Shown: one piece after another, positions 1-57,482 of the stretch | Position numbering within the stretch: position 1 is the first letter of the stretch | Layout: each line of letters starts with the position of its first letter | Virus record (IMG/VR): IMGVR_UViG_3300003690_002946 | Coordinates: 1-57,482 of that record | Direction: 5' to 3' (one strand) | DNA length: 57,482 bases | Source: a virus | Notes under the pieces: generated by a model | Database searches by the model: none | The model's input: only the letters and a program-made list of their open reading frames with translations | What the model was told of the DNA's origin: nothing | Translations under genes and position numbers: made by a program

Positions 1-357
1 AGCCACATCGGAGGCTCTGGTGATGACGGTGAGTTGATCGGTGGTAGCACCGCGTATCTGGGCATGGAGGGCGGGAGCGATACCGCTATCTTGGGGGAGA
101 ACATCGAGTCGTTTCCAGGCATCCGCAGCCACCTGGCGATATTGTTCGACAGCATCGAGGGCAATAGTGGCAAAGGTATCAGCGGCTTGCGTGCGGAGGA
201 GGTCTTTGGCGCGTTTGACATCTTTCCAGGAGGTATGGCGGGACACGCCCATCTGCTCACCAATATCACGATAGGTAGTGCCGTGGAGCCAGAGCACATA
301 GGATTTCTCGATCCGCAGGAGGGTTTCCGCGTTCTCTTGCCACGGGATAGCCTTCAT
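1..357 (-). CDS. HTH protein, terminase-small-subunit-like (partial at window edge)
   Basis: Reading leftward from an ATG at 357, the frame is open for 119 codons to base 1. Residues about 26-50 (GTTYRDIGEQMGVSRHTSW) read as a helix-turn-helix, followed by a helical segment with KRAKDLL and AVEQYRQVAADAWKRL. This arrangement occurs in phage small terminase subunits and sigma-like HTH proteins; which of these applies is not settled. If the window ends are joined, the frame continues 21 more codons to a TAG at 57419-57417, giving about 140 aa. No clear Shine-Dalgarno is seen. It lies in the leftward block with the methyltransferase. Confidence 0.6.
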   Translation of the reverse strand, partial: MKAIPWQENAETLLRIEKSYVLWLHGTTYRDIGEQMGVSRHTSWKDVKRAKDLLRTQAADTFATIALDAVEQYRQVAADAWKRLDVLPQDSGIAPALHAQIRGATTDQLTVITRASDVA

Positions 358-427
358 GGTTCTGAGTCTACCAGAAAAAATAGTAGAACAACAGGAGCCA
401 ACCGAGGGCACTTGTGAGAGTGGATAA

Positions 428-451
428 GGAGCCGAGGTGTATCTCGGCTCC
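428..451. terminator. Hairpin between two leftward genes
   Basis: Perfect 9-bp inverted repeat GGAGCCGAG / CTCGGCTCC with the 6-base loop GTGTAT. It sits downstream of the 48-aa leftward gene and upstream of the HTH gene. There is no strong T tract on either side, so terminator is plausible and RNA processing or stability is the alternative. Confidence 0.5.
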
Positions 452-481
452 TTCATGCGCCGCTGTGGAGGCAGGCGACGC

Positions 482-628
482 TCAGTACGTAGTTAGGAGG
501 GGGCCGATAGAGAGTGTAGCAAAGCGGCTGAGGTCCAGCGTCAGATGCCTGGCGTGGTAAACCCACACATAGTGATCGCCGAGCACCTGCACCGTGGGCC
601 AGCCGCCCGGCCGCGCCTCACCCGCCAT
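482..628 (-). CDS. 48-aa protein with a module shared with the RepA-like helicase
   Basis: Begins at ATG 628, overlapping the 3' end of the cytosine methyltransferase by 11 bases, so translational coupling is likely. Its residues 4-30 (GGWPTVQVLGDHYVWVY, then ARHLTLDLSR) closely match the N-terminus of the helicase at 49544 (GGWPQVQKLGDHYVWVY, ARHITVDLSR). Conservation between two distant genes on opposite strands is the main evidence that it is translated. Function unknown; a protein or DNA docking module that regulates or mimics the helicase N-terminus is a guess. Confidence 0.55.
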   Translation of the reverse strand: MAGEARPGGWPTVQVLGDHYVWVYHARHLTLDLSRFATLSIGPLLTTY

Positions 629-1322
629 GACTTGTCTCTGTTGTGGCTTGTCGCACAGCCTTAGCCACAACACACGCCATAAGAAACGGCACTCCATTAC
701 CAATAACTCGCCGCTTGCCATATGCTGTGAATGGCATCTCGTCGGTGAAGGTTTCTGGCAAGCCCTGCAACTCGCACATCCTCTGGATGCTCAAGTGATC
801 CGACGGATGCCGAGCATTGGCCACCTTTTGCCCATGCCCAGCCGTAACAGCCTGGCAGCTACTGTGATGCTCAAACACCGCAACCTCGGGGCACAATCCC
901 ACCCCATCCACTGAGCCAAAGCTGATCCGACGCTTGCGTTTCTGCTCCCCACCCAGCCAGCGGTTGTCCAAGATCAAGTCTTGCACTTGGTACCCCACCA
1001 CCAGCGGCATGGGTGCCTCCAAGACATTCTCCATTAAGAACCAGGCAGGAGTAGCCTCGCCCACTACCCGCGCAAACTGGGTGATGAGACCCTTCGTCTT
1101 CTTGCCAGCCGCTGGTTGGAAGTGACGCAGGGCTGAGAACTCTTGACACGGTGGCCCACCAATCACACCTGCGAATACGCCGCTGGGTGGGTGGAAGGCC
1201 CGAATGTCCCCGCCCCAGAGTACATCAGGACCACGCACGACGCAGTAGCCTTCTTGCTCAAAGCCCATCCCCAGAATGTCTATGCCAGGGAAGATCGAGA
1301 GCACGAGGTTGCTACTCACCAT
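618..1322 (-). CDS. DNA (cytosine-5)-methyltransferase
   Basis: Transfers a methyl group from SAM to cytosine C5. The order of motifs is right for the family: motif I-like FPGIDILGMGFEQEG near the N-terminus, motif IV GPPCQEFS (residues about 56-63) with the catalytic Cys, motif VI ENV (98-100), motif VIII QKRKR (127-131), a short target-recognition stretch, and motif X-like GNGVPFLMACVVA at the end. At 234 aa it is compact, as phage orphan enzymes often are. No restriction partner is adjacent, so protection from host restriction or epigenetic regulation is the likely role. ATG at 1322 has AAGG a few bases upstream. Confidence 0.9.
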   Translation of the reverse strand: MVSSNLVLSIFPGIDILGMGFEQEGYCVVRGPDVLWGGDIRAFHPPSGVFAGVIGGPPCQEFSALRHFQPAAGKKTKGLITQFARVVGEATPAWFLMENVLEAPMPLVVGYQVQDLILDNRWLGGEQKRKRRISFGSVDGVGLCPEVAVFEHHSSCQAVTAGHGQKVANARHPSDHLSIQRMCELQGLPETFTDEMPFTAYGKRRVIGNGVPFLMACVVAKAVRQATTETSHGG

Positions 1323-1429
1323 GAGCCTTCAATTTCCGCGGGGACCGAGGCATGGCTGGCCCAGCCCCCTTGATAGGGAGGTGCCCTGAATAACTCTATC
1401 ATAATATGGTGTGGGGTGCATCGGTGTGG

Positions 1430-1460
1430 TATATTACGAATGTACACCAATGGTGTACAA
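1430..1460. promoter_or_regulatory. Palindromic operator overlapping a probable leftward promoter
   Basis: TGTACACCA-A-TGGTGTACA at 1441-1459 is a perfect palindrome with 9-bp arms and one central base. Leftward, TTGTAC (1460-1455) and TAATAT (1436-1431) are separated by 18 bases and would serve the C5 methyltransferase; the palindrome overlaps its -35 and spacer. Rightward, TATATT at 1430-1435 could be a -10 with a weak -35, placing the palindrome near the start site. A repressor binding here could control both directions. Confidence 0.5.
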
Positions 1461-1472
1461 AATAAAAGGGGA

Positions 1473-1500
1473 GCCGGAGCATGTCCGGCCCCCCCCCCCC
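1473..1500 (+). repeat. Short hairpin followed by a 12-base C tract
   Basis: GCCGGA (1473-1478) pairs with TCCGGC (1484-1489), and the 3' arm runs into twelve consecutive C at 1489-1500, just upstream of the ATG at 1516. Such a homopolymer is prone to slippage in vivo and in sequencing. Confidence 0.7.
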
Positions 1501-1515
1501 GAAAGAAGATTGCCT

Positions 1516-2100
1516 ATGAAGACTATCACAGTTCAGGCCACCAGTCAACTATGGGATGTGGAGGCAGCAACGGTAGACGAGTGTATCGTGAGAGTGCAGG
1601 AGAGGATGCAAGCGTTCATTGAGTGCGGACAGGCGCTGCGGGCATTGCGGGACCGCAAGCTCTATAAGGAGAAGGGGTATTCCACGTTTGAGGAGCTGTG
1701 TGAGAAGGAGTTTGGCTTTGGGCGTCAGCGTGGCGTACAGCTGATGGAAGCAGCGGCCTATGCGCTGTCTCTCCCTGAGGCTGAACGCCCCAAGACGGAA
1801 CGCGCAGCTCGGACCATACTGCACCCGCCCAAGCCCAAGAAAGAGCCAACTGGACCGCTTGCCCATGCCGCTGATCCGTTTGTTCCCATCGCTGAGGAGG
1901 AAGACCTCACCAACAAGTATCTCGTTCGGTTTGACCGTGCAACGTGGCTGCGGGTAGATGAGATGCTGCATGGCGATGTGGTTAGCAATATCCAGTACAT
2001 TGTCAAGCGCCACCTGGACATGCTCACGCGCAACCAGGCGTTCACCCAGCGGGAGGTATACTCAGTCAGCAAAGAGAAGCAATCAGGAAGGAAACGATAG
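1516..2100 (+). CDS. Phage/plasmid DNA-binding-like protein
   Basis: 194 aa from ATG 1516, preceded by GAAAGAAG. The frame stays open upstream to an ATG at 1411, but that extension crosses the operator palindrome and the C tract, so 1516 is preferred. Residues about 30-75 (ECGQALRALRDRKLYKEKG, YSTFEELCEKEFGF, RQRGVQLMEAA) match a helical domain seen from memory in phage and plasmid regulators that combine a 'Y.TFEEYC...G..R....L..AA' pattern with an HTH. The C-terminal third (LVRFDRATWLRVDEMLHGDV) is helical and unassigned. First gene of the rightward operon, so a regulator is plausible. Confidence 0.65.
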   Translation: MKTITVQATSQLWDVEAATVDECIVRVQERMQAFIECGQALRALRDRKLYKEKGYSTFEELCEKEFGFGRQRGVQLMEAAAYALSLPEAERPKTERAARTILHPPKPKKEPTGPLAHAADPFVPIAEEEDLTNKYLVRFDRATWLRVDEMLHGDVVSNIQYIVKRHLDMLTRNQAFTQREVYSVSKEKQSGRKR

Positions 2101-2137
2101 CTGAAATATGTGGCTTGTAACGGTGCCGCGGCCTGTC

Positions 2138-2166
2138 TTGACAGACGTGTGTCCTGCGTATACACT
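2138..2166 (+). promoter_or_regulatory. Sigma-70-type promoter for the glycosylation operon
   Basis: TTGACA (2138-2143), 17-base spacer, TACACT (2161-2166). The expected start near 2173 falls within the ATG ATG ATG triplets at 2171-2179, so the first gene may be read from a leaderless or near-leaderless transcript. Confidence 0.75.
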
Positions 2167-2176
2167 AAGGATGATG

Positions 2177-2311
2177 ATGAAGCCAGTAATGGTGCGTATG
2201 CCACAAGAACTCTATGCCGCTATCCGAGTTGTTGCTGCGAAAGCTGGCCTGAGTATGGCAGTCTGGATCAGGCAGGTGCTTCGTGAAGAGATCGAAGAAG
2301 GGAAGCGATGA
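2177..2311 (+). CDS. Ribbon-helix-helix (CopG/Arc-like) DNA-binding protein
   Basis: 44 aa starting MKPVMVRMPQELYAAI. A short beta strand (PVMVRMP) precedes two helices (ELYAAIRVVAAKAGL and SMAVWIRQVLREEIEE), the standard ribbon-helix-helix length and pattern; such proteins dimerise and bind operators. Three consecutive ATG codons occur at 2171, 2174 and 2177. AAGG at 2167-2170 is best spaced for 2177, but the promoter placement would also permit leaderless translation from 2171 or 2174. Placed directly behind the promoter, it may autoregulate the operon. Confidence 0.75.
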   Translation: MKPVMVRMPQELYAAIRVVAAKAGLSMAVWIRQVLREEIEEGKR

Positions 2312-2502
2312 GCAAGGACAAGTCCGAGAGCTGGCTCTTTACTGGAACGCTCACAATCGAGAAGTGGCTGGAGGAATACGATCCCGATGAACAGGTCTGG
2401 GATTGCCACCTTGATGGCGAACCCCTGGGGATGCTGCTTGAGCGTACAGGGCTGGCTAGTGAGAAGGTGGAGATTATAGTTCGGAAACGAGGTAGGGAGT
2501 GA
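2308..2502 (+). CDS. Small acidic hypothetical protein
   Basis: 64 aa, starting with an ATGA overlap on the RHH gene and ending in a GTGA overlap with the next gene, which supports real translation. Composition is acidic in the middle (EKWLEEYDPDEQVWDCHLDG) and basic at the C-terminus (VRKRGRE). No family recognised. Its position between a DNA-binding protein and the glycosyltransferases gives no specific function. Confidence 0.6.
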   Translation: MSKDKSESWLFTGTLTIEKWLEEYDPDEQVWDCHLDGEPLGMLLERTGLASEKVEIIVRKRGRE

Positions 2503-4325
2503 AGGTTGCGCTTGGTCCGCTTGGTGCCGAACCGGGTGTGGACTGGCCTGTGTACGATAGTGACCAGATCGAGGGGTACGAGATTACCCCATTTGCTGCA
2601 CCAGGGGGCCAGGATGCCGATATACTCATTTGGTGGTCCCCTGAGTACCATCCCCATGTGCTGGCTAAGACCCACTTCAATGTCGCGGTTCTGGGTGACT
2701 GGCATGTAAATATCCCCAACCTGGCCAGCTTTGACCTGATTTGTGCGGATTGGCACGGTATTCAGAAGCTCCGGACTATGAATTACCCCGATAGCAAGCT
2801 GCTTTGGTGGCGCATGTTCTCGTTTGACCCTCGTATCCACGTCCAGCCCAAGGAGAGCCACCGCACCATTGATATAGCCTTCTGTGGCCGCCCCCAACCC
2901 GGACGCGACAAAACGCTGGAGCAGCTCCAGGAACTTGCCACCAGTCGAGGCTGGACCACGCATATCCAGACTATTCCCTACAAGCGTGGTGAGGAAGTTG
3001 ATATCTACCAGCGTGCCAGGGTGGTCTTCAACCAGTCCATCCGTGGCGAGCTAAACATGCGTCTGTATGAGAGTATGGCCTGTGGCGCGGTGGCCCTGAT
3101 TGAGCAGGATAACGCTGAGGTCTATCGCACGGACTGTCTGGCCATCCCCTGGGCAGCAGAAAGCCTCGAACCATTGCTTGCTCGGCTCCTAGATGCGGAT
3201 GATTGGCGCCAGCGAGTGCAAGCGCAGCAATGGGCCTGGGTGCAACGCAATAGGCCCGTGGACCACCTCCGGTGGCTGCTGGCCCAGATCAAGGAGCAAA
3301 TGAATGGAGGACACGGACCGCATACGAGCCTTGGAGCAGCGGATACAAGCCCTGGAGACACAGAAGGAAAACCATCGGCTCTGTATCATCCAGACGGCCA
3401 AGACACTCCAGGAGCTGGTCATGGTGGTGAACGAGTTTCTGCCCTCAAACGATATCAAGGTGAGCCGGAACTGAAAAATGAGAAAGAAGAAACGGAAACT
3501 CTCCGTCCGCCAGTTCCAGTTGCGTTGGCGAGTCGAGCTCCTGGACTCACTAAGGGACCAGTACATCCATTGCTTGGGCGAGCGCCTAGTAAAGATGGAA
3601 GTGCAAGTCCAGAGCTTAATGAACAGCGCCGCGAAGTAGCTGCCCTAGTCCCAGCCACAGCCGAGACGATCCTTGACCTGGGCTGTGGTAAGGGTGGGCT
3701 GGGCTGGTGGCTCAAGGAGCAGCGCCCCAGTCGCTATATCGTTGGTGTGGATGAAGCTGAGGCTGCGGAAGCCTCGAATTGGCTTGATCTGGCCTATGCC
3801 CATAACCTGGATGGCTCCTGCCAGGATGCTGCCTGGTGGGTGTATGGCATGTATGACTGTATTGTCCTCGCAGACGTGGTAGAGCACCTCAAATACCCCG
3901 ATATACTCATAAAGACCATCCGGCCACTGCTCAAGCCCAATGGCTGCATTGTCTTGAGTATCCCGAATGGCCTCTTGAATGTCGCGGTTCTGATGGACCT
4001 GATTGTGAATGCCGATTTCCCCTATTATCGCCAAGGGATTGATCCTTGCTACGGCCCGCCCTCAAACCTGCGTGCCTATGACCATATCCGCTGGTTTACT
4101 CCCGCTAGTATTGAGCGGCTCTTGCATGATGCGGGGTACAAAGCCGAAGGCGGCTGGCAAACTACGCTAATGGGCGAAACATCTCAGACTATGCAGTTTG
4201 CTGACTATATTGTGAAGTTGCGCGAGAGCTATATGCCGCCAGAAGAGGCTGCGGTGTATCGGAACAATGCCTTTGTGCTGCAATATCTCATTCATGCGAT
4301 GCCAGATTGGAGTATCCCAGGATGA
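2499..4325 (+). CDS. Glycosyltransferase (GT-B) plus SAM methyltransferase in one frame
   Basis: GTG start at 2499 in a GTGA overlap. Residues 1-268 look like a CgeB/DUF3880-type glycosyltransferase; the motif GELNMRLYESMACGAVALIE near 185-205 is close to one in the gene at 6940. Residues about 385-600 form a class I methyltransferase with motif I ILDLGCGKGGLGWWL and YDCIVLADVVEHLKYPDIL, suggesting small-molecule or sugar methylation. The roughly 110-residue link is rich in P, G and S and looks like a non-coding frame; two good ORFs occupy the +1 frame there (3304-3474 and 3478-3639). No ATG or GTG lies just before the methyltransferase; TTG 3570 is possible. It could be a real fusion, two genes, or a frameshift product. 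Confidence 0.7.
   Translation: MKVALGPLGAEPGVDWPVYDSDQIEGYEITPFAAPGGQDADILIWWSPEYHPHVLAKTHFNVAVLGDWHVNIPNLASFDLICADWHGIQKLRTMNYPDSKLLWWRMFSFDPRIHVQPKESHRTIDIAFCGRPQPGRDKTLEQLQELATSRGWTTHIQTIPYKRGEEVDIYQRARVVFNQSIRGELNMRLYESMACGAVALIEQDNAEVYRTDCLAIPWAAESLEPLLARLLDADDWRQRVQAQQWAWVQRNRPVDHLRWLLAQIKEQMNGGHGPHTSLGAADTSPGDTEGKPSALYHPDGQDTPGAGHGGERVSALKRYQGEPELKNEKEETETLRPPVPVALASRAPGLTKGPVHPLLGRAPSKDGSASPELNEQRREVAALVPATAETILDLGCGKGGLGWWLKEQRPSRYIVGVDEAEAAEASNWLDLAYAHNLDGSCQDAAWWVYGMYDCIVLADVVEHLKYPDILIKTIRPLLKPNGCIVLSIPNGLLNVAVLMDLIVNADFPYYRQGIDPCYGPPSNLRAYDHIRWFTPASIERLLHDAGYKAEGGWQTTLMGETSQTMQFADYIVKLRESYMPPEEAAVYRNNAFVLQYLIHAMPDWSIPG
3304..3474 (+). CDS. Small coiled-coil protein nested in the GT-methyltransferase linker
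   Basis: 56 aa in the +1 frame relative to the surrounding ORF. It has an AAGGAG Shine-Dalgarno seven bases before the ATG at 3304, better than most genes here. The start RIRALEQRIQALETQKENHR is a clear heptad coiled coil; the end is hydrophobic then polar. A TGA lies immediately before the ATG in the same frame. Codon pattern and structure look more natural than the low-complexity peptide in the overlapping frame. Function unknown; it may multimerise or scaffold the glycosyltransferases. Confidence 0.6.
   Translation: MEDTDRIRALEQRIQALETQKENHRLCIIQTAKTLQELVMVVNEFLPSNDIKVSRN
3478..3639 (+). CDS. Small basic helical protein nested in the same linker
   Basis: 53 aa, same frame as the preceding coiled-coil ORF and three bases downstream of its stop. 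The N-terminus is very basic (MRKKKRKLSVRQFQLRW); the rest is amphipathic helix (VELLDSLRDQYIHCLGERL). AAGGTGAG lies upstream at rather long spacing, so coupling to the previous stop is likely. It ends just where the methyltransferase domain begins in the other frame, so a -1 shift from here could feed that domain. No family recognised. Confidence 0.45.
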   Translation: MRKKKRKLSVRQFQLRWRVELLDSLRDQYIHCLGERLVKMEVQVQSLMNSAAK

Positions 4326-4396
4326 ACGTCTCGATTATCATTCCAGCCTATAACCATTTTGTAGAGCGGTATCTGGTAAGAGTGACACAGATATGA
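4322..4396 (+). pseudogene. 24-codon relic of a GT2 glycosyltransferase N-terminus
   Basis: The peptide starts MNVSIIIPAYNHF, the canonical first strand of a GT2 glycosyltransferase and almost identical to the domain starts in the gene ending at 11044 (VSIIIPAYNHW). It then runs out after 11 unrelated residues. Both ends are 4-base ATGA overlaps with neighbours, so it is probably still translated as a short peptide. The best reading is the stub left by deletion of a GT2 gene, possibly by recombination between repeated domain starts. Confidence 0.7.
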
Positions 4397-5262
4397 AAGT
4401 GGCCATATATTGCTGGCACTCGCCCTATATCGCCCTTTTGAGCCATATTCCCGATATTGAACTCTCTGTCCTGCCCACAGGCCATGCCCCACGAGGTTGG
4501 AGGGATGATCAGCGCGTGCAACCCGCCAATGTGGAGATTGTCCCGCATATCCCCGTGAAGGCCGAGGTGATGATCCTCCAAAACAAGTGGGATTTGGCTC
4601 TATGGGCGGATCAACGTGAGAATTACCGTACCGACCCCAAGCTGGTCTTTCTGGGCCATAATCGGTTCGAGTACGAGGACCAGCCGGACCTGGCCCGTAC
4701 GCTGAACGATGGGGATGTTGGGCTAGTCTGTATCTCTACCATGAAGGCCCTGGATTGGGAGGCAAACGGGTATACCGACCCCATCTGGGTTATCCCCCCT
4801 GGTATTCCCCTGCAAGACGAACCCTGGGTAGGCAATAATGGGATGATCCTTACTGTGGCAAACAATATCCGTCGTCCATTGTTTGCCTTTGATCGCTGGC
4901 TCGATATAACTCGTGGTCTGCCTATAGCTCTGGTTGGCGAAGGGAACGAGAATATCCCAGGAGCGGTTGGTCCCGCTCAGAGCTGGGAAGACCTGAAACA
5001 GTGGTATCAGGAGAGTGCGGTCTACCTGAACCCTACCACAGGCGCCACGGAAGACATCTATAACCTGTCCCTGCTGGAAGCGCAATCGTTTGGCTGCCCA
5101 CGCGCCCAGGTAACAGAGAGCGACCCCAGGATGTGGCTGGAGTGGTGCTTGCAAGGCGGTCCCTGGGCACAGTCTGCTAGTGCGGTAGCTCGAAGCGATG
5201 TGCAACGCGAGTTTCCAATGGTCCACTTCATCCAGCGGTGGCAGGAGGTGTTGCAAGCGTGA
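4393..5262 (+). CDS. GT-B glycosyltransferase
   Basis: 289 aa, ATGA overlap with the relic upstream and GTGA overlap downstream. The sequence has a Rossmann-like start (MKVAIYCWHSPYIALLSHIP), an interdomain region with VCISTMKALDWEANGY and VIPPGIP (typical of the 'sugar acceptor to donor' hinge in family 4-like enzymes), and a C-terminal donor-site stretch with LVGEGNENIPG and YNLSLLEAQSFGCP, where the E in SLLEA corresponds to the usual nucleotide-sugar contact. It should transfer a sugar from an NDP donor; donor and acceptor cannot be read from sequence. Confidence 0.75.
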   Translation: MKVAIYCWHSPYIALLSHIPDIELSVLPTGHAPRGWRDDQRVQPANVEIVPHIPVKAEVMILQNKWDLALWADQRENYRTDPKLVFLGHNRFEYEDQPDLARTLNDGDVGLVCISTMKALDWEANGYTDPIWVIPPGIPLQDEPWVGNNGMILTVANNIRRPLFAFDRWLDITRGLPIALVGEGNENIPGAVGPAQSWEDLKQWYQESAVYLNPTTGATEDIYNLSLLEAQSFGCPRAQVTESDPRMWLEWCLQGGPWAQSASAVARSDVQREFPMVHFIQRWQEVLQA

Positions 5263-6737
5263 ACGCAGTTTGCCTGATTATCCCACCATCGCCATTCCTG
5301 GCTGATGAACGGGTGTTTCCATCGCTAGGCATCCTGAAGGTTGCTGCCGTGCTGGATCGGGCTAAAATCCCCGTCTCTGTGCTTGATACCTCAGGCTATG
5401 CCAACCCAACCTTGCTGGTCGAACGCTTTGTCACCGACCACCCCGAAGTGTCCTGGTATGGCCTCACAGCCACCACGCCACAGTTTCCTAGCGCCGTGAG
5501 CATCCGCAACACAATCAAGGATGTGAACGCGCAAGCCACCATTGCCCTGGGTGGCCCCCATGCCACCATGACCTGTACCGGATGGAAAGAGGATCGCAAA
5601 CGCAACCGGATTGGCCGGGGCTGGGTGGCGTTTGAGCAGGCACAAGCCCTCTTTGACACGGTTGTCTCAGGCGATGGCGAGGAAGCGGTGTTTCCAGCTC
5701 TGGATGGGCAACCACTGGTTGATGCCGACGAGATGCGCTCTGGCCTGTTCCTGAAAACGGGTGAGCTTGAGGACTACCCCCTGCCCATGCGCTCGATGAT
5801 TGACCTGGAAAGCTATCACTACGAGATTGATGGCCTGCCCGCAACCAGTTTGATTGGGCAACTGGGCTGCCCCTATCTGTGTGCGTTCTGTGGTGGGAGG
5901 CAAAGTGCATCATTCCGCTTTATTCGCACTCGAAAGGCTGCTCATGTCGCTGCTGAGGTGGAACACCTGTTCGAGAGCTATGGCTATCGCGGTTTTATGT
6001 TCTATGATGATGAACTTAATGTCACGCCAACCGGACTGGAAGACCTATGTGTGGCCCTCCGTGAGGTCCAGGATCGTCTCGGTGTCGAGATGCGGTTCCG
6101 AGGCTTCTTGAAGGCTGAACGGTTCAACGAGGCACAAGCCAAAGCCATGTATACGGCTGGGTTTCGCATTGTCCTGAGTGGTGTGGAGAGCGGATCGGAC
6201 CAGATGTTGACTGTGATCCAGAAACGGACTACGGCAGAGATCAATGCTCGCTGTGTGCGCCTCGCCCATGATGCAGGATTGCAGTTCAAGGCACTCATGT
6301 CCCTGGGCCATGCGGGAGAGAGCCAGAAGACCGTCGAGGAGAGCATTGCCTGGGTCTTGAGAGAACAACCCGATGATGTGGATTGGACCGTGATAACGCA
6401 GTATCCGGGCAGCCCCTACTTTGACCAGTCCGAGCCACTGGAAGGACAACACGGGAGCTGGGTGTATCGAGCCAAGGGTGGGGAGAAGCTGTATTCCCGC
6501 GAACTGGACTATGCCAAGGATGCCGAGTTCTATAAGGGTGTGGCAGGCAGCTACGTGAGCTATGTCTGGACGGACCATCTGTCGGCTGAAGACCTGGTGC
6601 GGGTACGCGATGATGCCGAGCGGATCACTCGTCGAGCACTCGGTCTGTCCCCAGTGTTGGCCATCCAAGCCGAGCAAGTGGAGCACTCAATGGGCCAGTT
6701 GCCACCAAATGTCCTGAAGGATAGCTGGAAAACATAA
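5259..6737 (+). CDS. B12-binding radical SAM protein
   Basis: 492 aa from GTG 5259 (GTGA overlap). The N-terminal 120 residues have the cobalamin-binding-type layout (PSLGILKVAAVLDR, then VSVLDT and LGGPHATM). The radical SAM cluster motif CPYLCAFC (CxxxCxxC) is at about 204-211, followed by GFMFYDDELNV and SGVESGSDQML, as in B12/radical SAM methylases and related enzymes. The C-terminal 100 residues carry no recognised domain. Within this island it could methylate or rearrange a sugar, as such enzymes do in several glycan and antibiotic pathways; this is inference. An upstream in-frame ATG at 5238 is less likely. Confidence 0.85.
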   Translation: MNAVCLIIPPSPFLADERVFPSLGILKVAAVLDRAKIPVSVLDTSGYANPTLLVERFVTDHPEVSWYGLTATTPQFPSAVSIRNTIKDVNAQATIALGGPHATMTCTGWKEDRKRNRIGRGWVAFEQAQALFDTVVSGDGEEAVFPALDGQPLVDADEMRSGLFLKTGELEDYPLPMRSMIDLESYHYEIDGLPATSLIGQLGCPYLCAFCGGRQSASFRFIRTRKAAHVAAEVEHLFESYGYRGFMFYDDELNVTPTGLEDLCVALREVQDRLGVEMRFRGFLKAERFNEAQAKAMYTAGFRIVLSGVESGSDQMLTVIQKRTTAEINARCVRLAHDAGLQFKALMSLGHAGESQKTVEESIAWVLREQPDDVDWTVITQYPGSPYFDQSEPLEGQHGSWVYRAKGGEKLYSRELDYAKDAEFYKGVAGSYVSYVWTDHLSAEDLVRVRDDAERITRRALGLSPVLAIQAEQVEHSMGQLPPNVLKDSWKT

Positions 6738-6943
6738 TGTGGGTGAGTGTGAACAACGTGTACATAAACCTGGAGGCGGTCAACCACGTTCTTGTGCTGG
6801 AAGACACCATAACCGTGTACATGCGAGACGGGCAGGGGGTGAAGGAGCTAGTATTCAATAAAGATATGGCTGAGGTACAGGACTTGCTTGATGTACTTAG
6901 CGATCTTCACCGAATGGCTATTGAGGCTACATTGCCAGCATGA
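6737..6943 (+). CDS. Small hypothetical protein
   Basis: 68 aa, TAATG overlap with the radical SAM gene and ATGA overlap with the next glycosyltransferase. The N-terminal half is beta-like (VSVNNVYINLEAVNHVLVL, TITVYMRDG), the C-terminal half an amphipathic helix (MAEVQDLLDVLSDLHRMAIE). No family recognised. Overlaps at both ends support its being a gene of the operon. Confidence 0.65.
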   Translation: MWVSVNNVYINLEAVNHVLVLEDTITVYMRDGQGVKELVFNKDMAEVQDLLDVLSDLHRMAIEATLPA

Positions 6944-7881
6944 AAGTGCTCATATTGACCAATACGCATGGCTTGAGCACGGGCGCCCAATACGTCAAGG
7001 CATTTCGTGCCATTGACTGCGATGTGGTCACGGTGGGTGCCCCCTTCCAGGATGGGGCCTACTGGCGTGATGCGCTGATGCAGATGCGTTGGCCACCAAC
7101 CGAGGCCGAGGCGGACCGCTATATCGAGCTGGTCCAGGATATGAGCATCCAGCCGGACCTGATAACCGACAAGGGTGCGGGTATAGGCGGGGCGCTGGTG
7201 GACTTTGACCTGGTGTTGCGGTTCGATGCCTATGGCGATACGCCTGTACTGGATGGCCCCCGGCCAAAGATGCCTACGGCAGTGATCTACTCTGACCCCC
7301 ATACGGGTAACCTGCGGGCAAAGCTCGACGAGGCACGGGGCTATGATCATGTATTCGTGTTCCACAAGCCCTTCCTGCAACCATTCACCGATGCGGGCTG
7401 CCAGTCGGTCCATTGGCTGCCTGCTGCTGCTGATCCCGACATCTGGCGCTACCTGCCCGATACGATCAAGGAGTACGATGTGCTCTTTGTGGGTGCAACC
7501 GACCCCAACGTGCACAAGCAGCGGGTAAAGATGCTGGAGCATCTTGGAGACGATGTGACCGTGAAGCACGCCTTTGGCCCTGATGCAGCCACGCTGTTCA
7601 ATCAGGCATGGGTGGTGGTCAATCAGAGCCTGGCAGGTGATCTGAACATGCGCGTGCCTGAGGCTCTGAGTTGTGGTGCAACCCTGCTCACCGACCACGT
7701 GGAGGGCTTAGGAGAGGCCTTCCCAGTTCATGTTGACCCATACAGCAAGATGGAGTACCTGGCCCAGCGGATACGCACCGTTACACCGTCGAGTGGCGCT
7801 GTGTGCCAGCAGTGGATACGGGAGCACCACACCTATGAGCACCGTGCCAGCCAGATATTGGAGACAGTCTTTGGGAGATAG
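6940..7881 (+). CDS. CgeB/DUF3880-like glycosyltransferase
   Basis: 313 aa. The start MKVLILTNTHGLSTGAQYV is a GT-B N-terminal strand-loop-helix. The donor half contains DVLFVGATDPNVHKQRVKML and then NQSLAGDLNMRVPEALSCGA, matching NQSIRGELNMRLYESMACGA in the gene at 2499, so these two are paralogues of one glycosyltransferase subfamily. DPHTGNLRAKLDEARGYDHVFVFHK in the middle (positions about 128-152) fits the acceptor/donor hinge. Donor and acceptor unknown. Confidence 0.8.
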   Translation: MKVLILTNTHGLSTGAQYVKAFRAIDCDVVTVGAPFQDGAYWRDALMQMRWPPTEAEADRYIELVQDMSIQPDLITDKGAGIGGALVDFDLVLRFDAYGDTPVLDGPRPKMPTAVIYSDPHTGNLRAKLDEARGYDHVFVFHKPFLQPFTDAGCQSVHWLPAAADPDIWRYLPDTIKEYDVLFVGATDPNVHKQRVKMLEHLGDDVTVKHAFGPDAATLFNQAWVVVNQSLAGDLNMRVPEALSCGATLLTDHVEGLGEAFPVHVDPYSKMEYLAQRIRTVTPSSGAVCQQWIREHHTYEHRASQILETVFGR

Positions 7882-10800
7882 TGGTGAACGAATTACTGGA
7901 CCGCAGCGCAGTTCTGGTCATTCTGGGCGTCTACCTAACCGGATTCCTGCTGGTCGGACTGGTGATCTGGTTCATTCAGTCACAGTAGTCATTCCTGTCT
8001 ACAACCACTGGGACGATCTGACCAAACCACTCCTTGACAATCTCTCCGAGACGCTTCGTGGTCTCGACTACGAGATTATCGTCAGCAATGACGGCAGCAC
8101 TGATGCCACAAAGGATCAGCACGATCAGGACCGAGTGCACTTCGTACATCATCCTGAGAACACGGGCTTTGCGGCCACTTGCAACCGCGGGGCTAAGGTG
8201 GCTCTTGGCAAAGTGCTGATCTTCCTGAATAATGACACCACCCCACTGGATGGCTGGGTGGAACCACTCCTCGATAGCCTGGACCGCAATATCGGGCTGG
8301 TAGGGCCTCGGATTATCAATGAGCAAGTCTCTACTGTGCATGACAAGCTCCCACTGGTTGGTGCCTGTTTCGCGCTTACACGCGCTCTCTTTGAGGAACT
8401 GGGCGGGTTCGATGAGACCTTTCGGCATGGTGGCGAGGACTTCGATCTGATCTTCCGAGTACACCAGAGTGGTCGCAGTCTGGCACGTAATCAGCAGTCG
8501 GTTGTGAAGCACCAGATTGGTGGCTCGAATGACCAGATTGATCCAGATGAACTAGAAGGGTGGATACAGGCTGGGATTGCCACATTGAACAAGCGCTATC
8601 CTGATTTATTTCCGCTGTGGCCGAGTAATGAGCCTGGTCCTGTTGAAGCAACCAGTATCCCAGTCTATAAAATCCCTGGTATTACGTTCTCTATCGTGAT
8701 CCCAGCCTATAACCACTGGGCCGACCTCACGCAACCACTGCTTGACCATCTGTTTACTGATCCCGATATACAAGAGCAAGCTGAAGTAATTGTGGTAGAT
8801 GATGGTTCTGATGACCAGACCCGCAATGTAGAGAAATATGGGTTAGCACGAGTGCTCCACCAGCCTGAGAACATGGGGATCGCACGCGCACTCAACGCGG
8901 GCTTTGCTGAGGCCAAAGGGAACTATCTGTTGGTATTAGCCAACGATACTCAACCCGAGGTTGGCTGGCTCTCCAAGATGCTTGCGGTGATGGAGGAACA
9001 TCCTGAGATTGGTGTGCTGGCACCAATCTATGACCAAGAGGATTCCAGTCTTACTGCGGAGCATCTAGGCATTATTGGTGCCTGTATGATGATCCGGCGG
9101 AAGTGCTACTTGGAAGTGGATGGCTTTGATAATGACCTCGTGCGCTGTGGTGGTGAGGACATAGATTTCTTGTTACGGGTGGAACAGACCAAATGGAAGT
9201 TGGGTACAGCGCCAGAGGCAACTGTGTGGCATCAGGGTAGCGCAACACTGGGCCAGTTTGACCTTGAGCGCAAGAAAGCCTGGGATGAAGCTGGCGATGC
9301 TCACCTAAAACGGAAGTGGGGGAAGATGACCAATATACCTAAACCTCTTGTCTCGATCATTATTCCAGCCTATAACCATTGGGAAGACTGTACCGAGCCA
9401 TTGCTGAATATCCTGAGAGAGCAGTCACCACAAGCAGTGGAAGTGATCGTGGTGGATGACGGCTCGACGGACCAGACCGCTACGATGCACGGCGAGAAGC
9501 TAGGCAAGGTGGTTCATCGGAAGGCCCGAGGTGGATTTGCCGCGGCCTGCAATAGCGGGGCTGCGGTAGCCCAGGGTGACTACCTGGTGTTCCTGAACAA
9601 TGATACGGAACCACAGGACGGCTGGTTGGGGCCGCTCATCAAGGAGTTGGAGGGCCAGAAGGTAGGGATTGCTGCGCCAGTTATCCTGACCGAGACACGG
9701 GCCGTTGGTAGCCTTGGATTGGTGCAGGGCACCGATGGCACCTGGGCACATGGAAAGGCGCATGTAGATGGCCAGGATACAAGCGTCCCTGCCGTAACGG
9801 GAGCCTGTCTTGCCATTCGCAAGGATGTGTTCTGGGAGGTTGGTGGCTGGGATGAAGGGTTTATTGGTGGTGGCGGGTGCGATGATGTTGACCTGTGCCT
9901 GCGAGTTCGACGGGTAGGCCTCCGGGTGCACGTGGTCCCCAGCGCAAGTGTGCTTCACCGAGAGGGCAGCACCCGTTTCCTCTTGCCTGAGACACAAGCC
10001 GAGATCAAGCAGAACCAGGCACGGCTCCAGGAACGCTGGAGTGATGCTGGAACAACCGTTCCAACGACAGAGTGGGCATGGCACGGCCCCAGCAACCCTG
10101 CCCAAGGTGGCTCACTGGCCGTGATCAACCAGGAGGTCACGAAACGGCTGGGGATTACGCTGACTGCGGCACCGTCCGATGAGCCTGTGGATGTGCTTGT
10201 ACAGCACTACTGGCCAGGAGAGGATGCCCCTGAACGGCCAAGCAACGTCAAACACTGGCTGGTGATCCAACCCTGGGAGATGGGCAAGCCACCCGCAAGT
10301 TTCCTGGAACGCTATCTGGATGCGGATCGGCTGATTGTTCCCTCGGAATACTGCCGAGCCATCTGGGTTGATGCGGGCTTTCCATCCGAGAAGGTGGCGG
10401 TGATCCCGAATGGTGTAGATACCAAGCGGTTCTGCCCAGGACCAGATGCAATACTCAAGGAGTTTCAGGTACTCTCTTTGGGTGGGACAATCTGGCGCAA
10501 GGGCTGGTCGAACCCGGACATTCTCCTTGAGGCATGGCAGCAAGCCTTTACCAAGGGAGATAGAGCAAGTCTCCTGGTGAAGGATCAAGGGACCGAGAGC
10601 TTCTATCAGGGTCAAAGCGCACGGGAGCGGATTATCGGACTCGTGGACTATAGCGATGCAGACCTGAGCACTGAGGAGCTGGTGCTCCACTACCAGAGTG
10701 CAGACCTCCTGGTAGCACCATCACGAGCCGAAGCGTTCTGTATGCCCGTGCTAGAGGCGATGGCTTGCGGGGTGCCTGTGATTGTGCCCGCAGGTGGGCC

Positions 10801-11044
10801 AACCGATGAGTTTGTTGGGATGGACTACCCCTTGCGTGTGCCTGTCGAGTGGAAGGAGGACATACGCGGAAAATGGTACGAATGCGACCCAACCGCACTA
10901 GCTCAACAGATGCGCTGGGTGTATGAGCACCGTGAGGAGGCGCGTGCCCTGGGTAAACAGTTACGTGAGCAGGCATTGCCCTATAGCTGGGACCGTATTG
11001 CAGCTCAATACAAAACGCTGATTGAGGAGACAACACGTGGCTAG
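7871..11044 (+). CDS. Tandem GT2-GT2-GT2-GT4 glycosyltransferase
   Basis: About 1058 aa with four catalytic modules. Three GT2 domains start at SVTVVIPVYNHWDD, FSIVIPAYNHWADL and VSIIIPAYNHWEDC, each with a nucleotide-binding D motif (VSNDGST, VVDDGSDD, VVDDGST), a DxD-like site (LNNDTTP, LANDTQP, LNNDTEP) and a conserved GGxDE or FDND region. The last 310 residues are GT4: VIPNGVDTKRF, then APSRAEAFCMPVLEAMACGVP. Such proteins make repeating glycans. No ATG directly precedes the first domain. TTG 7871 has GGAG at good spacing; the frame also contains ATG 7835 and remains open to 7730. A small membrane ORF (7884-7988) lies in another frame across this N-terminus. Confidence 0.85.
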   Translation: MGDSGERITGPQRSSGHSGRLPNRIPAGRTGDLVHSVTVVIPVYNHWDDLTKPLLDNLSETLRGLDYEIIVSNDGSTDATKDQHDQDRVHFVHHPENTGFAATCNRGAKVALGKVLIFLNNDTTPLDGWVEPLLDSLDRNIGLVGPRIINEQVSTVHDKLPLVGACFALTRALFEELGGFDETFRHGGEDFDLIFRVHQSGRSLARNQQSVVKHQIGGSNDQIDPDELEGWIQAGIATLNKRYPDLFPLWPSNEPGPVEATSIPVYKIPGITFSIVIPAYNHWADLTQPLLDHLFTDPDIQEQAEVIVVDDGSDDQTRNVEKYGLARVLHQPENMGIARALNAGFAEAKGNYLLVLANDTQPEVGWLSKMLAVMEEHPEIGVLAPIYDQEDSSLTAEHLGIIGACMMIRRKCYLEVDGFDNDLVRCGGEDIDFLLRVEQTKWKLGTAPEATVWHQGSATLGQFDLERKKAWDEAGDAHLKRKWGKMTNIPKPLVSIIIPAYNHWEDCTEPLLNILREQSPQAVEVIVVDDGSTDQTATMHGEKLGKVVHRKARGGFAAACNSGAAVAQGDYLVFLNNDTEPQDGWLGPLIKELEGQKVGIAAPVILTETRAVGSLGLVQGTDGTWAHGKAHVDGQDTSVPAVTGACLAIRKDVFWEVGGWDEGFIGGGGCDDVDLCLRVRRVGLRVHVVPSASVLHREGSTRFLLPETQAEIKQNQARLQERWSDAGTTVPTTEWAWHGPSNPAQGGSLAVINQEVTKRLGITLTAAPSDEPVDVLVQHYWPGEDAPERPSNVKHWLVIQPWEMGKPPASFLERYLDADRLIVPSEYCRAIWVDAGFPSEKVAVIPNGVDTKRFCPGPDAILKEFQVLSLGGTIWRKGWSNPDILLEAWQQAFTKGDRASLLVKDQGTESFYQGQSARERIIGLVDYSDADLSTEELVLHYQSADLLVAPSRAEAFCMPVLEAMACGVPVIVPAGGPTDEFVGMDYPLRVPVEWKEDIRGKWYECDPTALAQQMRWVYEHREEARALGKQLREQALPYSWDRIAAQYKTLIEETTRG
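7884..7988 (+). CDS. 34-aa single-pass membrane peptide nested at the GT2 N-terminus
   Basis: GTG start two bases after the stop of the upstream glycosyltransferase, with GGGAG about seven bases earlier. The peptide is one hydrophobic helix: VLVILGVYLTGFLLVGLVIW, flanked by NELLDRS and IQSQ. It overlaps the presumed N-terminal extension of the tandem glycosyltransferase in the +1 frame and ends at the first GT2 strand. Possibly a membrane tether for the glycosyltransferases. Confidence 0.55.
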   Translation: MNELLDRSAVLVILGVYLTGFLLVGLVIWFIQSQ

Positions 11045-11531
11045 GCCAAAACGCGACCTGAAGAACATCTCTGTCCAGCTCGAACCCGACATCGCAGAGC
11101 ACCTCACTGCTAAGGCCAAGGTTGATGGGGTGAGCCGGAATACGGCTGCGGTGGCAGCTATCGTGCGGTCCCTGGATGCTCCGCCTATTTCCGAGGATAT
11201 GCTCCCACTTGGTGAGGACGAGGAACGACTGGAGCTGGTTCTGCCCAGAGCGGTTGGGGATAAGCTGCGAACCTATGCTCAAGAGAACAATATCAGCTTT
11301 GGGGCAGCTGTCCAGCGCGGTATCGCTGAAGAAGTGGGTATGAGCGACCCCAGGTTTGCTCGCTTGAGGATGCCCGTCAAGCTCTGGAATATGATTGGCG
11401 AGGTGGCCCAGAACCGAGCGGGCTTTGTGGTCAACGCGATTGAAACGGCTCTGAAGCCACCAGAGAAAGAGGCGGTCACTGCTCGATCCACATTTGCGGT
11501 ACCAGGCCCGGCACGGAGGATCATCGGTTGA
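11037..11531 (+). CDS. Protein with three tandem ribbon-helix-helix-like modules
   Basis: 164 aa from GTG 11037, overlapping the previous gene by 8 bases. Three segments share the same strand-helix-helix layout: ISVQLEPDIAEHLTAKAKVD (about 11-46), LELVLPRAVGDKLRTYAQEN (about 65-100) and ARLRMPVKLWNMIGEVAQNR (about 106-140). RHH proteins normally carry one module and dimerise, so three in one chain is unusual and may give an intramolecular array. Likely a DNA-binding regulator located inside the glycosylation operon. Ends in a TTGA overlap with the NeuB-like gene. Confidence 0.65.
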   Translation: MARPKRDLKNISVQLEPDIAEHLTAKAKVDGVSRNTAAVAAIVRSLDAPPISEDMLPLGEDEERLELVLPRAVGDKLRTYAQENNISFGAAVQRGIAEEVGMSDPRFARLRMPVKLWNMIGEVAQNRAGFVVNAIETALKPPEKEAVTARSTFAVPGPARRIIG

Positions 11532-12397
11532 GCGTGGAGATCATAGCGGACTTGGGGAGCAACTGGCGGGCAGGACCGGACGAACCACTGGGTAAAGGGT
11601 TGGATCGCTGGCTCCAGGCAATTGCCTGGGTGAAAGAGGCTGGGGCAACGGCCATCAAGGGCCAGTGTATGCGCCCCAGCATCTACCCTGCTGGCTTCAT
11701 GGTGAAGGGCTTTGGCCAGCCCCTCGACGAGTATGTCGCGCCCTATGAGGTGCCCGACGAGTGGTGGCCAATCATCCGACGAGAGTGTGTCAAGTGGGAT
11801 ATCGAGTTCATGTGCTCGGTGTTCCTACCTGAAGATGTGGCGCTGATTGACCCGTTGGTCCAGAGGCACAAGATCGCCAGCTTCGAGCTTGGACATACCA
11901 AGCTCTTGGAGACGGTACGCGCCACAGGCAAGCCCGTTCTTCTCAGTACGGGTGCGAGCGCCTTTGGCCAGGTCACGGCTGCTGCCAGGGTGATGAACGC
12001 CACCAACTCCCCTACCGTGCGCTACCCCATCACCATGCTCCATTGCGTGTCCAGCTATCCTGCTACCCCAGAGCAAATGAACCTGCTGGTCATTGATGAC
12101 CTCCAGTGTCTGCCAGGGTGCGGGCGTGGACTGTCTGACCATACTCGCGGGAGTTCGTCTACGGCTGCGGTCATAGCGGTAGCCCTGGGTGCCAGTGTTA
12201 TCGAGAAGCATGTGACCGAGCACCACAACCTGGGCAGTCCCGATGCCCACTTCTCAGCGGAACCAGAGGAGTTCAAGCAGTACGTGGCCGATATACGAGA
12301 TGCAGAGGCGATGATCCTGGGCGGGACCAAGAAGCCACAACCTGGCGAGTGGCGCCACATGAAGTATTCGCACGCTACAGGGAAACGAGGGATATGA
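11528..12397 (+). CDS. NeuB/PseI-like nonulosonic acid synthase without SAF domain
   Basis: Condenses phosphoenolpyruvate with a six-carbon amino sugar to make a nine-carbon sialic-like acid. The TIM-barrel core is recognisable: IADLGSNW at the start, AGATAIKGQ, CSVFLPEDV, KIASFELG, GKPVLLSTGAS, LHCVSSYPATPEQMNL, LSDHTRG (near 200) and IEKHVTEHH (near 228), then AHFSAEP. Family members usually have about 340-350 aa with a C-terminal SAF (antifreeze-like) domain; this protein stops at 289 aa right after the barrel. Start is TTG 11528 in a TTGA overlap; GTG 11534 is the alternative. The adjoining pathway genes support the role. Confidence 0.85.
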   Translation: MSVEIIADLGSNWRAGPDEPLGKGLDRWLQAIAWVKEAGATAIKGQCMRPSIYPAGFMVKGFGQPLDEYVAPYEVPDEWWPIIRRECVKWDIEFMCSVFLPEDVALIDPLVQRHKIASFELGHTKLLETVRATGKPVLLSTGASAFGQVTAAARVMNATNSPTVRYPITMLHCVSSYPATPEQMNLLVIDDLQCLPGCGRGLSDHTRGSSSTAAVIAVALGASVIEKHVTEHHNLGSPDAHFSAEPEEFKQYVADIRDAEAMILGGTKKPQPGEWRHMKYSHATGKRGI

Positions 12398-13032
12398 ACG
12401 TCCTAGCAGTGTTTGCCCATCCTGACGATGAAGTGCTCGCTGCTGGTGGGAGCCTGGCCAAACACGCTGTAGCGGGTGATGATGTGCGTGTGGTCCTGCT
12501 ATCGCACGCTGCGCCCAGCCGTGGGCATGATACCGCAGTGCTGGCCATCAATGCAGCAGAAATTGGTGGATGGGATGTGCGATGGGCTTGGAGCTATCCC
12601 GACCAGAAGTTCGATACGGTGCCATTCCTTGATCTGGCCCAGTGTATTGAGACAACCATCCAGGATGTCAAGCCCTCGATAATCTACACCCACTGGATAG
12701 GAGACTTGAATATAGACCACAAGCTGACGGCTCAGGCGGTGCTTACCGCAGCACGGCCACTGCCAGGATCAACCGTGCAAATGGTCCTGGGTGGTGAGGT
12801 GCTGAGTTCAACAGAATGGGGAGACAAGTCATTCGCTCCAACCGTGTTTGTGTCTCTCTCAACCGAACATGCCGCGCTACGGTGGGATGCGCTGGAGTGC
12901 TATGGCAAGGAGATGCGTGACCATCCTCATGCACGTAGCCTCAGACAAGCGCATCGGCAGCTGGAGTGGCGAGGTGCCCAGTGTGGGAGCGACCTCGCCG
13001 AAGCATTCTTCTGCTATAGGCAGATACGGTGA
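12394..13032 (+). CDS. PIG-L/LmbE family N-deacetylase
   Basis: 212 aa from ATG 12394 (ATGA overlap). Zinc-binding and catalytic signature AHPDDEVLAAGG at residues 8-19 and the second metal ligand in DLNIDHKLTAQAV. Members remove N-acetyl groups from GlcNAc-containing substrates. In this cluster it could free an amino group on the sugar for the neighbouring formyltransferases. Length is normal for the family. GTGA overlap with the next gene. Confidence 0.85.
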   Translation: MNVLAVFAHPDDEVLAAGGSLAKHAVAGDDVRVVLLSHAAPSRGHDTAVLAINAAEIGGWDVRWAWSYPDQKFDTVPFLDLAQCIETTIQDVKPSIIYTHWIGDLNIDHKLTAQAVLTAARPLPGSTVQMVLGGEVLSSTEWGDKSFAPTVFVSLSTEHAALRWDALECYGKEMRDHPHARSLRQAHRQLEWRGAQCGSDLAEAFFCYRQIR

Positions 13033-13694
13033 AGATACTGGTTGCAGGTAGCCAGCACCCCTGGGTCAAGAAGGCACTTGCCGAGTGGGTTGTCCCAGGG
13101 GCTGAAGTCTATACCGATACCCTGGTGAATATGACCGGAGCCGACTATATCCTGTTCCCGCATTTCTCCGACCGTATCCCACGAGAGATACATGAGAACT
13201 ACGAGTGTATTGGCTGGCACATGACTGCGTTGCCTGATGCCCGTGGAGGGACACCACTCCAGAACCTGATCCTGGCGGGCCAAACAGAGACCGTCATAAC
13301 CGCGTTTCGGATAACCGAGGGCATGGATGCGGGGCCAATCTACCTTCAACGGCCACTACAACTCTATGGCAGTGCGGAAGAAGTCTACTTGCGTATGAGT
13401 AGGCAGGCCCTTGCTATGGCGAATGACATTATCGCCAACCAACTGGTGCCACACGCGCAGAGGGCAATAACGCCCACGGATCGCCTGTTCAGGCGCCGCA
13501 CGCCTGCCCAGAGCGCAATACCCAGGAATGTTTCGCTTGCTCAAGCGTATGACCATATCAGGATGCTTGATGCTCACGGGTACCCTGCCTCGTTCATTGA
13601 CTGGGATCAGCTCCAGGTGGTGTTCACGCAGGCCACACGGTACACAGACCGGGTTGAGGCGCATGTCGTCATAAAGGAGAAGCCGAGTGCCTAG
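13029..13694 (+). CDS. Sugar N-formyltransferase-like protein
   Basis: 221 aa. The segment IGWHMTALPDARGGTPLQN (about 58-78), then TAFRITEGMDAGPIYLQRPL and LYGSAEEVYLRM matches the formyl-transferase fold (10-formyl-THF dependent). In the usual NxH...D catalytic triad the Asn position is Gly here (GWH), while His and Asp (MDAG) are kept; from memory a subfamily with 'HMTDLP.GRGG.PLQNLI' occurs in nonulosonate clusters. It may formylate an amino group of the sugar. GTG start in a GTGA overlap. Confidence 0.75.
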   Translation: MKILVAGSQHPWVKKALAEWVVPGAEVYTDTLVNMTGADYILFPHFSDRIPREIHENYECIGWHMTALPDARGGTPLQNLILAGQTETVITAFRITEGMDAGPIYLQRPLQLYGSAEEVYLRMSRQALAMANDIIANQLVPHAQRAITPTDRLFRRRTPAQSAIPRNVSLAQAYDHIRMLDAHGYPASFIDWDQLQVVFTQATRYTDRVEAHVVIKEKPSA

Positions 13695-14457
13695 CACCCT
13701 GAATAATCGGGCCTTCTGGGATAGCCCTGATGGAGTGGAACGAGCACGCAGTTATGATAGTGGCTTGCGAGCATTAGATGAATTAGCCATCCAGTCAGCG
13801 GTAAAGAACTCAATCAGACCAAAGCAGCGCATCCTCGATGCAGGATGTGGCACTGGCGGACTGGCTCGCAGGCTTGCACTCGCCCATCCCAGCTATACCG
13901 TGGAAGGGATTGACCAGTCCACGGCAATGATCGCAGCAACCAACGCAGAAGGGTGTGCACGGCTGTCATTCCGGCAGCAGGACTTGCTGGACCTCATGGA
14001 CCAACCAGAGCAATACGACTTGATCTATACCCAGCAGGTGATCATCAACTTCCCAACCTGGGCAGAACAACGCGAGGCGCTCCTGGCCATTGCAACGGCC
14101 TTGAAGCCCAATGGACGCTACCTGATGTGTGAAAGTATCAAGGAGGGGCTGGATGCAATCAATCGTACTCGGAAGTGGGTAGGGCTATCGGAGATTGTGC
14201 CTCCCGCGATGGCTCGGTACCTGTGGACGAGCCAGTTGGACCGCTTGCAAGTGGGCTTGTTGAACTCCCACCGTGAGCCGTTCTCCAGCGAATACTACTT
14301 CATCAGCAGGGTAGTGAACGCATGGCTGGCATTGTGTGAGGGGAAAGACCCAAACTACGATGCTCAAGTCAATCACCTGGGGATGACCCTGCCAGCGGGT
14401 GTGGTGAGCGATACGTTTGCTCAGACGCAGCTCTGGACCTGGCAAAAGGAGTTCTAG
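13687..14457 (+). CDS. Class I SAM-dependent methyltransferase
   Basis: 256 aa from GTG 13687 (8-base overlap). Motif I is ILDAGCGTGGLARRLA at about 49-64, motif II VEGIDQSTAMI, and the motif IV-like YDLIYTQQVIINFP. Sequence type is small-molecule or sugar O/N-methyltransferase. The C-terminal part (YYFISRVVNAWLALCEGKDP) is longer than in minimal methyltransferases and similar to those in glycan clusters. Substrate unknown. Confidence 0.8.
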   Translation: MPSTLNNRAFWDSPDGVERARSYDSGLRALDELAIQSAVKNSIRPKQRILDAGCGTGGLARRLALAHPSYTVEGIDQSTAMIAATNAEGCARLSFRQQDLLDLMDQPEQYDLIYTQQVIINFPTWAEQREALLAIATALKPNGRYLMCESIKEGLDAINRTRKWVGLSEIVPPAMARYLWTSQLDRLQVGLLNSHREPFSSEYYFISRVVNAWLALCEGKDPNYDAQVNHLGMTLPAGVVSDTFAQTQLWTWQKEF

Positions 14458-15818
14458 TGAAGAGACTACCAGGCGGTGGAAGCACCCTGTCGCGCTACTG
14501 GGACCAATTCCCATCCAATGCCCCTCGTAACCTAGTACGCGGTGAGGGAGTAGTGGTCTGGGACAGTAATGGCAAGTCCTACCTGGACTGGACCAGTAGT
14601 CTCTGTGCCAACCTGTTGGGCTATAACCATCCAGGCGTGACTGGAGAGGTGGTAAAGCATCTGACCACTGCGGGCGGTCCTTCCTGGCCACTCACGCATC
14701 CACTCGAAGAAGAGGTTGCGGAGACGCTGTGCGAGATGGCGGGCTTTGAGCAGGGGCAAGTGCGATTCTTAAAGACTGGGAGTGATGCTTGCTCTGCGGC
14801 CATTCGGATAGCGCGTGCGGTTACAGGCCGGGAGCTGATCCTGTCAGCGGGCTATCATGGCTGGCATGACCAGTTTGTGGCCCCTACACCTCCATCCTGG
14901 GGTATCCCCGAAGGCGTGAAGAAGCTGATCTTTGACATTCCCTATGGCGACCTGGATGCTATGCAGCGTGTGACCTATGGGCTGGAGCCGGATACCGGGA
15001 AAGAGTTTCCTCGTGGTGGGACCATCCCCAAGATTGCTGCAATTATCGTGGAGCCTGTCCTTCTCGACCAGCCACCACCAGGGTACTTGCAGGGGCTACG
15101 AGAGCTGGCCAACCGAGAAGGGGCACTCCTGATCTTTGACGAGACCATCACGGGCGGGCGGTTCACCGAGTTCACGGCTGGGCAGCAGTATGGCGTGGAG
15201 CCTGACCTCCTGGTCCTGGGCAAGGGGATTGCCAATGGCTGGCCACTTGCGTGCGTGATTGGGAACGACCCCATCATGCGATGTTTGGCACAGGGCTGGG
15301 CAAGCAACGACTCCGATGTGAGCGGGCCAGTGTTTGTGAGTGGCACGTTTGGCCCAGAGACAGGCTCGCTGGTTGCTGCCCAGGCTACGCTGAGTATCTG
15401 GACACCCGCTGTGGCTGCACACATCCAGGATATAACCGCCACCCTGAAGACGAGCCTGACCGAGGTAACCCGTGCGGTTGGCCTAGAGCAGGAGGTCACG
15501 CTGGAAGGCTCCCTGTTCCGGCTGCTGCTGCGGATACCTGACAAGGTGTCTCGAACAATCGTTCTCTATGGGCTGATGCGTGACGAGATACTGCTGGGAC
15601 CAGGGTTCAATCCCAGTGCTGCTCATACAATCCTGGACGTGCTAGGGACACGGGATATGTTCAAGAAGGCACTCGTTACCCTGAACCGTGTGAGCCACGA
15701 GCAGTGGGCTGCGGTACTCGATGGGGAAATCATCCAGAATGCCTATCGCCCCGTGGCCCTGGCTCCTGGCTATGGCGAGGATAGCGGTATTGAGGGGGAT
15801 ACAGATCATAATGGCTAG
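14457..15818 (+). CDS. Class III PLP-dependent aminotransferase (GSA-aminomutase-like)
   Basis: 453 aa; GTG start overlapping the preceding stop by one base. Fold-type I class III signatures: FLKTGSDACSAAIRIARAVT, AGYHGWHDQFV, LLIFDETITGGRF and VLGKGIANGWPLA, whose Lys (about 255) binds PLP. Closest in pattern to glutamate-1-semialdehyde 2,1-aminomutase-type enzymes, which occur in some nonulosonate and lipid-sugar clusters. In a pseudaminic acid scheme the C4 amination is usually made by a DegT-type PseC; none is present here, so this enzyme may replace it. That substitution is inference. Confidence 0.85.
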   Translation: MKRLPGGGSTLSRYWDQFPSNAPRNLVRGEGVVVWDSNGKSYLDWTSSLCANLLGYNHPGVTGEVVKHLTTAGGPSWPLTHPLEEEVAETLCEMAGFEQGQVRFLKTGSDACSAAIRIARAVTGRELILSAGYHGWHDQFVAPTPPSWGIPEGVKKLIFDIPYGDLDAMQRVTYGLEPDTGKEFPRGGTIPKIAAIIVEPVLLDQPPPGYLQGLRELANREGALLIFDETITGGRFTEFTAGQQYGVEPDLLVLGKGIANGWPLACVIGNDPIMRCLAQGWASNDSDVSGPVFVSGTFGPETGSLVAAQATLSIWTPAVAAHIQDITATLKTSLTEVTRAVGLEQEVTLEGSLFRLLLRIPDKVSRTIVLYGLMRDEILLGPGFNPSAAHTILDVLGTRDMFKKALVTLNRVSHEQWAAVLDGEIIQNAYRPVALAPGYGEDSGIEGDTDHNG

Positions 15819-15827
15819 GAGGACAGC

Positions 15828-16568
15828 ATGAAGGTATGCTGCATTGTCCAAGCCCGGCTGGAGAGCGAGCGGTTCCCGTTGAAGCTGCTCCACGACATTG
15901 ACGGTATCCCCATGATCCGGTTCATGCTCCGGCGCCTCGCGGCGAGTCAATCCCTGGATGCGATTGAGATGGTGATGCCTCGGACCTGGGGCAGTAGCGC
16001 CCTGATCGCGGCCATAGAAGTTATGCCTGAGCTGATAACGTCCGTGCACGAGGGCGACCCGAACGATGTTCTCAGCCGCTATGCGACCACCGCAGAGTGG
16101 TTCGAGGCTGATACCGTGGTGCGGGTTACAGGCGACTGCCCACTGATTGACCCCGATGTGGTGGACCACTGCGTTACAACCTTCCAGGATGGGGACTTTG
16201 ACTATCTGCGAACGGGGACCACCTACCCGGAGGGGCTGGATGTGGAGGTCTTCAGCCATGATGCGCTGCGGTGGGCACACGAGAACACCACCGATATAGC
16301 CGAGCGTGAGCACGTGACGGGAATGATCTGGAAGAACCCGGAGCGGTTCAAGCAAGAGACGGTCGAGCTTCCTGCCATTGCGGGCTATCTGCGTCTGACC
16401 GTGGATCATCCAGCCGACCTGGATGTGGTCCGAGCAGTGGTGGCCAAGCTGGGACCAGATGCACGCCTACAGGAGATACTGGCATTGGCGACCACCAATC
16501 CCAGCATCTTCGAGCCGAACCAGCATATCGGCCGGAACGCTAAGTATGCCGTGTTTACAGGCGAGTGA
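15828..16568 (+). CDS. SpsF-like cytidylyltransferase family protein
   Basis: 246 aa, GGAGGACAGC just before the ATG. The start CCIVQARLESERFPLKLL is the nucleotidyltransferase signature (IVQARMGSTRLPGK in typical SpsF), followed by VRVTGDCPLIDPDVV, YPEGLDVEVFSHDAL and EREHVTGMIW, diagnostic of the SpsF group. In Bacillus-type sps clusters SpsF stands with NeuB-like SpsE and PseG-like SpsG, as here. It probably activates the nonulosonic acid with CMP or makes a related nucleotide sugar. It contains one copy of the CTCGCGGCGAG motif at 15936. Confidence 0.85.
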   Translation: MKVCCIVQARLESERFPLKLLHDIDGIPMIRFMLRRLAASQSLDAIEMVMPRTWGSSALIAAIEVMPELITSVHEGDPNDVLSRYATTAEWFEADTVVRVTGDCPLIDPDVVDHCVTTFQDGDFDYLRTGTTYPEGLDVEVFSHDALRWAHENTTDIAEREHVTGMIWKNPERFKQETVELPAIAGYLRLTVDHPADLDVVRAVVAKLGPDARLQEILALATTNPSIFEPNQHIGRNAKYAVFTGE

Positions 16569-17173
16569 TGGATCGCATACTGTATCTGGGACCACCAGCG
16601 CCACTGGTGCAGTGGCTTGCCGAACGCGAGAAGGTGGTCAAGCATATCGAGGAGCCACTAGAGCTTGAGCAGCTCCAAGCCTACAGGCCTGACTGGATCA
16701 TCTCGTACAACTACCAGCATATCCTCGGCAGGGCAGTGGTTGAGGCCTACCGGGGAATGATCATCAATCTCCATATTGGCTACCTACCCTGGAATAGAGG
16801 GCAGCACCCGAATGTCTGGGCATGGCTTGAAGGATCGCCACAGGGCGTGACCATCCACCAGATTGATAAAGGAGTGGATACAGGCCCAATCCTCTGCCAG
16901 TTACGGGTGCCCGCACACAAGGATGATACCTTCAGAACAAGCTATGAGCGGTTACAGACATGGATACAGCGGCTGTTCAAGTCACGCTGGTTAGTGATAA
17001 AGAGCAAAGAGGTCACACCAAGAGCGCAAGTGAGCAAGGGTACGCTCCATAGAACAAAAGACCTAGATGCTATCTGGCATCTGTTCTCAGATGGGTTTGA
17101 CACGCCAGTCATGGATGTAATAGATGGGTACAAGCAGTTTGGAGCAGTAATGGCAGGGAAAGCTAGGTGCTGA
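16568..17173 (+). CDS. Formyltransferase-fold enzyme with intact triad
   Basis: 201 aa from ATG 16568 (TGATG overlap; GTG 16565 also possible). Catalytic Asn-His is present in IINLHIGYLPWNRGQHPN and Asp in IHQIDKGVDTGPIL, so this looks active, unlike the Gly variant at 13029. It is short, having only the N-terminal formyl-transferase domain plus about 60 extra residues. The C-terminal 80 codons are visibly AT-richer than the rest and begin right after a 23-base sequence that recurs exactly at 35235, hinting at a recombination join. Confidence 0.75.
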   Translation: MDRILYLGPPAPLVQWLAEREKVVKHIEEPLELEQLQAYRPDWIISYNYQHILGRAVVEAYRGMIINLHIGYLPWNRGQHPNVWAWLEGSPQGVTIHQIDKGVDTGPILCQLRVPAHKDDTFRTSYERLQTWIQRLFKSRWLVIKSKEVTPRAQVSKGTLHRTKDLDAIWHLFSDGFDTPVMDVIDGYKQFGAVMAGKARC

Positions 17174-17231
17174 GTAGCGGAGCAGAGAGCTTTGCCGATA
17201 AGTCAACCTGGCGGTTATGGGAGAAAACATC

Positions 17232-18410
17232 GTGGCAAAAATCCTAGTGCTGGTGCCCGGTCATTGGTCCCCACTATTTGATGCCTTGAAGCAGGCAGGC
17301 CATGATGTGCTCTGGCCACGTGAAGAGCATGAGGTGCTCACACCAATCATGGCCCGGTGTGAGCAGGTTACAGAGCAGTTCCACAGGGACTTCATGCTTG
17401 CCTGGGAGACACCAGAGTACATGCTGGGACGGCTTGACCCGCATAAGGCGGTCCTGGCAATGGGCGGTGATCCGGCTCATGCCTTCAACTTGATCCCTGC
17501 TACCATCACACAATCCTATGGAGTGCGGCTGCTGGTGAACGCGCTGGCCAAGGAGCAGCTGATTGATGGAGTGGTTGTGACCTGCACTTATGACCCTCCT
17601 GGTCGAGCTGCGGCAGTGGCAGCCCGCGAGACGAACCTGCCACTGGTGCATATCGAGCACGCCTGCGTGGGCGGTGAGAAAGAGTATTCCTGGTATATGC
17701 GGGAGCTACCTGGCGATGTGATCTGTGTCCCTGGCGAGCGCGATGCAGCTTGGTGGAAGGATACAGGCGCCCAGATTGAGATAACGGGGCACCCGCTCTG
17801 GGATGGCTACACGCAGATAGCGCATACGGGCGCTCGACGGACGCTGTTGTGGTCGGTGCAGAACCCAGGGGGGCCAAATGCGCTCCAGACACCAATGACC
17901 TGGAAGTACCGTGAGCATCCCGACCAGGTCTGGGAAGCCTTCCTGCAATCGGTCCATGCCTGCCAGGACGATATTGACCACTTGATTATCAAGTTCCGCG
18001 CGAGTGAGGAAAAAGAGTTTATCGAACGACGAGCAGCGCGTATCCCTGCACTCAAGGATGTTGAGGTGCTGCTGACGGATGAAGACCCCCAGGATGTCTT
18101 GCCACGGGCCAGTCTCGTGGTGGGGCTGGAAAGCAACCTGCAAGCCGAGGCCATGCACCTGGGTATCCCCTGTGTAACTATCACCCAGCCAGGGCTGCGG
18201 ACCTTTGACATGGGCGACCTGGTCCCGCGCCTGACCGCAGATGAGCACTTGCCGAAGGTACTGGAAGTGGTTATGAAGCAGATGTTGCAGGAGCATCCTC
18301 CTGAACGGCCCAATGCGTGGTCGGCATTAGCCCAGCGGTACAACCGTGCAGCTGAGGATGGAAAGGGAATGGAGCGAACAGTGGAGGTGGTTAGTCGTGT
18401 GGTGGGATAA
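17232..18410 (+). CDS. GT-B fold protein, UDP-GlcNAc 2-epimerase/glycosyltransferase-like
   Basis: About 392 aa. N-terminal Rossmann segment AKILVLVPGHWSPLFDALK; mid-region LPLVHIEHACVGGEKEYS and ITGHPLWDGY; C-terminal donor-binding region VLPRASLVVGLESNLQAEAM, HLGIPCVTITQPG. This is the fold of UDP-GlcNAc 2-epimerases and CDP-glycerol or capsule glycosyltransferases. The HPR and E...E signatures of true epimerases are not clear, so substrate is open. GTG 17232 has GGAGAA 7 bases upstream; ATG 17217 is the longer alternative with weak SD. Confidence 0.6.
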   Translation: MAKILVLVPGHWSPLFDALKQAGHDVLWPREEHEVLTPIMARCEQVTEQFHRDFMLAWETPEYMLGRLDPHKAVLAMGGDPAHAFNLIPATITQSYGVRLLVNALAKEQLIDGVVVTCTYDPPGRAAAVAARETNLPLVHIEHACVGGEKEYSWYMRELPGDVICVPGERDAAWWKDTGAQIEITGHPLWDGYTQIAHTGARRTLLWSVQNPGGPNALQTPMTWKYREHPDQVWEAFLQSVHACQDDIDHLIIKFRASEEKEFIERRAARIPALKDVEVLLTDEDPQDVLPRASLVVGLESNLQAEAMHLGIPCVTITQPGLRTFDMGDLVPRLTADEHLPKVLEVVMKQMLQEHPPERPNAWSALAQRYNRAAEDGKGMERTVEVVSRVVG

Positions 18411-19476
18411 GCAGAAGGCGCCTGTAGCCCTGTTCCGCTGTGAGACGGGTGATGAGTCTGGGTACGGTCATTTTTTTCGGTCATTGGCGCTGGCAGAGGC
18501 ATGGGTTGCACGTGGCGGCGATGCCCACATTTATCCAACTGAGCCAGTGAGTGGTCCGTCTTGGCCAACATTTGACAAGACGGCTGACACGTATATTGAT
18601 CTGGCTACTACACTATATCCACAGTATGGCGCCAAAGAGACTGGCTTTTCTGATGATCTTTTGTTGAGAGAGCTCGTGCGGTTTGATGTAGACTGGTGTG
18701 TACTCGATGGCTATGGGATTGGTCCAGACCTACAGCGAACGGTCAAGCAAACAACGCGCTGCCTGGTGATAGACGATGATGGCTGTCATGGCCAGTATTA
18801 TGCAGATGCGATCCTGAACCCAGGGGTAGCCTCAGATGCGGTTCCCTACCAGCTACATGGCGGCACGAGGCTGTGGCTCGGTTCAACCTATGCGCTGGTG
18901 CGGAAGGCTATCCGAGCACAGCGCCCCATGACCCGTGTCCCTGCCCAGCGGCTACGGACTATCCTCGTTGCAATGGGCGTGGGCACCCATGCACGGGAGG
19001 CCTTGGTGCCCATCATCCAGCAGATTGACCAGGCTCGTCGTGACCAGGATGCGGACTGGACAGTACGGGTAGTGGTGGGGCCAGCTCTTGCCGAGGAAAT
19101 GGAAGGGATTGAGCGGTTTGCTGGGGTGGAGCTGGTCGAGAATGACCCCGATGCGTTCCCAACGTGGCTGGTGGAAAGCGATCTACTGATTAGCGCGGGT
19201 GGGGTTACAGCGGTTGAGGCAGCCTATCTTGGGACGCCAATGCTGTTGTTCCCACAGGCAGCCAACCAGGAGCTGATGGCCCAGGCCTGGACAACCCAGG
19301 GCGCAACGCTGGCAGCCGATGTTGAGGATATCCCTAGCTTGCTGGGCAGGTGGGATGCGCGGGAGTGGTCTGCGTTTGCCCAGGTAGGCCAGGGGCTGAT
19401 TGATGGACAAGGGGCAGACAGGGTTGTGACTGAGATGCGGATAACAATGGGATTGGATGCAGATGACCGTATATGA
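18397..19476 (+). CDS. pseG: PseG-like UDP-sugar hydrolase
   Basis: In pseudaminic acid synthesis PseG removes UDP from UDP-2,4-diacylamino-trideoxy-altropyranose so that PseI can use the sugar. Residues 14-28 (RCETGDESGYGHFFR) correspond to the family's R.D.....GxGHxxR start with the catalytic His, and ISAGGVTAVEAAYLGTP, LLFPQAANQELMAQAW are the UDP-sugar side. GTG 18397 has GGAGGTGG 6-14 bases upstream and overlaps the previous gene by 14 bases. A run of seven T (18471-18477) lies in the catalytic motif, in the frame layout T TTT TTT. 359 aa is near the usual length. Confidence 0.8.
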   Translation: MWWDKQKAPVALFRCETGDESGYGHFFRSLALAEAWVARGGDAHIYPTEPVSGPSWPTFDKTADTYIDLATTLYPQYGAKETGFSDDLLLRELVRFDVDWCVLDGYGIGPDLQRTVKQTTRCLVIDDDGCHGQYYADAILNPGVASDAVPYQLHGGTRLWLGSTYALVRKAIRAQRPMTRVPAQRLRTILVAMGVGTHAREALVPIIQQIDQARRDQDADWTVRVVVGPALAEEMEGIERFAGVELVENDPDAFPTWLVESDLLISAGGVTAVEAAYLGTPMLLFPQAANQELMAQAWTTQGATLAADVEDIPSLLGRWDAREWSAFAQVGQGLIDGQGADRVVTEMRITMGLDADDRI

Positions 19477-20452
19477 TGACGCGACCATAGCGATTACGGG
19501 AGGCTCAGGATCATTCGGCCATGCCTTCACTCGCTATGCCCTAGAACACCTCCCTATCAAGGCACTTCGCATCTTCAGCCGAGACGAGTACAAGCAGGCA
19601 CAGATGCGCCAGGAGTTCTCTGATAGCCGTCTACGTTGGCTGATTGGCGACATTCGAGACTATGACCGGATAGAAGCAGCCCTGAATGGTGTGGACATTG
19701 TGATCCATGCTGCCGCAATGAAGCGGATTGAGGTCTGCGAGGAAGACCCCTTCGAGGCCGTCAAGACCAACGTGCTAGGGACCATGAATGTGGCGCGGGC
19801 TGCCATCCAGAACAAGGTGTGGCGTGGTCTGTTCCTGAGTTCGGACAAAGCATCTGCTGCCTTCAATCTCTATGGTGGGACCAAGTTCGTGGCTGAGAAG
19901 TGCTGGATACAAGCCAATGCCTATGCGGGAGCTGGCCCCACACGGTTCTCCGCTGTGCGCTATGGGAACGTCCTGGGCAGCCGGGGGAGTGTGCTGGATG
20001 TATGGCAGAAGCAGAAGGATGCGGGTGAGGCACTGGCTATCACTGACAAAGCGATGACACGGTTCTGGATTAGTCAAACCCAGGTCGTCGAGTTTGCCCA
20101 GAATGTGCTGGAGCATATGGGCGGTGGCGAGGTCTTTGTCCCGCTGATGCTGAGTGCCAGCATGGGTACCCTAGCCGACGCCTTTTTCCCTGGAGAGAAG
20201 CAGCGGGTGATCCCGCAGCGTCCAGGAGAGAAGCAACACGAGGATATCATCAGTGTCCATGAGGCCCTGGAAACGGTGCTCATATCGGGGGTCACTGACC
20301 AGATTGATGGGATGGTCATTCGCCCACAGGTTCACTCCTGGGTCAAGACGGTTGGTGGCTCCTACATGAACACTGGAACATTAGTGCCAGCGTGGAGCAG
20401 CAGCCGGATGCAGGCAACCGCTGCCCAGCTTCGTGCTCTGATTGACACTTGA
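19457..20452 (+). CDS. pseB: PseB-like UDP-GlcNAc 4,6-dehydratase (SDR)
   Basis: Short-chain dehydrogenase/epimerase of the PseB/FlaA1 type, the first step toward pseudaminic-type sugars. ITGGSGSFGHAFTRYAL (NAD(P) binding), IFSRDEYKQAQMRQEF, IVIHAAAMKRIEVCEEDPFE, LSSDKA (near 126) and NLYGGTKFVAEKCW with the YxxxK-type pair, then RYGNVLGSRGSV are all characteristic. ATG 19457 or 19463. The last gene before the promoter at 20442, which lies inside its 3' end. Placement with PseG, SpsF and NeuB-like genes supports the call. Confidence 0.85.
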   Translation: MQMTVYDDATIAITGGSGSFGHAFTRYALEHLPIKALRIFSRDEYKQAQMRQEFSDSRLRWLIGDIRDYDRIEAALNGVDIVIHAAAMKRIEVCEEDPFEAVKTNVLGTMNVARAAIQNKVWRGLFLSSDKASAAFNLYGGTKFVAEKCWIQANAYAGAGPTRFSAVRYGNVLGSRGSVLDVWQKQKDAGEALAITDKAMTRFWISQTQVVEFAQNVLEHMGGGEVFVPLMLSASMGTLADAFFPGEKQRVIPQRPGEKQHEDIISVHEALETVLISGVTDQIDGMVIRPQVHSWVKTVGGSYMNTGTLVPAWSSSRMQATAAQLRALIDT

Positions 20453-20470
20453 TCAACAAAGCGTTACAAT
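20442..20470 (+). promoter_or_regulatory. Sigma-70-type promoter for the packaging module
   Basis: TTGACA (20442-20447), 17-base spacer, TACAAT (20465-20470), lying across the end of the pseB-like gene and the following gap. The start would be near 20477, about 30 bases before ATG 20506. Confidence 0.8.
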
Positions 20471-20505
20471 GATGTAAGACTGAGCCAGTCCTCGACGAGG
20501 TGACG

Positions 20506-20946
20506 ATGCCGCGATACGTCTATCGCTGTGGCCAATGTCAGCATAGCTCTGAGATAGTTCAGTCCTTCCGCGACCCTGCCCTCAAGGTGTGTCCCGACTG
20601 TCACGCCCCTTCCTTGCACCGTGTCCCACAAGCCGTACCCTTCGTGTTGAAGGGTGGCGCTGCGGCCCGTTTCGTTGGTGGGAAGCAAGTGCTCAATGGA
20701 GAGTACACGGTACGAGATGGTGGTGAGGACGTAACCTATGGCTCGGTTCAGGATGCGGTATATGGTGAGCGTGACCGCTACGACTCATCTACGATGCGAA
20801 AGGGTCTGCACGAAAAGATCATTCGCAAGAATATCGCGCATCTGAGAAAGACGGGCTATATTCCGGGGACACCAGAAGCCGTAGCAATGGATGAGCTTCC
20901 AGTGAAAGGAGCAGGCCTCTATGCGAGTCGTGAAGCGAGTCCGTAA
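20506..20946 (+). CDS. FmdB-type zinc-ribbon protein
   Basis: 146 aa from ATG 20506 (GAGGTG upstream). The N-terminus MPRYVYRCGQCQHSSEIVQS with CPDCHAP at 32-35 gives two CxxC knuckles of the FmdB/zinc-ribbon family. The rest (GGKQVLNGEYTVRDGGEDV and a basic helical tail) is unlike short FmdB proteins and may bind DNA. It is the first gene after a strong promoter and precedes the terminase by three genes. A role in DNA packaging or late regulation is only a guess. Confidence 0.65.
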   Translation: MPRYVYRCGQCQHSSEIVQSFRDPALKVCPDCHAPSLHRVPQAVPFVLKGGAAARFVGGKQVLNGEYTVRDGGEDVTYGSVQDAVYGERDRYDSSTMRKGLHEKIIRKNIAHLRKTGYIPGTPEAVAMDELPVKGAGLYASREASP

Positions 20947-21124
20947 CCTGACGAACCTGGGCACGAAGATCAATAGCGCCAGCGGCCGTATCTCTGACTC
21001 CCTGGGCAATCGGTTCCGTGACCGCCAGACCTTCAAGCGTGCGGGGAACGGCCGAGCCAGGGCACAAGCTGAGAAGCGCGAACAAGAGATGTATAAGGGC
21101 ATGATGACGTCCTATCACGATTAG
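20921..21124 (+). CDS. Small basic hypothetical protein
   Basis: 67 aa, AAAGGAG 12 bases before ATG 20921. Highly basic (VKRVRNLTNLGTK, RFRDRQTFKRAGNGRARAQ), so it probably binds nucleic acid or is a small head component. Overlaps the end of the previous gene by 26 bases. No family recognised. Confidence 0.6.
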   Translation: MRVVKRVRNLTNLGTKINSASGRISDSLGNRFRDRQTFKRAGNGRARAQAEKREQEMYKGMMTSYHD

Positions 21125-21136
21125 GAGGCTGAACGC

Positions 21137-21325
21137 ATGAAGAAGTCAGGTGTTATCAGTGGTGGGCCACCGCACTTTGGCCGTGGCGAGTTTCGTCAGG
21201 CAGGACGGATGCCGGGCGAGCACGGTGAAGGCAAGAGCGCGGTTGGTGCAAACACGAAGGGCACTGGGATGCGAAAGGAAAAACTCTCGAAGTCGAAGGG
21301 TGTTTCGCGTAGTGTTCGCCCCTAA
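21137..21325 (+). CDS. Small basic glycine-rich hypothetical protein
   Basis: 62 aa with AGGAGG upstream. Glycine-rich and basic (GVISGGPPHFGRGEFRQAGR ... KEKLSKSKGVSRSVRP), disordered in appearance. Lies directly before the large terminase. No family recognised. Confidence 0.6.
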   Translation: MKKSGVISGGPPHFGRGEFRQAGRMPGEHGEGKSAVGANTKGTGMRKEKLSKSKGVSRSVRP

Positions 21326-21338
21326 CGAGTAATCCACG

Positions 21339-22973
21339 ATGATTGTTCCCGCACCGCCACCGTCGGCTCAACCCGGCGTCGAGCTACAAGATGCTGTGCG
21401 GGAACATGCTGACATTGCCGCTGCTCGGTCATCCCTGCTTGAGTTCATCATGCAGACCAAGCAAGGGATGCCATTCGAGGCAGCGCCTCATCACACGCTG
21501 ATCTGCCGAGTGCTTGAAGAAGTCGAGGCGGGCATCCACAAGCGGGTGCTGTTGATGTGCCCTCCCCGGCACGGCAAGAGCGTCATTGCATCCGTCCACT
21601 TTCCAGCCTGGTACCTGGGCCGCCATCCTGAGAGCCTGATCATTGGTTCCTCGTATGGCGATGGTCTTGCGAATACCATGTCACTTGATTGTCAAGCGGT
21701 GTTTCGTAGTGAGAAGTGGCCGTTCCCTGACGTCTCCATCTCCAAACGCTCCCGTGCGGTCAAGAACTGGCAGACCAATCACGGTGGGCGCTATGTCTCG
21801 GTGGGGATGGGGGCAGGGACCACTGGCTTTGGCGGGAATATCATCCTGATTGATGACCCGATCAAGGGCACCCCGGAAACGCTCACGATCCCGCATCTTG
21901 AGAAGGTATGGAACTGGTACACCAATATCATCTACTCCCGTCTCATGCCGGGTGGCGCCATTGTGGTGATCCAGACCCGATGGAACGAGAACGACCTGGC
22001 CGGACGTTTGCTCAAGGAGATGCGGCGCACAGGCGACCCCTGGTTAGTAATCCGCCTCCCCGCATTAGCGGAAGAGGATGATCCAATTGGCCGTAAGCCA
22101 GGAGAACCGCTGTGGCCATCCTGGTATGGGAAGAACCAGCTCGCTGCTATTCAGGCATTGAACCCCATAGGCTGGCTGGGCCTCTACCAACAGACACCAC
22201 CTGAGGAGATGGGTGGCCCGTTCTTCCGCAACTTCCATGCGGTGAAGTATGGGAAAGAGCAAATCACCACGGGACCATTGCCCTGGCATGTATGGCCAAC
22301 GAGCTTTGCCCGCGAACGCTATGACATCGCTGAGGACGAGCCGTTCCCACCGAAGGACTGGCTGCGGTGGGCCTCTATAGATGAAGGGACACGAGCGCCG
22401 TGGTGCTGTCTGTGGTTCACTCGCGCACCCGACCAGCGAGTGTTTATCTACCGGGAACGCTATAGTGCAGGGCTGATGCCTGATCGCCAAGCCCAAATTA
22501 TTCGCAATGACACCCAGCGTGCAGAAGAGAAACTTGCACGTGTTGTGGCTGACCCCTCGATGTTCAACAGCCGTGCAAATGTGGGTGTCTCAGATGCAGA
22601 GGTCTACTTTGCGAATGGCGTCCCCCTGGCCAAGGGCTATAACAAGCGGGAACCTGGCTGGCGACGAGTGCTAGAGGTGATGCAGCCAATGGATGATGGG
22701 TACCCACGGATGGTCATTCTTGAGGGAGCAGCGCCCAACCTGATCCGCACGTTGCCCGTGATGCAGTCTGACCCGCTCAATATCGAGGATGTAGCGCCAG
22801 GGCAAGAGGACCACGCAGTTGACTGCCTGCGCTACGGCATTGTCCCCGTGCAGGCCCTGGTCCGTAGTGTTGGCTACCGTCCCATTGAGTATGCAGACAG
22901 CTTTGATGAAGACTGGAAGCCTGATCCTTCTGCGTTGCGCCAGACCGGATATGTGAGCAAGCGTTATGCCTAA
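21339..22973 (+). CDS. terL: Large terminase subunit
   Basis: 544 aa. The ATPase Walker A is PPRHGKS at 75-81 and Walker B IILIDDP at about 168-174, followed by TRWNENDLAGRLL, a motif typical of the coupling region. The C-terminal nuclease half has WASIDEGTRAPW (first catalytic Asp), VVADPSMF and ED(H)AVDCLRYGI near the end. It cuts and pumps DNA into the prohead. Its length and its overlap with the portal gene are typical for tailed phages. Confidence 0.92.
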   Translation: MIVPAPPPSAQPGVELQDAVREHADIAAARSSLLEFIMQTKQGMPFEAAPHHTLICRVLEEVEAGIHKRVLLMCPPRHGKSVIASVHFPAWYLGRHPESLIIGSSYGDGLANTMSLDCQAVFRSEKWPFPDVSISKRSRAVKNWQTNHGGRYVSVGMGAGTTGFGGNIILIDDPIKGTPETLTIPHLEKVWNWYTNIIYSRLMPGGAIVVIQTRWNENDLAGRLLKEMRRTGDPWLVIRLPALAEEDDPIGRKPGEPLWPSWYGKNQLAAIQALNPIGWLGLYQQTPPEEMGGPFFRNFHAVKYGKEQITTGPLPWHVWPTSFARERYDIAEDEPFPPKDWLRWASIDEGTRAPWCCLWFTRAPDQRVFIYRERYSAGLMPDRQAQIIRNDTQRAEEKLARVVADPSMFNSRANVGVSDAEVYFANGVPLAKGYNKREPGWRRVLEVMQPMDDGYPRMVILEGAAPNLIRTLPVMQSDPLNIEDVAPGQEDHAVDCLRYGIVPVQALVRSVGYRPIEYADSFDEDWKPDPSALRQTGYVSKRYA

Positions 22974-25278
22974 GGCGAAAGCACCGAAAGCACCACCAAT
23001 AGAATACGTAGAGGGGCTGAACCAGGAGCGGCGGTCCCTGTATCAGTCCAAGCGTTCCCATCGGGCAACCGACCAGGGGAGCGCCCAGTCTGGTGGCATG
23101 TCCCTGCAAGACTTGATCCAGGAGATACAGCTGCGCCGTCAGTTGCGGGTAGACCCGGTGGTGCCCAAGGAATACCGCAAGACTACCAAGATGGTGCGCG
23201 GTGGGCAGGCGCTCTTTGCCGATGCCTGCCAGCGGATTATCTCTGCGCTCACAGCTAACTCTCTCAAGATCAAGGCTATCCCGCTTGATGAGCACACAGG
23301 CCATGATGCCCAGGCCGTGGCAACCAAGAAAGAGGAATGGACCGTTGCGGTACTCCTGGGGCAGGAAGGGTACCGGGGTCGGCTGGACATAGGTGAGACA
23401 TCGTTGTTCCGTGACTGTGTGGACAACATCGTGAATGCGGGCCGTTGCTCGTTTATGCTTACCACGAAAGAGGAACGCTGGTCAGAAAGTGCTGGGTTCC
23501 CCATTAGCGAGAAGGACTACAGCAACGATGACGACGAGGTGCCAAAGCGCCAGCGCCGGAACAAGGGTGAGAAGCTCCGCGATGCACGCAAGGCACACCG
23601 CCGCGCCTACCTCCCGTTTGTGATGGAGCGGCTCGACCCCCTGTCAGCCCATGTGGTGAAGGATAGTGATGGGGTTGAGGACGAAGCGGTGGTGGTGACG
23701 CAGCGACCCTACCGCAAGACTCTGAGCAATGTTGGCTTGCAGCCCAACGGACAGAACATACAGGGCGATGCGCCGTTTATCCCTGGACCTATGGGCCTCG
23801 GCACGGCATACCCTCCCGATAGCCCTGATGTGGAATGGCCCTCGATTGAGCCAAGCTCGGTTGAGGTGATTACCTACTTTGCCTCAGCCAAACGAGCACA
23901 CCAGATGGGCTGGACTGATGGCAAGAAGGGTGTCTGGGCCTATTATGTAGAAGGCAACATGGTAGATCATGGTCCCCTGGATGGGCCAGCAGACCACCCC
24001 CTGCCCGTCTTTCAGACCATTGGGTTATCCACAGCCATCCTCGACGATGTGGACAGGGCCGTGCCTGTCAGCCTCCACTTTATGGAGCTGGCCGACGAAC
24101 TCGACGAGATTGACACGATGCTGCACCACCTGGCCCGGCAGTTCGCGTTCCCGCTCTTGCTTGAGGAGGATGCGGGCAGTGGTGGGTTTGGCGCCACAGG
24201 CCTCCAGGGAGACATTCTCAATACCCCTGAGAGCGTGCAGCAGAATGATCGGCAGGTACAAGGCAAGTCCCAGCGGATTGTTCCTGGTGGGTTCTACGAG
24301 GTGCCACCTGGCCGTACCTGGCGCTACCTCAGCCCCTCATCAGAGAGCCAGGCGATTATCCGTGACCTGCGAGAGTCCATACGAGAGAAGATGGACCTGG
24401 TGGCTATCCCCTCGGTCTTCCGTGGAGCTGGTGGTCCATCACAGGCTGGCTATGCCATTGCTCAACTGACGATTATGGCGCGGTCCCTGTACGATCCGGT
24501 GATTGACAACTGGACGGCAACGATACGCAAGGCTGTGCAGTATCTGTGGTGGCAAGTCTGGGCCAAGTTCTCTGATGGTATCCCAGCCTACTTCTGGGGC
24601 GATGACCAGCGGGAACAGCCATCGAAGTGGCTTACGCTTACGCCCAAGGACATTGCACCGGATGGTGACGGCAAGGCGGGGAGTGGCACACCCTTCCTTG
24701 CTTGCACCATACAAGGCGACCCCATGCTGCCCATTGACGAGGCCCAGCTCGAACGTCGGGGCATTGATGCGGTAGCGTCCAGGATGGTGGACCGCCAGCA
24801 GGCACAAGAGAAATACTTTAATGATCCCAGCCCGGAGCGCACACAGGCTGCAATTATGGCGGACTCGGTGATGGAAGACCCCCTCACGGTGGCGCTGATT
24901 ACCATCCGTGAGCAGGTGAGAGCGGGCTTGCTTGCCCCGAAGCTGGCACCAATGTTCCTGGCCAGCAAGCTCGGCATTGACCCAGAGATAGCAGCGCAGC
25001 AGATGGCCTTCATTGGGATTGAAGCGGAACAAGAAGAGCCTCCTGGTCCTGAAGGGCAAGGGCTGCCACCACCGGGCGTGCCGGGACCACCTGGTCGGGC
25101 ACAAGCATCACCGGAGTCTGAGGAGTCGAGCATGGCACCGCCTGTGCCAGCTCCACCGCCAACGATGCCTGGCCCTGGCCCAGGCCCTTCTGAAGGGCCT
25201 GGGGCACCAATGAACACTGGAGGGGCCATGCAGCAGCAGCCTACTACCGCATCTCAGGTAGCGATGGCAGGACGATGA
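22966..25278 (+). CDS. Portal protein
   Basis: 770 aa, starting 8 bases inside the terminase gene. Position directly after TerL and the pattern of mid-protein helices (MELADELDEIDTMLHHLARQ; SVFRGAGGPSQAGYAIAQLT) fit phage portals, which form the 12-subunit channel for DNA entry and exit. The C-terminal 100 residues are rich in P, G and Q (EEPPGPEGQGLPPPGVPGPP), probably disordered. The assignment rests on context and size more than on a single motif. Confidence 0.8.
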   Translation: MPKAKAPKAPPIEYVEGLNQERRSLYQSKRSHRATDQGSAQSGGMSLQDLIQEIQLRRQLRVDPVVPKEYRKTTKMVRGGQALFADACQRIISALTANSLKIKAIPLDEHTGHDAQAVATKKEEWTVAVLLGQEGYRGRLDIGETSLFRDCVDNIVNAGRCSFMLTTKEERWSESAGFPISEKDYSNDDDEVPKRQRRNKGEKLRDARKAHRRAYLPFVMERLDPLSAHVVKDSDGVEDEAVVVTQRPYRKTLSNVGLQPNGQNIQGDAPFIPGPMGLGTAYPPDSPDVEWPSIEPSSVEVITYFASAKRAHQMGWTDGKKGVWAYYVEGNMVDHGPLDGPADHPLPVFQTIGLSTAILDDVDRAVPVSLHFMELADELDEIDTMLHHLARQFAFPLLLEEDAGSGGFGATGLQGDILNTPESVQQNDRQVQGKSQRIVPGGFYEVPPGRTWRYLSPSSESQAIIRDLRESIREKMDLVAIPSVFRGAGGPSQAGYAIAQLTIMARSLYDPVIDNWTATIRKAVQYLWWQVWAKFSDGIPAYFWGDDQREQPSKWLTLTPKDIAPDGDGKAGSGTPFLACTIQGDPMLPIDEAQLERRGIDAVASRMVDRQQAQEKYFNDPSPERTQAAIMADSVMEDPLTVALITIREQVRAGLLAPKLAPMFLASKLGIDPEIAAQQMAFIGIEAEQEEPPGPEGQGLPPPGVPGPPGRAQASPESEESSMAPPVPAPPPTMPGPGPGPSEGPGAPMNTGGAMQQQPTTASQVAMAGR

Positions 25279-25514
25279 CGGTAAGAATGAGAGCTATCCC
25301 AACAGACTACATTGGCCAGGATGCGCCTCAAAAGAACTGGGGTATGCGGGATGGCAAGCTGATGGGCCGCACAGAGCTTTCCACTGGACGGACAACAGCG
25401 GTTGCAACCCTGCGGGCTGATGGGACGGTACAGGTACGAGTAGAGCGTGGGCCAGAGACGTTGCTAACGTGGCAGTACGATACTAAGGAGAAGGTAGATG
25501 GCAGCACGAGCTGA
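25275..25514 (+). CDS. Small hypothetical protein
   Basis: 79 aa with ATGA overlap on the portal gene. Beta-rich (TTAVATLRADGTVQVRVERG), like small head or head-completion proteins, but no family is recognised. Overlaps the next gene by 17 bases. Confidence 0.55.
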   Translation: MTVRMRAIPTDYIGQDAPQKNWGMRDGKLMGRTELSTGRTTAVATLRADGTVQVRVERGPETLLTWQYDTKEKVDGSTS

Positions 25515-25737
25515 CTTTGAGGCGGAGCTGGACGAACTGTTCCAGGACGATCCGAGAGGCGCACTCACTGCCCTGGTGGAGGTGTTGCGCCATACCCTGC
25601 CAGTCTTCAATGACCGCGAGGTTCTGGAAACCTACAAGAAGCAACAGGGTGTCAAGGCACAGGCGCCCGTAGACGTCAGCCGTGAGCCGATCAACTATAG
25701 TCCTCGCGTGGCAGGTTACTGGACTACTATAGAGTAG
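25498..25737 (+). CDS. Small acidic helical protein
   Basis: 79 aa, AAGGAGAAGGTAG just before ATG 25498. The N-terminal 30 residues are a negatively charged helix (DFEAELDELFQDDPRGALTA). The rest is mixed. No family recognised. Could be a small head or scaffold helper. Confidence 0.55.
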   Translation: MAARADFEAELDELFQDDPRGALTALVEVLRHTLPVFNDREVLETYKKQQGVKAQAPVDVSREPINYSPRVAGYWTTIE

Positions 25738-25741
25738 GGTA

Positions 25742-26032
25742 ATGCCTAAGAGCCTAAATAGAGCCTTGACATCGCGCACGGGACGGGTGAGCAAGCTGGT
25801 GCAGACCCGCTTGACAAGCATCCGGGATAGGCTGGATCATATCAGTGCTGGCGACCCTCCCTTTGGAGGCAAGATCATCACCCAGCGAGCGTTCAGGGAT
25901 GGTTTGCTGGACACGTCAATCCAGAACGAGATTGCAGCCAAGCTGCCCTATGCCCAGGAACGTGAGATCAAGCGGTTGCAGAAAGATGTGCGTGCTGCCA
26001 TGAATGAGGCAGATGATGATCCTCTCCAATAG
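25742..26032 (+). CDS. Small helical hypothetical protein
   Basis: 96 aa. Basic N-terminus (LNRALTSRTGRVSKLVQTRL) and charged helical C-terminus (AQEREIKRLQKDVRAAMNEA). Starts four bases after the previous stop. Overlaps the giant gene by 29 bases. No family recognised. Confidence 0.5.
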   Translation: MPKSLNRALTSRTGRVSKLVQTRLTSIRDRLDHISAGDPPFGGKIITQRAFRDGLLDTSIQNEIAAKLPYAQEREIKRLQKDVRAAMNEADDDPLQ

Positions 26033-29000
26033 CTTCTTTCGTCGTCAGGCTACCCCGCGTGCCGCGCGGTCGGCTCAGGGCGTGGGTGATGCCCTGGGTG
26101 CCAAGAAGCGGCTGGAGCGCATGGCCCTGGAAGCCAATGATGCTGCGTTCTTTGACCTGGAGCGGGTACAGACAAAGCTCCAGGCAGCAACGGACAAGGC
26201 TAACGTGGCCGCAGTGACGGGACTTGACGACATCAAGGCCTTCCTGACCCGGCAGTCCGAGGAGGCCGATGCGGCGATGGGTGCTGGTAGCTATACGCCC
26301 GTAGCGCCTGACCAAGCAGTCCCCTTGCCTCCCGTAAACCCACCCAGCCAACCTGTCGTACCCGAACTACCTGCGCCGCAACTTGGTGCTGCGGCGCAAG
26401 TGCCAGCCGTAGCAGAAGCACCATTGGTAGCGGAACCGCAGCTTGGTGCCACCCCATCACAACCTGGCGTTCCTGGGCCTGTGGTCACGATGCCACCTGC
26501 CCAGGAAGCGCCTCGCGGCGAGTCGGTTATCTGGCCAATCAAGGGCCAGACTCGCGAGCAGGCCAGGATCACCACACCGTTTGGTGGCGAACAAATCACG
26601 ACGGCTGGGTATAGCGGCCTGCCAGACAAGAACTTGGGCGTGGACATCGCAGCTCCAATGGGCACCGCCATTATCAGCCCCGTGACGGGGACTATCGAGC
26701 TTGCGGGTGATGCGAAAGACATAGGGCTGCATCCAGGCTATGGCCTGACCATTATGGTACGGGCCAAGGATGGTAGCAAGTGGCGGTTCTCGCATCTGAG
26801 CCGGATTGATACCGCGTCAGGAGAGGCCGTCAGCGCGGGCATGTCCCTGGGTGCCACTGGACAGTCAGGCAATGCCACGGGACCGCACCTTGACCTGGAA
26901 TACTACACGGCGGAGGGGGAGATCACCGACCCCCTCCCGCTCTTCACGACAGCACCCGTTGCGTCCTTACCCAGCGCATCCGGTGCTACCACAACCCCCA
27001 CGCTCCCCGGCTCCGGGGAGGTTATATCTCCTTTCCTCCCCGGGGTAGACATTCCTGAGCAACCAGCAGCCAGTCGGGTTACTGCCGAGCCTGCCCCTGA
27101 TCTCCGGCAACAGGCTCAGGTAGGCGCCTTTGGTGGGGAGGCCAATCTTGGCCTTGTCGAGCAGCAACAGGCTCGTGATGCGGAGCGAGTGCGCCAGCAG
27201 CAGGCAGCCGCAGCCAAAGCGTGGTTGGGCCGAGCACTCCAGCGACCATCAGCCGAGGCGGTTGCAGCAGGACAAGAAGCCATCACTGGTGGAGTTCGAG
27301 TCAGTCTCCCTTGGATGGAAGGGGATATAGCCTTTGGTGGTGAAGGCGACGTAGAAGCTAGTCCCGCAGTGCGTCTGAGTCAGGAACGCATCCAACGCCT
27401 GCTACCCGATATTCAGCGTGACTGGGCCAAGAAAGACTGGCGTACACTGTCGTGGAACTTGTTTCAACTTGCAGTAGAGCCTCTTGATCTACCCTTTGGT
27501 CTGACAGCACAAACACTCATGGGTGATCCTCGGCAGTGGCCAAGTCAGAAAGCCTACGATCAAAACTTGCAGCAACTACAGACTACCTTAGAGATTGTCG
27601 ACGGGGTATTTTCCTTGGGTGTAGCACTCCCAGCTATTGTGCGAGGGGTGAAGGCTATCTCGCCAAAGGTCGCTCGACTGTATGGCCATCTCCGCCGTGG
27701 CGATGAGAATGCGTTGCGTGATCTTGTGACTCGTGCTCGCCAAGCCACCCAAGAAGGTGATGTGCATGAGCAAGTCCAGGCCCTAGCACGCCTGACTGAT
27801 GACGATGTGTCTCAGTTGATGATTGAGGCACGCAGTCTCGATGAGTTGACCGCTGGCCTGCTTGATCGGCTGTGGGACAATGTTCGTCGTGGGCAACGAG
27901 CCAGTGACCCATTAGAGATTGACCGTCTGGCTGATGAGCAGAACCGCATTCAGGCTGCGGTGAATGAACTGGTATCGGGCAAATCGCTGTCGGAGCGCAC
28001 GGTGCAAACGCTTATTGAGCAGAATGTTGGCCCACCTCGGTTGGCTGGAGCGGCAGACACAGAAGCAGGGAAACAGGCACTTCCAGGTCAACAACCAACC
28101 GCTGCTGACTGGACAGCAGAACTTAGGAAGGGCTTTGGCGCGACACGCAAGCCGCCACCAATAGATCCACCTCCTGCACCACCAACAGGTCTACCCCCAC
28201 ACCGTCCTCGTCCGCCCCTCATCAGAGACACAAAGGCTTTAGAGAAAGTCCAAGCGGTAGGTCGAACTCAAGCACCACGCATTACCCTTAAGGAACTAAC
28301 TGATCGTGGTACTGAGAGACTCTTCGATTCCTATTGGCGCTTGAAACGCTTGGAAAGAGCAGCCAGAGCCGTTGATCCAAGAGCACCTGAGCCTTGGAAG
28401 CGAGCGATTGCTTTTGCGGGAACACAAGGAAGAACGCAGATCATCTTGGATAAAGGGCCAGAGAGTTTGGGGGCAATCTTGCGGGGTGCTGGCAAACAGG
28501 GGATCACGACCAACGACATTGACGACTTGATGATTGCCTTGCAAGTCCAGGAATTAGCAGCCCAAGGGTACCGCAATCCTTTGGGTCTCACGGCTATGAC
28601 CGGAGCCGATGCGGTTGAGTTGCTTCGCCAACGCTTAGGGGAACCACAGTTCAAGTTGTTGCGAGACTCGGTGAACCGTATTTACCGCTGGCAGGATCGG
28701 GAATTGCTGGAAGCAACTCGTGGGGGTCTGCTGAGTAGCAACCAGATTACTCGTATCCGTGCAGACAACCAGAATTACTATCCTCATTATGTGTTGGACT
28801 TTGACGCAAAAACTCAGGGCCAAAACGTGAGCCGTGGCAGCAACTTGTTCTCAGTCAACTCATCCGATGTCATGGCGCGAGCAGGCAGCGACCGCGATGT
28901 TGCACGTCCTCTGGAGGCATTGACTCGTCGCGCATACCAACGGTTGGCCCATATTGAGCAGAACCAGGTTGCAACAGATGTCGTTGATTCACTAAAGTTG

Positions 29001-31199
29001 CTCGATGATCCCGACAATCCTGTCCTCGTTATCCCTGATACCGGCACCAATCTAGGTCCAGAGTATGACACGCTCTCGCGGCTTGTGGATGGGAAGAAGG
29101 AAACTTACTGGGTGCCCAAAGGGATTGCGGCTGCCGCAAAGCAACTCGATGCGGAGTCAATGGGCACTGCGATGCGGGTGGTAAGCAAGATCAATCAGGT
29201 TTCCCGTCTGTCGTATACCGGCTTGAACCCAAACTTTATTACCCGGAACCCGGTACGAGATATAATGGATGCATTCTACCGAGAAGGGTTGTTTCCGTTA
29301 GGCTATCACCATCTGCGGGGGTTATTCGGGGCACTTGTCCAAAATGCTGACTGGGAAGAGTATTTCCGCTCTGGAGCCGCAATGGGCGGCTTTCTCGAAT
29401 CATCGGTCAATCCCAAGACCATACGTCAGTTGTCTCAGGGTCGAGTTGCACGGGTACTTGATCCTGGAGAAGTGGGACGACTAGGTATTCCAGGCCGAGT
29501 GATAACCTTTGCGCCAAGCAAGGTCAAGGATTTCCTGATCCATGTCAATACTATCCTGGAGCAAGGCACCAAGATTGGTGTACACCTCCAGAAGAGTGGT
29601 CGCGCTCCTGGACCACGACTACCTGGCCCATTACGGGGAGCCATTGGTGGTCCAGAAGCAGAGACGCCACTTGGCGCAGTTGTTGCATCACGCTTTGGCT
29701 CAGGAGTAGATTTTGGGAATGGTGGTTCTCTTGTTAAGTCGCTGAATCCATTGAGCCTATTCCTGAATGCCCAGGTCCAAGGCTCATACAATGTAATTGA
29801 ACCGCTAACACAACGAGGTGGTCCAGAACGAGCACGAGCCTTATTTCGTTTAGGCTTGTTGGCATCCGCAGCATCAGCCGTTTATTATCATAACCGACAA
29901 TTTGTTCGTGAAGATGGACAGCCTTGGTACAATGATATTCCACTCCATGAGCGCATGGGAAACATTATTTTGATGTTTGGGACCACGATTGATGAAAGTG
30001 GCCGTGAAATCCCGCACTATGCCCGTTTAGCAAAAGGCGAAGCAGTGCGAATTGCCTGGAATCTGATTGAGCATGGACTGAAATGGGCTGATGGCTCGCA
30101 ACAAGCTGGGGTTGCAGAAGCACTGTTGCAATGGGGACGTGGCTCTGCTCCACTCGCTGAAGGTAATCCACTTCCACCATTTATCTCAGCACCAATGGAG
30201 TTGGCGTCTAACTATGACACCTTCCGTGGGATGCCTATTGAGTCTGCTCGTGTAAGAACTCTTCCGGTTAATCAGCGTGTATATGCCAGCACAACGGAGC
30301 CAGCGATTTCCATTGCCCAACTTCCTGTGATTAGAGGGCGTCTATCCCCAATCCAGATTGATTGGATTATTAACCGGATGCATGGTGACACAGGCCGCAC
30401 AGCTATGCGGTCCCTCGAAGCTGCGGGACGGGAAGCAGGGGTGTATGCTCCGGCAACACGGGAACCATCAGCAGAGATAGCTCGTAGTCGCATTCCCGTC
30501 TTGGGCGGCATCTACGCTGCGAGTGGTGGCTATATTGATGAACTGACTCGCCGCGAGCAAGAACAGACACGCGAAGCCGCAGTGATTGCTGCGCTACTGA
30601 CGCGTGAACAGAGTTCTACATTTCAAGCGCTCAGTCCCAGTGCTCAATTAACAGACAAAGTACGTCTTGCCACTTACATAGATGCTCAGGTAGCGGCACT
30701 ACTTGATCCTACATATAGTCCTACTGAACGAATAGAAGGTCTGCGAAAATATAGTGGGAGCAAGTCGGCACGTGAAGACTTGGAGAATGATCGTCTTATC
30801 AATCGTTATAATGCGTGGAGTGGAGGGCGAGGCCCAAAACCAAGTCGGCAAGACCGCGTGCGAGCCTTACGAGCACAAGCCTTTCTGAACCCTCGGTGGG
30901 TAATCCAGGACAAGCAGACTATCAAGGAATATGGCAGAATTGCCCGCAGCGCCATTACTCAAGCGTTGCAGGAGAATGAGTTAGCGCCAGGCGTGCGTCG
31001 TGATGTCGAAGACGCATTACGTGATGGTGAACGCCAGCCTGGGGACCGTGGCCTTGCTATCTTAGGAGGAACACCAACTCCAGGAGGGCTAGAAGGGCGA
31101 CCTGGGGATCGAGGGTACGCTATCTTGGAAGGCACACCAACTCCAAGAGGGATAGAAGGGCGGCCTGGGGACCGAGGGTACGCAATCTTGGGACGATAG
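26004..31199 (+). CDS. Giant virion protein with M23 peptidase, ejection-protein-like
   Basis: 1731 aa. An M23 (LytM/LasA-like) peptidase domain occupies about 185-315, with NLGVDIAAPMGTAI, HLSRIDTASGEAV and GNATGPHLDLEYY as zinc ligand and catalytic regions; these cut peptidoglycan cross-links. The middle is helical with DVHEQVQALARLTDDDVSQL, and residues about 1050-1450 (LSYTGLNPNFITRNPVRDIM; NPLSLFLNAQVQGSYN) resemble the large polyvalent-protein domain of internal virion proteins. The C-terminus holds three GRPGDRGYAIL repeats. A virion protein that opens the cell wall and enters with DNA, like T7 gp16, fits. Bases about 27300-30950 are AT-richer than the neighbouring genes. Confidence 0.75.
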   Translation: MRQMMILSNSFFRRQATPRAARSAQGVGDALGAKKRLERMALEANDAAFFDLERVQTKLQAATDKANVAAVTGLDDIKAFLTRQSEEADAAMGAGSYTPVAPDQAVPLPPVNPPSQPVVPELPAPQLGAAAQVPAVAEAPLVAEPQLGATPSQPGVPGPVVTMPPAQEAPRGESVIWPIKGQTREQARITTPFGGEQITTAGYSGLPDKNLGVDIAAPMGTAIISPVTGTIELAGDAKDIGLHPGYGLTIMVRAKDGSKWRFSHLSRIDTASGEAVSAGMSLGATGQSGNATGPHLDLEYYTAEGEITDPLPLFTTAPVASLPSASGATTTPTLPGSGEVISPFLPGVDIPEQPAASRVTAEPAPDLRQQAQVGAFGGEANLGLVEQQQARDAERVRQQQAAAAKAWLGRALQRPSAEAVAAGQEAITGGVRVSLPWMEGDIAFGGEGDVEASPAVRLSQERIQRLLPDIQRDWAKKDWRTLSWNLFQLAVEPLDLPFGLTAQTLMGDPRQWPSQKAYDQNLQQLQTTLEIVDGVFSLGVALPAIVRGVKAISPKVARLYGHLRRGDENALRDLVTRARQATQEGDVHEQVQALARLTDDDVSQLMIEARSLDELTAGLLDRLWDNVRRGQRASDPLEIDRLADEQNRIQAAVNELVSGKSLSERTVQTLIEQNVGPPRLAGAADTEAGKQALPGQQPTAADWTAELRKGFGATRKPPPIDPPPAPPTGLPPHRPRPPLIRDTKALEKVQAVGRTQAPRITLKELTDRGTERLFDSYWRLKRLERAARAVDPRAPEPWKRAIAFAGTQGRTQIILDKGPESLGAILRGAGKQGITTNDIDDLMIALQVQELAAQGYRNPLGLTAMTGADAVELLRQRLGEPQFKLLRDSVNRIYRWQDRELLEATRGGLLSSNQITRIRADNQNYYPHYVLDFDAKTQGQNVSRGSNLFSVNSSDVMARAGSDRDVARPLEALTRRAYQRLAHIEQNQVATDVVDSLKLLDDPDNPVLVIPDTGTNLGPEYDTLSRLVDGKKETYWVPKGIAAAAKQLDAESMGTAMRVVSKINQVSRLSYTGLNPNFITRNPVRDIMDAFYREGLFPLGYHHLRGLFGALVQNADWEEYFRSGAAMGGFLESSVNPKTIRQLSQGRVARVLDPGEVGRLGIPGRVITFAPSKVKDFLIHVNTILEQGTKIGVHLQKSGRAPGPRLPGPLRGAIGGPEAETPLGAVVASRFGSGVDFGNGGSLVKSLNPLSLFLNAQVQGSYNVIEPLTQRGGPERARALFRLGLLASAASAVYYHNRQFVREDGQPWYNDIPLHERMGNIILMFGTTIDESGREIPHYARLAKGEAVRIAWNLIEHGLKWADGSQQAGVAEALLQWGRGSAPLAEGNPLPPFISAPMELASNYDTFRGMPIESARVRTLPVNQRVYASTTEPAISIAQLPVIRGRLSPIQIDWIINRMHGDTGRTAMRSLEAAGREAGVYAPATREPSAEIARSRIPVLGGIYAASGGYIDELTRREQEQTREAAVIAALLTREQSSTFQALSPSAQLTDKVRLATYIDAQVAALLDPTYSPTERIEGLRKYSGSKSAREDLENDRLINRYNAWSGGRGPKPSRQDRVRALRAQAFLNPRWVIQDKQTIKEYGRIARSAITQALQENELAPGVRRDVEDALRDGERQPGDRGLAILGGTPTPGGLEGRPGDRGYAILEGTPTPRGIEGRPGDRGYAILGR
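31039..31196 (+). repeat. Imperfect tandem repeat, about 60 bases, at the end of the giant gene
   Basis: Two and a half copies of a unit beginning CCTGGGGA(C/T)CG and encoding PGDRG(L/Y)AIL followed by (G/E)GTPTP.G(L/I)EGR. The last copy is cut by the stop codon. Confidence 0.8.
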
Positions 31200-31213
31200 T
31201 AGGGAGAGAGTTA

Positions 31214-32767
31214 ATGGCACTTACACCAGACCAGGTTAAGCAGTTACAGCAATTACGGCAGGAGGATCCTGCTGAATATAGTGCCATGCTGACAAGGATG
31301 TCTGAAGATGGCGACCCGCAGTTTTTGGAGATCGTGAAACAGATAGGGGATGCACCTGTACGAGAGGGGACGATTGAGGGAGCAAGAGATAATGGCGTTC
31401 TCACTCCTCCTCCAGCAATTGTGGATGGTGATAGCCCCCAACTAAAGTTAGCCAAGCAACAAGCTGCCACAGCGTTCGAGGCGGCTCGTCGGGCGTTACA
31501 AGCGCAAGAGGAATTGTTTGCTGGAGAGGGCGAGCTTGATCCCTTCACGGCCTTCAATGTGCAGCAAGCATTCGCGTCTTATGCTCAGGCGCTAGGTGCA
31601 GTGCGGAGTGAAATCCGTTCGCCCGAGGAAAAGCGCGAGTTAAAACTGAAGATTGAACTGTTGGAGCAGCGGGTAGCAGCAGGACAACAGCCAGGTTTAC
31701 CACAAGAGACTGACGCACAAAGGGAGTTGCGGGAAGCTCAAGCTGGTGAGGCTGTAGCCAGAACAGGTGAGATCGAAGCGGGCTTGGAAGCAAAACTGGC
31801 ACGACAGAAGATACTTGCCAAGTTTAGCAAGGATTATAACGAACGACTCCAGGCATTGCAGGGCATCTCTGGGGAAGAGCTGGCCACAGCCTTGGATGCC
31901 TTGCGTCTGGAGTTTTCGGGCTTACTGGAAGACCCAGAGATGTTCATCAAGACGGTTGACTCCCTGATCGAGCGCGAGATAACCAAGCGTAAGGATGCTG
32001 CCGAGCGTGCACGGACGACCACAGGTGCAGAGACCGAGCGGCTGGGGGTTGCCCAGCGTGCGGTTCAGGAATACTTTGGTGGGTTTGGCGCGGCCACTGA
32101 CATGCAGGTTGGTGCCTTGAGGGGTCTTACACAAGGGATTGGCAAGGAGCGCACAGCCCAGATGCTAGGCGTGCAGCCGAATAACCCAGCGGTGTTTGCC
32201 CTGGGCAAGCTGATAAAGGAGCTGGGCAAGGGCGCGGATGAAGGGGTTTCCCCAGAGGCCACGCAACCTGCTGCCGTGTCTGCCCAGCCTGCTGTCGCGG
32301 GTACTGATCCTGCTGCTGCGGCTGAGGCTGATGGGTTCTTTGGGTTAGGCCCCGGTCAGAACATTCAACCAGATAGGATGACCCAGCCCCCCGCTGATGG
32401 GTTCTTTGGGCTAGGCCCCGGTCAGAACATTCAACCAGATAGGATGACCCCTGCCAACTCATCACAACCTGGCGTTCCTGGGCCTGTGGGCCCTATGCGA
32501 GACGTCAGTTCCAACCTGGCTCGTGGTGGGGGCAAGCCTCCTGAAGATGAGGACAAGATTACTATCGAGCGCAAGCCTGCTGGTGGTGGCACCGAGAAGT
32601 GGACCTATAATAAGAAGACTCCTGGTGGTGCTCGTGGTGGTGGCAACCCCTTCATGGGCATGTTCCCGCAGGCGGGTGCCGAGCAGCCGCCAATGGCTCC
32701 CAAGGATGGCTTGCGCCAGTTGTTGAAGCTGATTGATGACAAGCGTACTCCCTCGATAGTGGCATAG
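31214..32767 (+). CDS. Coiled-coil structural protein with repeats
   Basis: 517 aa, AGGGAGAGAG before ATG. The first 330 residues are helical and charged (LKIELLEQRVAAGQQPG, AQRELREAQAGEAVARTGEI), consistent with a coiled-coil virion or scaffold protein. Residues about 370-420 hold two identical copies of ADGFFGLGPGQNIQPDRMT, and the tail is Gly-rich (ARGGGKPPEDED, GGARGGGNPFMG). SQPGVPGPV repeats a sequence of the giant gene. No family recognised. Position between the peptidase and the fibre-like protein suggests a virion role. Confidence 0.55.
   Translation: MALTPDQVKQLQQLRQEDPAEYSAMLTRMSEDGDPQFLEIVKQIGDAPVREGTIEGARDNGVLTPPPAIVDGDSPQLKLAKQQAATAFEAARRALQAQEELFAGEGELDPFTAFNVQQAFASYAQALGAVRSEIRSPEEKRELKLKIELLEQRVAAGQQPGLPQETDAQRELREAQAGEAVARTGEIEAGLEAKLARQKILAKFSKDYNERLQALQGISGEELATALDALRLEFSGLLEDPEMFIKTVDSLIEREITKRKDAAERARTTTGAETERLGVAQRAVQEYFGGFGAATDMQVGALRGLTQGIGKERTAQMLGVQPNNPAVFALGKLIKELGKGADEGVSPEATQPAAVSAQPAVAGTDPAAAAEADGFFGLGPGQNIQPDRMTQPPADGFFGLGPGQNIQPDRMTPANSSQPGVPGPVGPMRDVSSNLARGGGKPPEDEDKITIERKPAGGGTEKWTYNKKTPGGARGGGNPFMGMFPQAGAEQPPMAPKDGLRQLLKLIDDKRTPSIVA
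32333..32450 (+). repeat. Direct repeat of about 60 bases
   Basis: Two near-identical units separated by CAGCCCCC, each encoding GFFGLGPGQNIQPDRMT. Units start at 32333 and 32398; apart from one T/C change they look identical. Confidence 0.8.
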
Positions 32768-32777
32768 GAGACGGACG

Positions 32778-35687
32778 ATGCCAACATTCACACGAGAAGC
32801 AGGCCACCCAGATACCGCAACAGCGACTAACCTGGGGAATAACTACTGGCTTGAACGCAATCGCATTTACACCGCGGCTGGTCATTTCGTAGGAACGTTC
32901 AATTCGCTTGACCGCACGATTACTGGGCCAGATGGAACAGTAGTGGCCAGCGGATTATCACTGGAGTCAGCAGATGTTGGTGTTGCGCTCAATGGTCTCT
33001 ATGGGTTAGGCACAGCGGATGATAGCGATACGTGGACTCCTGGAAGTACGACTGACACTACCACTCAGGGCCTCTTGGACACACCTGAGCAGAAAGCACT
33101 TTGGCTAGAGTTCCGTGCCAGCGAACCCTTCGCTGGCTGGTCTCAGTTTGTCCAGTATGCAGCGGCTCGTGGTATGATTGTCCCTGCAACCACAGGTCCA
33201 CCTATGACTCTGGAAGAATTGGATGCCCTTGCAGGTGGTACTACACCACCTGTGACACAAGGCCAGTTCGAGTATATCCGTGATAGCCAGGGACGAGTGT
33301 GGCGGCTGAACCAGGCCATCTCTGATGTGAATGAGCTAACGGCAGAGATGATTGCCAACCAAGTTACTGACTCATCGGCCTTGCAGGGCGCATCCATTTT
33401 GCAGGGTACCTACCTCGATCCTTCAACGGGCCAGATCATTGCAGGTGATGCCGCGATTACGGAGAAGATCAACGCGGCTGTCGTTGGCGCGGGTCACACT
33501 ATTATCCCTGGGGGGGATGGGGGGGATGGGGATGGTGGCGCCTTTGGTAACTTATTCGACGTCAAGGGCTGGCCAGAGGGCAAATTAATCCAAGCCTTAG
33601 TGGACATGGGTTTCCCACCGGAGCTGGCCACGGTCAAGAATGGATTGATTGGTGGCTTTGGTGGTGCCTGGTGGCAGCTCTTCTTCCAAAACCTGGGGAA
33701 GATGGCTGAACTCACTGGGTTTACGGGCATTGGCGAAGACAAAGAGCCAACGATGGAACGCATCAAGATGTTGGCGGACATTGCGATGCAAGCCACCCGT
33801 GTCATGGCCATTGAAGCAGCGCAGACTGGCGCGTGGCGTCCGATAGAAAGCGTGAGCATCAACGATAATGGCTCGCTGAATATCGTCTATGGGACTGAAC
33901 CTGTCCAGACCATTGCCGCGAAGCGGTTGCAGCACGAGATTGATGCAGCAGCGCGTGAGGTGGCAGCGAACCCGTCTCGGTATGTGGAAGCGGAGCTGCT
34001 GCGTGGCTCTACTGGTATGCCGGTGGAGCCAGTGGCGCCTCCGGTGGAGCCAGTGGCGCCTCCGGTGGAACCAGTGGCGCCTCCGGTGGAACCAGTGGCG
34101 CCTCCAGTGGAGCCAGTGGCGCCTCCAGAGGGGCCAGTGGCGCCTCCAGTACCGCCTGATGATAAGCCACCAGGAGTCGTACATAATGCAGAATGGGACT
34201 TAGGGGGTGGCTTTTCTACTGGTGTAGGCACCCACTCTCGTGCTATACGTGACTTGCTCCTGAATGGCCAGAAGATCGGTACTCTCAAGCTCGATGACCA
34301 AGGCAACGGCTTCTACCTGCTCAGTATCTGGGATACACAGGGCAACGTCATTTCTGATAGGGTCGAGATAGCCAGGACTGGTGGCACCCAGACTGTTGCC
34401 CAGCTGGTGGCGTCCCGGTTCACCGTAGCGCAACGAGGAGGGTTTACTGCCACGCCTCCGGGCCCGGCGCAGTCTGTGCCTCCGGGCCCGGCGCAGCCTA
34501 CGAGAATAATCGAGACGCCTATATCGCCTGTGCCTCCGGGCCCGGCGCAGCCTACGAAAATAATCGAGACGCCTATATCGCCTGTGCCTCCGGACCCGAC
34601 TGATCCTACGAAAATAATCGAGACGCCTATATCGCCTGTGCCTCCGGACCCGACGCAGCCAGTGGCGCCGCCTCCGGTGGAACCAGTGGCGCACCGCCCG
34701 GTGGGGCCAGTGACGCCTCCTCCGGTGGGACCAGTGACGCCTCCAGTGGTGGGACCAGTGACGCCTCCTCCGGTGGGACCAGTGACGCCGCCTCCGGTGG
34801 AACCAGTGGCGCCCTGGCGGGTGGGGCCATTGCCAGGACCGGGGCCGTCGGACCCGACGCAGCATCCGCCTGTAGTGCCTGACGACCGCCCAGTAGGAGT
34901 CGTGCATAATTCGGTCTGGGATTTGGGTGGTGGCTTTTCTACTGGAGTGGGCACCCACTCCCGTGCTACACGTGACTTGCTCTGGAACGGCAAGAAGGTC
35001 GGCACCCTCAAGCTTGACGATCAAGGCAATGGGTTCTACAAGCTGAGTGTCTGGGACTTGACCGGCACTGTGCTTTCCGATGGGGTGTCGATAGCTCCAA
35101 GTAGTGGCACCCAGACTGTTGCTCAGATGGTGGCGGAACGGTTCACCGTAGCGCAACGAGGGATGGCCACGCCATCTGTCACCAAGAAATACGATGATCG
35201 CACACCCAGTACGTACCCGATCATGGAGCTCGCGGATACCTTCAGAACAAGCTATGACGACTCGACGAAGCTGGGCGCACCCGGCTCGGTGGTAGCCGCA
35301 TCAAAACAGGGCCAGGTGCCCTTGAGCACGGAAGCCGACGATGACGATGCCGCCAAGAAGCGGAAAGCCTTGCTGGAGCAGGATATTCGAGTGCCTGGGT
35401 TCATCACTTCCATCCGAGCAGGGAAGCAGATTCCAACTGCGGGCAGGATGACCACGCCATCTGTCACCAAGAAATACAAGGACATCGGCTTTGGTCGGAA
35501 GGACGTGGAGGGCTTCAACCTGCGTTCGCTTACCAATCTCTCTGACACCCAGAACAAGGTCTTGGGAAGCTTTATTCGTGCAAAGGGGGAGGTGAGCGAG
35601 GAGGATGCTGCGGGGATTATCAAGAGGGGTATGCCCAAGAAGCGGTCTGTGGTGTCTATGCAGCGTACCCGCTCGCGTGGCCGGTAG
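32778..35687 (+). CDS. Large repeat-rich structural protein
   Basis: 969 aa, GGAGACGG before ATG. Residues about 1-400 are unassigned, with a glycine-aspartate loop (GGDGGDGDGGAFG). A Pro-rich linker of VEPVAPP repeats (about 415-455) leads to a domain of about 90 residues, VVHNAEWDLGGGFSTGVGTH ... FTVAQRG (464-555). A second, longer Pro-rich linker with IIETPISPVPP repeats leads to a second copy, VVHNSVWDLGGGFSTGVGTH (707-795). The tail carries two TPSVTKKY segments. This is a duplicated domain held on flexible linkers, as in fibre or head-decoration proteins. No known family is recognised. Confidence 0.55.
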   Translation: MPTFTREAGHPDTATATNLGNNYWLERNRIYTAAGHFVGTFNSLDRTITGPDGTVVASGLSLESADVGVALNGLYGLGTADDSDTWTPGSTTDTTTQGLLDTPEQKALWLEFRASEPFAGWSQFVQYAAARGMIVPATTGPPMTLEELDALAGGTTPPVTQGQFEYIRDSQGRVWRLNQAISDVNELTAEMIANQVTDSSALQGASILQGTYLDPSTGQIIAGDAAITEKINAAVVGAGHTIIPGGDGGDGDGGAFGNLFDVKGWPEGKLIQALVDMGFPPELATVKNGLIGGFGGAWWQLFFQNLGKMAELTGFTGIGEDKEPTMERIKMLADIAMQATRVMAIEAAQTGAWRPIESVSINDNGSLNIVYGTEPVQTIAAKRLQHEIDAAAREVAANPSRYVEAELLRGSTGMPVEPVAPPVEPVAPPVEPVAPPVEPVAPPVEPVAPPEGPVAPPVPPDDKPPGVVHNAEWDLGGGFSTGVGTHSRAIRDLLLNGQKIGTLKLDDQGNGFYLLSIWDTQGNVISDRVEIARTGGTQTVAQLVASRFTVAQRGGFTATPPGPAQSVPPGPAQPTRIIETPISPVPPGPAQPTKIIETPISPVPPDPTDPTKIIETPISPVPPDPTQPVAPPPVEPVAHRPVGPVTPPPVGPVTPPVVGPVTPPPVGPVTPPPVEPVAPWRVGPLPGPGPSDPTQHPPVVPDDRPVGVVHNSVWDLGGGFSTGVGTHSRATRDLLWNGKKVGTLKLDDQGNGFYKLSVWDLTGTVLSDGVSIAPSSGTQTVAQMVAERFTVAQRGMATPSVTKKYDDRTPSTYPIMELADTFRTSYDDSTKLGAPGSVVAASKQGQVPLSTEADDDDAAKKRKALLEQDIRVPGFITSIRAGKQIPTAGRMTTPSVTKKYKDIGFGRKDVEGFNLRSLTNLSDTQNKVLGSFIRAKGEVSEEDAAGIIKRGMPKKRSVVSMQRTRSRGR
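33509..33536 (+). repeat. G-rich tract with runs of seven, seven and four G
   Basis: Three ATG-separated G runs occur in the structural gene (encoding GGDGGDGDGG). Potential G-quadruplex or slippage site; the length of such runs is prone to assembly error. Confidence 0.6.
34018..34150 (+). repeat. 21-base tandem repeats encoding VEPVAPP
   Basis: About six units of roughly CCGGTGGAGCCAGTGGCGCC, with A/G and T/C variation. A related, less regular series follows at about 34660-34830 (GGGCCAGTGACGCCTCC). Confidence 0.8.
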
Positions 35688-35746
35688 CACAATGCTGGAT
35701 CATGTGGTAGGCTGTTACATAGGTGTAAGGACAGGAGTCCCATATA

Positions 35747-36766
35747 ATGGTTGAGGCTGCCCCTGCGGTTGATGCACCCCCGGACGCACCACCAGCAGAT
35801 GGTGCTGGGAACGCAAGCCCTGGAACGACGTCTGAACGTGCCCATGAGACTATCCGTAAAGGGTTAGCACAGATCATGGGCAAGACCCCAACGACGGTCC
35901 CTACGGAGTCAACTTTAGCGATTGCTGCTCCATCTGAGCCAGAAGTCACGGAGTCTGCGCTGAAAGGAATGTCTGCCCCGCCTGGGCCACAGGCTGCGGC
36001 AGCCCCGGCAGACACAACCGAGACACCGCCGGATGATGTAGCATCCCCGGCTGCACCTGATGCGAGTGAGCCGACTCGCCGCGAGTTGCCCAAAGCGTTT
36101 CGCACGGCCGAATACCAGCGTCTTTATCAAGCTGACCCCAACCTGCGACGGCGGCTGCGTGGCACTTGGTTTGATCCGAACATCTCGGATGATGACAAGG
36201 TTGTGCAGATCGAGCGCCGAGTGCAGCAGGCTCGTTCATCTATGGCCACACTTGAATGGCAAGAACGAGAACGGGGACGCATCCGTAGCCAGCGTGATGT
36301 CTCGGCTGCGGGTGAGCAAGTCCTTGGTGACTGGGAACGTGAAGCACAGGAACAGGCAGATGATGATCGTGTCCAATCGGTTTTGGCTGACGTCCTTGAC
36401 GTTGACCCGACCGATGAGACGTTCGACAACCCTGACCTTGGACCAAATGCAACACGAGAAGAGACTCTGGAGCGCGTCTTTGACAACTTCCTGGATGCAA
36501 GTCCACGGATGCGTGTCAAACTCGCACAAGCCTTAGCGAACCAGGAAGCAACACACGCGGCTGCCTTACAAGCTAAAGATGTGGCACACAAACTAGCCCT
36601 GGGAAACGCCGCGGAGACGGCTCGTGCTGAGATACGAGGTGACACACGCAGCCCACCACCAGTCAATGGTGCACCTGCACCAACTGGTACCCGGCAGCGT
36701 GAGACGCCCACGATGCGGACCGTCCGTGGCAATATCGGGTCTTATCTGCGTAGCCGCGACGCATAG
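35747..36766 (+). CDS. Scaffolding-like protein
   Basis: 339 aa immediately upstream of the capsid gene. Ala/Pro-rich disordered N-terminus (residues 1-110), then a strongly charged helical region (DDKVVQIERRVQQARSSMAT, EWQERERGRIRSQRDV) with acidic patch DVLDVDPTDETFDNPDLGP, and a basic C-terminus (RQRETPTMRTVRGNIGSYLR). This composition and position are typical of phage scaffolds, which are often assigned by context. Upstream 35688-35746 contains TTACAT and TATAAT-like elements but no good promoter pair. Confidence 0.65.
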   Translation: MVEAAPAVDAPPDAPPADGAGNASPGTTSERAHETIRKGLAQIMGKTPTTVPTESTLAIAAPSEPEVTESALKGMSAPPGPQAAAAPADTTETPPDDVASPAAPDASEPTRRELPKAFRTAEYQRLYQADPNLRRRLRGTWFDPNISDDDKVVQIERRVQQARSSMATLEWQERERGRIRSQRDVSAAGEQVLGDWEREAQEQADDDRVQSVLADVLDVDPTDETFDNPDLGPNATREETLERVFDNFLDASPRMRVKLAQALANQEATHAAALQAKDVAHKLALGNAAETARAEIRGDTRSPPPVNGAPAPTGTRQRETPTMRTVRGNIGSYLRSRDA

Positions 36767-36778
36767 GAGTACATTACA

Positions 36779-37810
36779 ATGGCCTGGAGACTTGAAGATG
36801 CAATGGCTAATGAACAAAGCCCATTGCGTCTGGGCCTCTTGGAACAGTTCTGGCTTGAGAGTGCTATCGCATCCTCGTTGCCATTTGAGACCTATAAGCG
36901 ACTTCAGTTTACAGTCACGCGAGTAAACCGACTGGGACTGAGCAAGCCTGGATGGGTTGATATTGGTGAAGGGTATGGCGAGGCAACAATTGGGCTGGAC
37001 ACAATCCAAGAGCAGATGTACAAGCTGGGACGACACATTGATATTCCACTGGAATACACGATGCTCGATGGTGACTTCGTAGACCCAGTGGTCCTCAATG
37101 TCGAAGCAACCTACAAGTCTATGGTGTACGAGTTCAACGAGGGCTTTGTAAATGGCCCAAAGATTATTGGCTTTACCAATCCTACTGAGGACCAGAAGGC
37201 GATGGTTGGCATTGATCGCCGGATTACCGATCTGGTCAATGAAGCTGGTCTTGACGATGCCGTGGTGAGCACCGCAGATAGTGCAGGTAGTCCGCTTGGA
37301 CCACTGGCTACCGCAGCTGAACGAGAAGAAGTATTCTCTGCGATGGACACGGCACTCTACTTCCTTGATGGCAAGGCAGCGGACTTTGGACTTGCAAACA
37401 AGGACTTCTTGTTGTCCTATAACTCTGGCTTACGGAGTTCGGGGGCGTCGGGCGTTGAGGCCTACCTTGGCCACCAGCGGGATCGCCAGAATGTCTGGTA
37501 TGACACGTACAAGAACGTGCCGATCTTCGATGTTGGATTCAAGGCGGACCAGCAAACACAAATCATTGGCAATGATCGCCCGATTGGTGATCTCGATTGC
37601 ATGAACCCTGGCCTTTTCTTCATAAAGACTGGGATGGGCACGCACGTTGGAGCAGTCGAGTTCTCTCCCCTCAACACTCGTGAGGTGAACGAGCTTGAAG
37701 GAACCCCCGTCATGCGGATCAAGATTGACTGGACTCTCGGTCTCTATATCCCGCATGTACGGTCTATGAGCAAGGTTGATGGTATCCAGGCCTTGCTGAC
37801 GGCCACCTAA
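36779..37810 (+). CDS. Major capsid protein
   Basis: 343 aa following the scaffold-like gene. It has the mixed alpha/beta composition and extended N-terminal helix region of HK97-fold capsids (EQFWLESAIASSLPFETYKR; LDTIQEQMYKLGRHIDIPLE), with a clear C-terminal strand region (TPVMRIKIDWTLGLYIPHVR). The gene order terminase-portal-scaffold-capsid supports the call; sequence alone does not give a named family. The gene is rather AT-rich for the window, as strongly expressed genes can be. Confidence 0.75.
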   Translation: MAWRLEDAMANEQSPLRLGLLEQFWLESAIASSLPFETYKRLQFTVTRVNRLGLSKPGWVDIGEGYGEATIGLDTIQEQMYKLGRHIDIPLEYTMLDGDFVDPVVLNVEATYKSMVYEFNEGFVNGPKIIGFTNPTEDQKAMVGIDRRITDLVNEAGLDDAVVSTADSAGSPLGPLATAAEREEVFSAMDTALYFLDGKAADFGLANKDFLLSYNSGLRSSGASGVEAYLGHQRDRQNVWYDTYKNVPIFDVGFKADQQTQIIGNDRPIGDLDCMNPGLFFIKTGMGTHVGAVEFSPLNTREVNELEGTPVMRIKIDWTLGLYIPHVRSMSKVDGIQALLTAT

Positions 37811-37826
37811 GAAAGGGGTGTGAAAG

Positions 37827-38327
37827 ATGCCTGGTGATACGGGTCGCGTTTTCACCGATGGCGTTATCCTTTCGTCGCTGAGCGACTTCCGAGATAACGT
37901 TGTCGTAACGATTACGACGCCTGCACTTACTGATGTGACTCCGGGCCGATACGACAGCAACCTCTTAGCCGAGGTGGTATTCGGCTCGTACACCAACCGT
38001 AACCCTGCCTCTGGTGTGGGTATCTACACGGCACCCACAATGGAAGGGACTGTTCAGGGCGCTGTTGGTGATCCTACAACGGAGGCCAACTGGGGAAATG
38101 TGGCGAGCTTTGGGCTGATCCGCCCGCATGTGCCTTCGGGCAGTACGGGTGCGAACACTCCGGCTAACCCCATCTTCTCCAACCGTTACCAAGCCCGTTT
38201 CCAGCATGGGGTGTACACCAACTGGCGCTTGAGGTTCACTTATACGGGTTCGTACCCGGACTTTGGTAATTTCCAGGGCCGACTCCTAGCTGGTGGCTGG
38301 CGTGCACGTGAGGTCTTCCCCGCCTAA
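37827..38327 (+). CDS. Capsid-adjacent structural protein
   Basis: 166 aa, AAAGGGGTGTG before ATG. Ser/Thr/Gly-rich beta composition (VVVTITTPALTDVTPGRYDS; RYQARFQHGVYTNWRLRFTY). Could be a head decoration or head-completion protein, given its place directly behind the capsid gene. Followed by a 12-bp hairpin. Confidence 0.55.
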   Translation: MPGDTGRVFTDGVILSSLSDFRDNVVVTITTPALTDVTPGRYDSNLLAEVVFGSYTNRNPASGVGIYTAPTMEGTVQGAVGDPTTEANWGNVASFGLIRPHVPSGSTGANTPANPIFSNRYQARFQHGVYTNWRLRFTYTGSYPDFGNFQGRLLAGGWRAREVFPA

Positions 38328-38349
38328 GTAGGGGATGCTGAGTAGACCA

Positions 38350-38378
38350 GGGCAGGAGGTGTGACCCACCTCCTGCCC
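38350..38378. terminator. 12-bp perfect hairpin after the capsid genes
   Basis: GGGCAGGAGGTG / CACCTCCTGCCC with loop TGACC, starting 22 bases after the stop at 38327. No T tract follows; a weak terminator or RNA-stability element for the capsid mRNA. Confidence 0.6.
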
Positions 38379-38398
38379 ACCATCTATAAGGAGAGCGT

Positions 38399-39469
38399 GT
38401 GGGCAAGCAGCAGATTGTACAACTGCCCAACCAGTTGATAGCACAGGGTCTTGACTGGGCAATGGGTCAGCGGATAGTCCAGCTGGAAGCAGAGAACAAG
38501 AAGCTCAAAGAGAAAGCGACAGGAGCGCCAAGCGATGACCGTCCGAGTGCAGTGGTTGGTATTCCCTGCACCAGCTCGGTCCCAACACCGTTCTTTGACT
38601 CGATGATGATGGCCATGCGGGACTGGCGCATCCGGCTGTGGCCCATCACGGTCCCGAACACAACGATCCACCTAGCCCGTGATGAGCTAATCACCACGGT
38701 ACGAGACAAGGTGAAGGATGCGGACTTCCTGATCATGGTTGACTCGGACCAGATATTCACCATCCAGACGATCATGCGGTTGATGGCATGGAATGTCCCG
38801 GTGGTGGCACCCGTGATCGTGCAGCGCATGGGCGACCCTATCCCAGTCAACTACAACGAGATACGACAGAACGCAGACACAGGCGTGTGGGAATACGAGA
38901 GCATGTCGGGACCGCTTGCTGCCTACCTCCATCGCTATGACCCAAAGGTATGGCAGCCGTATGGCGTGCAGACTATCCCAGCGGAGCCTGACTTTCCTGA
39001 CCGGATCATGCCGGGTACGCCGGATGATGTGCTCCGGGCTTTGGGTTTCCCGCTCCACCCGGTAGATGCAGTGGGCTGTGGGATGATCTGCATCCGGCGT
39101 GATGTGCTGGAGAGCATGGAGCGGGACTCGAAGGGGCGCTGGTGCTCATTCGATGATGGGGGCGAGGACTTTGACTTGTGCCGACGCATCCGTGCAGCGG
39201 GCTGGGGTGGAAGCAAGCCGGGCACACGTGGCCCAGGTATCTTTGTGGACCGTGGCAACCTAATTGGGCACCTGACGTACTACACCCGTGGTGTGGATGA
39301 CTTCCTCAACATGCTGGAGAACCGCAATGCGGTCAAGGACGATACGGCTGGCCCAGTGGTTCCCAACATGCTGTCAGAGCTGGTGAAGCAGAACGGGCAC
39401 ATCCCAGCTGATCCATCCAAGTGGCCTGTAGCTCAGTGGCAGGAGACGCAACTCCCTGTGGATGCCTAA
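38399..39469 (+). CDS. GT2-like glycosyltransferase in the virion module
   Basis: 356 aa, GTG start preceded by AAGGAGA. After a short coiled-coil-like start (RIVQLEAENKKLKEK), residues 52-250 form a GT-A-like domain with DADFLIMVDSDQIF carrying a DSD metal site, then VGCGMICIRRDVLES and SFDDGGEDFDLCRRIRAAGW, the conserved GGEDxD acceptor side also seen in the GT2 domains at 7871. So it probably glycosylates using an NDP-sugar. It stands between capsid and connector genes, so it might modify a virion protein. Confidence 0.8.
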   Translation: MGKQQIVQLPNQLIAQGLDWAMGQRIVQLEAENKKLKEKATGAPSDDRPSAVVGIPCTSSVPTPFFDSMMMAMRDWRIRLWPITVPNTTIHLARDELITTVRDKVKDADFLIMVDSDQIFTIQTIMRLMAWNVPVVAPVIVQRMGDPIPVNYNEIRQNADTGVWEYESMSGPLAAYLHRYDPKVWQPYGVQTIPAEPDFPDRIMPGTPDDVLRALGFPLHPVDAVGCGMICIRRDVLESMERDSKGRWCSFDDGGEDFDLCRRIRAAGWGGSKPGTRGPGIFVDRGNLIGHLTYYTRGVDDFLNMLENRNAVKDDTAGPVVPNMLSELVKQNGHIPADPSKWPVAQWQETQLPVDA

Positions 39470-39472
39470 CTA

Positions 39473-40366
39473 ATGGCACAAGACTTCCACGCAATTCTCC
39501 AGCGTGTTGCCAGCGACCTCCGGTTGCTGGGCGATGATGCAATCCTGTCGCGGTCGGTGACGGGTGTTGGTGCGGGCCTTACCGCCTACACGGACACGGG
39601 TCTGGCCACCATCACCAATGACCAGCGTCTGATTGGGCGCAAGGTCTATCCCTGGACTGGCCCCAATGCCGAGCAAGAGCGGCTGATCTACTCAGCCCAA
39701 GGGTTCGTTGGCGAGTTCTTTGTGAACCCAGCGTTTGACAATGCAGCGACAACGGACACGCAATACTATGTGTTCCGTGACTTCTCTTATAGTGACTGGC
39801 TGGACTTTGCCAACTCAACTTGTCGGTCGCTGATGTATGAAGGGCAGGTGCGACTCCGTGGCGTGACAGACCTCGTGCAGTACACGCTGCCCACACCGAT
39901 TAGCGACTATAACCAGATACATGCGGTGCACATTGAGAAGTTCCCGCAACGGTGGAGCCAAAACTACACGGACCATGACATCCAGTGGTACGATGTGGGA
40001 CGCCGCAACCCAGCGGGCGACCTCTACATGGCTTTGCGCCATGCCGTAACTGCCTCAGCCCAATTTGTTTTTGACATCCGGGCGCCATTCCTTCAACCTC
40101 ATATGAGTGCATTTACCATGACTCGTTCCGCACTCATCCCGTTTGGGGAAACAACTGAGGCGGCAATGAACCTGGACTGGCTGGTGAGTGGGATGGTGTG
40201 GAGAGCACTGGACCAGAAGCTGGGCAGCCTGAGTGGGCAAGCACTGGAGCTGTGGACCAGACGGTGGGAGCAGGCATCGAGGCGTCATGCCCATAACTGC
40301 AAGCGCCTGGGTGTGGCACGAGTGGGCTTGAGGCTGGGCTATACCGAGGGACGGGAATACCCGTGA
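39473..40366 (+). CDS. Head-tail connector/tail-tube-A-like protein
   Basis: 297 aa, start TAATGG after the previous stop. Mixed alpha/beta with FSYSDWLDFANSTCRSLMYE and QFVFDIRAPFLQPHMSAF, and a helical C-terminus (LDWLVSGMVWRALDQKLGSL). Size and position before a roughly 680-aa beta-rich protein match tail tubular protein A of podoviruses. This is by context; no motif proves it. GTGA overlap with the next gene. Confidence 0.5.
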   Translation: MAQDFHAILQRVASDLRLLGDDAILSRSVTGVGAGLTAYTDTGLATITNDQRLIGRKVYPWTGPNAEQERLIYSAQGFVGEFFVNPAFDNAATTDTQYYVFRDFSYSDWLDFANSTCRSLMYEGQVRLRGVTDLVQYTLPTPISDYNQIHAVHIEKFPQRWSQNYTDHDIQWYDVGRRNPAGDLYMALRHAVTASAQFVFDIRAPFLQPHMSAFTMTRSALIPFGETTEAAMNLDWLVSGMVWRALDQKLGSLSGQALELWTRRWEQASRRHAHNCKRLGVARVGLRLGYTEGREYP

Positions 40367-40686
40367 GCGAGGGTATTCGCTACACGACAACCACCCGGAG
40401 TGGTGGCATACTGCTGAGGGGTGGGCGCTTGCTCCCCAGTCGGCTGGTGGCTTGGACCGAGAGCAACCACGCGATCCTGTTTGACCATACACGGTATCCA
40501 CAGCATCCGATTGGCGCCTATGTCGCACCCGTGGATGGAGCGTCAGAGCTGCACCCACCACCTCCCTATGCCGTGACGTTGGAGCGCGGTCTGTATGTCA
40601 GCTTTTCAACAGAGGGCCACCAGGATCGTGGTGGTCGGATGCTGATTGGCTTTGAGCAAGCAGGCCAGGCGGGGAGCAGAATCTAA
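40363..40686 (+). CDS. Small beta-rich structural protein
   Basis: 107 aa from GTG 40363 in a GTGA overlap. Beta composition with many aromatic residues and a proline segment (GASELHPPPPYAVTLERGLY). Could be a small virion or nozzle-associated protein. No family recognised. Confidence 0.5.
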   Translation: MSEGIRYTTTTRSGGILLRGGRLLPSRLVAWTESNHAILFDHTRYPQHPIGAYVAPVDGASELHPPPPYAVTLERGLYVSFSTEGHQDRGGRMLIGFEQAGQAGSRI

Positions 40687-40687
40687 G

Positions 40688-42739
40688 ATGCCAACCACAG
40701 TACAGCTTGGCGCCAATATGTACCGCGTGGCTGAGGATGATGATGGCAAGCTGCAATACAAGGAGATTTCGCTGCCGTTCTTCCCGCCTCAGATACTCGG
40801 AGAAGATGTGACCGAGGGTGTATGGCCACCAGAGGGCCGGGTGCCATACACCTTTCGTGATCTGTCTGATGGCTTTGGTCAAGGAGAAGTACCACTGAGC
40901 GGACCGAACACGAAGTATGACCGCATTGGAGATGCTACTGGCGAGGGCGTGGATGCGAGCCTCACCCCGGATGGCCCGATTATTCTTGGTCCGAAGCGCA
41001 ACATTGGAAACTTTAGTAGCTTTGCCGCGGCCGGATATGTGACCAACAATCTCCGTGGTGTATTGAAGCTGGGCGGGGACAGCAAGACGTACTTTGCAAT
41101 GGGGCGGTCTGTCGTGTCTTGGGATGGCGCCAACTTTGTGGAAGTCAACACAGGCGGTGCGTTGCTTCCTGTTGGCTCTAACCCGTCTGATGCCATTATT
41201 GCGTACCGGGGAGTGCAGTCCGCGACGCATTGGTATGTCCCACGTGGCTACAGTGCCACGGTCTACTACTCAACGGATAGCGGTGCAACCTGGACTGAGA
41301 TTGCCTCAGTTGCAGACTTCCAGAATGTCAAGAGCGCAATTATTATTGATGGCGAGGTGATCTTTGCCCGTGCCAGTGAGTTTGGGGCAGGGAACGCCCA
41401 GATAGCACGATTCAACGATGGTGGCACCAACCCAGTATCCTTTGGGCGCATAGACCCTATTGGCGACCCTAACTTTGATATTACCCGGCTGATGGCCTTC
41501 CACGGCAGGGTGGTGATCCTCAAGGAGGGGGAAGGGCTGTTCCTGTTGGCCAGTGATCGGAACACACTGTCTCAGCAATTGCTTCCCGAACTGATTGACT
41601 CCGGGAAGCAAGGGTTTGACCCACCCACCTTCTTGTTTGGCGCAACCGTGTGGCGAGGCATCCTGTGGATACCAACGCTTGCAGGTGTGATTGCTATATC
41701 CCCAGACTATTCCTACGAGTTTGCCGGGCCAGAGCAGGTGATGCGTGGCGCTTCACACAGCTTGAGTATTCGAGGGCACATACAAGCTCTTGCGGGTGAC
41801 GACTACAATCTGTATGGCTACATGGACTCGTCTGGTGTGGGCTGGCTTTGGAAAGCCAATGTGGATGTGAGTGGTGGGCGTATCCGTGAGATTGTGTGGC
41901 ATCCCATTCAGCATGGCGAGGGCAACATCATCGTGGAACATGCTGTGGTGGTAAATCCTGCGGGGGCAGACTCTGGTGATGGCTACCCTGCGCTCTTGAT
42001 GGACTCGCAACACTCCGGCGTTAACCGTGTCTACTATTGGCGTTTGCCACGCTATGGGCGTGATCCACGATCAGACAGTCTCTATGAATACTGCGACAAG
42101 GGCACGATATATTTCTCTCGCAATACGGCTCGGTTCCCAGGGATCAACAAGGTCTTTCTGGGCACCACGCCACTCGCTGCGGACCTAGGGCGTGAGCTGG
42201 ATGGACAGACCGCAACGGACAAGCTCAAAATACAGAACCGCTACAAGCTGGACACCACGCCGCTGACTGCCAGCACACCCTTTGGTTACACCGAGGCAAC
42301 CGCTCAGACATCGGGTGTTGGTGCCCGCGATGCGATTGACCTGCGTGGTCGTGGCCTTGATACTGCCATCCGGCTGGAGCAGTCCGATGCGAACGATGAC
42401 CAGACACCACAGCTCAATGCTTCTACCCTGGACTATGTGCTCCAGCCGAATGACATCTCTCGCTTCGAGATGGTGTTGGACCTGACCCAGGGTGCGGTAG
42501 CTGCCGATGGTTCCTCGCCTGGCGTTAGTCCAATGACCCCTGCCCAGGCTAAGATTGAATTACGAACGCTGCGTGGTGGCGACCAGGTGGTCTTCACTGA
42601 TCCCTGGGGCTTGAAGGTGAACGTGACGGTCCCTGTGGATGGCGTGATAATTGAGCCGATGCCACCACAAGGGAACGAACCACACGAGGAAGTACCGTTC
42701 CTGGCTCATGTGACGATAATTGAACAGAGTGCGGCCTAG
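40688..42739 (+). CDS. Beta-propeller-like nozzle/tail protein
   Basis: 683 aa from ATG 40688 (two bases after the previous stop); an in-frame ATG at 40646 is inside that gene. Repeating beta strands with one Asp-box (BNR) motif STDSGATWTEI near 200 and AGDDYNLYGYMDSSGVGWLW suggest a beta-propeller. T7 gp12, the tail nozzle, contains a propeller and follows the A protein, so nozzle is the favoured call. A single Asp-box is not enough to call sialidase activity. Confidence 0.5.
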   Translation: MPTTVQLGANMYRVAEDDDGKLQYKEISLPFFPPQILGEDVTEGVWPPEGRVPYTFRDLSDGFGQGEVPLSGPNTKYDRIGDATGEGVDASLTPDGPIILGPKRNIGNFSSFAAAGYVTNNLRGVLKLGGDSKTYFAMGRSVVSWDGANFVEVNTGGALLPVGSNPSDAIIAYRGVQSATHWYVPRGYSATVYYSTDSGATWTEIASVADFQNVKSAIIIDGEVIFARASEFGAGNAQIARFNDGGTNPVSFGRIDPIGDPNFDITRLMAFHGRVVILKEGEGLFLLASDRNTLSQQLLPELIDSGKQGFDPPTFLFGATVWRGILWIPTLAGVIAISPDYSYEFAGPEQVMRGASHSLSIRGHIQALAGDDYNLYGYMDSSGVGWLWKANVDVSGGRIREIVWHPIQHGEGNIIVEHAVVVNPAGADSGDGYPALLMDSQHSGVNRVYYWRLPRYGRDPRSDSLYEYCDKGTIYFSRNTARFPGINKVFLGTTPLAADLGRELDGQTATDKLKIQNRYKLDTTPLTASTPFGYTEATAQTSGVGARDAIDLRGRGLDTAIRLEQSDANDDQTPQLNASTLDYVLQPNDISRFEMVLDLTQGAVAADGSSPGVSPMTPAQAKIELRTLRGGDQVVFTDPWGLKVNVTVPVDGVIIEPMPPQGNEPHEEVPFLAHVTIIEQSAA

Positions 42740-42750
42740 AGGAGACGATC

Positions 42751-43299
42751 ATGCCTGATGCAACGATGTTCGCGTACAGCAATACCCAAGGGCAAAAGGG
42801 CGTGGTGCCCGTGGTTGCTGATGTGGAGTATGGCGAGCTGGTACGGCCACACACCAAGAGCATCTTCATCTCGCGGCCTGGCCTTGGGCTGTCAACGGCC
42901 CAATACGCAGCGAATGATACGTTTGGGCCTCGGATGATCTTTACCGATGCAGTGCGGAGCGTTGATGGTGCGGGTATCATCCAAACATCCACGCTCCAGT
43001 TCATGGATACCGAGACACCAACGATTGATCTCTACCTGTTCCGCGAAGATGTCACGCCTGTTGGCGACAACGCAGCCTATGGGCCAACCGATGCAGACCT
43101 GCGTAAGTGCATTGGTGTTCTGAGACATGACACCTGGCGGCAGACCACTGCTCAAGGTATCTCAACTGTTGTAGGGATTGCTCAAGCGTTCTCCACATCG
43201 GGCGGGCGCAACCTCTATGGCCAGATGGCCACACGTGACCAGCTTACACTCGGCACGACGAATGATGTGAGTGTTGAGCTGGTTATCCTCCAGGACTAA
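42751..43299 (+). CDS. Beta-rich structural protein
   Basis: 182 aa, GGAGACGATC before ATG. Contains TIDLYLFREDVTPVGDNAAY and SVELVILQD at the end, typical of virion beta-sandwich proteins. No family recognised. Lies between the propeller protein and the LamG protein. Confidence 0.5.
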   Translation: MPDATMFAYSNTQGQKGVVPVVADVEYGELVRPHTKSIFISRPGLGLSTAQYAANDTFGPRMIFTDAVRSVDGAGIIQTSTLQFMDTETPTIDLYLFREDVTPVGDNAAYGPTDADLRKCIGVLRHDTWRQTTAQGISTVVGIAQAFSTSGGRNLYGQMATRDQLTLGTTNDVSVELVILQD

Positions 43300-43305
43300 A
43301 AGCAT

Positions 43306-44124
43306 ATGCTATATCAGCCTCGCCGCGAGTTGTGGACGCCGCGCCATCGGTGGGATGTACCGCTGCCGGGGCATTCCCAACCACGCTACTACCACAGGAT
43401 CGGACCGCGACGGGTAATACTGCTGGGCGGAGCAGTGCCTGCGGCGGTGGCGAGTACTAACGAATATAACGATGCGGTCGAGGCGCTTAGTCCTCTGCGC
43501 TGGTTCAAGATGGATGAAGACCTCGCAGACACTACGATTATCGACAGCGGCTCGACCGGAATTGATGGTACCGAGGTGGGCAGTCCCGACCCTCAACAGT
43601 CATGGACTAGCTCAACTGACATCACCAGAGCGATAAACTTCGTTAGCACCGAACACTACGACATTGGCGACGATCCGGACTTCGACGATACCGATACGTT
43701 CTCGATCATTGCCTGGATCAAGCCTTCCACCGATGGGGTGATAGACACTATTCTGGGCAAGCTCGATGGTGCTACGACTGGCTGGATGTTCTACCGCGTT
43801 GGCAATAAACTCACATTCCAGGTCTGCAATGGTGGCAGTTGTAGTGCGGGAGCAGCAGACACGGTCTTTCTGCTAGACACACAGAATTTCGTCGGCATGA
43901 CCCACTCGGCAGGGAGGGAGGTTACTTTCTACCTGAACGCATCTGCCGATGGTGGATACACCCATTCCAGCAAGTCCATCCTCAACGATGCTGATGCTCA
44001 GATCGGCACTGATGGTCGCAGTGCATCTGGATTTGACGGCCTCATTACGCAACTGGCTATATTCGATACGGTACTCAGCGAGGCCAATATGACCAATCTC
44101 AACAATCTAGGAATAGCCGGGTGA
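43306..44124 (+). CDS. LamG/concanavalin-like virion protein
   Basis: 272 aa. Residues 1-50 are basic and possibly attachment (RRELWTPRHRWDVPLPGHSQ), then a LamG-type jelly roll: FKMDEDLADTTIIDSGSTGI, FSIIAWIKPSTDGVIDTILG, FDGLITQLAIFDTVLSEAN. Such domains bind glycans or proteins and are common in tail-end proteins, so it may take part in receptor binding. Its 3' end overlaps the next start. Confidence 0.7.
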   Translation: MLYQPRRELWTPRHRWDVPLPGHSQPRYYHRIGPRRVILLGGAVPAAVASTNEYNDAVEALSPLRWFKMDEDLADTTIIDSGSTGIDGTEVGSPDPQQSWTSSTDITRAINFVSTEHYDIGDDPDFDDTDTFSIIAWIKPSTDGVIDTILGKLDGATTGWMFYRVGNKLTFQVCNGGSCSAGAADTVFLLDTQNFVGMTHSAGREVTFYLNASADGGYTHSSKSILNDADAQIGTDGRSASGFDGLITQLAIFDTVLSEANMTNLNNLGIAG

Positions 44125-44477
44125 TGTACGATCAAACAGCAAAGCATGATGGCCAGCACGACCACCTCTTTGTGGTCATGCCTAGTCGTGATGAGGCCGC
44201 AATAGTGGCGATTATAAACCAGCGGCTGGAGACCCGTTACGCTGCGTCCGAGATATGTTTGAGCCGCAGCAACGATGACACCCAATGCCATATCGCGATC
44301 CCGCGTGATGTGCGTGCGGGTGAACGTGACGAGCGCACCGAGGCCATTGGAGCACTGGTAGGCGATCTTGACGCTGCCGGATTTCTCGTTCCCCAACGCA
44401 CTGATGATGCAGGGAAGAGGGTGGTGCTGGGCACTGCCAATTGGCGGACAGTGGCGTATGGGGTAGATGATGGATGA
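44124..44477 (+). CDS. Small hypothetical protein
   Basis: 117 aa from ATG 44124 (GTG 44121 also possible). N-terminal His-rich stretch (DQTAKHDGQHDHLFVV), C-terminal DDAGKRVVLGTANWRTVAYG. Between LamG protein and holin, so possibly a lysis or tail accessory factor. No family recognised. Confidence 0.5.
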   Translation: MYDQTAKHDGQHDHLFVVMPSRDEAAIVAIINQRLETRYAASEICLSRSNDDTQCHIAIPRDVRAGERDERTEAIGALVGDLDAAGFLVPQRTDDAGKRVVLGTANWRTVAYGVDDG

Positions 44478-44874
44478 ACAGACCTGGACCAGCATCAAGT
44501 GGGGCACCCGCGGGCTGGGTGGCGTAGGCGTATTAATGCTGGACATATGGGCAGGGTGGAATCCGATCTTCCAGCTCCTGGTGGGGCTGGTTATTGCCGA
44601 TATTGCCAGTGGTGTGCTGGCGGGTGTGATCGAGCGCAAGATTTCATCTGATGCCACGTTCCGGGGCATGGCCCGCAAGGGCCTCATGCTCATCATCGTT
44701 GGTGTGGCAGCGTTTGTCGGGAGCACGGTCGAACTCCCGCTGCTGCCCCTCGTGGCTGGGTTCTACTGCGGACACGAGGGCCTGAGCATCTTTGAGAACG
44801 CGGTCCGCGTGGGCTTGCCAGTCCCAGCGATCCTGCGGGATGTGCTGCTCAAGCTCCAGTCCAAGACTGACTGA
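44467..44874 (+). CDS. Phage holin (family 4-like)
   Basis: 135 aa with two to three hydrophobic helices: LGGVGVLMLDIWAGWNPIFQ / LLVGLVIADIASGVLAGVI, and GLMLIIVGVAAFVGSTV; then AILRDVLLKLQSKTD. The motif ADIASGVLAGVIERKISSD matches phage holin family 4 (TcdE/Cph1-like), which forms membrane holes at lysis. Direct neighbours are a zincin and an amidase. Confidence 0.8.
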   Translation: MMDEQTWTSIKWGTRGLGGVGVLMLDIWAGWNPIFQLLVGLVIADIASGVLAGVIERKISSDATFRGMARKGLMLIIVGVAAFVGSTVELPLLPLVAGFYCGHEGLSIFENAVRVGLPVPAILRDVLLKLQSKTD

Positions 44875-45311
44875 TGGGCGCGGACACGCAAGACATAGAA
44901 CTCCCCGCTCGCAGCTTCCTAGCCTTCTGGCAGCCACGAATGGTCCCTGAGTGGACTGTGACTCTGCGTCTTGCGGTGCTCTCCGAGGACCAGGGCTATA
45001 CCAGCGTTACGTCTTATGCACGGACGCGGCAAGCGTGTATCACTATTGACCCACAGCAGTTTGCTTCCCCAGCCTTATACGATCATGGCCAGACCACCGA
45101 CGAACGGATGGAGTACGGGATGGTGCATGAGTTGTGCCATCTGATAGGCGCACGGAGTAGCAACCAGATTGCAGGGGAGGTGCGATGGCTCGTAGGTGAA
45201 GAGGGCCTCGTTGGTGCAGGTATCAGGAGCAGCCTGATTGAGTACGAGGAAGACTGGGTGAGTGTGGTGGCTGGTATTCTGATAGCGTTGCGAAAGGCTG
45301 GAGGATTGTGA
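44874..45311 (+). CDS. Zincin-like protein with HExxH-type motif
   Basis: 145 aa. MVHELCHLIGARSSNQ at about 82-97 contains HELCH, the zinc site of metallopeptidases, followed by an acidic segment (EYEEDWVSVVAGILIAL). Lies between holin and amidase, so it may help lysis or process a virion protein. Family not identified. Starts one base into the end of the holin gene and ends in a GTGA overlap. Confidence 0.6.
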   Translation: MGADTQDIELPARSFLAFWQPRMVPEWTVTLRLAVLSEDQGYTSVTSYARTRQACITIDPQQFASPALYDHGQTTDERMEYGMVHELCHLIGARSSNQIAGEVRWLVGEEGLVGAGIRSSLIEYEEDWVSVVAGILIALRKAGGL

Positions 45312-46096
45312 TCGTTATCCTGGTCCCTGGGCACAGCGGCCCTCGTGAAGTAGGCGCAGCGTTAGAGAGGGAATGGTGCGGGCAGCTCTGCGATAAAATA
45401 TACCACCGCCTCGACGATGCAGGTGTAGCCTCAGTGACGTGTCAGTCGTGGCTCAACACGGCGGTACCAGCGTTAGTGAAGGCGCCAGAGCGGGCCATGC
45501 TCGTGGCTCACTACGATGGGGCCATTCCTGGCGCTACAGGCTACTGGGGGGACATAAGCCGACGGCACCACGATAGCCCATCGCTGCTGCTCCTGGCCGC
45601 CTGGGAGAGCACCTATGCTGCGTTAGGGCTGCCGTACACGCCGCACCGACGTACCAGGAACACGGGATGGTTTTATGGCTGGCAGGGAGCGCATCTAGCT
45701 ACACCACGGATCATTGTCGAGCATGGCTTTGGTGCAGGCGAGGACCACGACCTCCTGCACGACAATATCGAGCGGGTGGCGGACCTCGACGCCGACGCGA
45801 TCCTGTTGTTTCTAGGCAAGAGCAGCGGTAGTCTGGGTGGCCTGCGGGCGGAGCTGGCCACGGCTGCATCCGAGCGGGGTCAGCTAAGGAACGAGCTGGG
45901 TGATGTTGCATCCGAGCGGGATCAGCTAAGGAACGAGCTGGGTGCGGCGTTTGACCTCAAGATGGCCATGCAAGAGATGCTCAAGCGGTTGATTGTTAAT
46001 CCTGGATACAAGCCACAGGCTGAGGCGTGGTACCATCAAGCCGTGACTCTGAACCGCTGGTCTGAGATGCGGGACCAGGACATACTGGTGCCTTGA
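45308..46096 (+). CDS. N-acetylmuramoyl-L-alanine amidase (amidase_3-like endolysin)
   Basis: 262 aa, GTG start. Zinc ligands fit amidase_3: VPGHSG (His about 9), AHYDG (His about 67) and IIVEHGFGAGEDHDLL near 136-151 with the catalytic Glu. It cleaves the sugar-peptide amide bond in peptidoglycan during lysis. The C-terminus has two copies of ASER(G/D)QLRNELGD, a coiled coil that may mediate oligomerisation or wall binding. DNA tandem repeat at about 45867-45942. Confidence 0.85.
   Translation: MIVILVPGHSGPREVGAALEREWCGQLCDKIYHRLDDAGVASVTCQSWLNTAVPALVKAPERAMLVAHYDGAIPGATGYWGDISRRHHDSPSLLLLAAWESTYAALGLPYTPHRRTRNTGWFYGWQGAHLATPRIIVEHGFGAGEDHDLLHDNIERVADLDADAILLFLGKSSGSLGGLRAELATAASERGQLRNELGDVASERDQLRNELGAAFDLKMAMQEMLKRLIVNPGYKPQAEAWYHQAVTLNRWSEMRDQDILVP
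45867..45942 (+). repeat. Tandem repeat in the endolysin gene
   Basis: Two units of about 39 bases, each with GCATCCGAGCGG(G)(G/A)TCAG... and CTAAGGAACGAGCTGGGTG, encoding ASER.QLRNELG. Confidence 0.75.
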
Positions 46097-46126
46097 GTGT
46101 GGCAGGGTAAGAAGAGCCAACACAAC

Positions 46127-46154
46127 AGCCTCAGACGATACACCGTCTGAGGCT
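46127..46154. terminator. Hairpin after the lysis genes
   Basis: AGCCTCAGACG / CGTCTGAGGCT, loop ATACAC (GTGTAT on the minus strand, the same loop as the hairpin at 428). Sits 31 bases after the endolysin stop and before the sigma factor gene. Confidence 0.6.
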
Positions 46155-46180
46155 CAGAACAAAAAGGAGAGTGGCCGCTC

Positions 46181-47086
46181 ATGGCAGCCGTAGTTAAGAA
46201 CGCCCAGACTGCCCAGGATGTTCCTGAGTCAGTCGTCGTCGCAGCACAAGCCGGGTGCCCGGATGCGTTCGCGGCGATTTACCGCAGACACCACGGGGAC
46301 ATTCGCCGCTACGTCTATCGGCGGATGGGCGGACACGAGGATGCTGCGGACCTCACACAAGATGCGTTTGTCAAGATGTTCCGGGCCATCGGGCGAACCA
46401 ATGGCCGACCGCTGAAGATACTCCCCTGGGCGTACCGCATTGCCACCAATGTCTGTCTTGACTACTTGCGCCACCGCAAGCTCATCCACTGGCAGACGCT
46501 CGTCACCGATGGCGACAAGAGAGACACGCCTGAGGAGCATCAGTATTCCCGGCAAGCCCAGCAAGCCCAGGCGATAGAGCGTCAGTCAATTCAGCAGCCT
46601 TTGTTCCCGCAGCCGGAGCGTGCGGTTGAACTAGCAGAGCTGGTCAAGGACGTGAATGTGGTCCTCGACGACCTCCATCCAGCCTATCGGGACATGCTGG
46701 TGCTGCGGGAATGGGCTGGGCTGGGCTACCAAGAGACTGCCGAGCTCCTGGGGACCACCCTGTCAGCCGTGAAGAGCAGGATTAACCGCGCCCGGCAGGA
46801 GTTTCGGCAGCGTTGGACGGGTACCTACCGGATGCAGGCGGCGCAGCGTTTGTCGGCACGGTTCGCGCTACGTGAAAGCCACATCCCCATCATTGCTGCA
46901 CTCCGGGCCGTGATTGAGGAGTCCAACCGAACCTCCTGGAAGACCAGCGAATTGACCGTGGCGGTGCATGCACGTGGCGTGGTCCTGCCTGCGGTGAGGC
47001 CATCGTTGGTTGTGGGGGGTCTGCTCAAGAACATCAAGGGGCTGGTCTACCATCGGGCTACGAGGGTCTGGAAGGTGGTAGACTAG
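46181..47086 (+). CDS. Phage-encoded ECF-type sigma factor
   Basis: 301 aa, AAAGGAG 8-14 bases before ATG. Region 2: FAAIYRRHHGDIRRYVYRRM, AADLTQDAFVKMFRAIG and PWAYRIATNVCLDYLRHRK. Region 4: LHPAYRDMLVLREWAGLGYQ, ETAELLGTTLSAVKSRINRA. The last 90 residues (AQRLSARFALRESHIPIIAA, then SELTVAVHARGVVLPAVRPS) form an extra C-terminal region not part of the core ECF protein. It could redirect host RNA polymerase to phage promoters at a late stage. No anti-sigma gene is recognisable next to it. Confidence 0.85.
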   Translation: MAAVVKNAQTAQDVPESVVVAAQAGCPDAFAAIYRRHHGDIRRYVYRRMGGHEDAADLTQDAFVKMFRAIGRTNGRPLKILPWAYRIATNVCLDYLRHRKLIHWQTLVTDGDKRDTPEEHQYSRQAQQAQAIERQSIQQPLFPQPERAVELAELVKDVNVVLDDLHPAYRDMLVLREWAGLGYQETAELLGTTLSAVKSRINRARQEFRQRWTGTYRMQAAQRLSARFALRESHIPIIAALRAVIEESNRTSWKTSELTVAVHARGVVLPAVRPSLVVGGLLKNIKGLVYHRATRVWKVVD

Positions 47087-47140
47087 AGCCAGCCACCGCC
47101 GAGGGTGCAGGTTAGCCACGGCCTGCGATGGTTCGGAGAA

Positions 47141-47179
47141 CCACAAGAGCCAGCCGCGAATTGCGGCTGGCTCTTGTGG
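47141..47179. terminator. 17-bp hairpin after the sigma factor gene
   Basis: CCACAAGAGCCAGCCGC pairs perfectly with 47163-47179 around loop GAATT. Strong GC-rich stem 55 bases past the stop; no clear T tract. Confidence 0.7.
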
Positions 47180-47183
47180 GACC

Positions 47184-47225
47184 ACTGGTACGGAACCCTG
47201 TGCGAACTGGTACGGAACCCTGTGC
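47184..47225. repeat. Two 20-base direct repeats, period 22
   Basis: ACTGGTACGGAACCCTGTGC occurs at 47184-47203 and 47206-47225, identical. Each has GGT-N5-ACC symmetry. Spacing of two helical turns suits an operator or small iteron pair. Confidence 0.75.
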
Positions 47226-47531
47226 ACTACTAACCTGGGAGACCCCTGCTAATAGTCTTAACAAGACTAAGGGTGGCCAGGGGTGGCTTGACCGCCACCC
47301 TGCCCACCTCTACGATGGAGGCAACCCACACGAGAGGAGCTCCATCGTGTCTGAGCGACGTTCCACGAACTCCGCGACCAATGGCCCTACGACCGACCCC
47401 GACCCCGCGTTCACCCGCACCCGCATCACTGAGACGATTGGCGAAACTCCGTGTCTAGTCAAGCTCAGTGGCTTGCTTGGTGAAGTGGGCAGGATACCCG
47501 GTGAAGAGTGCCGGGCTTGTGTAGGCAGTGG
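47226..47531. other. Gene-poor stretch between converging units
   Basis: No convincing gene. TAGTCTT-AAC-AAGACTA (47253-47269) is a 7-bp palindrome. AGGGTGGC (47269-47276) can pair with GCCACCCT 16 bases later. A rightward GTG at 47347 has AGGAG seven bases upstream and opens a frame to 47988, but it runs antisense through the annealing-protein gene. Confidence 0.5.
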
Positions 47532-48269
47532 CTACTCGACAGCAGCCTCCGCCATAGCAGTGTGCTGCTCACAAAGCCCAGAGCCTCCCTCGTCGTACTT
47601 GAAGACCATATCCCCGCATCCAGCGATAGCGCACGGCTCACTCCCCTCGTCGGCTGCATCCCCAGCCTTAGCCGCTACCTGTGCCTGTAACCGGGCCAGC
47701 GCCACGACCATAGCTGCGGGTGGTGGCGTGGTGCTGGCCGTGCGGATACCTAGCGCAGCGGCGCGTTCGGTTAGTGCATCCCATTCAGGACTGGCCGAAT
47801 ACGGCTCTGAGTGGGCCTCCTGGGGTCGTGCGGGTGGTCCCTGTGTGGTTGGCCTACTTGCTGCTCCACGGCTCGCTACGGCGTTCTGTGTGCGTTTCCG
47901 TGGCGCTGGTGCCGACTCGCGGCGAGGCGCACGCCCGGTTGACTGCACTTCTTCTGCTCCAGCAATTCCCTGGTCACTCCCAGGGTAGCCAGCCATTGCC
48001 AGCGCACGCCCCACGGCGCTCGTTTCTGCGACCTCGTGGGGGAATAGGGACTCTGGCTTGTTTCCCGTTGCGTCCAGCGTGACCCGGACGTGTCCCAGGA
48101 AGGAACGGCCATCCACAAAGACCACGGTTGCCAGAGCCAGAAGCTCGCCGCCTACCTCACAGAACTCGGTGGCAACGCTTTTAATTCCAACCGGGACCGT
48201 GTCGCCATGAGCAGCCACGATCCTCTCAGAAACGGTGCGGTAGGAAGTGCCCCTGATGTCTACAGGCAT
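47532..48269 (-). CDS. Rad52/Erf-like single-strand annealing protein
   Basis: 245 aa from ATG 48269 (GGAGAT upstream). The core VVFVDGRSFLGHVRVTLDAT ... LFPHEVAETSAVGRALAMAG is the alpha/beta pattern with SAVGRAL found in Erf/Rad52-type phage annealing proteins. After residue 110 comes a Pro/Arg/Ala-rich linker, then a helical segment and a C-terminal Cys-His cluster (PCAIAGCGDMVFKYDEGGSG, LCEQHTAM) that looks like a zinc knuckle. It probably pairs DNA ends during recombination-dependent replication. Exact subfamily not settled. Confidence 0.7.
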   Translation of the reverse strand: MPVDIRGTSYRTVSERIVAAHGDTVPVGIKSVATEFCEVGGELLALATVVFVDGRSFLGHVRVTLDATGNKPESLFPHEVAETSAVGRALAMAGYPGSDQGIAGAEEVQSTGRAPRRESAPAPRKRTQNAVASRGAASRPTTQGPPARPQEAHSEPYSASPEWDALTERAAALGIRTASTTPPPAAMVVALARLQAQVAAKAGDAADEGSEPCAIAGCGDMVFKYDEGGSGLCEQHTAMAEAAVE

Positions 48270-48466
48270 TTTGCATCTCCTATTGCCCACTCGACAGTAT
48301 TCGTTAGCGGAACGTACCTTCCGTGGATGCGGTAATAGTCACAGATGTCCTGTGCTGCGCGTTTGCTCCTGAATCCAGCCTGCGTTGTGGCCCCGGTTGT
48401 CGTGTCTACGATTCGCCACCACCCCGGCATCATGTCCTTCTTGGTAACGATCCACCTAGCTGCCAT
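48260..48466 (-). CDS. Small basic protein upstream of the annealing gene
   Basis: 68 aa, GGAGAGGTGGGG before ATG 48466. Starts MAARWIVTKKDMMPGWWRIV, then TQAGFRSKRAAQDICDYYRI. Beta-strand then helix, with a compact nucleic-acid-binding feel. Overlaps the annealing gene start by 10 bases. No family recognised. Confidence 0.6.
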   Translation of the reverse strand: MAARWIVTKKDMMPGWWRIVDTTTGATTQAGFRSKRAAQDICDYYRIHGRYVPLTNTVEWAIGDAKCL

Positions 48467-48549
48467 TCCCCACCTCTCCTTTTTTCTCTTCAGTGTGTTG
48501 GTCCCCGGCCATCTCCCCCGGTTATCCCACGCCCCACTAGCTCAGGGGT

Positions 48550-48587
48550 CATTACACACACCCCCCCTAAAGGGGGTGTGTGTAATG
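48550..48587. terminator. 16-bp perfect hairpin downstream of a leftward gene
   Basis: CATTACACACACCCCC pairs with the sequence at 48572-48587 (GGGGGTGTGTGTAATG) with a 6-base loop. It lies just after the stop of the leftward 67-aa gene at 48590. No T tract. The distal arm ends GTAATGCCC, a half-site also present in the palindrome at 50898. Confidence 0.65.
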
Positions 48588-48589
48588 CC

Positions 48590-48793
48590 CTAGCCTTGGG
48601 CTGGTACAAGAAGTTTCCTCAGAAGCGCAAGCTCGGCTTTCTCTGCACTTAGCTGCCTCCCCCTGGCGTGACCAGCACGAACATGGTCCTCGCGTGGCAG
48701 GTTGCGGTGGCGAGGCCAATGTTTCCGGCACCAACCGTGGATGTTCACTCGCCCTAGCTTGCGTCCGCAGCCGCTTTCCGAGCAGGTTCTCAT
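48590..48793 (-). CDS. Small Cys-rich zinc-finger-like protein
   Basis: 67 aa from ATG 48793 with AGGAGG 10 bases upstream. Residues 4-24 hold three cysteines and a histidine pair (CSESGCGRKLGRVNIHGWC, then RKH), a compact metal-binding module, then a basic helix (RARGRQLS-like; AEKAELALLRKLL). First gene of the leftward cluster behind its own promoter (TTGTCA-N17-TATGAT). Early regulator is plausible. Confidence 0.65.
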   Translation of the reverse strand: MRTCSESGCGRKLGRVNIHGWCRKHWPRHRNLPREDHVRAGHARGRQLSAEKAELALLRKLLVPAQG

Positions 48794-48815
48794 GGTGGCG
48801 TTGCCTCCTACTATT

Positions 48816-48890
48816 ATCATAGCAGCGTTGACCGCACTTGACAAGGTATTCCCCAGGCACCTTGCCATCCACGGTCAACGCTGCTACCAT
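48816..48890. promoter_or_regulatory. Divergent promoter pair with a shared spacer sequence
   Basis: Leftward: TTGTCA (48844-48839), 17 bases, TATGAT (48821-48816). Rightward: TTGCCA (48862-48867), 17 bases, TACCAT (48885-48890). The spacer ends of both promoters are the same 12 bases, GGTCAACGCTGC, followed by TA of the -10, placed as an inverted repeat. A regulator binding these would contact both promoters symmetrically. Confidence 0.75.
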
Positions 48891-48911
48891 AGGAGTAGGA
48901 GGGGACAACGA

Positions 48912-49118
48912 ATGGCAGCACGACGCACGAGCCGCGCACGCGCCTATCCCCCTGTCCAGTCATATCGGATGCTGCGGGTATCTGTGGCTTGCTCGCTACG
49001 GGACGAATACGAGGCCGCTAACCCCGACTGGCGCGGCGCCTACTGGCCCTCGCTGGAGGCTATCAACGAACGCATACGATTGATACGCCGGGCAAAGGCA
49101 CAAGAGGCTGCCCATTGA
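48912..49118 (+). CDS. Small basic protein behind the rightward promoter
   Basis: 68 aa from ATG 48912 (GTAGGAGGGG upstream). Begins MAARRTSRARAYPPVQSYRM and ends with an alpha-helix of charged residues (LEAINERIRLIRRAKAQEAA). Probably nucleic-acid-binding; no family recognised. It is the first gene of the rightward early unit. Confidence 0.6.
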   Translation: MAARRTSRARAYPPVQSYRMLRVSVACSLRDEYEAANPDWRGAYWPSLEAINERIRLIRRAKAQEAAH

Positions 49119-49143
49119 CTCATTCTCATAACTGTGGTACGCT
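49115..49143 (+). promoter_or_regulatory. Promoter upstream of the structured leader
   Basis: TTGACT (49115-49120), 17-base spacer, TACGCT (49138-49143), overlapping the stop of the preceding gene. Start expected near 49150. Confidence 0.6.
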
Positions 49144-49201
49144 GTGCAGGCACCACTGGCGGCGGATTGAGCACCACCGCCACTGTACCGCCGAATAGAG
49201 C

Positions 49202-49299
49202 ATCCCAAGTGCATACCAGAACCTCTTTGGGGCGGCTGGCGCTGCGCTTGCTCAGGCGCAGGAGTCACTTGGGATCGCCAGCCGCGCCAAAGGGGTTTT
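49202..49299 (+). ncRNA. Structured leader RNA with pseudoknot topology
   Basis: Helix A: ATCCCAAGTG (49202-49211) pairs perfectly with CACTTGGGAT (49266-49275). Helix B: 49222-49241 pairs with 49276-49295 in 18 Watson-Crick pairs plus one G-U and one mismatch. The arms are interleaved (A, B, A', B'), an H-type pseudoknot. An inner hairpin CTGCGC/GCGCAG (49242-49247/49256-49261) lies between. Helix B is followed by TTTTG and its 3' arm contains the GGGG that would be the ribosome site of ATG 49303. So it may be an attenuator or RBS-hiding switch, or a stand-alone RNA. Confidence 0.6.
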
Positions 49300-49302
49300 G
49301 TC

Positions 49303-49551
49303 ATGGGCGATAGCTTGGACCGCGAACTAGCCCAGCAACGGGCATTGGGCCGCGAGCTACAGGGACTCCACCAGTCTCCTGAGGTTCGACTGGCTGGCCT
49401 ATACCTACGAGAGATGGGGCGCACGTGGGTCTCCCCACCACGGTCTTTACCGCAACGGCTGGAGGCGCTGCTTGCTCTCAAGAGGGGGACCACGTTCCTC
49501 ATTGCGGCCAATGCCAGCTATACCCGGAGGCTAAAGGCTCATAATGAGTGA
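49303..49551 (+). CDS. Small helical protein controlled by the structured leader
   Basis: 82 aa. Starts MGDSLDRELAQQRALGRELQ, a charged helix, then LAGLYLREMGRTWVSPPRSL and a helical end (ALLALKRGTTFLIAANASYT). The likely ribosome site is in the leader's helix B. Overlaps the helicase gene start. No family recognised. Confidence 0.6.
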   Translation: MGDSLDRELAQQRALGRELQGLHQSPEVRLAGLYLREMGRTWVSPPRSLPQRLEALLALKRGTTFLIAANASYTRRLKAHNE

Positions 49552-50854
49552 GGGACGAGCGGGTGGCTGGCCTCAAGTGCAGAAGCTAGGGGACCACTAC
49601 GTTTGGGTGTATGACGCCCGGCACATCACGGTTGACCTCTCTCGGATTGTAGAGTCGAGGTCAACCGTGATGGCCGATATGAGGATAACGTACAGCAACG
49701 GTACGTTATCCCAGGTGGTGATTTCAGAACGTGTCTCTCTTATGTCGGGGCAAGCCGTGTCGGGCGTGGCACGGCGGCTGGCTGGCCAGCTATCCCCAGT
49801 CAATGGTACCGACCCGGATGATAGGCCAGACTGGGACGGACTCCTGCTCAACATCATTGACCAGACAATCCAGGAGTGGCGAGGTTCTGGGGCAACGGTA
49901 CAACTATCCCAGGTTAACTGGCGGTCACGGCCACGGTGGGTGCTCCGCCCGTACATAGAGCACGCGGGGTCAACTATCCTATACGCGGCCGGGGGGTCAT
50001 TAAAATCCTACCTGGCGCTGGCAATGGCCCTCTCGGTGGCTACCCAGCAGAATATCGTCGGGCTGGCCAGTGAAGAGCCAATGCCCGTGCTCTACCTGGA
50101 CTGGGAGGCGGACGAGCAGACGCACTCCGAGCGGCTGGAGGCGCTGTGCCGGGGCGTGGGGTGCGTCGTACCGGACAACATCCACTACCGCCAGATGAGT
50201 CAGCCGCTCCCCGATGCGCTTGATACCGTCCACCAGGAGGCCGATAGGCTTGAGGCTGGCCTCCTGATAATAGACTCCATGATGCCTGCTCGTGGCGGCG
50301 ATGCGAACGACTCCGAGCCGAACCGTCTCGTGTTCGATGCACTCAGGGAGATCGCCCGGCCTAGCCTCATCCTGGACCATGTGAGCAAGGCCGAACTAGA
50401 GAAGGACTCGCCTACGCCCCTGGGCAGTATCTCCACCCTGAACCGCGCTCGCAACGGGTGGACGGTGATGGGCGACGATGTGGATGCCAGTCCCAGGCAT
50501 GTTCTGCTCCGGCACCGCAAGACCAATAACGGTCGGTTTGAGCCACCACAATCCTACGCTCTGCGTTTCAAGGATGGCGAGGATGGCGAGTTTGGCCCGT
50601 TCACGGAGTCGGTACGGATTGAGCCTGTCAAGCCCGAGGATGTACCAGAGTTTGGGGTCAAGCTCTCGGTGACTAGCCAGATATGGACAGAATTGCAGGG
50701 TGGTGCGCGGTCCTCGGCAACCATCATTGAAGCGCTTGACGTGGCCCCCGGTGCGGTGCGGGTGGCGTTGAGTCGGATGGTCAAGGCTGGCAAGATTGTT
50801 AACATCCGGGGCGTGTACGGTCTGGCTGCCCACCAGACGGACGCAGACCGATAA
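49544..50854 (+). CDS. RepA-like replicative helicase/AAA ATPase
   Basis: 436 aa. After an N-terminal module (GGWPQVQKLGDHYVWVYDAR; also found in the 48-aa gene at 482) comes an AAA_25/RepA-type core: Walker A-like YAAGGSLKSYLALAMA (about 147-162), VLYLDWEADEQTHSERL, LLIIDSMMPARG (Walker B, about 240), LILDHVSK and a RHRKTNNGRF region. The last 60 residues look like a winged helix (TIIEALDVAPGAVRVALSRM). It should unwind or organise DNA at the phage origin. Two perfect inverted repeats lie inside its 5' coding part. Confidence 0.8.
   Translation: MSEGRAGGWPQVQKLGDHYVWVYDARHITVDLSRIVESRSTVMADMRITYSNGTLSQVVISERVSLMSGQAVSGVARRLAGQLSPVNGTDPDDRPDWDGLLLNIIDQTIQEWRGSGATVQLSQVNWRSRPRWVLRPYIEHAGSTILYAAGGSLKSYLALAMALSVATQQNIVGLASEEPMPVLYLDWEADEQTHSERLEALCRGVGCVVPDNIHYRQMSQPLPDALDTVHQEADRLEAGLLIIDSMMPARGGDANDSEPNRLVFDALREIARPSLILDHVSKAELEKDSPTPLGSISTLNRARNGWTVMGDDVDASPRHVLLRHRKTNNGRFEPPQSYALRFKDGEDGEFGPFTESVRIEPVKPEDVPEFGVKLSVTSQIWTELQGGARSSATIIEALDVAPGAVRVALSRMVKAGKIVNIRGVYGLAAHQTDADR
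49626..49711 (+). promoter_or_regulatory. Two perfect inverted repeats inside the helicase gene
   Basis: TCACGGTTGACCTC (49626-49639) and its inverse (49657-49670), 14 bp with 17-base spacer. GGATAACGTAC (49683-49693) and GTACGTTATCC (49701-49711), 11 bp with 7-base loop. Perfect arms in coding sequence suggest a protein-binding or origin element, or RNA hairpins. Confidence 0.6.
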
Positions 50855-50859
50855 TGGTA

Positions 50860-50995
50860 GGTATTACACTTTTGTTACATCGCACAGACTGTAACACGGG
50901 CATTACGTGTAATGCCCAAAGCGGTGCGGTTCGCTGGTCCTCTCGGTTGGAACGGGTATTACTTGGTGAAACATTACATCGGCCAAACGTAACAC
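50860..50995. promoter_or_regulatory. Cluster of ATTAC/GTAAT sites in a gene gap
   Basis: The 186-base gap holds GGTATTAC at 50860 and 50955, GGCATTAC at 50899, TGTTAC-N12-GTAACA (50873-50896), and a 20-base palindrome GGGCATTACGTGTAATGCCC (50898-50917), then ACATTAC (50971) and GTAACAC (50989). Such repeated, partly palindromic sites suggest an operator array or origin-like region. No convincing gene. Confidence 0.55.
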
Positions 50996-51040
50996 ATAGG
51001 GCTGGGCTGGCCTCGCGGCGAGGCCGAAAGGGGCACGCAG

Positions 51041-51253
51041 ATGCAGTGCTTGACGGATGGGTGCGATGGAGCCGGGACGTATCTGGCACCACCACGGTAC
51101 CGGATGCGGCCACGAACGGCGGATGGGCTACGCTATTCGGTGAGGAAGCTCGTCGAACAGCGCGACCACCAGCAAGAGGGCTTGTGTGGCTGGTGCGCCA
51201 CGCTGGAAAACCGCGAGGTGGGATCAGCCGAGCGGTACAGGCAGGATCAGTAG
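51041..51253 (+). CDS. Small four-cysteine zinc-binding-like protein
   Basis: 70 aa. CLTDGC at 3-8 and CGWC at about 49-52 could bind one zinc ion. Between them is a basic stretch (APPRYRMRPRTADGLRYSVR). Weak AAGGGG upstream. Ends directly before the next gene. No family recognised. Confidence 0.6.
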   Translation: MQCLTDGCDGAGTYLAPPRYRMRPRTADGLRYSVRKLVEQRDHQQEGLCGWCATLENREVGSAERYRQDQ

Positions 51254-51517
51254 GTGCCACTCTTCCGCATGGCATATCTGGTCCCAGCGCCGGAGCTATG
51301 GGTGCGTTGGCGGCTGCCATTCTATGAGGTGCCGCTACGGTGGCACCTTCCCGACCCGGCAACGGTGAGTCTGTGGGCGACTGAGGCGCTATGCCATCAT
51401 CCTGAGGTGGTGATGCCCGCTCTGAGGCGGACGGTGCTGGAGCGCGATGTGGATGTGAGCACCACCCCACCTCGCGGCGAGCGATGCCAACGGTGCCAGA
51501 AGAGAGGGCCGGAGTGA
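51254..51517 (+). CDS. Small aromatic-rich hypothetical protein
   Basis: 87 aa from GTG 51254. The N-terminus is Trp/Pro-rich (YLVPAPELWVRWRLPFYEVP), the end has CQRCQKRG. One CTCGCGGCGAG copy at 51471. Overlaps the methyltransferase start by one base. No family recognised. Confidence 0.5.
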   Translation: MPLFRMAYLVPAPELWVRWRLPFYEVPLRWHLPDPATVSLWATEALCHHPEVVMPALRRTVLERDVDVSTTPPRGERCQRCQKRGPE

Positions 51518-52974
51518 TGGCGGAGCAGCAGATTGTGCCGGGCCACGTGCTGGCAGGGCTGGCAAAGCTTGCCCCTGGGTCGGTTCACGCCACGTGCTTT
51601 AGCCCACCCTACTATGGCTTGAGGGCGTATTCCACGACGCCGCAGCTTTGGGGAGGTGATGGCTCATGTGCCGAGCACGTCTGGGGACCGGAGCAGGTGG
51701 TGCAGTTGCGGAGCAATGATGACGAGGATGAGGCGCACGGGAGCACGCTACAGGGGGCACCCCGCAAGGGCCGCATCACCAGCCTGAACCAGGGGGCCTG
51801 GTGCCAGCGCTGCGGGGCATGGCTGGGCGAGCTAGGATCGGAGCCGACGCTGGCCCAGTATCTCGCCAACATGGTCGGGATCATGCGGGCGGTGCGCCGG
51901 GTGCTGCGGCCCGATGGGGTGGCGTTCGTCAATATCGCGGACTCGATGTCCAGCGGCGGGCCTACAGTGTCATCCAACCGCCGGCCGCTTGATCCATCGC
52001 GGGGCGGCCGTGCGTTCGGTGATCCATCGCGGGGTCGTGGTGCGGTCCCAGACATCCCTGCCAAGAACCTCCTGCTGGTGCCTCAGCGCCTCGTCATCGC
52101 GTTCCAGGACGATGGCTGGATCGTTCGCAGCGACATCATCTTGACCAAAAATGCGCCCATGCCCGGCAGCCAGCGGGACCGCCCCACGACGGCCTATGAG
52201 CACCTGCTGATGCTGACGCGGCAGCCGCATTACTGGTTTGACTTAGATGCAGTGAGGGAGCCACACAAGCGGCTCTGGGACGAAACCAATGGGGGAAGCT
52301 GGGCACATGCTGTTCGTGAGGATCACCCGTCGGGTAGCAGTGCGCTGTCGCACCGAGGCGGCTACCCGCTGCCCAACCCCGGCGGCCGCACACCGCACGA
52401 TTGGATGCCCTGGGAGCACCGGGGCAGCGACTACGCCCACTGCCTCGGCTGCGACGCCTATTATGCTGGCCGGCACCAGGTCAACCGTATCCCGCTGGTC
52501 GAGGGCGACGATGGCCGCAAGCTGAGGAAGTGCCCGAGTTGTGGGGAGGCGGACCAGTGGGCCGACCACTACGCAGCCTTCCCCGAGTTCATTCCCCGGT
52601 TTGCGATCAACGCGGCCTGTCCGGACAAGACGTGCCCGGAGTGTGGTGCGGGTTGGGTTCGGGAGGTGGAGAAAACCAGCGATGTTGGGCGTCCGAGGGG
52701 CATTGATCCGTCCCAGTATCGCGCTCACGGGGGGCCGCAGCAGGGACGAATAATCACGTCGAGGCACACCATCGGCTGGCGGCCTGGCTGCGACCACCCG
52801 CACGACGAGGCCGACACGGTGCCTGGCACGGTGCTCGATCCGTTCGTTGGCAGCGGCACGACCCTGCTGGTGGCCCGCGAGATGGGGCGCAACGCTATCG
52901 GCCTAGAGCTATCCGAGTCATACGTCCGGCTGGCCGAGCGCCGGCTGGGGCTGGCAGCGGTGCCGCTCCTGTGA
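51517..52974 (+). CDS. DNA methyltransferase, N4-cytosine/N6-adenine type
   Basis: 485 aa from ATG 51517 (TGATG overlap). Catalytic motif IV is SPPYYGL at 29-35 (SPPY favours N4-cytosine enzymes), and the SAM-binding motif I is near the end: VLDPFVGSGTTLLVAREMGR at about 438-457, so motif order is the beta/N4 arrangement. The middle contains extra zinc-ribbon-like cysteines (CLGCDAYY, CPSCGEADQW, CPDKTCPECGAGW), unusual for this family and possibly a DNA-recognition insert. No restriction partner is next to it. It probably protects phage DNA or has a regulatory role. Confidence 0.85.
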   Translation: MAEQQIVPGHVLAGLAKLAPGSVHATCFSPPYYGLRAYSTTPQLWGGDGSCAEHVWGPEQVVQLRSNDDEDEAHGSTLQGAPRKGRITSLNQGAWCQRCGAWLGELGSEPTLAQYLANMVGIMRAVRRVLRPDGVAFVNIADSMSSGGPTVSSNRRPLDPSRGGRAFGDPSRGRGAVPDIPAKNLLLVPQRLVIAFQDDGWIVRSDIILTKNAPMPGSQRDRPTTAYEHLLMLTRQPHYWFDLDAVREPHKRLWDETNGGSWAHAVREDHPSGSSALSHRGGYPLPNPGGRTPHDWMPWEHRGSDYAHCLGCDAYYAGRHQVNRIPLVEGDDGRKLRKCPSCGEADQWADHYAAFPEFIPRFAINAACPDKTCPECGAGWVREVEKTSDVGRPRGIDPSQYRAHGGPQQGRIITSRHTIGWRPGCDHPHDEADTVPGTVLDPFVGSGTTLLVAREMGRNAIGLELSESYVRLAERRLGLAAVPLL

Positions 52975-53186
52975 CGATCACCTGCCCGATCTGCGAGCAG
53001 CCAGCCCAGCCCTATGACGAGACGCTGGCGCCGCTCATGGACACATCAATGGGGGTGTGGCAATGCGTGCCGTGTAACCTGGGTTGGGTGCCTATCCGGG
53101 CTATCTGGAACGGGAAGCAGGGCTGGGTAGCTGTGCGGTCTCCTGTCGTCCGGGACAAAGATGGGCAGATCAGGATGGAGTTTTAA
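52971..53186 (+). CDS. Small zinc-ribbon protein
   Basis: 71 aa, GTG start in GTGA overlap. CPICEQ at 5-8 and CVPCNLGWVPI at about 32-35 form two CxxC knuckles. C-terminal beta strands. Possibly linked to the methyltransferase, whose gene it overlaps. No family named. Confidence 0.65.
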   Translation: MTITCPICEQPAQPYDETLAPLMDTSMGVWQCVPCNLGWVPIRAIWNGKQGWVAVRSPVVRDKDGQIRMEF

Positions 53187-53187
53187 C

Positions 53188-53412
53188 ATGGTTGAAGTAC
53201 CACCCGGCAAGGTTATCTCGTGGGAGTATGACCGCGATGCGGGGATCATGCGGGAGTCGGTGGATGGAAAGCAGGTTGCGGAGCGGCCAATGACTGCCAA
53301 CGAATGGCGCAGTGCCGACTGGCTGGAGCGGCTTCGGCGCCACGAACCGGGGAGAGAGCGGCGAACCGCATGGCAACGGTGTATCGCGTGGATGCAGCGG
53401 CGAACAACATAA
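53188..53412 (+). CDS. Small charged hypothetical protein
   Basis: 74 aa from ATG 53188. N-terminal beta part (VEVPPGKVISWEYDRDAG) then a basic helical part (ADWLERLRRHEPGRERRTAW). No family recognised. Confidence 0.5.
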   Translation: MVEVPPGKVISWEYDRDAGIMRESVDGKQVAERPMTANEWRSADWLERLRRHEPGRERRTAWQRCIAWMQRRTT

Positions 53413-53430
53413 AGGGGGGAGGTGTGCAGC

Positions 53431-53706
53431 ATGGGCATACGGGTGCCACTGGTCAAGGCTGTGGTGGATGCACAGGAGGCGATGCAGACGCAGACCGCGT
53501 CAATGGCTATCGCTATGGGCCGCACGGGGATTGCCGGGGGAACAATCAAAGTAGAGTATAGCTGGACGGGTTCGGACTCTGACCTACTCTACATTACAGA
53601 TATTCTGGTAGGGCTGGTGGAGCACAAGAGGCTCGCCGTGTTGGCGAAAGAGGAAAAACAACGGTTTAACGCATCGGGCCGGGGAGGGAGGAAACGACGT
53701 GAATAG
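53431..53706 (+). CDS. Small hypothetical protein with basic tail
   Basis: 91 aa from ATG 53431, GGGAGG about ten bases upstream; GTG 53422 is an alternative. Helix then beta (KVEYSWTGSDSDLLYITDIL), ending RFNASGRGGRKRRE. No family recognised. Confidence 0.5.
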   Translation: MGIRVPLVKAVVDAQEAMQTQTASMAIAMGRTGIAGGTIKVEYSWTGSDSDLLYITDILVGLVEHKRLAVLAKEEKQRFNASGRGGRKRRE

Positions 53707-53893
53707 GAAGGGGATTGAGCGGCTGGCGAACGCGGTGTTGAAGCGTGCGGTTCGTGATGGAGAGAGAGAATGGTTAGAAACGAACGACTGGGCGGGTTTC
53801 TGGGTGAGCGCGGCGGGATACGATACAGAGTGCCTGCGCCAGCGGGTTCGGGAACGGTGGGCACAGATGGTGTGCGCGGCCCACCCACGGTGA
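53699..53893 (+). CDS. Small helical protein
   Basis: 64 aa, GTG 53699, GGGAGG upstream, 8-base overlap with the previous gene. Charged helix (RLANAVLKRAVRDGEREWLE) and aromatic centre (NDWAGFWVSAAGY). No family recognised. Confidence 0.5.
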   Translation: MNRKGIERLANAVLKRAVRDGEREWLETNDWAGFWVSAAGYDTECLRQRVRERWAQMVCAAHPR

Positions 53894-53979
53894 TGCAAGA
53901 CTGGCCGTGGGCCCTCATGCTGGTCATCCTACTCCCCGTGCTGGCCGCTGTGGGGTTGACGGTGCTGGTGATGCTATGA
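53893..53979 (+). CDS. 28-aa membrane peptide
   Basis: ATG 53893 in a TGATG overlap, TGA overlapping the next ATG. A single hydrophobic helix (MLVILLPVLAAVGLTVLVML) with the start MQDWPWAL. Overlaps at both ends make it a plausible gene. Confidence 0.6.
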   Translation: MQDWPWALMLVILLPVLAAVGLTVLVML

Positions 53980-54329
53980 CCGCATTCCACCGGGGGTCAC
54001 TCGCCGCGAGTGACCCTGAGGAAGAGCTTGCGTTCCAGATGCACGTGGCCGGGGTGCCAGAACCGCAGCGCCAGCACCAGGGTATCCCCGGTCGTCGGTT
54101 TCGGTTTGATTTCGCCTGGCCAGAGCAGAAGGTATCAATAGAAGTGCATGGTGGCATCTGGGTGGGTGGCCGCCATGTCACGGGTGGTGGGATCACGACA
54201 GACTGTGAGAAAGCCAGCCTCGCCGCGATTGAAGGCTGGCTCTACCTGGTAGCCACCAGCGAGCAGGTTGCCAGTGGTCAAGCCTTGCTATGGGTGGAAG
54301 CCGCTCTGAAGGTAAGAGGGCTGGAGTGA
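53976..54329 (+). CDS. PD-(D/E)XK-like nuclease, DUF559/VSR type
   Basis: 117 aa. RFRFDFAWPEQKVSIEVHGG at about 41-60 carries the D...ExK-like pair (Asp 45, Glu 56), then VTGGGITTDCEKASLAAIEG, close to the DUF559/VSR nuclease layout. Likely a small phage nuclease, perhaps in recombination or DNA repair with the annealing protein. ATGA and GTGA overlaps with neighbours. Confidence 0.7.
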   Translation: MTAFHRGSLAASDPEEELAFQMHVAGVPEPQRQHQGIPGRRFRFDFAWPEQKVSIEVHGGIWVGGRHVTGGGITTDCEKASLAAIEGWLYLVATSEQVASGQALLWVEAALKVRGLE

Positions 54330-54679
54330 GGCCATACCAGAAGACCGAGCAGATGGGCCGTGCCGAGGGGTCGAAAAAACAAAAGCTCCGGGCTGGCCAG
54401 AAACATCACACGGGCGTTGCAGGCGTGTGCCGACGATGCGGCTTGCGGGACGCAACCGACCGCCACCACATCACGGGCCGGGTCGGGCCAGAGAGTGAGA
54501 ACCCGGAGAACCTGATTGTTTTGTGCAGACCTTGCCACACGGAAATCCATGCTGGTGGTGACGTGGGGGTACATCGTGATGCTACCTGCCCACGACAGAC
54601 GTGTGGGCTGCCACTGTATCGGGATAGCTCGGCCTCCTGGCGGTGCGCCCACGGCCACTATTTCCAGGAGGAAGAATGA
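54326..54679 (+). CDS. HNH endonuclease
   Basis: 117 aa from GTG 54326. CxxC at 35 and 38, DRHHITG (His 47, 48), ENPENLIVLCRPCHTEIH with Asn about 62, second CxxC at 67 and 70, and the last His: all signatures of the HNH fold. Basic N-terminus. In phages such enzymes may act in packaging or as homing nucleases; here it stands with a DUF559-like nuclease. Confidence 0.85.
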   Translation: MRPYQKTEQMGRAEGSKKQKLRAGQKHHTGVAGVCRRCGLRDATDRHHITGRVGPESENPENLIVLCRPCHTEIHAGGDVGVHRDATCPRQTCGLPLYRDSSASWRCAHGHYFQEEE

Positions 54680-55389
54680 CCGCAGCAATTGCAGTCCGGG
54701 ACGGACGGACACAGATTAACATCCCTGGCGAGGTAGTCGCGGCTGGCTGGCTGCCTCCATCGGTCCCGTTGACGTGGGAGGATTGGCTGGCCACGTTGAC
54801 ATTCGCCCGGCGCCTGGATTCGTCGTTGAAGTGGGTGCTGGGGGATTTAATGCTCTACGGCGATGGATTGTTTGGCGAGAACCATATACAGGCAGTGGAT
54901 GGGCTATCAGCCGCAACGCTCATGGAGGTGGTGCGGGTGGCTGGATCATACGAGCACGACGAGCGGTTTGCCGAGCTATCCTTTGAGCACCACAGGGAGG
55001 TGGCGCATTTCCCGCGCGTAGAGCGGGCAGCGCTGCTGCTGGCCGCATCCACTGGCGAGCAGTCACGCGCGGTTCTGAGGCAAGAAGCGCACCCGGTTGC
55101 CGACCGTCTCGGACTCCCTCGTCGTGGTCCTGGCCCGGTGCGGCACGTGGCTCCAGCGGTAGAGACTCAAGCTCTTGAGGCCAATGTGGTGGCGGCGACT
55201 CGCGGCGAGGCACGGCTGGAAGCGTTGGCTGCATGGTGCCATGCTGCATGGTCCCGACGTCTGGGGGAGGTCGGTGTCTGGCGGCGCACAATGGGGTTGC
55301 CCTACGCAGACCTTCCCAGCGCCGAACGGGACGCAGCACGTGGGGAGGCGGCGCAGATACTCGCGGCGCTGGAGGGGCTGGGGGAATGA
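54676..55389 (+). CDS. LmbU/plasmid-type DNA-binding-like regulator
   Basis: 237 aa from ATG 54676 (ATGA overlap). The middle VLGDLMLYGDGLFGENHIQA, LSAATLMEVVRVAGSYEHDE, LSFEHHREVAHFPR matches, from memory, a helical domain of plasmid and LmbU-like regulators ('LGDWLLYGE...LS..TL.N...V...LSFSHHREVA'). It then has a long, less regular helical tail. Probably a replication or transcription regulator. It has one copy of CTCGCGGCGAG at 55199. Confidence 0.6.
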   Translation: MTAAIAVRDGRTQINIPGEVVAAGWLPPSVPLTWEDWLATLTFARRLDSSLKWVLGDLMLYGDGLFGENHIQAVDGLSAATLMEVVRVAGSYEHDERFAELSFEHHREVAHFPRVERAALLLAASTGEQSRAVLRQEAHPVADRLGLPRRGPGPVRHVAPAVETQALEANVVAATRGEARLEALAAWCHAAWSRRLGEVGVWRRTMGLPYADLPSAERDAARGEAAQILAALEGLGE

Positions 55390-55583
55390 TTGAAGAATTG
55401 AAGGACGGTCGTTACACGGTAGAGAGTGCATCCCGGCCGGGGGAGTACCACATGATCGAACGGGTGGCTGGCCGGGTGGTATGTTCGTGCGAAAGCTATT
55501 GGTTTCGTGATGGCCCAGCAGGAAAGCCGTGCAAGCACATGAAAGCCTTGGGGGAGTGGCTGGTGCTGCGGCGTGTGGGCTAG
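55386..55583 (+). CDS. Small SWIM zinc-finger protein
   Basis: 65 aa from ATG 55386 (ATGA overlap). VVCSCESYWFRDGPAGKPCK-H gives the CxC...CxH arrangement of SWIM zinc fingers, which bind DNA or proteins. N-terminal beta strands (DGRYTVESASRPGEYHMIER) fit the family. Last gene before a terminator. Confidence 0.75.
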   Translation: MIEELKDGRYTVESASRPGEYHMIERVAGRVVCSCESYWFRDGPAGKPCKHMKALGEWLVLRRVG

Positions 55584-55592
55584 AACGCAAAA

Positions 55593-55618
55593 CTCCCCCG
55601 GCATTGACGCCGGGGGAG
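55593..55618. terminator. Hairpin between converging units
   Basis: CTCCCCCGGC / GCCGGGGGAG with loop ATTGAC, between the stop at 55583 and the converging leftward gene ending at 55630. A two-way terminator by position; no T tract. Confidence 0.65.
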
Positions 55619-55629
55619 GTGGTCCTCGT

Positions 55630-55824
55630 CTAGGTTCGCGGCGGCTTGTAGCCCAGTGGCCGCCCCCACGGTCGGTGCGCCACGGCTGCGAGGTCTGCCG
55701 GGTCAATCATGTACTCCCTCCCCAGCCGGGTGGCTTTGAGCCGTCCGGCCACTATCAGCTGCACCACCCGACGCGCGGTCACTCCCAGTAGCTGGCCAGC
55801 CTCAGATGTATTGAGTATGTTCAT
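55630..55824 (-). CDS. Excisionase-like HTH protein
   Basis: 64 aa. LNTSEAGQLLGVTARRVVQL-IVAGRLKATRLGREYMID is the winged-helix MerR/excise-type domain used by excisionases and small regulators; HTH at 6-30. Ends in a Pro/Arg tail. No integrase is in the window, so regulator is more likely than excisionase. Overlaps the next upstream gene (ATGA). Confidence 0.8.
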   Translation of the reverse strand: MNILNTSEAGQLLGVTARRVVQLIVAGRLKATRLGREYMIDPADLAAVAHRPWGRPLGYKPPRT

Positions 55825-56120
55825 GCGCTCTCCTCATCGGCGTGCATCAGCCAGGACCATATGCCATCATCCACCGACCACGCATCGCCCCAGTCTGCGT
55901 CTGCTCCCCAAGCCACCCCCATGCGGGCAGCGTCGGGCAGGTACAGCGCATCGGCCGTCTCAGCCGCCACCTCCCCGCTTGCGTCTCGTATGGTCACGGT
56001 ATACGCCTCAGGGTGGTCAAGCCCCAGAATCTTGTGTGTGAGTGCCTCCTCCCTCAGGTCCGTGGCCGCGATTTTGTCAAGCTCGATCTGCTCGTAGCGA
56101 TACGTGGTTGCGATAGTCAT
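55821..56120 (-). CDS. Acidic hypothetical protein
   Basis: 99 aa from ATG 56120 (AAAGGAGATACACC). Rich in Asp, Trp and Ala at the C-terminus (MGVAWGADADWGDAWSVDDG, WSWLMHADEESA), with a basic, helical N-terminus. DNA-mimic-like acidity is only an observation. No family recognised. Confidence 0.6.
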   Translation of the reverse strand: MTIATTYRYEQIELDKIAATDLREEALTHKILGLDHPEAYTVTIRDASGEVAAETADALYLPDAARMGVAWGADADWGDAWSVDDGIWSWLMHADEESA

Positions 56121-56329
56121 GGTGTATCTCCTTTTGCAGCAGTGAGGGCGGGCAGGATGATGATTTCTGCTGCCCTCCCCTCGTCGTGGCAGGCTGTATG
56201 CGGGCGGGTGCATGTCGAGCGATAGTGCGGGCCGGCGACGTTGTTGAGACTGACCCCTGTGATGATGTGTATGTGCCCGCACGGGTACTCGATCCGGGCA
56301 CCGATAGATAGCCGTTGCTTAGTGGTCAT
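56117..56329 (-). CDS. Small hypothetical protein
   Basis: 70 aa. IGARIEYPCGHIHIITGVSL and CTRPHTACHDEGRAAEIIIL suggest a compact beta protein with Cys/His pairs that may bind metal. ATGA overlap with the following gene. No family recognised. Confidence 0.55.
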   Translation of the reverse strand: MTTKQRLSIGARIEYPCGHIHIITGVSLNNVAGPHYRSTCTRPHTACHDEGRAAEIIILPALTAAKGDTP

Positions 56330-56493
56330 CGTGACTCCCCCTCCAGCGGACTCAGTCCTAGCGCTTCCTCGTACGTACCAACGAAGCCCGCTATGAATGC
56401 CTTTGCGTCCCCCTCAGTCATCCAAGTGTACTGCTTTCTTACCGCTACAATGACTCTCGCCCGTGCTGCTGCCCGTTGCGTCTTGCTGCTCAT
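56326..56493 (-). CDS. Small basic helical protein
   Basis: 55 aa from ATG 56493, AAAGGAGGTGGC just upstream. Basic N-terminus (SSKTQRAAARARVIVAVRKQ) then helix (GDAKAFIAGFVGTYEEALGL). Likely DNA-binding; no family recognised. Confidence 0.6.
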   Translation of the reverse strand: MSSKTQRAAARARVIVAVRKQYTWMTEGDAKAFIAGFVGTYEEALGLSPLEGESR

Positions 56494-56789
56494 GCCACCT
56501 CCTTTACACCGTACTTGCTCATAGTCTGGCGGCGAGCTTGCGCTAGGATCATCGAGTCCCGTGCGAACCACAGCGTATCGTGCAGTTCCCTCGTGGTGCG
56601 CGTTGCGTTCCCCAGCGGGTAGTGAATAACCCCCTCATCGTTCAATATTTGCTCGATAACCCAGCGGCCGTGCTGCTGGGCTAGTTGCATCCCCCCTGCG
56701 TCGTCGTAGCTATCGGCAACGTGTGCGCCGATAGCCGCCACCCATCCCCTGAATGCTCCATCTAGGTCGCTTTTGGTGATGCGTTCCAT
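56490..56789 (-). CDS. Small phage hypothetical protein
   Basis: 99 aa from ATG 56789 with AAGGAGATGGCCC upstream. Helical (DLDGAFRGWVAAIGAHVADS; RELHDTLWFARDSMILAQAR). No family recognised. Overlaps the next gene by 4 bases. Confidence 0.6.
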   Translation of the reverse strand: MERITKSDLDGAFRGWVAAIGAHVADSYDDAGGMQLAQQHGRWVIEQILNDEGVIHYPLGNATRTTRELHDTLWFARDSMILAQARRQTMSKYGVKEVA

Positions 56790-56837
56790 CGGGCCATCTC
56801 CTTGCTGTGAGCAGAGCACGTCTCATACTCACCCGGA

Positions 56838-56862
56838 CCGGCACCCGTGGCGCAGGTGCCGG
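56838..56862. terminator. Hairpin downstream of a leftward gene
   Basis: CCGGCACC / GGTGCCGG with 9-base loop, ten bases after the stop at 56873 on the leftward strand. Moderate stem; no T tract. Confidence 0.45.
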
Positions 56863-56872
56863 CGGCGGGTGG

Positions 56873-57160
56873 TTACGAGTCGTCCAGGAACGAGTCGGCC
56901 ACGGCTGGCCAATCCACACGCCACAATGAGCCAATCTCGCCGAACATCATGGCAAGGGCGCTGTGCCCATATTCGCTGTGCAAAGTTTCGACCCATTGCT
57001 CAAAGGCGTCAGCCCGCTGGTGCGAGTAGTCGTAGTCCTGGGCCGCCAGGTCGGTAGCTTCGAGGTATAGCCCCTCGTCGTTGCTGAGGTGCAGGGCTGT
57101 GGCCCATGTCTCGCGGTTGGCCCAACCTTGGTATGTGTCTGTGCTGGGGAATGTATTCAT
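56873..57160 (-). CDS. Small phage protein, 'WANRETWATALHL' type
   Basis: 95 aa, AAGGAGATGGCACG before ATG 57160. The segment YQGWANRETWATALHLSNDE, from memory, is shared by many phage and plasmid hypothetical proteins (DUF7249-like). The remainder is acidic and helical. Function unknown. Confidence 0.7.
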   Translation of the reverse strand: MNTFPSTDTYQGWANRETWATALHLSNDEGLYLEATDLAAQDYDYSHQRADAFEQWVETLHSEYGHSALAMMFGEIGSLWRVDWPAVADSFLDDS

Positions 57161-57435
57161 CGTGCCATCTCCTTAGTTGCGAGGGAGCGAGCATAGTCGA
57201 ATAGGGCATGGCGCTCATCGGAGAAGTGCTGCTGCTCCGCTTTGGTGCGAGCGACTTGCGCCTGAACGCCACGCAGGGCGGCGGCTGTGGTAAGCCCTGC
57301 CACGGCATGAGTGCGATGGATGATATATAACTCCGGGGATGCTGCGTTGTGCATCTCGGTCTCCTGGGCTTTGCCTCCGGCGTGCGAGCGGTCGTACTGT
57401 ATGGCCAACCACTTGGCTATGCTCTGCCGTGCCAT
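57157..57435 (-). CDS. Small helical hypothetical protein
   Basis: 92 aa from ATG 57435, AAGGAGCTAGCACG upstream. Charged helix (VARTKAEQQHFSDERHALFD) and ATGA overlap with the next gene. No family recognised. If the window is circular, it lies directly after the truncated HTH gene. Confidence 0.6.
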   Translation of the reverse strand: MARQSIAKWLAIQYDRSHAGGKAQETEMHNAASPELYIIHRTHAVAGLTTAAALRGVQAQVARTKAEQQHFSDERHALFDYARSLATKEMAR

Positions 57436-57482
57436 CGTGCTAGCTCCTTATCCCATTGGATGCCGGCCATTCGGCCGGTGCA
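57417..57482 (-). CDS. C-terminal end of the HTH gene if the window is circular (partial)
   Basis: Leftward from base 57482 the frame is open for 21 codons (reading CTGRMAGIQWDKELARWHG...) to a TAG at 57419-57417, exactly continuing the gene cut at base 1. Its end overlaps the start of the 57435 gene, as other gene pairs here do. Also holds CCGGCC-ATTC-GGCCGG (57463-57478). Confidence 0.4.
   Translation of the reverse strand, partial: CTGRMAGIQWDKELARWHGRA

Follow-up and report, generated by a model that had tools for sequence, protein, structure and literature searches.

The 184-base intercistronic gap at 49119-49302, between two small + strand open reading frames of a divergent gene module, carries a long hairpin (helix B) that exceeds chance expectation on the + strand, ends directly in a T-tail and buries the ribosome-binding site of the gene that follows. 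The DNA is an IMG/VR virus record (IMGVR_UViG_3300003690_002946; GC 58%), all 57,482 bases of which constitute the window analysed here. As the hairpin both hides a ribosome-binding site and resembles a transcription stop signal, it is probably an off-switch. Our preferred reading, held with somewhat more confidence than doubt, is that helix B is a terminator or attenuator hairpin that masks the ribosome-binding site and lowers expression of an 82-aa gene and an ATPase gene, with a second, interleaved helix (helix A) at most tuning its action.

The open reading frame upstream of the leader (68 aa; 48912-49118, + strand) has a strong ribosome-binding site (-10.7) and finds no family match in Pfam. 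The one downstream (82 aa; 49303-49551, + strand) is of unassigned function, likewise finds no family match, and overlaps by 8 bases the gene for an AAA_25 ATPase of the replication type (49544-50854, + strand; Pfam AAA_25, E = 4e-22). Both small frames combine good ribosome-binding sites with a weak coding signal. The position of the leader between two + strand frames and ahead of the AAA_25 gene counts in favor of an attenuator. The leftward genes of the module span 47532-48793, and the product of one of them (47532-48290), which has no match in Pfam, is a protein that we take to be recombination-like solely from a motif of the ETSA-GRALA type. A terminase is also encoded in the window.

In the preliminary description helix B was a near-perfect helix of 20 bp, and 19 of the 20 positions at 49222-49241/49276-49295 do pair, one of them as U.G, the exception being a G-G mismatch. 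The helix is, however, longer than first noted: this core extends to a hairpin at 49217-49300 on the + strand, with arms 49217-49241/49276-49300, 24 pairs and the one G-G mismatch at 49231/49286. Within its loop lies an inner hairpin (49242-49261, + strand; arms 49242-49249/49254-49261), found where it had been placed, with 8 pairs closing the loop GCTC and a pair probability of about 0.95. The + strand of 49195-49302 folds at -61.3 kcal/mol (z = -7.3), and none of 200 shuffles folded as well; the - strand reaches -48.8 kcal/mol (z = -3.8), leaving the + strand fold better by 12.5 kcal/mol. As both wobbles of helix B are G-U on the + strand RNA, where the - strand would have A-C, they indicate a rightward transcript. 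The earlier proposal of a structured leader RNA on the + strand is supported.

The candidate ribosome-binding site AAAGGGG (49289-49295, + strand) lies inside the 3' arm of helix B. Its duplex with the anti-SD sequence (-7.3 kcal/mol) is within the range of the other genes of this window, and its spacing is good. As had been claimed, helix B sequesters the GGGG (49292-49295) ahead of the ATG at 49303, with an unpaired probability of 0.00 in the nested ensemble; the SD is therefore paired in a stable fold, and the 82-aa frame behind it scores 0.060 per codon, a weak coding signal beside the training mean of 0.184. Directly 3' of this GGGG follows the T-tail TTTTGT (49296-49301, + strand), whose score of -3.56 is equalled at 0.03% of + strand positions. 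Ranked by the strength of the preceding hairpin, helix B is first among the 171 T-tails on both strands of the window: the hairpin at 49222-49295 reaches -50.3 kcal/mol, against -39.6 kcal/mol for the runner-up. The terminator-like character originally attributed to it is supported, and more strongly than at any other site of the window: as in intrinsic terminators, the stem of a stable G+C-rich hairpin is followed directly by a T-tract. Against a terminator stand the shortness of the T-tract, which consists of four T followed by GT and is able to pair with AGAA, and the 34-nt branched apex of helix B, which is unusual for such elements.

Helix A is formed by ATCCCAAGTG (49202-49211) and CACTTGGGAT (49266-49275), both on the + strand, and is, as reported, a perfect 10-bp helix (10/10 Watson-Crick pairs) whose 3' arm abuts the 3' arm of helix B with a 0-nt linker. 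Along the leader the elements succeed each other as A5', B5', inner hairpin, A3', B3', so that the helices interleave in the sequence and on paper give an H-type arrangement. The pseudoknot shape previously proposed holds for this order; a pseudoknot in which the two helices coexist is no more than possible, as B displaces A in the nested ensemble. When nested transcripts of increasing length are folded, helix A has a probability of 0.97-0.99 for those ending at 49277-49280 and of about 0 for those reaching 49286-49289, by which point the lower half of B is transcribed. When helix B was kept fixed, a perfect helix crossing it with at least 10 bp arose upstream in 64 of 20,000 dinucleotide shuffles (about 0.3%), and in 110 of 20,000 when either side of helix B was counted. 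With G-U pairs allowed, the window holds about 20 further cases of two interleaved helices of at least 9 bp, which makes interleaving by itself unremarkable. We accordingly treat helix A as suggestive, weaker evidence than helix B and short of proof.

Hand-summed energies, which ignore geometry, give -67.2 kcal/mol for helix A with full B, including a 9.6 kcal pseudoknot penalty, against -61.3 kcal/mol for B alone, and -42.3 kcal/mol for helix A with lower B, which is thereby about 19 kcal/mol less stable than full B. The loop from A5' to B5' has 5-10 nt facing the 20-24 pairs of B, and only 5 nt when B is extended to 24 pairs. From these linker and loop lengths the full double structure is expected to be sterically strained. 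Given the 0-nt A3'-B3' linker and the 5 nt available across a 24-pair B, helix A may be transient or partial. Since A and B have no bases in common, helix A was rejected as a classical antiterminator.

In the preferred reading of helix B as a terminator-like off-switch, a rightward phage operon leader (49119-49302) would carry this hairpin such that a fraction of polymerases stops at its T-tail just ahead of the start codon, while in read-through RNA the same hairpin would cover the ribosome-binding site, thereby lowering expression of the 82-aa gene and of the AAA_25 ATPase gene downstream. Helix A would form first during transcription and then be displaced by B, or be retained as a partial, short-lived pseudoknot, for which reason it should at most delay or tune B. 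The block might be relieved by antitermination, RNase III cleavage or a phage protein. If helix B works in this way, it would be another case of a phage replication-type operon restrained by one RNA element at the levels of both transcription and translation; if helix A matters too, it would represent a case of phage gene control by a pseudoknot leader.

The promoter originally proposed, TTGACT-N17-TACGCT, is present at 49115-49143 (+ strand), where its -35 element is overlapped by the stop of the 68-aa frame, but its 8/12 match is no better than chance, sites of this quality occurring 1.7 times per kb per strand. It is therefore conceivable that the transcript starts in the divergent promoter region at 48804-48902. 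This region, between the divergent genes, is a palindrome with 44-nt arms (80%) that folds more strongly on the - strand; both arms carry an AGGAGG ribosome-binding site along with a promoter-like site. The phage encodes its own sigma-70-type factor (46181-47086; Pfam Sigma70_r2, r4), and hence its promoters may depart from the host consensus. The label "early" given to the downstream gene was drawn only from its neighbours.

Unusually strong hairpins cluster around the leader (46.1-49.7 kb), and of the window's ten strongest fold outliers, six fall within 46-50 kb (binomial p about 2e-5, for a threshold set post hoc). Among these outliers are the stem at 47141-47179, the palindrome at 48804-48902 and the stems at 49624-49705. 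A perfect 18-bp hairpin without a T-tail lies between convergent genes at 47141-47179 and is followed by a tandem 22-bp repeat, ACTGGTACGGAACCCTGTGCGA, at 47184-47225. Between two leftward genes there is a 19-bp hairpin (95%; 48547-48590), again without a T-tail. The strongest fold outlier of the window, at 49624-49705, comprises a perfect stem of 16 bp followed by another of at least 10 bp, both within the beginning of the AAA_25 frame. Nearby hairpins that match helix B in strength but lack T-tails, one of them inside a coding region, raise the possibility that helix B belongs to a class of elements unrelated to termination.

Three other explanations bear on these observations. We consider it unlikely that the leader is a true pseudoknot switch, in which helix A together with the lower 10 bp of B would strain and open upper B and free the ribosome-binding site and T-tail, with a ligand, protein or ribosome setting expression by choosing between the pseudoknot and full B. 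The perfection of helix A, its exact abutment on B3', its crossing of B at p about 0.003 and its precedence over B in the nested transcript series all point this way, and the crude sum with its 9.6 kcal penalty puts A with full B slightly below B alone, sterics permitting; there are also precedents in timP mRNA (PMC11228461), ColIb-P9 repZ (PMC8383071) and T4 gene 32 (PMC3014915). What weighs against it is that A with lower B (-42 kcal/mol) is some 19 kcal/mol worse than full B (-61.3 kcal/mol), that the A3'-B3' linker is 0 nt, and that interleaved helices are common in the window. We assign a similarly low probability to the formulation in which the pseudoknot leader acts as a folding switch, the first-formed helix A competing with upper B by geometry, without shared bases, and so choosing between termination with burial of the ribosome-binding site and expression of the replication operon.

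Helix B could instead be an RNase III site, at which cleavage of the duplex trims an early polycistronic RNA and frees the ribosome-binding site, just as RNase III processes intercistronic hairpins in T7-type phages. The duplex exceeds two helical turns and the same module has other long hairpins between or near genes (47141-47179, 48547-48590, 48804-48902 and 49624-49672), but a T-tail directly after B would be superfluous for cleavage and the G-G mismatch lies in mid-duplex, leaving us to regard this as distinctly improbable. At the level of DNA, the hairpins might be a palindrome cluster of replication-origin or recombination structures or operators, with the RNA fold incidental. The concentration of six of the ten strongest outliers in 46-50 kb beside recombination- and replication-type genes, the perfect pair inside the AAA_25 coding region and the tandem 22-bp repeat would suit such a role. 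The strand bias of helix B (a + strand fold better by 12.5 kcal/mol, and wobbles that are G-U only on the + RNA), along with the placement of the T-tail and ribosome-binding site, which are RNA features, renders it very unlikely.

To call the leader a regulatory or stand-alone RNA of no familiar kind, as was done at first, is an overstatement, because both phage hairpins hiding ribosome-binding sites and pseudoknot leaders are known (PMC3014915, PMC11228461). In the leaders of the T4 genes e, soc, 49 and I-TevI, RNA helices cover the ribosome-binding site (PMC3014915), as helix B does here, and in T4 this blocks initiation in long transcripts. The T4 late transcripts lack the 5' arm (PMC3014915), whereas no such internal promoter was identified in this leader; helix B further differs in its T-tail, its longer duplex and its replication-type neighbours. 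The leader here would share with the T4/T2 gene 32 operator its position ahead of a DNA-metabolism operon in a phage and, possibly, an H-type pseudoknot. The T4 gene 32 pseudoknot, however, is located 67 nt ahead of the start codon and binds gp32, and the ribosome-binding site there stays single-stranded (PMC3014915), while helix B has 24 pairs and itself contains the ribosome-binding site. According to a 2010 review of T4, the gene 32 pseudoknot was possibly the only viral case used for translational autoregulation (PMC3014915).

The mRNAs of ColIb-P9 repZ (PMC8383071) and timP (PMC11228461) are activated by pseudoknots. As in these, the ribosome-binding site here is covered by a structure and could be made accessible by an alternative pseudoknot, with a replication gene downstream as in repZ. 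Their pseudoknots, in contrast, join distant loops and are antagonised by an antisense RNA, none of which was found here, and that of timP has covariation support (PMC11228461), whereas helix A is known from one sequence. Intrinsic terminator and attenuator leaders resemble this one in having a strong hairpin with a T-tract at once after it, but differ in that here no more than four T stand in a row, the apex is branched and spans 34 nt, and helix A does not overlap B. By analogy, helix B fits the T4-type leaders that hide ribosome-binding sites, and helix A would make the leader resemble those of gene 32, repZ and timP.

An Rfam search at gathering scores gave no matches, and at E up to 10 only chance-level matches over the leader; HDV-like, other ribozyme and riboswitch readings were set aside for want of an Rfam match. 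The HDV fold also needs a P4/J4-2 segment, for which the 0-nt A3'-B3' junction gives no room. The flanking proteins have no relatives in IMG/VR, GTDB genomes or INPHARED, collections that may omit records very near the window. Nothing similar to the DNA of 48,000-51,400 was recovered from the phage collection, and a DNA pattern spanning A3'/B3' matched two stretches, neither with the leader around it. The terminase is the only protein with viral relatives (32-46% identity), and the AAA_25 protein found no match in the records of these relatives, many of which are fragments. A single weak plasmid match of the ATPase (24.8%) to Candidatus Promineifilum breve was insufficient as a clue to the host. 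Proteins of 969 aa and 770 aa have no relatives in IMG/VR. In the 5238-11044 region, a 1104-aa protein matches several glycosyltransferase families and a radical-SAM/B12-binding protein has relatives of 45-51% identity across many bacterial phyla.
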